From IMG/VR virus record IMGVR_UViG_3300009430_000010, positions 1-24,153 of that record: 24,153 bases of DNA; one strand, given 5' to 3'. Positions 1-24,153 of this stretch are shown piece by piece (position 1 is the stretch's first letter; the number at the start of each line of letters is the position of its first letter). The stretch comes from a virus. The translations under genes were made by a program, and so were the position numbers. Under the pieces are notes generated by a model, which was not told the origin of the DNA, made no database searches, and saw only the letters and a list, made by a program, of their open reading frames with translations.

Positions 1-1369
1 AGATGGCGACCTGCCGCCGCCACAGTTCGTCGCGATCATCCTCGCAGGCCCACATGAGGACGGTCTGCGGCTCGGCGATCGCGTCGATGTAGAACCGCCC
101 GAGGGCAAGCGCCGTGCCGAGGGTTTGCGCGAGCAGCGACTTGCCCATGCCGCCGCCGCCCGAGAGCAGCATCGGCCCCGGTCCCATCCAGTGATCCACG
201 CGCCACGAGCGTTCGGGCGGCTGCTGGCCTTCGAGCGCGGTCCAGTCGATCGCCTCCGACTTGAGCGGCGGCGCCTTGCGCCCCGGCAGTTCGATCACCG
301 GTTCGAGGTTCGCGTCCGCCTCGTAGGCTTCGACGGGCGGGAGTTCGACGGCGGGAGGTTCGGGTGCCTGCCGCCAGTCAGGCAACGCGATGCCGTGACT
401 GTCGTAAAGCCAACGCTCGACCTCCCGCAGTCCGCGGCTGTCCTTGCAGTGCCCATGGTGGCAAACAAATGCGCCCCGCCACGAGTTGTCCTCAGACGGC
501 TCGCGAATGGCCGCGCCTGAATCTGCCGCTGCAGTATGTTCGTCCACCCACGGGCACGTAACCTCATGCCACCCGTCGTCAAGCTCACCCTTGTAATGAC
601 CGAGAACCGTGAGAGCGTTGCGCAGCACCAGGAACCGATGCGCCGCCGCTCCCTGCTCCACCGTGGTGGGAACCCGCACCTTGGCGTGCCTTTCAGGAAC
701 GAGCGATATTCCGTATGCCTTTGCCAGTTCGTCGATCGTGTAGCGCCGGTCGGGTTCCCACAGCACCAGGCGCGAATAAAACGGCTCACCGTACTTCGCT
801 TTGTTGTTCCAGCCCACGGGTAGCCGACCGTAGCGCGTCACGCCTTTCATGCCGGGGTCTTTGGCGTCTGCGGTAAGTCCTGCAGAGATCATCCGGTCGA
901 TCAGGCGTTCGCACGTTTCCCGGTCCCGGCTTGCGGGGGAATCCTTGAGGAAATACCACCCCTGTGCGTTACCTGGGCTCGTGATGACCACGGCCGACAG
1001 TGGCAACCGCGCGGCCGATGGATTCACTTTCGGGCCGATGTCGTCAAGCATGACGGCACGCATCGCGACGAATTGGGACTTTCGTCGCCGCTCCTGCCCA
1101 TCGGTCGGCGCGAATTCGGATACAGTCAGGTAGTTGTTGGCCTTTGCCTGCCACCGGGTCGAACTCTGGCTGGTGCGCCACGCCCGTCCTGCCCACACCT
1201 CGCGCGGCGCGGTGTACGGGTCATCGGTAAACGAGCACGTGATCGTGTAGTGGTCGTCCTCCATGCCGGCGAAAATCGCCGACAGAAACTCGTCGTTCGT
1301 CACCGCCAACGGTTCTGAATCAAGCAGCTCCCTCAGTTGCGACACGTCGAAACTCACAAGGTTCGTCAT
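1..1369 (-). CDS. Phage primase-helicase (RepB-type primase domain plus RepA-type AAA ATPase), C-terminus cut by window edge
   Basis: The predicted role is priming and unwinding DNA for phage replication. About 456 residues are visible and the C-terminus lies beyond the left edge. The ATG at 1369 overlaps the stop of the HNH-like gene by one base (TGATG), so translation is probably coupled. Residues 105-112 read AVMLDDIG, an acidic pair placed like the metal-binding residues of RepB/AEP-type primases. SPGNAQGWYFL (131-141) and RLPVGWNNK (182-190) resemble the conserved blocks of that family. Around residues 270-320 there is a Cys/His-rich stretch (CPW...CHHGHC) like the small zinc element of phage and plasmid primases. 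A Walker A motif GGGGMGKS is near residue 403 and a Walker B-like VLMWACEDD near 432, followed by RDELWRR, as in RepA-family hexameric helicases. The two-domain architecture is clear; the exact family name is inferred from motifs only. Confidence 0.85.
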   Translation of the reverse strand, partial: MTNLVSFDVSQLRELLDSEPLAVTNDEFLSAIFAGMEDDHYTITCSFTDDPYTAPREVWAGRAWRTSQSSTRWQAKANNYLTVSEFAPTDGQERRRKSQFVAMRAVMLDDIGPKVNPSAARLPLSAVVITSPGNAQGWYFLKDSPASRDRETCERLIDRMISAGLTADAKDPGMKGVTRYGRLPVGWNNKAKYGEPFYSRLVLWEPDRRYTIDELAKAYGISLVPERHAKVRVPTTVEQGAAAHRFLVLRNALTVLGHYKGELDDGWHEVTCPWVDEHTAAADSGAAIREPSEDNSWRGAFVCHHGHCKDSRGLREVERWLYDSHGIALPDWRQAPEPPAVELPPVEAYEADANLEPVIELPGRKAPPLKSEAIDWTALEGQQPPERSWRVDHWMGPGPMLLSGGGGMGKSLLAQTLGTALALGRFYIDAIAEPQTVLMWACEDDRDELWRRQVAI

Positions 1370-1980
1370 CACGCCCGCCCCCTTGCGCCCTTCCGACTGT
1401 TGCAGCTCCGACACAAGACTTCATACGTGGCGCGCGAAGCGTGAAACGCTATCCATGCAGCTTCGACGTCGAGGCTTGCGAGCGTCGCCCCCATGCCTGG
1501 TGTTTCCCGAAGTTCAAGCGGCCCGTGTTCGTCCATGAACGCGCGAGCAATCTTCACGAACGGCTCGCCAGCATGGTCTGCCGTCAAGTCATCTGCCGGG
1601 CCGCATGAAACGCACTCGGCCGGGTCTTGTGCATCGAGGAAGTCCCGCAGATCGCGCGCGATGGCGTATCGCAGCGCCTTCTGTTCGTGCTGATGGCGCC
1701 GCATCCGCGCGGCCTCTTCCGGGTCGCGGTCGCGACTGATGTTGATGGCCTTCACCCAACTCCACTCGCGCGGTTCGCTCCAGTCGTATGCGATGACGTG
1801 GACATGCCGAGGGTCTTTCGGGAAAGTCGGGTTAATTCGGCGCACGGCAAACGTGACGTTTGTACCCGTCACGTCTGCAAACTCGGCGACATCGCCGGGG
1901 GGGAAAGGAACGTCGATCTGGTTGCGGTCGATGATCGCCCTCGCTTGCTCTATGAGGGCTTTCTTCGTCGGGCGCCTCAC
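1369..1980 (-). CDS. HNH-like endonuclease family protein
   Basis: This 203-residue protein starts at a GTG that overlaps the stop of the 59-aa gene. The frame is open further upstream, but that part is a shadow of cro and the 59-aa gene, so the GTG followed by RRPTKKALIEQA was chosen. The C-terminal third carries CVSC, then LTADH about eight residues later, and finally CRSCNSRKGARG. This is the zinc-binding CxxC pair plus the His and Asn arrangement of HNH nucleases. The N-terminal half is unrecognised. In phages such proteins may act in recombination, in packaging-linked cleavage, or as homing nucleases. Here the gene sits in the cro-replication operon, directly before the primase-helicase. 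Its substrate cannot be told from sequence. Confidence 0.7.
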   Translation of the reverse strand: MRRPTKKALIEQARAIIDRNQIDVPFPPGDVAEFADVTGTNVTFAVRRINPTFPKDPRHVHVIAYDWSEPREWSWVKAINISRDRDPEEAARMRRHQHEQKALRYAIARDLRDFLDAQDPAECVSCGPADDLTADHAGEPFVKIARAFMDEHGPLELRETPGMGATLASLDVEAAWIAFHASRATYEVLCRSCNSRKGARGRA

Positions 1981-2156
1981 CGCACGAGCCCCTGCTCGCG
2001 CTCCATCTGCTTCACGCGCTCGTCGCTGCGCCGCTCGTGGAGCTGACACAGCGCGTTCCACCACGCACGGCGCTCTTTCGGCGTCGCGGCGGTCTGCAAC
2101 CGGAGCGCGGCGAGGTTGATCTCGGCCTCGAGGGCTGCGTCGGCGGGCGCGTTCAC
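1977..2156 (-). CDS. Small early protein, 59 aa, unknown function
   Basis: A GTG-started ORF of 59 residues fills the space between cro and the HNH-like gene. The GTG overlaps the cro stop codon (GTGA), and its own TGA overlaps the GTG of the next gene. This is the tight coupling expected of a real member of the early operon. The protein is charged and predicted helical, beginning VNAPADAALEAEINLAALRL and containing KERRAWWNALCQLHERRSDE. I see no signal peptide, membrane segment or recognisable motif. A role in replication or early host takeover is possible from its position only. Confidence 0.65.
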   Translation of the reverse strand: MNAPADAALEAEINLAALRLQTAATPKERRAWWNALCQLHERRSDERVKQMEREQGLVR

Positions 2157-2359
2157 GCAGCCTCCGGCGGCGTCTCGTGCTTTTCGTACAGGGAAGGATC
2201 AACGCGCAGCAGTCCCGCGGTGATGACCTGGATCTTGTAGGCCGTTCCCTCGGGGATCACGTCGCCCCATTGGGAAACGGCGCTCTTGGTGATGCCGAGA
2301 GCGTGCGCGACTTCTACTTGCGTGCCGCCGAAGTGAGCGATGACGTCGGATTTCTTCAT
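2153..2359 (-). CDS. cro: Cro-type repressor (P22 Cro-like HTH)
   Basis: This is a 68-residue DNA-binding protein that starts MKKSDVIAHFGGTQ and contains ALGITKSAVSQW, VIPEGTAYKIQVITAG and a short C-terminal tail. These blocks parallel those of phage P22 Cro as I remember it (DVIDHFG, ALGI, AVSQW, VIPE and ITAG-like). The helix-turn-helix spans about residues 14-34. Cro is expected to repress the repressor promoter and shut down early transcription during lytic growth. It is the first gene of a leftward operon continuing to the primase-helicase, and it diverges from a second HTH repressor gene. No good Shine-Dalgarno precedes the ATG. A plausible -10 box ends seven bases upstream, so the mRNA may be leaderless. 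Confidence 0.85.
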   Translation of the reverse strand: MKKSDVIAHFGGTQVEVAHALGITKSAVSQWGDVIPEGTAYKIQVITAGLLRVDPSLYEKHETPPEAA

Positions 2360-2366
2360 GCCGCCA

Positions 2367-2396
2367 AAGGTACAGCATGCTGTTCCTGCGGGTCAA
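2367..2396 (-). promoter_or_regulatory. Predicted early promoter for cro (PR-like)
   Basis: On the minus strand a TTGACC -35 box (2396-2391) and a TACCTT -10 box (2372-2367) are 18 bases apart. Transcription would start near 2360, essentially at the cro ATG (2359). One AGCATGCT operator core overlaps the 5' part of the -35 box and the other lies between the boxes, abutting the -10. Binding at either should block RNA polymerase. The prediction is from sequence only; the match to the second module at 2835-2872 strengthens it. Confidence 0.6.
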
Positions 2397-2404
2397 GCAT
2401 GCTT
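2372..2404. promoter_or_regulatory. Paired operator palindromes between cro and the repressor gene
   Basis: Two perfect palindromes share the core AGCATGCT. They are ACAGCATGCTGT at 2372-2383 and AAGCATGCTT at 2395-2404. Their centres are 22 bp apart, about two helical turns, so dimers would bind on the same face of the DNA. They lie in the cro/repressor intergenic space and overlap the cro promoter. Related cores recur at 2837-2844 and 2858-2865. The repressor, Cro or both are the likely ligands. Confidence 0.75.
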
Positions 2405-2419
2405 CTCCCGCCATGGGCG

Positions 2420-2425
2420 TACAAT
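2420..2425 (+). promoter_or_regulatory. Predicted -10 box of the repressor promoter (PRM-like)
   Basis: TACAAT matches the sigma-70 -10 consensus at five of six bases. It ends six bases before the GTG start of the repressor gene, so the transcript would begin at or next to the start codon. No recognisable -35 exists at the right distance; that position is occupied by the operator at 2395-2404. The promoter is therefore probably weak and under repressor or Cro control, comparable to lambda PRM and its leaderless cI mRNA. Confidence 0.5.
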
Positions 2426-2431
2426 TCGCGC

Positions 2432-2689
2432 GTGGAAACGCTGGCAGATCGTATTAGGACGCTACGGCGGGCTCGTGGGATGAGCCAGGCCGAGCTGGCG
2501 GCCTACTGCGGCGTGACCAAATCCGCGGTGAGCCAGTGGGAGGTCGGCGCGACCAGCAACATCAGGCTGCAGCCGCTCATCCTGCTGGTCGAGGCGCTAA
2601 AGACGGATCTGCCGTATCTGATCTATGGCGAGCGCCGCCGTCCGGATGGCGAGCCGGCGCCAGCGCGCAAGAAGCACACGGCGACCTGA
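2432..2689 (+). CDS. Short CI-like HTH repressor without a protease domain
   Basis: This 85-residue protein begins at a GTG (VETLADRIRTLRRARGMSQA) and carries an HTH_3/XRE fold, with AELAAYCGVTKSAVSQWEVG as helices 2-3 and LLVEALKTDLPYLIYG as the last helices. It ends in a basic tail (RRRPDGEPAPARKKHTAT). It is divergent from cro and separated from it by two operators, the standard position of a lysogeny repressor. Full CI proteins are about 200-240 residues and have an S24 self-cleavage domain; none is encoded here, and the next ORF is unrelated. Open reading continues upstream of the GTG, but that part runs through the operators and antisense to cro, so I reject it. No Shine-Dalgarno is visible, consistent with a leaderless mRNA. 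Confidence 0.8.
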   Translation: METLADRIRTLRRARGMSQAELAAYCGVTKSAVSQWEVGATSNIRLQPLILLVEALKTDLPYLIYGERRRPDGEPAPARKKHTAT

Positions 2690-2792
2690 TCCGGCCCGTT
2701 GGCGGGCTGAACCATACCCAGAGTACGTTGTCGCTGCGTAGCAGCACGCGGCGCTTCGTTGATTTTTCCTTTTCGGCCATGAGTCATCCCTG

Positions 2793-2808
2793 AACCCAGC
2801 CTGGGGTT
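2793..2808 (+). terminator. Weak hairpin in the 2690-2834 gap, possible repressor terminator
   Basis: AACCC and GGGTT form a 5-bp stem around a six-base loop, about 100 bases after the repressor stop. There is no proper U-tract (only one extra T, then GGCG). The rest of 2690-2834 holds no ORF or RNA gene I can support. Confidence 0.2.
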
Positions 2809-2834
2809 TGGCGACATTCAATCATCTTTTTCGT

Positions 2835-2872
2835 ACAGCATGCTTGACAGTTAATGCAGCTTGCTTTACTTT
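2835..2872 (+). promoter_or_regulatory. Predicted early promoter (PL-like) with paired operators
   Basis: A perfect TTGACA -35 (2844-2849) is followed after 17 bases by TACTTT (2867-2872). The operator core AGCATGCT (2837-2844) touches the -35, and AGCTTGCT (2858-2865) lies just upstream of the -10, 21 bp centre to centre. The predicted start near 2879 precedes the gene at 2907. The leader contains a small GC hairpin (GCCGG/CCGGC, 2881-2894) just before the Shine-Dalgarno GGGAGG. The layout copies the cro promoter, so the same repressor should silence both early operons. Confidence 0.7.
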
Positions 2873-2906
2873 GACCCCATGCCGGATCCCCGGCGCGGGA
2901 GGCCAG

Positions 2907-3317
2907 ATGACAACCAAGACCGCATTCGACCGCTACGTCACCGACGTCGGCTTTGACCCGACCGCGACGCCGGACGCCGCCGCCGTGTCCGCCTGGCTCG
3001 ACCGCGAACTCGCCGACGAATCGCCGTCATGGGTCGTGAGCAACCTCGTCGACGAAATGCTGTTCGACAACGACCGCAAGCAGGACAAGCAGGAGATGGT
3101 CCTGCGTGTCGTCCTCGACGCACTCACCAAGCCCGACCCGCAGGCGGTCGTCTGGTACGCGATGGCCGACGCCATGAAGCGGCTCGTGCAACGCGACGCG
3201 CGGCGCAAAGCCGCGGCCGCTGCGTGGGTCGAGGAGATGCTGCGCCCGCTCAAGAAGTCGGTCGAGCACTACGATGCGATCGGCACCGACCGCCGCGCGC
3301 TGGCAAGGCGGCAGTAA
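2907..3317 (+). CDS. Early phage protein, 136 aa, unknown function
   Basis: This is the first gene of the rightward recombination operon. Its ATG follows GGGAGG by four bases. The protein starts MTTKTAFDRYVTDVGFDPTA and is largely acidic and helical, with SWVVSNLVDEMLFDNDRKQD in the middle and a basic Ala/Arg-rich stretch (DARRKAAAAAWVEEMLRPLKK) near residues 96-116. I do not recognise a family. Lambda places its antiterminator N here, but this protein has no obvious N-like arginine-rich N-terminus. The stop overlaps the next start (TAATG). Confidence 0.7.
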   Translation: MTTKTAFDRYVTDVGFDPTATPDAAAVSAWLDRELADESPSWVVSNLVDEMLFDNDRKQDKQEMVLRVVLDALTKPDPQAVVWYAMADAMKRLVQRDARRKAAAAAWVEEMLRPLKKSVEHYDAIGTDRRALARRQ

Positions 3318-3520
3318 TGGACGCCGACGGCCTCGCGCTGATGTTCTGGGTATTCGTCGGGATGGGCGTGGCACTGATCGCCGCCGGCGGGGTGGAGTGG
3401 ATTCTGTCGCGGCCGGATCGGCGCTGGCTGAAGCGGCTGCACGACCAGGAGCGGGCGCGCATTGCGTGGCAGTCGCGCGTGATTCTGGACCAGTGCTTCT
3501 ACAAGCAAGAGGACAAGTGA
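3317..3520 (+). CDS. Small single-span membrane protein, 67 aa
   Basis: The ATG overlaps the previous TAA and the TGA overlaps the recT start, so the gene is embedded in the operon. An N-terminal hydrophobic stretch (LALMFWVFVGMGVALIAAGG, residues 5-24) predicts one membrane helix. The rest is a basic cytoplasmic-type tail (RPDRRWLKRLHDQERARIA) ending in KQEDK. Function is unknown. Small membrane proteins in early phage operons can be superinfection-exclusion or host-interaction factors, but nothing here shows that. Confidence 0.65.
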   Translation: MDADGLALMFWVFVGMGVALIAAGGVEWILSRPDRRWLKRLHDQERARIAWQSRVILDQCFYKQEDK

Positions 3521-4233
3521 TGACCAATCTCGTTCCGTTTCAGGACATGGAGCGGATGGCGCTCGCCATCGCCAAGTCCAATTTGTTCGGCATGAAAACG
3601 CCCGAACAGGCGCTCGCGCTGATGTCGATCGCGCAGGCCGAGGGAATGCACCCGGCGACCGCGGCGCGCGACTACCACGTGATCCAGGGCCGTCCGGCGC
3701 TCAAGTGCGACGCGATGCTGGCGCGCTTCCAGGCGGCCGGCGGGCGTGTCGAGTGGACGTCGTATACCGACCAGAAGGTGGCGGCGAAGTTCACGCACCC
3801 GCAGGGCGGCACGGTGGAGATCGACTGGGACCAGCCGCGCGCGAAGGCGGCCGGGCTGCTGAGCAAGGACAACTGGAAGTCGTACCCGCGGCAGATGCTG
3901 CGGGCGCGGGTGATTTCGGAGGGTGTGCGCACGGTGTTTCCCGGCGCGACCGGCGTGATGTACACGGCCGAGGAAGTGCAGGACATGGTCGACGAGACGC
4001 CGGCCAGCGGGCCGAAGGACGTGACGCCGGCGCCGATGGCCGCGCCGGTGCTCGACGAGGCAGAGCGCGCCGACCACCTGGCGGCGATCGAGGCCGCGGC
4101 GGATCTGTCCGACCTGAAGCGCGCGTATGCGACGGCGTACTCGGCGGCGAAGCAAGCCGGCGACGTGGCGGCGATCAATGATTTCGAGCGGGCGAAGGAT
4201 GCCGCGAAAGTGCGGCTGACGGAGGCTGCGTAA
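3520..4233 (+). CDS. recT: RecT-family single-strand annealing protein
   Basis: The 237-residue protein begins MTNLVPFQDMERMALAIAKS and continues with the RecT-family pattern: KTPEQALALMSIAQAEGMHP, RDYHVIQGRPALKCDAMLARF and YPRQMLRARVISEGVRTVFPG. RecT proteins anneal complementary single strands during phage recombination and repair. The C-terminal 60 residues are Ala/Asp/Glu-rich and variable. The start ATG overlaps the previous stop, and the gene's last base is the first base of the following ATG. The usual exonuclease partner (RecE, lambda Exo or YqaJ-type) is not encoded next to it or anywhere in this window. Confidence 0.9.
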   Translation: MTNLVPFQDMERMALAIAKSNLFGMKTPEQALALMSIAQAEGMHPATAARDYHVIQGRPALKCDAMLARFQAAGGRVEWTSYTDQKVAAKFTHPQGGTVEIDWDQPRAKAAGLLSKDNWKSYPRQMLRARVISEGVRTVFPGATGVMYTAEEVQDMVDETPASGPKDVTPAPMAAPVLDEAERADHLAAIEAAADLSDLKRAYATAYSAAKQAGDVAAINDFERAKDAAKVRLTEAA

Positions 4234-4733
4234 TGCCCCACCTCTACGAAATCGTCGCGCACCGCGCCGAGTTCGAGCGCCTGGCCGAGCAAGGCGACCT
4301 CGACCCGCAACTGATCGTCGACACGCTGGAAAGTCTCGACGGCGAGCTCGAGGCGAAGGCGGTCAGCATCGCGCAGTTCACCCGCAACCTGGACTCGACG
4401 GCCGCCGCGGTGCGCGAGGCCGGCAAGTCGATGCTCGAGCGGGCCGCGCGGCTGGAGAAACGTGCCGAGTCGATCCGCAATTACATGCTCTACCAGTTCC
4501 AGTTCGCGGGCGTGACGAAGATCGAGTGCCCGTGGTTCGTGATCTCGATCCGCAAGAATCCGCCGGCCGTCGTGATCGACGACGAGAAGTCGGTGCCGGA
4601 GGACTTCAAGACGGTGCCGGAGCCGCCGGCGCCGCGGCCGGACAAGGTGAAGATCCGCGACGCGCTGAAGGCGGGCGAGGACGTGCCGGGGTGTCGGCTG
4701 CTGCAGAGCGAGCGGCTGGAGATCAAGGAATGA
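4233..4733 (+). CDS. Gp157-family (Siphovirus Gp157) protein
   Basis: This 166-residue protein has the Gp157 layout. An N-terminal helical half (MPHLYEIVAHRAEFERLAEQ, LDGELEAKAVSIAQFTRNLD, LEKRAESIRNYMLYQFQFAG) leads to a beta-rich C-terminal part (FVISIRKNPPAVVIDDEKSV, VPGCRLLQSERLEIKE). Gp157 was linked to phage resistance in Streptococcus thermophilus phages and is often found beside recombination genes. Its biochemical role is not settled. The gene directly follows recT with a one-base overlap, so the two are probably co-translated and may work together in recombination. Confidence 0.85.
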   Translation: MPHLYEIVAHRAEFERLAEQGDLDPQLIVDTLESLDGELEAKAVSIAQFTRNLDSTAAAVREAGKSMLERAARLEKRAESIRNYMLYQFQFAGVTKIECPWFVISIRKNPPAVVIDDEKSVPEDFKTVPEPPAPRPDKVKIRDALKAGEDVPGCRLLQSERLEIKE

Positions 4734-4906
4734 CCCGCCCCATCGTCGGCCGCCCGCCGAAGCTGCCGCCGAAGACCGTGCAGGCGTTGCTGGTGTGGGC
4801 CGCGCTCGGGCGGAACGTGCCGGAGGTGGCGCGCAATCTCGGCGTGTCGCCGACGACGGTGCGCCGGTATCTGTCGGGCGCGCACAAGCGGGAGGTGGCG
4901 GCATGA
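4730..4906 (+). CDS. Small helix-turn-helix protein, 58 aa
   Basis: The ATG overlaps the previous TGA (ATGA). The protein begins MTRPIVGRPPKLPPKTVQAL and contains NVPEVARNLGVSPTTVRRYL, a resolvase/Hin-type helix-turn-helix, near residues 29-48. The GRPPKL segment looks like an AT-hook-style or basic arm. It is too short to hold a catalytic domain, so it is most likely a small DNA-binding regulator or accessory factor. Its target is unknown. Confidence 0.65.
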   Translation: MTRPIVGRPPKLPPKTVQALLVWAALGRNVPEVARNLGVSPTTVRRYLSGAHKREVAA

Positions 4907-5244
4907 ACCGGACATGTGACGTCTGCAGCGAGTCGAAGGCAGACTCGGCGTTCCGCAAATTCGCGCGCGGCCGCCGCAAGACGTGCATGGCGTGCGAGTC
5001 AGGATCGAAGGCGAGCGACGGCGCGGTGCCGGCTGGCTGCGGCCTGCAGCCCTCGAAGCCGAGCGGCCACATGGAGGTCGCCCCCGGCCTCGGCGTGCGC
5101 GCCAGTATCGAAGCCGGTGCGCTGCACCTCGAGCAGGACCGCCAGGACGGCGACACGATCTACACGCACGAGATCGTCCTGGCGCCGCATGAGGTGCGGC
5201 AGCTCGCTGACTGGATCGCGGAGCTGGTCAGGATGTCGGCGTGA
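4903..5244 (+). CDS. Small zinc-finger-like protein, 113 aa
   Basis: The start overlaps the stop of the HTH gene. Cysteines C5, C8, C28 and C31 (CDVC...CMAC) with a basic loop (FRKFARGRRK) suggest a small zinc ribbon at the N-terminus. A low-complexity linker follows. A second part (VRASIEAGALHLEQDRQDGD, then HEIVLAPHEVRQLADWIAEL) looks like a compact beta-alpha domain common in phage hypothetical proteins. The function is unrecognised. Confidence 0.65.
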   Translation: MNRTCDVCSESKADSAFRKFARGRRKTCMACESGSKASDGAVPAGCGLQPSKPSGHMEVAPGLGVRASIEAGALHLEQDRQDGDTIYTHEIVLAPHEVRQLADWIAELVRMSA

Positions 5245-5351
5245 TCCCCTGGTTCTCCCCCGACTGGCGCGTCCACTACGCCCGGCTGCTCGCGCAGATC
5301 AAGGCGCTTGAGGCGCTGGCGAAGGCGGCGGGCAGGAATCTACGGCTATGA
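5241..5351 (+). CDS. Very small ORF, 36 aa
   Basis: A GTG overlaps the previous stop (GTGA) and opens a 36-codon frame: VIPWFSPDWRVHYARLLAQI, then a Lys/Ala-rich helix and RNLRL. The coupling and the amphipathic character support a real small gene, but there is no family match and no independent Shine-Dalgarno, so it could also be chance. Confidence 0.4.
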   Translation: MIPWFSPDWRVHYARLLAQIKALEALAKAAGRNLRL

Positions 5352-5370
5352 CGCTTCTGACCGAGCCTAT

Positions 5371-5475
5371 ATGAAAATCATATTAAGCATCGTCGTTTCG
5401 TTCGTGTTTTTCAGTCTGCTGTACGGGGCGGTGGCTGACGCGATCAGCCGGCTGGCGGCGCTGATTCCAGGGTGA
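5371..5475 (+). CDS. Very small membrane protein, 34 aa
   Basis: The ORF MKIILSIVVSFVFFSLLYGA continues with VADAISRLAALIPG. A short positively charged start followed by about 16 hydrophobic residues predicts one membrane helix. It is less GC-rich than its neighbours at the start. The ATG overlaps the stop of an eight-codon ORF (5348-5374). The function is unknown. Confidence 0.45.
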   Translation: MKIILSIVVSFVFFSLLYGAVADAISRLAALIPG

Positions 5476-5489
5476 GGTTTCGATCAGCG

Positions 5490-5507
5490 CAGGAGGGTGA
5501 GCGATGA
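5490..5507 (+). repeat. Direct repeat copy 1: ribosome-binding site plus start codon
   Basis: CAGGAGGGTGAGCGATGA occurs here and again, identically, at 5738-5755. Each copy supplies a strong AGGAGG and the ATG of the following gene. Confidence 0.9.
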
Positions 5508-5755
5508 GCGATCCAATCATTCAGTCACGCTGCGCCGACTTGTCGCAAGAGCGGAAGATCGAACGTCTTGAGCGCGAACTGGCCGAAGCTCAAGCCACGC
5601 TCCGCGACCACGCAGAAATACAAAATGCTTTGCACGATCAACTTGCCGAGGCGCGGGGGCTGCTGACCTCAATCCGACAGAACTTTCACATGACTAGCGA
5701 ATGGGCAGACCGCATCGACGCCTTCCTCGCGGAGCCACAGGAGGGTGAGCGATGA
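5504..5755 (+). CDS. Small coiled-coil protein, 83 aa
   Basis: A very good Shine-Dalgarno (AGGAGG, seven bases upstream) precedes the ATG. The protein starts MSDPIIQSRCADLSQERKIE and carries a heptad-like Leu/Ala helix (RLERELAEAQATLRDHAEIQ, then LHDQLAEARGLLTSI) over residues 22-57. The C-terminus is short (WADRIDAFLAEPQEGER). Its last codons form the repeated AGGAGG-start unit of the next gene. Function is unknown; a small dimeric accessory protein is likely. Confidence 0.65.
   Translation: MSDPIIQSRCADLSQERKIERLERELAEAQATLRDHAEIQNALHDQLAEARGLLTSIRQNFHMTSEWADRIDAFLAEPQEGER
5738..5755 (+). repeat. Direct repeat copy 2: ribosome-binding site plus start codon
   Basis: Identical over 18 bases to 5490-5507. 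Here the repeat lies inside the end of the coiled-coil gene and starts the 25-aa ORF. Confidence 0.9.
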
Positions 5756-5829
5756 CACTGCTGGACGCGATCCTGCTGGCGCTGGCGGGGTGGGTGATGT
5801 ACGAGGCGTGGTACAGGCACCGCCAGTGA
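5752..5829 (+). CDS. Very small hydrophobic ORF, 25 aa
   Basis: Starting from the repeated AGGAGG-ATG unit, this ORF reads MTLLDAILLALAGWVMYEAW and ends YRHRQ. It is hydrophobic with a basic tail, compatible with one short membrane helix. The strong Shine-Dalgarno and its overlap with both neighbours support translation. It may also serve to couple translation to the excisionase-like gene, whose GTG overlaps its stop. Confidence 0.45.
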   Translation: MTLLDAILLALAGWVMYEAWYRHRQ

Positions 5830-6089
5830 TCCTGACGTTTGCCAAGCTGCAGCGGATCTCCGGCCTCACCCGGCCGGTGGCCGTGAAGGCGTGGCTGAAG
5901 CGCCAGGGCGTGGCCTATCTGCGGGACGCCGAGGGCAGGCCGTTCACGACCCTTGATGCCATCAACCGCCGCTTGTACCGTGAAGAGGATGCCGGATTTG
6001 ACCTCTCCGACCCCGAAAGGCGTGTACCTGCGAAACGGCAGGTACTATCGCGTCGTCAGGAATCGCTGGATCGCGCTAACCCGTCGTGA
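5826..6089 (+). CDS. DUF4224-type excisionase-like protein
   Basis: The GTG overlaps the previous TGA. The first 55 residues match the DUF4224 pattern as I know it: VILTFAKLQRISGLTRPVAV, KAWLKRQGVAYLRDAEGRPF and TTLDAINRRL. This is a winged-helix-like fold that usually lies directly before a tyrosine integrase and is thought to act as an excisionase or directionality factor. Here it precedes int, supporting that job. Its last 34 codons overlap the integrase start in another frame. That tail (RRVPAKRQVLSRRQESLDRA) looks less conserved and may be an extension. Confidence 0.7.
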   Translation: MILTFAKLQRISGLTRPVAVKAWLKRQGVAYLRDAEGRPFTTLDAINRRLYREEDAGFDLSDPERRVPAKRQVLSRRQESLDRANPS

Positions 6090-6963
6090 CGAGGGCATTG
6101 CGGCCCTGCACCGCGCGCTGCGCGAGACGCCGATCGAGCGCGACCCCGAGACCGTGGGCGAGCTGCTGGCCCGCTATCTGCCGCAGGCCGAGATCAGCGC
6201 GACCACGCGCCGGGAGTACACCCGGATCATCGACTCACGCCTGATGCACCACTTCGGGCGGATGCGGATCGGCGCCGTGCGGCCGAACCTGGTCGCCGCC
6301 TACCTCGAGAAGCGCAAGCGCGACGGACACGGCCCGATGGGCAACCGCGAGCGGGCCGTGCTGTCGTCGGCGTTCGAGTTCGCCATGCGCAACAAGTGGG
6401 CGGAGTTCAATCCGTGCGTCGGCGTGCGGCGCAACAAAGAGCGCAGGCGGGAGCGGTACGTTACAGACGTGGAGTTCCTGGCGGCCTTCGAGGCTGCACC
6501 AGAACCGCTACAGGACGTGCTGGCGTTGGCCCTGCTGACGGGCGCCAGGCAGGGTGATCTGCGCAAGCTGCGCCGCGAGGATCTGCGGCCGGACGGGATT
6601 TACATGCTGGAGGGGAAGACCGAGAGCACGACCGGGAAGCGGCGACTGGTCGCCTGGTCGGATGCGTTGCGGTTCTTTGTGAGGCGGGCGCTCGAGCGGC
6701 AGGAGCGGATCGCGGCCAGGGAGCCAGACCCGCGGAAGCATCGGCAGCGTCGGACGGTGAGCGAGTACGTCCTGACGAATCGGTTCAACCGGCCCTGGAC
6801 GATGGGCGGGCTGCAGTCGGCGGTGAAGAGGATGCCGAAGGACTGGCACTTCCACGACATCCGGGCGAAGTCGGCGAGCGACGCCGGCCACAACATCCTC
6901 GGCCACGGTGCGCAGATGCTCGGCGTCTACGTCCGCGAGCGGAAGGTCGCGGCGCTCCGATGA
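5989..6963 (+). CDS. int: Tyrosine-recombinase integrase
   Basis: This 324-residue enzyme catalyses site-specific recombination between attP and the host attB. It has a SAM-like N-terminal core-binding region (VGELLARYLPQAEISATTRR to about residue 150) and a catalytic domain. Catalytic residues visible are R187 in LLTGARQGDL, a lysine in EGKTESTTGK (K210 or K217), H289 and R292 in FHDIRAKS, H306 in ILGHG and the nucleophile Y314 in LGVYVRER. The ATG at 5989 was chosen because SPTPKGVYLRNGRYYRV is the usual N-terminus; the frame is open 36 bases further upstream. The gene ends next to attP, as in lambda. Confidence 0.93.
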   Translation: MPDLTSPTPKGVYLRNGRYYRVVRNRWIALTRRDEGIAALHRALRETPIERDPETVGELLARYLPQAEISATTRREYTRIIDSRLMHHFGRMRIGAVRPNLVAAYLEKRKRDGHGPMGNRERAVLSSAFEFAMRNKWAEFNPCVGVRRNKERRRERYVTDVEFLAAFEAAPEPLQDVLALALLTGARQGDLRKLRREDLRPDGIYMLEGKTESTTGKRRLVAWSDALRFFVRRALERQERIAAREPDPRKHRQRRTVSEYVLTNRFNRPWTMGGLQSAVKRMPKDWHFHDIRAKSASDAGHNILGHGAQMLGVYVRERKVAALR

Positions 6964-7123
6964 TCTTAGAAGCGCCTTGGAGGCTTAGAAAGATCGCCTC
7001 GTAAGTGGTGGGCCGTGTAGGACTCGAACCTACGACCTACTGATTAAGAGTCTGGTGTTTGAAGGTCGCAAGCGGCTGATTCAACGCGGATTCCCATACC
7101 GCCATTCTTAGAAGACGGCCCAC
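6964..7123. other. attP region: tRNA-derived core with flanking arm-type repeats
   Basis: This gene-free stretch lies between int and the late operon. CTTAGAA occurs at 6965-6971, 6984-6990 and 7107-7113. The first and last are part of an identical nine-mer TCTTAGAAG (6964-6972 and 7106-7114). These are good candidates for integrase arm-binding sites. A nine-base inverted repeat, GTGGGCCGT at 7008-7016 and ACGGCCCAC at 7115-7123, brackets the core side. Phage genes on both sides imply an unrecombined attP. Confidence 0.8.
7007..7052 (-). other. Attachment core: 3' half of tRNA-Lys(CTT)
   Basis: On the minus strand the segment starts in the anticodon loop (GACTCTTAATCAG, anticodon CTT), runs through a complete T arm (GTAGG-TTCGAGT-CCTAC) and ends with the acceptor strand ACGGCCC followed by ACC. 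The 5' half of the tRNA (D arm and 5' anticodon stem) is absent, so it is not a functional tRNA gene. This is the classic core that restores the host tRNA on integration. The strand exchange point is probably in the anticodon arm. Confidence 0.85.
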
Positions 7124-7144
7124 TTCCGGCCCGCTGAGGTCGTG

Positions 7145-7354
7145 TTACGGCGCTGACGGTTTAGCGGCCTTCTTCGCCTCGATCAGCGCCTGCAACCGCG
7201 CCCGCGCGAGGTCGTCGGCCGCCACGATGACCGTCCACTCGGCGTCCGTGAGCTGCGTGCGCCCCTCGGCGTTCAGCCTGGCGATCAGCATCGAGATTTC
7301 CTGCGTGCGGGCCAGCAGCGCCAGCAGCAGTTCCAGGGCGGCGGTGACGCTCAT
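7145..7354 (-). CDS. Last late-operon gene, small helical protein, 69 aa
   Basis: The ATG overlaps the stop of the holin-like gene (ATGA). The protein reads MSVTAALELLLALLARTQEI at the start and RARLQALIEAKKAAKPSAP at the end, all helical. The first 17 residues are hydrophobic, but the protein is mostly amphipathic. By position it belongs to the lysis cassette. It has no family match that I can name. Confidence 0.6.
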   Translation of the reverse strand: MSVTAALELLLALLARTQEISMLIARLNAEGRTQLTDAEWTVIVAADDLARARLQALIEAKKAAKPSAP

Positions 7355-8004
7355 TTCACACCTCGGGCGTTCAGGTAGGCAACCAGCTGCTGCAGCACGT
7401 TCGTGGCGAGCGCCAGGCGGCCCTCGGCCGTGGTGACGTCCCCGGCGCCGGCGGCGAGCCGGGCCGAGTCGAGCAGCACGCGGGACTGGTCGGCCATAGC
7501 GAGCACCGCTTCGGCATCCTCGACGGTCAGGCTGCCCGCCTCGAGCGCGTTGGCGGCCGAGTCCAGGACGGCCGTGTGCGAGCTGTAGGCGTAGGCGAGC
7601 TGCTGGTCGAAGTTCTTGGCCGGCTGGACACCGATCGGCGCACAGGCGCCCGCCAGCAGCGCCACGGACGGCACCGCGAGCGCGAGCAGGATGCCCAGCA
7701 TCGACGCCCGGACGAAGCCGGACTGGTTCGGGTTGGCGGTCGGGTGGCTCTGCTCGACCATCGCTTCAGCCTGGCGCTTCATCGCCCGCTCGGTGATCGG
7801 CGGATTGGCCCGGTTCGCCCTGGCCCAGGCGGCATAGGCCGTCGCGGCGATCGCGACCACCTGCAGCAGCGCGTCCACGGCGAGCGTGGCGGCCCCGTCG
7901 GGCAGCTGCTCGGCGACGCCGGTCCAGACGATCAGCTGCGACACCAGCGCCACGAGCAGCGCCCGCAGCGTGGTGCTCTGATACCAGGGTATTTTGTCCA
8001 TCAA
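7351..8004 (-). CDS. Holin-like membrane protein with internal lipobox
   Basis: The 217-residue ORF has two hydrophobic regions. The first, in residues 13-60 (LRALLVALVSQLIVWTGVAE, then LLQVVAIAATAYAAWARA), has two likely membrane helices like a small phage holin. The second, residues 102-120 (MLGILLALAVPSVALLAGA), ends in a good lipobox with C121 (LAGAC). A soluble helical domain follows. It lies directly after the endolysin, so a role in lysis (holin, possibly with a spanin-like lipoprotein part) is likely. One ORF could be a fusion of two lysis genes or could use an internal start. The start ATG is one of two adjacent Met codons. Confidence 0.6.
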   Translation of the reverse strand: MMDKIPWYQSTTLRALLVALVSQLIVWTGVAEQLPDGAATLAVDALLQVVAIAATAYAAWARANRANPPITERAMKRQAEAMVEQSHPTANPNQSGFVRASMLGILLALAVPSVALLAGACAPIGVQPAKNFDQQLAYAYSSHTAVLDSAANALEAGSLTVEDAEAVLAMADQSRVLLDSARLAAGAGDVTTAEGRLALATNVLQQLVAYLNARGVK

Positions 8005-8024
8005 TTCGGTCCTCCGGCGATTGG

Positions 8025-8651
8025 TCAGACATAGCGGCGCCCGTTATCGGCGAACGCCTCGAGTGCACGGGCCAGATAGCGACGTCGATCGTCGATCCCC
8101 GTCAGCCCGCCGTTGATGCGGCGCGTCACGGCCTCAAACTCGCCCCTGTCGGCGAGCTCGTTGAGCCCGCTGCTCTGCCAGAACCAGCAGGCCACCGGGG
8201 CGCCCAGGTGGGGCTGCAGCAGGTCGTGCGGATAGCGATCGAGCGGATAGCCGATCGCCTGGCCGGCGCGCGCGTAGTTGCGCCGGCCCGTCAGCTGGAT
8301 GCAGCCGCGCCCGCGATACCGCCAGCCATCGCCGCTCGCCTCGTTGGAGTTGCCGAGGCGATTTGCATAGACGTGATTGGCCAGCCGCTCGGGGTTGCGG
8401 GCGTAGGGGACGGCCGCGGCCCAGCTGCGAAACCGCGACGGCCAGGTGCGCATCAGCGCCTCGACGCTGTAGTTCAGCCGCTCCTCGAACACCGTGAAGC
8501 CGGCCGACTCGTGCGCGCACTGCGCGAGGAACATCGCCGCCCGCGGGCCCGCCGTGATGTCGTAGCAAGGCAGGACGCGCGCCAGTTCCTCTGCCCACGC
8601 CGCGACCCCCCGCGGCGCAATGGCGAGGATCTGCGCGGCCGAGACGGCCAC
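8025..8651 (-). CDS. GH19 chitinase-like endolysin
   Basis: This 208-residue lysozyme-like enzyme is expected to cut the glycan strands of peptidoglycan at lysis. It has the GH19 signatures: AHESAGF with the general acid E48, FEERLNYS with the likely second catalytic glutamate E57, and YRGRGCIQLTGRRNY (residues 112-126), the substrate-binding block of the family. There is no signal peptide or membrane anchor, so export depends on a holin; the holin-like gene is the next gene in the operon, 20 bases away. Length fits single-domain phage GH19 endolysins. Confidence 0.9.
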   Translation of the reverse strand: MAVSAAQILAIAPRGVAAWAEELARVLPCYDITAGPRAAMFLAQCAHESAGFTVFEERLNYSVEALMRTWPSRFRSWAAAVPYARNPERLANHVYANRLGNSNEASGDGWRYRGRGCIQLTGRRNYARAGQAIGYPLDRYPHDLLQPHLGAPVACWFWQSSGLNELADRGEFEAVTRRINGGLTGIDDRRRYLARALEAFADNGRRYV

Positions 8652-8692
8652 GCGCTAGCCGTCCGGGATTGCCGCGATGCAGGCGGGGCGCG

Positions 8693-9439
8693 TCATGTCG
8701 CAATCACTAACTGCCCTCCCGGAACAAAAGGAGGATTGTCGTCGTCGCTCGTCAGTACCACGAGTCCGAGCGCTGTGACGCGCGCCGACGGCGCGTTGCT
8801 TGAATCATCGTATAGTCCAATGGTGAATGCGCCCCACTGCTCCGTCGCAACCGTGAATGCGTCGGGGTCGAGCGTGGCTGCGGCGAGCGCCCTATCGGCG
8901 ATTGAAGTCGAAACACTACTGGTGCCGGGGGCCGTCTCAGTCGTCAAGTTGGCAAAATCGGTGGGCGCAGCGCTCGGAACGACTGTTGAGTCGCCAACAC
9001 GCGCAGCGATCCACAGCACTTCGGGCGTCGGCGAGCCGACCGACAACGCGAGACTAGGCGGATTGCTGTTGGTGCTATTGCCAGAAGCGGTTGCCGCCTG
9101 AATACACGCTGCATCCGCAGATACGCGAAACGAAACCCACGACGATTGCTCCACGGCTTCGCTAATGATGCGCAGCGCGTCCGCGCCTCCACCCTCGGCG
9201 ATTTTCGTCAACACCATTCCGCGATAGGTGGACAAGTCGCTGCGCTGAGTTACGAGCCGCCAGTTATTACCCGAATACCATTTATCCAGAAACGCATAGT
9301 CGCCACCGTCAACGCCAAACATCACCACTAATCGCTCGCCCGCCACGATGTCGTCGGGCAGCGTGACGACGTGAAAGCAGGAGTTCGTCGTTCCGCTGTT
9401 GCCGGTCTTGCGCGTGCCATTGATCGTTGGGGCTGCCAT
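8693..9439 (-). CDS. Putative tail surface protein, 248 aa
   Basis: This beta-rich protein starts MAAPTINGTRKTGNSGTTNS and is rich in Ser, Thr, Ala and Gly. It resembles phage or host-surface proteins that build beta-sandwich folds (VVTLPDDIVAGERLVVMFGV, WGAFTIGLYDDSSNAPSARV). I do not recognise a named family. The ATG at 9439 follows the upstream stop by one base; a longer frame to 9472 would overlap that gene. It is the last structural gene before the endolysin. A receptor-binding or decoration role is inferred from position. Its base composition is visibly less GC-rich than the head and early genes. Confidence 0.65.
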   Translation of the reverse strand: MAAPTINGTRKTGNSGTTNSCFHVVTLPDDIVAGERLVVMFGVDGGDYAFLDKWYSGNNWRLVTQRSDLSTYRGMVLTKIAEGGGADALRIISEAVEQSSWVSFRVSADAACIQAATASGNSTNSNPPSLALSVGSPTPEVLWIAARVGDSTVVPSAAPTDFANLTTETAPGTSSVSTSIADRALAAATLDPDAFTVATEQWGAFTIGLYDDSSNAPSARVTALGLVVLTSDDDNPPFVPGGQLVIAT

Positions 9440-9440
9440 A

Positions 9441-10526
9441 TCAAAGGCTCTCCAGCCCGAGCGACAACGCATTTATCACGTTGCGCGTCCACGGCGTTTC
9501 AGGCGACCCGCTGACAAAGTCAGCGTCGTATTGCGCAATGCGCTCAATGTAGGCTCCGCTCGCCACGAACTGCGGCAATGGAAAATCCGTCGCTGCATAG
9601 CGCAGGAACGCGCGGTATGGCCCTTCGGCAACGTCGTGAAGCACGCTAACCGCCGCGACGCGCACGCCGAAAATGCTTGTCGGATAATGCGGAAGGTTCG
9701 GCATTGCATAGCAGTCCATTTGGCCCGCAGCAGTCGAGCGGACGTATGTCGTGTCGGCGTCGTTTTGCTGCTCGTCTACCAGTGCGTAGTTATTGGTGGA
9801 GTTGCCATCGCTGCCTGTCCACTCGGATGCGTCCTCGTCGCTAACCGGCGCGAGCGTGACGACGCGACACGGGCCGAGGAAATCGTTGTTCTCGGTGCCC
9901 GTATCGTCGCAGATATAAACATCGTCAAAGGTCGCCGTCTGCGGATACCACGCGACGTTCGTGCCGAGCGTCACCACGTTGCACTCCGCGACGGTGCCCC
10001 CAAGCGTGTCAACGCCAGTCGCGGCGCTGTCCGTCACGCCATCGACGCGTACCTCAAACGAACCGCTGGCAGAAATCTCAACCTTGACCTCGATGTAATA
10101 CCAAGTGTCGTTCGCCAGCGTGACGTTCCCGGCAGTCGGCGATCCGTAGGGAGTGCCCGCTGCGTCTGCCATCCCGAGCTTACCGTCTGGATATATCAGC
10201 AGCGAGCAATGTAGCTGCGCTGGCGAGTGCAGGAAGCGCACGACTCTGCTGGCTGCGCTGTCGGGCGCGCTGATTTTGAACCCAAATCCACAGATTACGG
10301 TCGTGCTAGGCGGGATGATTTTGCGCAGCCCGGCTTCAGTGCCCGACGAGCCGCCATTGAACTGCAGCGCCTTGCCGATCCCGTCGCGCCCGGTGACTGA
10401 CGAACTGTTGTAATAAATTTCGGAACAGTCCCACGGCGATGCACTGTAGCCAGAACTAAGCGTGGTGTCATAGCCTTCGCCCGACACTGTTTTCGAAAGT
10501 TCGAAGCCATCAAAGAAAAGCAGCAT
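9441..10526 (-). CDS. LamG/concanavalin-like tail surface protein, 361 aa
   Basis: It starts MLLFFDGFELSKTVSGEGYD and keeps the sequence style of phage lectin-like proteins. There is an N-terminal 'F-D-G-F-E' opening, then GRDGIGKALQFNGGSS, GFGFKISAPDSAASRVVRFL, NDTWYYIEVKVEISASGSFE and ATFDDVYICDDTG, as in concanavalin A/LamG jelly-roll domains over residues 1-220. The C-terminal part (TYVRSTAAGQMDCYAMPNLP, AYIERIAQYDADFVSGSPET) is also common in such phage proteins. It probably sits on the tail tip or fibre and binds sugars or the host surface. The start is clear; the next gene begins one base after its stop. Confidence 0.75.
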   Translation of the reverse strand: MLLFFDGFELSKTVSGEGYDTTLSSGYSASPWDCSEIYYNSSSVTGRDGIGKALQFNGGSSGTEAGLRKIIPPSTTVICGFGFKISAPDSAASRVVRFLHSPAQLHCSLLIYPDGKLGMADAAGTPYGSPTAGNVTLANDTWYYIEVKVEISASGSFEVRVDGVTDSAATGVDTLGGTVAECNVVTLGTNVAWYPQTATFDDVYICDDTGTENNDFLGPCRVVTLAPVSDEDASEWTGSDGNSTNNYALVDEQQNDADTTYVRSTAAGQMDCYAMPNLPHYPTSIFGVRVAAVSVLHDVAEGPYRAFLRYAATDFPLPQFVASGAYIERIAQYDADFVSGSPETPWTRNVINALSLGLESL

Positions 10527-10532
10527 GGCGCG

Positions 10533-11258
10533 TTACCTCGTGCCAGCGAGTCCGAACCCGATGTCTGCGAGCGTCGCGTCGGGCGAAGCCGGAGCGACCA
10601 CCGTCAACACGTCGCCCGCACTGAAGGTCGTCTCACTCGCCATTGTGAAGCTCGCCACGTTGTTTGGAGAGCCGGTATTGAAAACCATCGTGCCAACTTG
10701 ACTGCCGTTCTTTCGGATCGAAAACGTCGCCGTAGCAGTTGCGCCGGTGTCCGCCGTGCCGCACGAGCCGATAAGCCCTGCGGGAAAAACAACTGCACGC
10801 GGGAACGGGTAGCGCATCAGCACTGCACTCGCGGTCGGCGAGCCGGGATACGATGCGCCCACGTCATACGGGTCGGCTCCTCCCGACGGGGATGCGCTCA
10901 GTCCGAGGCGATACAGTCCGTTGGCGCTGCCGTCCGTGTGGAACACCGCCGATTGTCCCGCCGTCACGTCAATGCTCGTCGAACCGCACTCGACGCTGAC
11001 CGTGCCGGTGCCCTCGTTGACGACGCCGAACGGACGCGCTATCGCAGGCACCGTGAGCGTGCGCGCGACCGAATGACCCGTGCAGACGAACGTAAACGCT
11101 TCGCGGAACTCGGCATCCGTCAGCGTCTCATCGGCAGAAGTCAGGTCAACAGCAAGCGTCGCAGTCAACGCGAGGTCGAGATAGTCGTCCGCATCGTTGC
11201 TGGTCTGATATTTCTGCGCTTGATTCGCTGCGATCTGCGGAAGGTTGAGATTTCCCAT
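10533..11258 (-). CDS. Tail fibre-like protein with DUF2793-like N-terminus, 241 aa
   Basis: The ATG has a good Shine-Dalgarno (GGAG, five bases upstream). The N-terminus MGNLNLPQIAANQAQKYQTS resembles the 'L-P-x-I-A-x-x-Q-A-Q-K' opening of DUF2793 phage proteins, an attachment motif used in fibres. A Ser/Thr-rich middle (VSVECGSTSIDVTAGQSAVF) follows, then a C-terminal beta domain with FSIRKNGSQVGTMVF and FSAGDVLTVVAPASPDATLA, typical of small phage fibre head domains. The gene follows the tail hub gene, as expected for a hub-attached fibre. Ligand unknown. Confidence 0.7.
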   Translation of the reverse strand: MGNLNLPQIAANQAQKYQTSNDADDYLDLALTATLAVDLTSADETLTDAEFREAFTFVCTGHSVARTLTVPAIARPFGVVNEGTGTVSVECGSTSIDVTAGQSAVFHTDGSANGLYRLGLSASPSGGADPYDVGASYPGSPTASAVLMRYPFPRAVVFPAGLIGSCGTADTGATATATFSIRKNGSQVGTMVFNTGSPNNVASFTMASETTFSAGDVLTVVAPASPDATLADIGFGLAGTR

Positions 11259-11268
11259 CGTTGCTCCG

Positions 11269-14200
11269 TTATGCGCGCCCCGGCACGTCGCACGTTATCA
11301 CTTCGCCGAACCCGCGCCCGACTTGCGCGCTGAGTTGATACACGCAGAAGGTAAGCGAGTCGGGCATCCCGCCGAAATCGCTGCTCATTTGCGCGGCTGT
11401 ATAGGTGACGGCAGTCGTGCCGCCCGCGCTTAAGGTTCGCACGACCGCCGTGCCGCCCGCGTTATAGATGTCCACCTCATAGCGCTCGCTGTCCTCTGCC
11501 AGCGGCACGTCCTCGCCGCCGTCTAGCCACTCGCCATTGATGCGCGTGCGCCGCACCCACGACAGCACGAGGTCGCTGCCACTGACAACAATTTCCTGCT
11601 GGCACGGTGCGTATGGCATCAAGTCGCGCCCGTTTGCCTGCAGCGCAGTGCCGGTGCCCGAGTCCACCATTCCGCCAATCGTCACTGCGCGGTAGTAACG
11701 ATCCGAGCCAAGCTGAGACAGCGGCACCGTGACCGTAGCGACCGAGGCAATCGTTGGCACGATGAACAGGTCGGCATTGCTATGCCCGCCCATCATCGTG
11801 TCCGTGCCGCGTCGCCCACGCAGCAAGTGCGACAGCCGAAACTGCTGCGCGCCAATTTGCTCCACGTCGCGGTACTGGATGACCTCCACGTCGCCGGTCA
11901 ACTGATTGATGAGCAGCGCGGGATTGGCACCGTTCAGCAGTTGCAGATCGGTCACGGATTCAAGCGTCGCGGCTCCACGCGCAAGGCTGACCGTCAACGT
12001 GTTGTCCCTATCCGTCAACCACGCGCTGACAGGTGCTTCCAGCACGGTCGTCGCGCGCCCCCACGTTGGCGCAGCAGACACAATCGCGCCTTCCACCCAC
12101 GAGTTTGCATCCGACGAAACATAGATGACTGCGCCCTGCCAGTAACCGATGGTCAGCCCCGGCGATGCGGCAACGTAGAGCTTGGAGGACGTGCGCCCCG
12201 TATCGTCAGTGTCCAGCAGCAGCGGCGCGTCGATCAGCAGCAGTTGCGAGGGCGCAGACTGCGGCACGAGCAGGTTCTGTGCATAGCCGCCACCGACGCC
12301 AACCTCTGCCTGCGTCACGGACTGCTGCGAATAGATTGCGGCATCCTCGGTTATCAATCGCGCTTCGATAGACAGGTCTGCGCCGAGGTCTGCCTGCACG
12401 ATGCGCGCTTCCCATACCGTGCCGTCATTCATGTTGACGTTGACCACGTCCAGCGGGTCGTAGCGCAGGAACGTCCACGGCAGCTTGACCGTCAGCGACG
12501 TGCGCCCGATCCATGCCTCGTACAGCAGCCACTCGCAACGCTGTTTGACCTCAACGGCACGGAACACCACCGGCACGTCATGCGCGACATGGCGATCCGA
12601 CTCCATCGCACGCACGGGCGCAGACGGGCGGGCGGCATACTGCGCGCCGCTTTCGTAGTCGCGGTCCTTTTCGTAATAGCGCACCGTCACGCGCTGCGGC
12701 AGTTCCTTGTCGGGCGTGCGCTGCTCAATCAGCACCGCGCCCGTCTCGTCATTCAGCACCGCCAGCGCGTCCTGCGTGATCGTCACAATGGACGCCGCTC
12801 CGCGCTTCGGAAACTTGAGTGACCAATCAGACTCGACGCCATCGAACTGATACGCGATTGCCAGCGGCTCAATCGCAGCGCGGGCCGACATGACTTGATC
12901 AACGTGATAGCCAAGCACGAGGTCGGTCAACTGGCTCACGTCCAAGTCGTCGGCGTCGTAGCCTGCTCGCAGGCACTCGTTCTGCACGATTTCCCACAGG
13001 TACACGCCATCGCCACTCTTGCGGTTGAGCAGCACGATATACGGCTCGGGACCAGCGCCTCCGGTGAGGATCGCATCGCGCTGCGAATCGTAGAGTGCAG
13101 ATGCGTCCCACGAAATAACGCCATAATCCACAACACTCTGCAGCCACAGTTCATGCTGGATGATTTCGCCATTGATGGTGTCGATGTATGTGACACTGGC
13201 TGCATCAATCGGCCCCGGCACGTCTGCCGACGATGACGTATAGGCGAACACACCATTATTGATTCGCGCCTCGCCCCAATGAGTTGAGGTCACTGGATAC
13301 TCGGGCACATTGACCGCCCACAGGATCGCGCCCGTATAGGGGTCGAGCTTAACGAGGAAATCATAATTGGGATCGCTCGTGCGCGATCCCGTGACGGTCA
13401 GGAATACCATCGGCTCGCCCTTGGTGCGCTCTCCTATCGGCGAACCGGGAATCAGCACTTGCGTGCCGTCGAACACGACGCCGCGCACGGTTTCGAACCG
13501 AGTCGGCATGAATTGCGGCGAGCCGGGAATATATGGAGCCAAGTCCTGCGGATAGACAGTGAAAGTGAGCCACTGATCGCTGTCCGGTTCCGGCATCAGC
13601 GGCGAGCCGCCATACATGAACTGCTGCTGCCCGTTGCTCAGTCGCACGCGATGCAAATAGAACGGGCGAGAATCTGCCGTGGGATGCGGGCTTCCAAGCG
13701 TCAACGGGCCGTCGAGCAGCCATGCCTCGCAAATATCCGCATCGTGATAGCCACGAGCGATGCGAGCGTTTCCGTTGCCGCCATAGCCTTGATACACGGC
13801 ATCGACAGTGCCGACCCAATCGCCAGTGGCGCCCGCATAGATAACGAAATCGCCAGCATAAAACGGCGCAGTAATGAGGAAGCGAGACGGTATCGTATAT
13901 GGCGTTGGATCGGTGCCAATCTCAAGCATGACTGTTGGAAAATACCGATGCAGATTGGTCGAGCCGGATCGCGCTTTGGTCCATATCAGCGATTGCGTCA
14001 GCGGGTCGATTTTCCAGATGTACCACCGATCTGCGACAAAGTCGGCAAGCGTTTCGCCAAACTGCGAAGCATAAATGTACCCGTCGAGTCCAAGGTGAAA
14101 CGCATATAGAACATGCTGGATGTCGAAGCCTGCGCCTTCGTCTCGATACGGCGTGCCGGTCGTTGCGTCCTTGATATAGAACTCGCCAACCTGTCGATTA

Positions 14201-15036
14201 GTGGCGATGTCGAACACAGAAAACATCACCGCACCGTCAGGTGATGTCCACGTCGCGTATAGACCCGATTCGAACGAGGCGGAAATTTCATTAAACTGAT
14301 CGACCATCTGCGACTCTGGCAGATATGTCGGCAGGATGATCGGCAGCACGGGATTCGCTTTCCACGCCACCTCAAACGAGAGCAGCGGGATGCGATTGCC
14401 GAAGTCCGTCAGGATGCAGTCATCGAATACGACGTAAGCCAGCCCGCGATGCGGCACCGTGTTGCCCACGCCCTGATCGGCTTCCATTGCGGGGTCGGGC
14501 AGCTGATCCTCCGTGCCGTTATAAACGCGGATGCGCCAGCCTTCCTTGATCGTGCCGGTGACGGGTGTGTCGGCTTCCAGAATGTCCTGGTATTCGGGAT
14601 ACGCCTCCGCGATGTCCTCGCGGTCGGCCGTCTGCGACGAGCCGAGCGGCAAGCCGCCCCGGTCGTACACGAGCTTGGAATCCGCCCAGATGCGCAGCAC
14701 GGCATCAATCGGCCCCTCGCCGACTGCGACTGCGAGCGTGCCGTAGTAGGTGTAGGTGTGGATTCGCTGACCGCGCCCACCCTTGCCGCCGACCGTCTCT
14801 GTCTGCCGTTCCTCGCGGATCGGCAGTGCCCAGATGACGTTGCCGCCGACGCGAGTCGTGCCGTAGCCGTGGACGATGGATTGCCCGTAAGTGCTGGTCG
14901 AGAGCTTCGCTTCATCGACTCGCGGCCCTTCGATGGGCGGCGGGCGCGGCGTGAGTGCGCGCACGACGAGCGTCGCCCCGACATAGAACGCGAGGTTCCA
15001 CGCGAACGCTGCCCACGAAAAGCCGAGTACCGCCAT
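11269..15036 (-). CDS. Tail hub/tip attachment protein (Phage-tail_3 type) with large insertion, 1255 aa
   Basis: This is the baseplate or tail-tip protein of long-tailed phages, the counterpart of lambda J. The N-terminus (residues 1-225) has GQSIVHGYGTTRVGGNVIWA, TYTYYGTLAVAVGEGPIDAV and DFGNRIPLLSFEVAW, typical of GTA-like tail proteins. Residues 690-900 (DDLDVSQLTDLVLGYHVDQV, LPQRVTVRYYEKDRDYESGA) match the Phage-tail_3 region. The C-terminal part (950-1255) holds Ig/FN3-like segments. Between them, residues about 240-680 form an extra beta-rich block with PQQ-like repeats (WKIDPLTQSLIWTK, VKLDPYTGAILWAV, YIDTINGEIIQHELW). The start overlaps the NlpC/P60 stop (TGATG). The order DUF2460-DUF2163-NlpC-hub is the gene transfer agent-like arrangement. 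Confidence 0.9.
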   Translation of the reverse strand: MAVLGFSWAAFAWNLAFYVGATLVVRALTPRPPPIEGPRVDEAKLSTSTYGQSIVHGYGTTRVGGNVIWALPIREERQTETVGGKGGRGQRIHTYTYYGTLAVAVGEGPIDAVLRIWADSKLVYDRGGLPLGSSQTADREDIAEAYPEYQDILEADTPVTGTIKEGWRIRVYNGTEDQLPDPAMEADQGVGNTVPHRGLAYVVFDDCILTDFGNRIPLLSFEVAWKANPVLPIILPTYLPESQMVDQFNEISASFESGLYATWTSPDGAVMFSVFDIATNRQVGEFYIKDATTGTPYRDEGAGFDIQHVLYAFHLGLDGYIYASQFGETLADFVADRWYIWKIDPLTQSLIWTKARSGSTNLHRYFPTVMLEIGTDPTPYTIPSRFLITAPFYAGDFVIYAGATGDWVGTVDAVYQGYGGNGNARIARGYHDADICEAWLLDGPLTLGSPHPTADSRPFYLHRVRLSNGQQQFMYGGSPLMPEPDSDQWLTFTVYPQDLAPYIPGSPQFMPTRFETVRGVVFDGTQVLIPGSPIGERTKGEPMVFLTVTGSRTSDPNYDFLVKLDPYTGAILWAVNVPEYPVTSTHWGEARINNGVFAYTSSSADVPGPIDAASVTYIDTINGEIIQHELWLQSVVDYGVISWDASALYDSQRDAILTGGAGPEPYIVLLNRKSGDGVYLWEIVQNECLRAGYDADDLDVSQLTDLVLGYHVDQVMSARAAIEPLAIAYQFDGVESDWSLKFPKRGAASIVTITQDALAVLNDETGAVLIEQRTPDKELPQRVTVRYYEKDRDYESGAQYAARPSAPVRAMESDRHVAHDVPVVFRAVEVKQRCEWLLYEAWIGRTSLTVKLPWTFLRYDPLDVVNVNMNDGTVWEARIVQADLGADLSIEARLITEDAAIYSQQSVTQAEVGVGGGYAQNLLVPQSAPSQLLLIDAPLLLDTDDTGRTSSKLYVAASPGLTIGYWQGAVIYVSSDANSWVEGAIVSAAPTWGRATTVLEAPVSAWLTDRDNTLTVSLARGAATLESVTDLQLLNGANPALLINQLTGDVEVIQYRDVEQIGAQQFRLSHLLRGRRGTDTMMGGHSNADLFIVPTIASVATVTVPLSQLGSDRYYRAVTIGGMVDSGTGTALQANGRDLMPYAPCQQEIVVSGSDLVLSWVRRTRINGEWLDGGEDVPLAEDSERYEVDIYNAGGTAVVRTLSAGGTTAVTYTAAQMSSDFGGMPDSLTFCVYQLSAQVGRGFGEVITCDVPGRA

Positions 15037-15458
15037 CAGCCGATGCCCTTGTATTCAAACGCAGCGACGACGCGCTGCAGCCAGTGGATCGTCAGACGTT
15101 CCTCCACGACCTTGCGACGCAGCGCGAACGCATGGATCAGCGTCAATCCGTGCGGCCCGTCTGCGACGATGCCGCTGTGGCACGGGTACTTGTCCTCGCG
15201 GAACGCCAGCACGCAGCCGGGATGCAGCGCGGCGACCGGAATCTCGCGCCCGTACTGCCGAAAATACTGGATGAACCCATCGGGTGCCGCATTGCGCTGA
15301 TAGGCCAGCGTGTCGAACGTCAGCAACCCTAGCTCCTTGCCGACGCACACGACCAGCCCGACGCAATCCAGCCCGTTGTCGGGGCTGCGCCCTTGATGCC
15401 GCCAGCGCGTGCCAACCATGCGGCGCGCAGCCGCGACGATGTCGGCGTCACTTGACAT
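15036..15458 (-). CDS. NlpC/P60 tail-tip peptidase
   Basis: This 140-residue cysteine peptidase probably cuts peptidoglycan peptides during tail assembly or DNA entry. The catalytic cysteine is in GLDCVGLV (C32). The His candidates are in CHSGIVADG and LIHAFALRRK. GCVLAFRED precedes the His strand, as in the family. The ATG lies inside the end of the DUF2163 gene (11-base overlap) and the stop overlaps the hub start. Position between DUF2163 and the tail hub is conserved in GTA-like tails. Confidence 0.88.
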   Translation of the reverse strand: MSSDADIVAAARRMVGTRWRHQGRSPDNGLDCVGLVVCVGKELGLLTFDTLAYQRNAAPDGFIQYFRQYGREIPVAALHPGCVLAFREDKYPCHSGIVADGPHGLTLIHAFALRRKVVEERLTIHWLQRVVAAFEYKGIG

Positions 15459-16332
15459 CCGGGTACACCATGATCGCGTCGAGTCCGGGGACGTATGGCT
15501 CGCCGCGAAAATTCAGAATGTTGTCGAAGCGCGCCTTGCACGTCGCCACGGTCTTGTCGCAGCCGGGGCGCATCGTGCCCGTGTCGCCTACCTCGGGCGG
15601 GTAGCCGATTGGAAGGAACAACGTGACCTGGGCGATGCCTGCCTCCTCGGGCGAGCCGACGCCCCACGCGGCAATCTCCATCGACCGCCCCGCGTTCGGC
15701 CCGCTCGTGAACGTGAAAATACCGCCGACGTAGTAGGCGGGGTCCGTGCTGCTCGCGCCCGTCACGATGAACCGGCGACGATCCACGACGCTGTCGATCA
15801 TCACGCTTTCCGTCAGCGCGGCGATGTCCACGCCGCAGCGGGAATCACCCAGCTCGGCGCGACACTCCGGCCCGTATATCTGCCCGTTGGCGGCTTGCGC
15901 CAGTTCCGCGAAGCCGCGCAGCTCGGTCTTGAACAGCCCCTCTGGCGTGGCGATGCACTCGCCGAGCCAGCCGCGCCTGAGCTTCACCTCGCCGAGCGAC
16001 AGGTCGGCGTAGTTCACGGCACTGACGTACACCTCGGCACCGTCGAACAGCCCTGCGCGCAGCTCCTCCACCGTGATGCTGTCGTCGTCGAAGAACGCCA
16101 TGACCTCCATGTCGTCGACGTTCAGCCCGGCCTGGTTGCTGACGGCCGACTTGTTGAATCCGCCGCTGGCGCGGTAGGTATTCTGCGGCGAGCCTGCCGG
16201 GAACAGGATGTCCTGGTCGTGCGTTGTGAAATAGAACTCGACGCCGTCCTGGCGGACGATCTTCCACAGCAGCGCGATGGTCGTCACCTCGAGCCCGAGG
16301 TGAGCGTTCATGCCGCTGGTCGTGGTCTTCAC
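15448..16332 (-). CDS. DUF2163 tail protein
   Basis: This 294-residue protein starts at a GTG that overlaps the DUF2460 stop. It has the DUF2163 pattern: TIALLWKIVRQDGVEFYFTT with HDQDI, SNQAGLNVDDMEVMAFFDDD, GWLGECIATPEGLFKTELRG and, at the C-terminus, CDKTVATCKARFDNILNFRG with the conserved cysteines. In gene transfer agent-like tails this is a hub or tail-tip component joining the distal tail ring to the hub protein. The gene order with DUF2460 upstream and NlpC/P60 downstream supports the call. A later Met (MNAHLGLEV) is an alternative start. Confidence 0.9.
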   Translation of the reverse strand: MKTTTSGMNAHLGLEVTTIALLWKIVRQDGVEFYFTTHDQDILFPAGSPQNTYRASGGFNKSAVSNQAGLNVDDMEVMAFFDDDSITVEELRAGLFDGAEVYVSAVNYADLSLGEVKLRRGWLGECIATPEGLFKTELRGFAELAQAANGQIYGPECRAELGDSRCGVDIAALTESVMIDSVVDRRRFIVTGASSTDPAYYVGGIFTFTSGPNAGRSMEIAAWGVGSPEEAGIAQVTLFLPIGYPPEVGDTGTMRPGCDKTVATCKARFDNILNFRGEPYVPGLDAIMVYPDVK

Positions 16333-16958
16333 TCGCGGAGCTCCACGATCTGGATCGACGGGATGTGCAGCACGTCGTCGATCGTCGCGACGTCGGTGAT
16401 GATCACCTGGTCGATGTCGAGCTCGTCGGTGTCGAACCGCACCGGGACGTCGAACTCGCCATAGGCGTACACGGTCGCGCCGTTCGCGGGCGGCGTCGTG
16501 AACGTAATCATGCCCGTGGAGTAGTTGACGCTATAGGCTCGCGTCGGGCTTTCGTTGGTCGTGACGACCACGCTCGAGGCGACCGGCCGCGTGATCTTGC
16601 GGGCGTAGTAATACGCGCCGCTCGTGTAGCGCTTCACCAGCGGAAACTGCACCGCGCTGCCCGTGCCAGTGCCCACCACGAGCGGCGCCGCCGGCGTGCC
16701 GATCTGGTAATCCGACCAGTCCCGAAAGCGGAAGCCGTGCGCGCGGCCCTCGCGGGCGTAGAAGAAGTCGATCACGGCGGCCATGTCCGCCTTGGTCTTC
16801 ACGCCGCTCGAGATATCCCACGCGCCGCGCACCCTCGACCACTCGATGTTGCGCTTTTCATACCCGGAGCCGAGCGCGATGACCGTCGTCTTGAACCGCG
16901 GTCCGCCCCGCGCCCCGAGCTCGATGCACAGCGGAAAGCGAACGTCGTGGAATGCCAT
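16329..16958 (-). CDS. DUF2460 distal tail protein
   Basis: The 209-residue protein begins MAFHDVRFPLCIELGARGGP and has the DUF2460 hallmarks: GSGYEKRNIEWSRVRGAWDI, ADMAAVIDFFYAREGRAHGF, RFRDWSDYQIG and FDVPVRFDTDELDIDQ. These proteins form the distal tail ring in GTA-like siphovirus tails. The ATG at 16958 overlaps the tape-measure stop (TGATG), which decides the start; the frame stays open upstream only as a shadow. Its stop overlaps the DUF2163 GTG. Confidence 0.92.
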   Translation of the reverse strand: MAFHDVRFPLCIELGARGGPRFKTTVIALGSGYEKRNIEWSRVRGAWDISSGVKTKADMAAVIDFFYAREGRAHGFRFRDWSDYQIGTPAAPLVVGTGTGSAVQFPLVKRYTSGAYYYARKITRPVASSVVVTTNESPTRAYSVNYSTGMITFTTPPANGATVYAYGEFDVPVRFDTDELDIDQVIITDVATIDDVLHIPSIQIVELRE

Positions 16959-18925
16959 CAATTCTTCCTCGCGCTGGCCCTGGACAGCGCCGAGGACATG
17001 CGCGCCTGGATCTGCGTCTCGGTGCGGCGGAACGAGTCGGCGTCGGGCGTCTGGATGTTCATGGTGATCTGGATCGGCCGCTGGTTCCTGCCATTGCCGT
17101 CGATCGGCTCGATGGTGGCGCCCCTGGGCCCGGCGAACGCCAGCTCGGGCCCGCGCTCGCCGACGATCCCCCAGCTGTTGGGCTTCATGTAACCGCCGTC
17201 GGCAAATTTCGGCAGCACGCCCACCAGGCCGCCGAGCCAGCCGCCCAGCCCTTTCGCGCCCGATGTCAATGCGCCGAAGATCTGCGCCGCCAGCGCCTCG
17301 GCCGCCATCCGCTTCAGCGCCTGCGCCCACTGCAGGACCATGCCGTCGACGCCGTCCTCAAACGAATTAAACAGCGCGTCCGCCATGATGTCCTGCATGT
17401 TGCGCATCGCCTGATCCCAGAACACCGTCAGCTTTTCCGACGTGTCCTCGGCGACGTTGACCTGATCGGCAAGCGCCAGGCTGACTTTCCTGATGGCGGC
17501 TTCCATCTGCTCATACGTCAACAGGCCCTTGTCGTGCAGGATGTAGTAGCTATCGATCGCGTCGCTCGCGAGGTCGTACTCGGTCTTCAGCCCCTCGATG
17601 ACGCTGGCGGCCTGGTCCTCGAGCTCGGCCCGTTCCCGCGCGGCCTGCGCCGCCGCCTTCTCCTGTGCCTCGAGCTCGACGAGCTGCGTGGTCAGCGCGA
17701 GCAGCTGCGCCTTGTACGGCTCGGCCGCCGCCCCCGCGGTCTCGAAGGTCTTCGCGAGGTCGCCCTGGGTGATTCGGTAGGCAAGCGCCGCCGCCTCGCC
17801 CTGGTCGAACGTGGCGACCTGCTGCTCGAGCGCATCGACCATCTTCTGGATCGACTCGAGCGCCTCGTCGGTTGCCGACTTGACCTCACGGACTGCGCTC
17901 GCGGTGCGGCGAGCGGCCTCGCTGCTGCCTGCCGCGAAGCCAGGCGCCTGGCCGGTTGGCTGGCTCGGCTGGCGGTTGTGCCCGCCCGGGGCGATGCGAC
18001 GCGCCTGGCCTGCCTGGTCGAGCGCCTGCATCTCTCGGGCGAGATCGAATGGGCTGGTGCCGAGGCCGTTCTTGCGGAACGCTTTGCCAACCGCCTCCCA
18101 TGCCTGCGCCAGCGTCAGAACGCGCGGCGTCGTGCTCAGGGCGTTTTGCATCGCGTTGAATACGGTCACGAGCGACGGCGTGACGGCGACGGTCAGCGTG
18201 CGGACCAATCCCTCCCAGCTGGCGTTCAGCCGCTTGAGCGCATCGTCAGCCGCCGCGAGCTGCTTGACCTGGTCCTCGGACAGCGAGGCGCCCAGCCGGA
18301 CGGCCTCCTCGCGGGCCTTGCGTATGCCCGCGGCGCCCTGCTCGAACATCGGCAGCAGGTCGGCGCCGGCCTTGCCAAATAGCTCTGTCGCGGCGCGGGC
18401 CCGGTCGGCGGGGTCGGTGAGCTGCGAGATGCGGTCGGCGATCAGCTCGAACTGCCGATCTGGCGCGAGCTGACGCAGGGATGCGAACTCGATGCCGAGC
18501 GCCGCGAATGTTTCCTGCGCGGCCTTACCCCCAGAGCCGGCCTGGGAGATCGAGACCTGCATCTTCTTGAAGGCGGTCGATAGCGACGACAGCTCGATGT
18601 CGCTCATCTTGGCGGCATAGGCGAGCTCGCTGAACGCCTGGGCGCCGACGCCGGTCTTCGCGGAGGCTTTGTTGATCTCGTCGCCGTACTGGATCGCCTT
18701 CTGCGCGGCACTCGCCAGGCCGCGGGTGATCGCGACGAACGAAATGCCGAGCCCGATGGCGCCAAGTGCGCGATTGAACGTCTGGAAGGAGCGGTTGATC
18801 CGCTTGAGGGAAGAGTTGGTGTTTTTCTCGAAACGACCGAGGCGCGCGTTGGCCTGGTCGAGCTTCTTTTCGTACTCGGCGGTCTGCGCCGAGAGCTTCA
18901 CGACGAGCCGCGCGAGGTCTGTCAC
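16958..18925 (-). CDS. Tail tape measure protein, 655 aa
   Basis: This protein sets tail length and is ejected with the DNA. It starts at a GTG overlapping the GT fusion stop. It has an N-terminal coiled coil (LSAQTAEYEKKLDQANARLG), a hydrophobic segment (LGAIGLGISFVAIT, near 53-66) and a lambda-loop-like region ASAKTGVGAQAFSELAYAAK typical of tape measures. Long Ala/Gln-rich helices follow. The C-terminus has FADGGYMKPNSWGIVGERGP, the usual tape-measure ending. At roughly 0.15 nm per residue, a known rule of thumb, the tail would be about 100 nm. It follows the G/GT chaperones, as in lambda (H). Confidence 0.93.
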   Translation of the reverse strand: MTDLARLVVKLSAQTAEYEKKLDQANARLGRFEKNTNSSLKRINRSFQTFNRALGAIGLGISFVAITRGLASAAQKAIQYGDEINKASAKTGVGAQAFSELAYAAKMSDIELSSLSTAFKKMQVSISQAGSGGKAAQETFAALGIEFASLRQLAPDRQFELIADRISQLTDPADRARAATELFGKAGADLLPMFEQGAAGIRKAREEAVRLGASLSEDQVKQLAAADDALKRLNASWEGLVRTLTVAVTPSLVTVFNAMQNALSTTPRVLTLAQAWEAVGKAFRKNGLGTSPFDLAREMQALDQAGQARRIAPGGHNRQPSQPTGQAPGFAAGSSEAARRTASAVREVKSATDEALESIQKMVDALEQQVATFDQGEAAALAYRITQGDLAKTFETAGAAAEPYKAQLLALTTQLVELEAQEKAAAQAARERAELEDQAASVIEGLKTEYDLASDAIDSYYILHDKGLLTYEQMEAAIRKVSLALADQVNVAEDTSEKLTVFWDQAMRNMQDIMADALFNSFEDGVDGMVLQWAQALKRMAAEALAAQIFGALTSGAKGLGGWLGGLVGVLPKFADGGYMKPNSWGIVGERGPELAFAGPRGATIEPIDGNGRNQRPIQITMNIQTPDADSFRRTETQIQARMSSALSRASARKN

Positions 18926-19517
18926 GGTTTCTGGTCCTTCGGTTTAGCGGCGCGGCGGAAGAACGACACGATATTCGCCACCTTCGCCTGGTCCGCCGCC
19001 GGGCGATCGGTCAGCATGAAGTCGGCGTGGCTGAACGCCCGCGTGCCCCTCGAGCGGTGCACGTTGGCGATCACGGAGGCGACCAAACCGGCGTGGAGGT
19101 TGTCGCGCCACGCGCCCCACGGCTCGACCTGCCAGTAGGCGATCCAGTCGTCGAGCTCGCGCGCCGACAGGCCGTGCTCGATCTGCGCGACCGAACAACC
19201 GAGCCCCAGAGCGAGGCGGTGCAGAAACCTGCGCTCGGGGCTCAGTCGTTTTTTTCGTCGACCTCCACGCCCAGCCCGTTGAGGGCCAGTATTGCCGAGA
19301 GCAACTGGTCGACGACCGCCACCGGGTATTCGGCCAGGTCCTCCGCGTTGATCGCGGGCGAGACGACACAGCTGGCGATCATGTGGAACAGCGCCGCCTC
19401 CGGGTCCTCGGCCTTGCGCCGGCCGAACTCGGAACGCTGCGCCGGCGTCCACTCGCGGATCGTGAGCGACTGGCCGCGGACCTCTATGACCTTCTCGGTC
19501 AGCGGAAAGAGGCTCAC
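18922..19517 (-). CDS. Tail assembly chaperone GT fusion made by -1 frameshift
   Basis: The second chaperone product is predicted to read through gene G by a -1 shift at the A-AAA-AAC site (19254-19248) and continue in the overlapping frame to 18922, giving about 198 residues. The T part starts RLSPERRFLHRLALGLGCSV and includes AQIEHGLSARELDDWIAYWQ, a DUF4035-like tail assembly T sequence. It has no credible start of its own. Lambda G and GT use the same logic: GT binds the tape measure and recruits tail tube subunits. Its stop overlaps the tape-measure GTG. Confidence 0.85.
19201..19254 (-). promoter_or_regulatory. Programmed -1 ribosomal frameshift signal
   Basis: The heptamer A-AAA-AAC (19254-19248) is in the correct frame in gene G. 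Four bases downstream a hairpin begins: GAGCCCCGAGCG (19243-19232) pairs with CGCTC-T-GGGGCTC (19213-19201), 12 pairs with one bulged T around an 18-base loop. The G stop codon lies two codons past the slip site. Both parts match well-known signals. Confidence 0.88.
19242..19517 (-). CDS. Tail assembly chaperone G (unshifted product), 91 aa
   Basis: The unshifted product starts MSLFPLTEKVIEVRGQSLTI, contains IREWTPAQRSEFGRRKAEDP and ends VEVDEKND. Size, position between tail tube and tape measure, and the frameshift at its end all mark it as the G-type chaperone. The ATG overlaps the tail-tube stop (ATGA). Only a fraction of ribosomes would shift to make the longer form, so G should be in excess over GT, as in lambda. 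Confidence 0.88.
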   Translation of the reverse strand: MSLFPLTEKVIEVRGQSLTIREWTPAQRSEFGRRKAEDPEAALFHMIASCVVSPAINAEDLAEYPVAVVDQLLSAILALNGLGVEVDEKND

Positions 19518-19936
19518 GGGTGCGTAATCACGCCGCTGATCTTGAACGTGAACAGCACACGGTTGGGGTCACTGAGCGACGGCTGCAGCTCCCAGCCGAT
19601 GCACGCGCACCGGAAGGCGTAGATTTCGGTCGGGCTGCCGTTCTCGAATCGCACCTGGAAGTTGCGCGACGCTTTGTTGTCGACGTCGTCCATCATGGCG
19701 CCTCGGATCTCGTCGCTCATCTCGTAGTTCGTGGTGAGCGTGAACTCCTGACCGTCCGACAGGCCCGGGATGTACTCCTCGGCACCGCCCGAGCAGGTGT
19801 CAGTCGCCCGCACCAGGGCATTCTGCGCGCCGAACCCGCCCAGGTCGGTGACGTTGCAGATTTTCGTGAAACCTTCCGGCGAAGCGCCGTCGCCCCGATA
19901 GAAAAACCACTCGCCGACAAATGCTTGAGTCGTCAT
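19514..19936 (-). CDS. Major tail tube protein, 140 aa
   Basis: This beta-rich protein starts MTTQAFVGEWFFYRGDGASP, with FTKICNVTDLGGFGAQNALV, ATDTCSGGAEEYIPGLSDGQ and the C-terminal FTFKISGVITHP, a usual tail-tube pattern of siphoviruses. It polymerises into the hollow tail. The neighbours fit: tail completion upstream, G/GT chaperones downstream. A GAGG sits nine bases before the ATG. High expression would be expected, but nothing in the sequence tests that. Confidence 0.82.
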   Translation of the reverse strand: MTTQAFVGEWFFYRGDGASPEGFTKICNVTDLGGFGAQNALVRATDTCSGGAEEYIPGLSDGQEFTLTTNYEMSDEIRGAMMDDVDNKASRNFQVRFENGSPTEIYAFRCACIGWELQPSLSDPNRVLFTFKISGVITHP

Positions 19937-19947
19937 CGCACTGCACC

Positions 19948-20352
19948 TCAGATTGCATGCCAGATGGAATAGGTCCGCGAGACCCGATACAGGCCCGGCT
20001 CGACATCTAGCAAGTCGAGCGCGTTGCCTTCGAGGTTCACCCTCGAAACGTGCACCGAGCCCATGAGCCCGGTGTGATTGACCAGCGCGGCCCGCACCGC
20101 ATCGGCGAGCGCCGCGGCGTCGCCATAATTACGGGCATACGCATCAATGCGCACCGACGTGCCCGCGTAGTCGGGCGCGCCGCAGGTGTCGATCGGCTGG
20201 TCGCCGCCGACGCGCTGGTAAACGAGGCACGGCAGCTTGCTCGCCTCGTTGTAGACGTGCTGCGGGATCGCGAGCGGATAGATCCGCGTGCCCGCCAGTG
20301 CGGCGACCGAAGCATCGGCCGCGAGATGGGCGTAGAGCGCTTCCTGGATCAT
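19948..20352 (-). CDS. DUF3168 tail completion/terminator protein
   Basis: The 134-residue protein has the DUF3168 pattern: MIQEALYAHLAADASVAALA, GTRIYPLAIPQ, KLPCLVYQRVGGDQPID, SVRIDAYARNYGDAAALADA and GLYRVSRTYSIWH at the end. Such proteins cap the tail tube or join tail to head. The ATG overlaps the stop of the HK97 gp10-like gene (ATGA). Confidence 0.88.
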   Translation of the reverse strand: MIQEALYAHLAADASVAALAGTRIYPLAIPQHVYNEASKLPCLVYQRVGGDQPIDTCGAPDYAGTSVRIDAYARNYGDAAALADAVRAALVNHTGLMGSVHVSRVNLEGNALDLLDVEPGLYRVSRTYSIWHAI

Positions 20353-20795
20353 GCCCGGGCTGCCGCAGCGGCCCGGCGGCGGGCGATCCGCTCGATCCGG
20401 GTGCGCATTTCAGAGGCGATCTTTTGCACGGCGGCGTCCTTGTTCGACTCGAACGCGGGTGTCAGCCAGGGCGTGGCCGGGTACTTCGAAGTGCCGAGCT
20501 CGATGAACTGCAGCGCGTAGTAGGCCTCGGGCGCCACGCCGACCATCGCGGTCGCAACGGTCTTATCCTTGCCGACCCATGTCTTGAGCCGCAGGCTCTG
20601 CTGCGCGAAGCCGGGCTCGACGGTGCGGCCCTTGTAGGTCTTGTGCGCCTTGCTGCCGATCGGCACCGTGGCGAGCGCCTGGCGATAGGTCGGCAGCATG
20701 GCCTCCATGACGGCGGCCTTCAGCACGCGACCCGAAGTCGCCTTGCCGAGCTCGGCCAGCTGCTTCGACAGCTCGCGGGTGCCTTCAAGAGCCAT
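20349..20795 (-). CDS. HK97 gp10-like head-tail joining protein
   Basis: The protein is 148 residues when started at ATG 20795 (MALEGTRELSKQLAELGKAT). A TTG nine bases upstream is in frame but sits directly against the GAGGGG element, so I prefer the ATG. The HK97 gp10 pattern is visible: ELSKQLAELG, SLRLKTWVGKD, YYALQFIELGTSKYPATPWL, TPAFESNKDAAVQKIASEM. These proteins connect the head completion complex to the tail. The N-terminus overlaps the end of the head closure gene by 11 bases. Confidence 0.9.
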   Translation of the reverse strand: MALEGTRELSKQLAELGKATSGRVLKAAVMEAMLPTYRQALATVPIGSKAHKTYKGRTVEPGFAQQSLRLKTWVGKDKTVATAMVGVAPEAYYALQFIELGTSKYPATPWLTPAFESNKDAAVQKIASEMRTRIERIARRRAAAAARA

Positions 20796-21153
20796 CGTAG
20801 GCAAACCCCTCGGCGCCGCGCTGCCTGCACATCAGGTGGACCTCGCGGTCGCGTTCCTGCCAGTTGATGACGGACAGCACGTCGTAGTAGTGCACCAGCC
20901 CGGGCGAGCCCGGCTCGGAGACGAACACGACGCGCAGCTTCTCGTTCAGGCCCGGGCGGTAGCGCAGCCGGATCCGGGTATTGACCTCGGAGGACACCTG
21001 CGCGGCGGCGAAGTACTCGCGGCCGGCGATCGGCTCGACGCTGGCCCACACTTCGGCGACGTCCGCCCACGACCAGGTGACCTCGCCCGTGAGCTCCGTC
21101 GTCTCGACGCGGCGCTGCAGCGTGATGCGGTGCCTAAGCCTGCCTGCGCGCAC
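20785..21153 (-). CDS. Head closure protein (SPP1 gp16-like)
   Basis: The protein is 122 residues, from a GTG preceded by a near-perfect AGGAGG six bases upstream. The sequence follows the phage head-tail joining family: AGRLRHRITLQRRVETTELT, GEVTWSWADVAEVWASVEPI, AGREYFAAAQVSSEVNTRIR, then LVHYYDVLSVINWQERDREV. The family closes the head-tail channel after packaging. The start lies within the end of the 47-aa gene (20-base overlap). Confidence 0.9.
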   Translation of the reverse strand: MRAGRLRHRITLQRRVETTELTGEVTWSWADVAEVWASVEPIAGREYFAAAQVSSEVNTRIRLRYRPGLNEKLRVVFVSEPGSPGLVHYYDVLSVINWQERDREVHLMCRQRGAEGFAYDGS

Positions 21154-21277
21154 GGTCGGCCTCCTGGCGCAGCTTTTCCTCGGCCATGCGCCGCTCGAGG
21201 TCCTCGAGGCGCCGGCGCACGGGTCCGGGCATCACCTTGCGGGCGGCCGCGCAGGGCTTGCAGGGCTCGCGCTTCAT
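21134..21277 (-). CDS. Small late gene, 47 aa, CxxC motif
   Basis: The ATG overlaps the gp6-like stop (ATGA) and the TAG lies inside the head closure gene. The protein begins MKREPCKPCAAARKVMPGPV, with a CKPC pair, and ends in a charged helix (RRLEDLERRMAEEKLRQEAD). The only other Cys or His residues are absent, so a single CxxC would need a partner to bind metal. Conserved position in a packed operon suggests it is real. Function unknown. Confidence 0.6.
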   Translation of the reverse strand: MKREPCKPCAAARKVMPGPVRRRLEDLERRMAEEKLRQEADRARRQA

Positions 21278-21573
21278 ACGCCGAGGCAGGCCCGGTACGG
21301 GAACAGCAGCCGCTCGACGGCCGGGTTCGGCTTGATCTCGAAGTCGACCTGCGCCTCGCGGTTCTCGTAGAGGTCGGCGACGATCATCAGCACGGCGATG
21401 CGGATCGGCGCCGGGCGGTCGTTCGGGCTGCCGAGCAGGCCCTCTTCGGTCAGGTTCAGGAAGTTGAGGACGTGCGCCTCCGCCGCCTCGATGTACGCCT
21501 CGAGCAGCGTGTCGTCGGTGTCGATCTCGACCCGGCAGTGCTCCTTGGCTTCGATCAGGTCGGTGAATATCAC
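21274..21573 (-). CDS. gp6-like head-tail connector protein, 99 aa
   Basis: The GTG at 21573 overlaps the stop of the upstream transferase gene; the longer frame to 21612 is a shadow of that gene. The pattern IFTDLIEAKEHCRVEIDTDD, TLLEAYIEAAEAHVLNFLNL, PAPIRIAVLMIVADLYENRE and AVERLLFPYRACLG fits HK97 gp6-like connectors. These proteins form the ring below the portal. It is the first recognisable head-tail gene after the glycosyltransferase cassette. Confidence 0.9.
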   Translation of the reverse strand: MIFTDLIEAKEHCRVEIDTDDTLLEAYIEAAEAHVLNFLNLTEEGLLGSPNDRPAPIRIAVLMIVADLYENREAQVDFEIKPNPAVERLLFPYRACLGV

Positions 21574-22280
21574 GCGGCGCGCTCCTTCATTCGGTGCTGC
21601 TCGGCCCACCACAGGTCCGAGTGCTCGGCCTGCTCGTAGCCGGCCATGAAAGGCATTCCGAGTGTGTAGTGAGCGAGCTGGACGCCGGCCGGGCGCGGCT
21701 GGACGCCGACCAGCCAGTTCCAGGTGTTCGGCAGCTCGCCGATCTCGGCGTCCGCCAGCCAGCAGAACTGGTGCAGATCACGGCCCGGTACGTCGTTGAC
21801 CATGCGCAGCGTCAGGCTGCGGTTCGACGGGTGATCGCAGTTGAACAGCATCACGCTCGACCAGTTCTTGCGCCGGTAGCGGGTCTGCTCGCAGCCATCC
21901 ATCTTCACGCCCTCATCGCCGGCGTGTTCGTGCTTGACGCACATGACCGCGTACTGCGGGTCGGCGAGCGCGAAGAGCCGCGCCACGTCGCCCAGGAACA
22001 GCATGTCGCAGTCGATAAACAGCGCCCAGCCGGTCTGCGCGAGGATCGGCGTCAGGAACCGGGTGTTCGAGAACTCCGTCGAGCACGGCGCGTCCGAGAG
22101 CACGTCCCACAGCGAATTGCGGTGGATCCGGTAGGGCCGCTGAGACAGCCCGCAGGCCTTGAGCTTGTCGAGCACCAGCGGGGTGACCGTGGTCGGCCGC
22201 GTGGCATGGCGGCGCATCGAGAACTCGGCGACCTTGTAGGCCGCGTCCTCGCGGGCGTCGTAGCCGATGTAGACCTTCAC
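21570..22280 (-). CDS. GT8-like GT-A glycosyltransferase, 236 aa
   Basis: The protein starts at a GTG overlapping the FkbM stop (VKVYIGYDAREDAAYKVAEF). The GT-A fold is indicated by the nucleotide-binding start, TEFSNTRFLTPILAQTGWAL and the metal-binding FIDCDML (D90 and D92). Further blocks YAVMCVKHEH, KMDGCEQTRYRRKNWSSVML, PGRDLHQFCWLADAEIGELP and LPNTWNWLVG are typical of a phage and bacterial family of nucleotide-sugar transferases. Donor and acceptor are unknown. A longer frame to 22736 is only a shadow of the methyltransferase. Confidence 0.8.
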   Translation of the reverse strand: MKVYIGYDAREDAAYKVAEFSMRRHATRPTTVTPLVLDKLKACGLSQRPYRIHRNSLWDVLSDAPCSTEFSNTRFLTPILAQTGWALFIDCDMLFLGDVARLFALADPQYAVMCVKHEHAGDEGVKMDGCEQTRYRRKNWSSVMLFNCDHPSNRSLTLRMVNDVPGRDLHQFCWLADAEIGELPNTWNWLVGVQPRPAGVQLAHYTLGMPFMAGYEQAEHSDLWWAEQHRMKERAA

Positions 22281-23017
22281 GGCCACACCATGAAGTAGTC
22301 GCCGCCGATGCAGTCCGCGGCCTTCATGCCGAGGCCCTGCAGATAGCCGAGCGCGCCGTCGCGCTTCAGGCCCATCCGCGCGTCCTCGCCCTTCTGTTCG
22401 ACAACCATCACCGGGCGGCAGCGCAGCAGGGTTTTCTCCGCACCCTTGACGACCGAGGCCTCGAGGCCCTCGACGTCGATCTTGATCAAGTCCACGTCCA
22501 CGAACCCGAAGTGGTCCAGCGTGGTCATCGGCACATCGCCCGCCCCGCTCACCTGTGTGTGACCACTGTGGCCTTCGTAGACCTTGAGCCCAACGGTCGT
22601 CTCTGCCTTGCCGAGCGCCACGCGGCGCAGCAGTGCGTTCTCGGCCGTTACGTTCCAGCGCCACAGGTCCGCCACGATCGGATTCGGCTCGAAGGCGAAC
22701 ACGAACTGGAAGTGCTTGACGAGCTGCATCGACCACAGGCCGACGTGCGCGCCGATGTCGACCGCCCGCCGGCGCCGATCGGCCGGCACGAACTGCAGCG
22801 CCCGCTCGAGCTTGCGGTACTGGTAGGTGAGCTGGCCGTCGACCTCGCGGCGGGTCGTGTCGTGCACCAGCATCTCGACCAGGTGCTTCTCGTTCGAGGG
22901 CAGCCAGACGCCGCCTACGAGCCGGGCGTTCGCAGGACCGACGCCAGCGCCGTCCGAACGACGTCCGGCGTGATCCGTGACCACGCCCGATCGCACGCTG
23001 GGTGCTTCACTCTCCAT
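22277..23017 (-). CDS. FkbM-family SAM-dependent methyltransferase, 246 aa
   Basis: The SAM-binding motif VDIGAHVGLWSM (86-97), FEPNP (109-113), the FkbM signature LIKIDVEGLEASVVKGA (177-193) and VVEQK (205-209) are all present. FkbM enzymes O-methylate sugars, among other substrates. The ATG at 23017 has GGAGG seven bases upstream and was chosen for that. It gives a 103-base overlap with the upstream GT9-like gene, so a shorter start cannot be excluded. Downstream it overlaps the GT8-like gene by four bases. With three sugar transferases nearby, methylation of a glycan is the simplest role. Confidence 0.85.
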   Translation of the reverse strand: MESEAPSVRSGVVTDHAGRRSDGAGVGPANARLVGGVWLPSNEKHLVEMLVHDTTRREVDGQLTYQYRKLERALQFVPADRRRRAVDIGAHVGLWSMQLVKHFQFVFAFEPNPIVADLWRWNVTAENALLRRVALGKAETTVGLKVYEGHSGHTQVSGAGDVPMTTLDHFGFVDVDLIKIDVEGLEASVVKGAEKTLLRCRPVMVVEQKGEDARMGLKRDGALGYLQGLGMKAADCIGGDYFMVWP

Positions 23018-23649
23018 CCCACTGCCTCCGGGTCATCCACCGCCAGATTGACGTGCAGGTCATAGCCGGTATTGGCCGGGCGGATCATTCCGCCGAACAG
23101 CACCACGACCCGTCTGCCGAGCGCCGCCGCCGCATGGTGCAGCGCCCCCTCGGGGAAAACCGCGCCCTCACAGCCGGCGATCAGCCGGCAGGCGTCGGTG
23201 AAATCGCGCGTCTCGATCGGCTCCACGCCGTCGAGCCACACCGTGCCGACGTTGCCCGGCTGTGCCCAGGGCACCTCCGGGTAGGCGTACACGAGCTCCT
23301 GCCAGCGGCCCCACTGCTTGTTCGGGCTGGCCGTGCGCTTGATGTGGGGCTCGACGAGCACTCGCCCGGCCGCGCGCGGGTCCGGCTCGATGGGCGCCAA
23401 CCGGGCCGCCCGGCAGCGCCAGGAGGTAAACGCCCACCGCAGCTTGTTGCTGCGCCGGTAGTCGACATACGGCCGGCAGTTCGGTCCGTTGACGATGGCG
23501 GGGAAGTCGCCCCGCTCATCCGGTCGGACGATATTCGACCCCGCCCACAGCGGGTGCCAGCGTCGCTCGCCCCGGTGATTGAGCACCTGCACTCGGTGCG
23601 GGTGCTTCTGCGCCTGCCCCAGCGCCATCAGTTCGTCGCCGAGTCCGAT
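22915..23649 (-). CDS. GT9-like (heptosyltransferase-type) glycosyltransferase, start codon abnormal
   Basis: The frame reads IGLGDELMALGQAQKHPHRV at its N-terminus, an expected 'G-x-G-D-E-L' opening for the family. It continues with HPLWAGSNIVRPDERGDFPA, RTASPNKQWGRWQELV and the donor-site block FPEGALHHAAAALGRRVVVL with FGGMIRPANT. The GxGDEL opening lies before the first ATG (23628), and no standard start codon exists between it and the upstream in-frame stop at 23664. AAGGAG ends seven bases before the ATC at 23649. Either ATC is used, or one base (T) is missing between 23650 and 23651, which would create ATG-ATC. A shortened protein from ATG 23628 would lose the motif. Confidence 0.7.
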   Translation of the reverse strand: MGLGDELMALGQAQKHPHRVQVLNHRGERRWHPLWAGSNIVRPDERGDFPAIVNGPNCRPYVDYRRSNKLRWAFTSWRCRAARLAPIEPDPRAAGRVLVEPHIKRTASPNKQWGRWQELVYAYPEVPWAQPGNVGTVWLDGVEPIETRDFTDACRLIAGCEGAVFPEGALHHAAAALGRRVVVLFGGMIRPANTGYDLHVNLAVDDPEAVGWRVKHPACDRAWSRITPDVVRTALASVLRTPGS

Positions 23650-24153
23650 CTGCGTTCTCCTTCAGGCGCGCCCAGGCCTCGCCAGAGCTCATTTCCCGCG
23701 GGGTCCACTGGTGGCCCGCAATCCGGGCGAACAGCTCGCGGCGCGCCTCCAGCGACGGACGGTAAGGGTTCTCGATGTGGCTGAACGCCGTCCCGAGCCG
23801 CGCGGCACAAAACGACCTCTCCGTCACGATCACCGGCAGGCCGTAGGCCAGCGCGTCCAGCGCCACCGCGCTCGAGTGGGTGACGACGATCCAGGCATTC
23901 TGCAGGTCCTGCTCGAGCGACACCTGGCGACGGTAGCGACCCATCGGCTTGAACCGCAGCCGCAGGTTGCGCGAACTGTGCTTGCGAACCTGGTTGCGCA
24001 CATGGTCCAAATACTGGCGCATCGACAGCGTGGACCAGCGCGCGTAGAACTCCTGCGACTGCACCGCGACCAGCACATGGCGGCCGCCGCGGTACTCGGG
24101 CCGGATCTGCACGCCCAGCCGGTCGAAGCGCGCGTAATCGGGCTCGCCGGTGC
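23516..24153 (-). CDS. Capsule/CDP-glycerol-type transferase, N-terminus cut by window edge, C-terminus probably frameshifted
   Basis: About 211 residues are visible; the start is beyond the right edge (the GTG at 24112 is internal to an open frame). GGRHVLVAVQSQEFYARWST and then WIVVTHSSAVALDALAYGLP with VIVTERSFCAARLGTAFSH look like the C-terminal nucleotide-binding half of capsule or CDP-glycerol-type transferases (GT-B fold). The sequence looks natural up to EAWARLKENA (near 23651). The last 45 residues (Arg, Gly, Ala and Pro-rich) run antiparallel in composition to the overlapping GT9-like gene and look like out-of-frame reading. One missing T at 23650/23651 would give a TGA here. Confidence 0.6.
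   Translation of the reverse strand, partial: TGEPDYARFDRLGVQIRPEYRGGRHVLVAVQSQEFYARWSTLSMRQYLDHVRNQVRKHSSRNLRLRFKPMGRYRRQVSLEQDLQNAWIVVTHSSAVALDALAYGLPVIVTERSFCAARLGTAFSHIENPYRPSLEARRELFARIAGHQWTPREMSSGEAWARLKENADRTRRRTDGAGAGAEAPAPSAGAQSPGRATLAPAVGGVEYRPTG

Follow-up and report, generated by a model that had tools for sequence, protein, structure and literature searches.

A glycan-gene cassette in the late operon of a temperate phage and its probable role in virion glycosylation

The roles of GT8, GT9 and FkbM genes in phages are, to our knowledge, largely unproven. In the mycobacteriophages Che8 and Rita, glycans are attached to subunits of the capsid (and tail tube), according to the passages of PMC11256854 and PMC12619734 that cite Freeman et al. 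2023, and the glycosyltransferases described there are phage-encoded. The LPS-type clusters of cyanophages and jumbo phages (P-SSM2; PMC2984593, PMC7824862) also contain several glycosyltransferase families, which are polymorphic among relatives, and for these clusters reviews propose an alteration of the host surface. The Maf flagellin enzymes O-glycosylate Ser/Thr residues and can use CMP-Kdo as a donor (PMC11339370); they are encoded next to genes for a self-assembling surface protein. From sequence comparisons, we propose with a probability of about 0.65 that four genes of a temperate phage form the 3′ half of a cassette that is mobile, expressed late and devoted to virion glycosylation.

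The window, that is, the whole stretch of viral DNA analysed here, is 24,153 bp long. Its late genes lie on the minus strand and follow one another from right to left as Ad1, Hc1, a gp10-like gene, tail terminator, tail tube, tape measure, DUF2460, hub, tail protein and endolysin. The plus strand encodes an integrase, a RecT-like protein and a Gam/Gp157-like protein between 3.5 and 7 kb, and a primase/helicase-like gene occupies the left end. The phage, which encodes an integrase, is a temperate bacterial virus. The features discussed below are as follows.

23516..24151, minus strand: Kdo-transferase-like glycosyltransferase of compact GT-B type (KpsC/WbbB fold), truncated at its 5′ end by the contig edge
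22915..23628, minus strand: GT9 (heptosyltransferase-like) glycosyltransferase, by family profile
22277..23017, minus strand: FkbM-family SAM methyltransferase (PF05050)
21570..22286, minus strand: GT8-like glycosyltransferase with a conserved DxD, start GTG at 22286 or 22280
21570..21573, minus strand: GTGA shared by the GT8 stop and the adaptor start, where the cassette joins the adaptor gene on its 3′ side
21274..21573, minus strand: gp6-like head-tail adaptor Ad1, the structural gene that directly follows the cassette
20785..21153, minus strand: head closure protein Hc1
16329..16332, minus strand: DUF2460/hub junction, alternative (tail) cassette site, empty in the window and occupied in L005/L009-type phages

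The initial annotation had described at least four consecutive glycan genes (capsule-type, GT9-like, FkbM and GT8-like) at 21570-24153, sharing the start/stop overlaps of a late structural operon. All four are indeed present on the minus strand, head to tail from 24151 to 21570, upstream of Ad1. Neighbouring genes overlap, by about 100 nt at the first gene/GT9 and GT9/FkbM junctions and by 4 or 10 nt at the FkbM/GT8 junction, depending on the GT8 start (22280 or 22286); the GT8 stop and the adaptor start have GTGA in common. The placement in the late operon was likewise confirmed: Ad1 follows the cassette and, on the head side, which lies beyond the right edge of the window, the relatives L003 and L029 show the protease and major capsid protein (MCP) genes. 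A scan of 18900-24153 gave zero promoter-like and zero minus-strand terminator-like matches, as expected if the region forms a single late transcript, which is predicted from sequence. This bears on an expression of the genes in the lysogen, as moron-type functions for serotype conversion or superinfection exclusion. The phage does encode an integrase, but the cassette lies about 15 kb away from it, within the structural operon and with no promoter-like match, and the window genes lack the transmembrane (TM) segments typical of Gtr systems. Instead of membrane GtrA, GtrB and GtrC proteins beside integrase or att, we found four soluble-type genes. According to this position and to the absence of membrane proteins, serotype conversion was discarded as very improbable.

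The term capsule-type proved correct for the first gene as regards its fold, the nearest solved structures being the Kdo transferases KpsC, WbbB and KrkA. An AF2 model of the family, built from the complete homologue in L003 (another is found in L332), had a pLDDT of 87.8; its top 23 Foldseek matches, like all matches with E <= 0.001, were Kdo transferases, and it superposed on KpsC with Z 10.6 over 197 residues. In the HMM alignment, the column of the KpsC nucleophile Asp160 contains P, S, Y, F or A in this family, and the Asp is not conserved. We did not retain membership of the KpsC family (GT107), since the fold agrees with it and the nucleophile column disagrees. The real C-terminus of this protein is probably near 23640, the frame continuing over the start of the GT9 gene. 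A frameshift considered at this junction was unsupported, as relatives use a GTG start there. The true GT9 start may lie a few codons before the ATG at 23628 because conserved IGLGDEL residues are found just upstream. As a single sequence, the GT9-like protein scores under the Pfam cut-off (18 versus 22 bits); its family profile matches the ADP-heptose LPS heptosyltransferase II 1psw (E 1e-8) and 2gt1 (E 1e-5). From its sequence, the FkbM assignment of 22277..23017 is certain (PF05050, E 1.4e-14, 55.1 bits versus a cut-off of 22.7; family profile against the solved FkbM 2py6, E 5.5e-10). The GT8-like protein matches PHROG 28018 (E 3.7e-53) and has the DxD motif in 10/10 relatives; it remains below the Pfam GT8 cut-off (15.3 versus 24.3 bits), and its match to 5gvv is weak (E 0.032). 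Comparison with L003 gave dN/dS values of 0.12 for GT8, 0.24 for FkbM, 0.30 for GT9 and 0.65 for the first gene, which means that the four genes are maintained. None of the cassette enzymes tested has a clear TM segment, and a gene for making sugar nucleotides is absent among the four in the window. Glycosyltransferases might also hypermodify the phage DNA, and DNA-glycosylating phage enzymes are known (cited in the relevant passages of PMC12619734). However, the present enzymes are of LPS, capsule or protein types, the cassette is located among virion genes, and the annotated genes include none for the synthesis of a hypermodified base; a DNA substrate is thus hardly conceivable.

It had been suspected that more such genes lie past the right edge, and relatives indeed show GT-B genes, a TM protein and a Maf-like gene up to the MCP gene. 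L003 and L004, whose adaptor is 95% identical to that of the window, have the order protease, MCP, small gene, Maf-like gene, TM/coiled-coil protein of 94 aa, two KpsC-like GT-B genes, GT9, FkbM, radical SAM/SPASM, GT8 and Ad1. The same upstream genes are presumably present in the phage of the window. L332 was considered as the missing upstream part and rejected, as it is a different strain (74.5% over the common first gene). The gene content varies even among close relatives: the radical SAM gene is missing from the window and replaced by a different gene in L009, and L199 carries quite different glycosyltransferases in the MCP-Ad1 slot, the Maf-like gene again being first.

Comparison of these loci reveals a mobile cassette that occupies one or the other of two late sites, a feature that had escaped the initial annotation. 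One contiguous block of 4.83 kb is common to L003 (3895-8717) and L005 (3889-8714), with 87% DNA identity. It occupies the MCP-Ad1 position in L003 and the DUF2460-hub position in L005, and the L003 counterparts of DUF2460 and hub abut. At either site the block always terminates in an overlap with a structural gene, and the GT8-like gene is the final cassette gene at both. In the FkbM tree, L003 (head site) groups with L005 (tail site) with 93/95 support; therefore, the cassette and the site have different histories. The GT8 tree groups weakly by site (66/92), and a single cassette lineage per site, contradicted by the FkbM grouping, was rejected. Among 99 fetched loci with Hc1 or DUF2460, 77 had both DUF2460 and hub; glycan genes occurred in five, and in 0/5 were they placed between DUF2460 and hub. 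In several phages this gap is filled by lysis-type genes. In tail-site phages the Maf-like gene remains separate, in the head module, and its distance from the cassette is a point against virion glycosylation.

We surveyed 80 viral and 80 genome loci containing GT8 relatives. T4-like loci accounted for 37 of the 80 viral ones. Structural genes (portal, MCP, Ad1, Hc1, sheath) were recognised nearby in 29 non-T4-like viral loci and in five genome loci, among them those of Mesorhizobium, Bradyrhizobium and Rhodospirillaceae; equivalent cassettes adjoin portal, MCP, Ad1 or tail sheath genes in unrelated phages and prophages. A Maf-like gene was found in 23 of the 31 structural-context loci left after removal of three duplicates, versus 3/112 among T4-like loci and genome loci outside a structural context (Fisher p 8e-17, indicative only, as the loci are interrelated). 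Moreover, in an independent search anchored on the Maf-like protein, using single-protein queries, 8/9 distinct loci were among MCP, Ad1, Hc1 or gp10 genes, and L304 and Pseudomonas phage D3 each have a lone Maf-like gene in the MCP-Ad1 interval. The T4-like marine phages have GT-B, GT8 and FkbM families and no Maf-like gene (0/37), which counts against virion glycosylation.

The initial annotation had left open whether virion proteins or host LPS are modified. In the LPS alternative, soluble GT9, GT8 and Kdo-type transferases together with FkbM would act late in infection on newly made lipid A-core at the inner membrane and change it so that released progeny avoid debris or competitors are excluded. 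Its main support comes from chromosomes: kds or waaA genes (labels obtained by reading cluster sequences, not by family scan) occur near the GT8 relative in 17/75 chromosomal loci without phage structural genes, and many chromosomal GT8 relatives adjoin waaA and kdsA/B/D. This frequent LPS-core linkage is another observation against virion glycosylation, as is the TM/coiled-coil protein at the cassette opening, which might tether the cassette to the membrane. The GT9 and KpsC-like folds are those of LPS and capsule enzymes, and the host-surface changes proposed for cyanophage and jumbo-phage clusters point the same way. However, the linkage of the Maf-like gene to the virion operon, and its occurrence alone next to the MCP gene, have no obvious LPS role; flippase, ligase and acyltransferase are absent among the cassette genes examined; and late expression gives little time for LPS remodelling. 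We consider LPS-core modification the less probable reading, but a serious alternative in view of the waaA/kds neighbours of chromosomal GT8 relatives, and virion glycosylation is the better supported half of the earlier proposal through the Maf-like linkage, the lone Maf-like gene of L304 and D3, and the predicted frameshift fusion described below.

The Maf-like family corresponds to PHROG 4603, annotated as 'alpha-2,3-sialyltransferase'. Its model (pLDDT 93.4) had as best structural match the Maf flagellin glycosyltransferase 5mu5 (Z 15.3, 185/205 residues), followed by CstII (Z 11.1; VIA-align), and a profile-sequence search also matched CstII (E 0.0024). A Foldseek search of this model against the PDB gave no significant match. 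As for PF01973, a related phage family scored 14.9 versus a cut-off of 34.6 bits and the main Maf-like family had no match. In the open-licence literature, we found no relevant paper on a Maf protein of phages or on a phage glycosyltransferase made by frameshifting.

The way in which the Maf-like gene is read in relatives is unusual. Among 69 Maf-like genes (some near-duplicates), 29 have no ATG, GTG or TTG within reach of the conserved ASGPS-type motif, and a distance of 700 nt or less from the MCP gene was found for 23 of these 29 versus 4 of the 40 with a start. In 20 of 21 distinct MCP-adjacent loci, the frame of the small post-MCP gene runs past the motif, in a -1 relation to the Maf-like frame that it overlaps; as many of these loci are related, they do not count as independent events. 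In-phase slippery heptamers, mostly CCCTTTN in GC-rich phages and AAAAAAG/A in AT-rich ones, are present in 10 of the 21 (1 and 1 in the other phases; codon-shuffle mean 1.1, maximum 6 in 2000). The CCC codon is at position -36 in 12 cases, -42 in 3 and -54 in 2, and nowhere else within 69 nt. The Maf frame opens with a TGA directly before CCC in L311 and one codon before it in L308, and thus a standard start has no room. Phage D3 has the order orf6 (MCP), orf6.5, orf7 (Maf-like) and Ad1, with an in-phase CCCAAAG at -36; its Maf frame contains one GTG, 20 codons ahead of the motif. In P1 pmgO and P7 hdmB, an ATG is present and the slippery site absent. Support from downstream RNA structure is mixed (z -2.4 in L301, -2.0 in L050, the others near 0 to -1.4). 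Altogether, the missing starts, -1 overlaps, in-phase heptamers, CCC positions, L311 and L308 openings and D3 site make a programmed -1 frameshift the likeliest origin of the Maf-like protein at these MCP-adjacent loci. The small post-MCP protein has a Ser/Pro-rich tail, which we considered as a glycan acceptor and set aside: this tail is encoded where the gene overlaps the Maf-like frame, and dual coding may have produced it as a side effect.

Virion glycosylation agrees with the position of the cassette, with the Maf-like linkage, with the isolated Maf-like gene of L304 and D3, and with the known chemistry of Maf enzymes and mycobacteriophages. During particle assembly, the Maf/GT42-like enzyme encoded just after the MCP in relatives would act in the cytoplasm and add a CMP-activated sugar, plausibly Kdo, to Ser/Thr residues of a capsid or neck protein; an acceptor there is feasible, since the enzymes tested lack a clear TM segment. 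The KpsC-like GT-B, GT9 and GT8 enzymes would then lengthen this first sugar into a short glycan resembling the LPS inner core, which FkbM would O-methylate; Kdo and heptose are suggested here by the enzyme families. In relatives, the initiating enzyme appears to be made in low amounts as a -1 frameshift fusion to the small post-MCP protein, and this fusion could carry it to the capsid. The window ends before both the initiating enzyme and the frameshift, which we propose for its phage from the relatives. As a broader idea, to which we give even odds, a Maf-like protein O-glycosyltransferase produced in many tailed phages by a programmed -1 frameshift from the small post-MCP gene and delivered to the capsid would prime a sugar on virion proteins, and a mobile, interchangeable LPS-type cassette would elaborate it.

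The association of a Maf-like gene, structural operons and a frameshift at the capsid locus turns a vague 'glycan cassette' into the specific hypothesis of LPS-like sugars on particles, which is open to test in phage D3, with P1 as a comparison without frameshift. Such virion glycans would influence phage adsorption, stability and immune recognition.

Compared with known systems, the locus combines shared and distinct traits. In mycobacteriophage relatives such as Maravista, glycosyltransferase genes are near the genome 3′ end, whereas here they are inserted among the structural genes of one operon and relocate from one site to another; the cited passages mention neither a Maf-like, KpsC-like and GT9 set nor a frameshift. 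T4-like marine contigs have GT-B, GT8 and FkbM families in common with the cassette. The cyanophage and jumbo-phage clusters differ in their proposed host-surface function, and in the lack of Maf-like genes in the T4-like loci surveyed here; on the side of the window, the four genes encode no sugar-nucleotide synthesis. The KpsC (GT107) and WbbB (GT99) retaining beta-Kdo transferases share the GT-B fold with the phage enzyme, whose N-domain is much shorter and whose column aligned with KpsC Asp160 is not conserved. The Maf flagellin O-glycosyltransferase (PF01973; 5mu5) is CstII-related and the best structural match of the phage Maf-like protein, which covers only the core of about 200 aa with about 10% identity. 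In contrast to flagellin Maf, the phage protein, encoded outside the window, would have a virion-protein acceptor and often a predicted -1 frameshift entry. P1 pmgO and P7 hdmB are Maf-like homologues, pmgO having its own ATG in a different operon. Finally, phage D3 has no other glycosyltransferase in its MCP-Ad1 interval, but its orf6.5-orf7 region has the Maf-like homologue, the MCP-small gene-Maf-Ad1 order and the in-phase CCCAAAG heptamer at -36.

Holin-like and lysozyme-like genes occupy the gap between the DUF2460 and hub genes in related tail modules (loci L218, L224, L226, L236 and L240), and because of this content the junction, an alternative site for the cassette, looks like a general cargo slot. 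At head and tail sites alike, the first cassette gene, preceded by a GGAGG-type ribosome-binding site, encodes a 94-aa protein with one TM segment and a coiled coil, which may be an anchor or holin-like:

L003:3909-4193, head site
L005:3899-4189, tail site
L009:3783-4076, tail site

In the GT9 gene of the window, no standard start codon lies upstream of the conserved IGLGDEL (23628-23650); GTG is the start at the corresponding position in relatives.

Several cassette phages encode a collagen-like (GXY) protein immediately ahead of the head-tail adaptor or the Maf-like transferase gene:

L024:11609-12439, carbohydrate-binding-like end
L018:1-324, carbohydrate-binding-like end
L296:3-1244

In Pseudomonas phage D3 (L351 3337-4055), homology to Maf-like genes begins ~100 nt upstream of the annotated orf7 start, and the N-terminus absent from the annotation is encoded in the -1 frame of orf6.5, after CCCAAAG, a putative frameshift heptamer. 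The pmgN-pmgO-pmgP-ppp-pmgQ operon of phage P1 (L352 4347-7002), which is labelled morphogenetic, includes both a Maf-like gene (pmgO) and a gene annotated as a glycosyltransferase.
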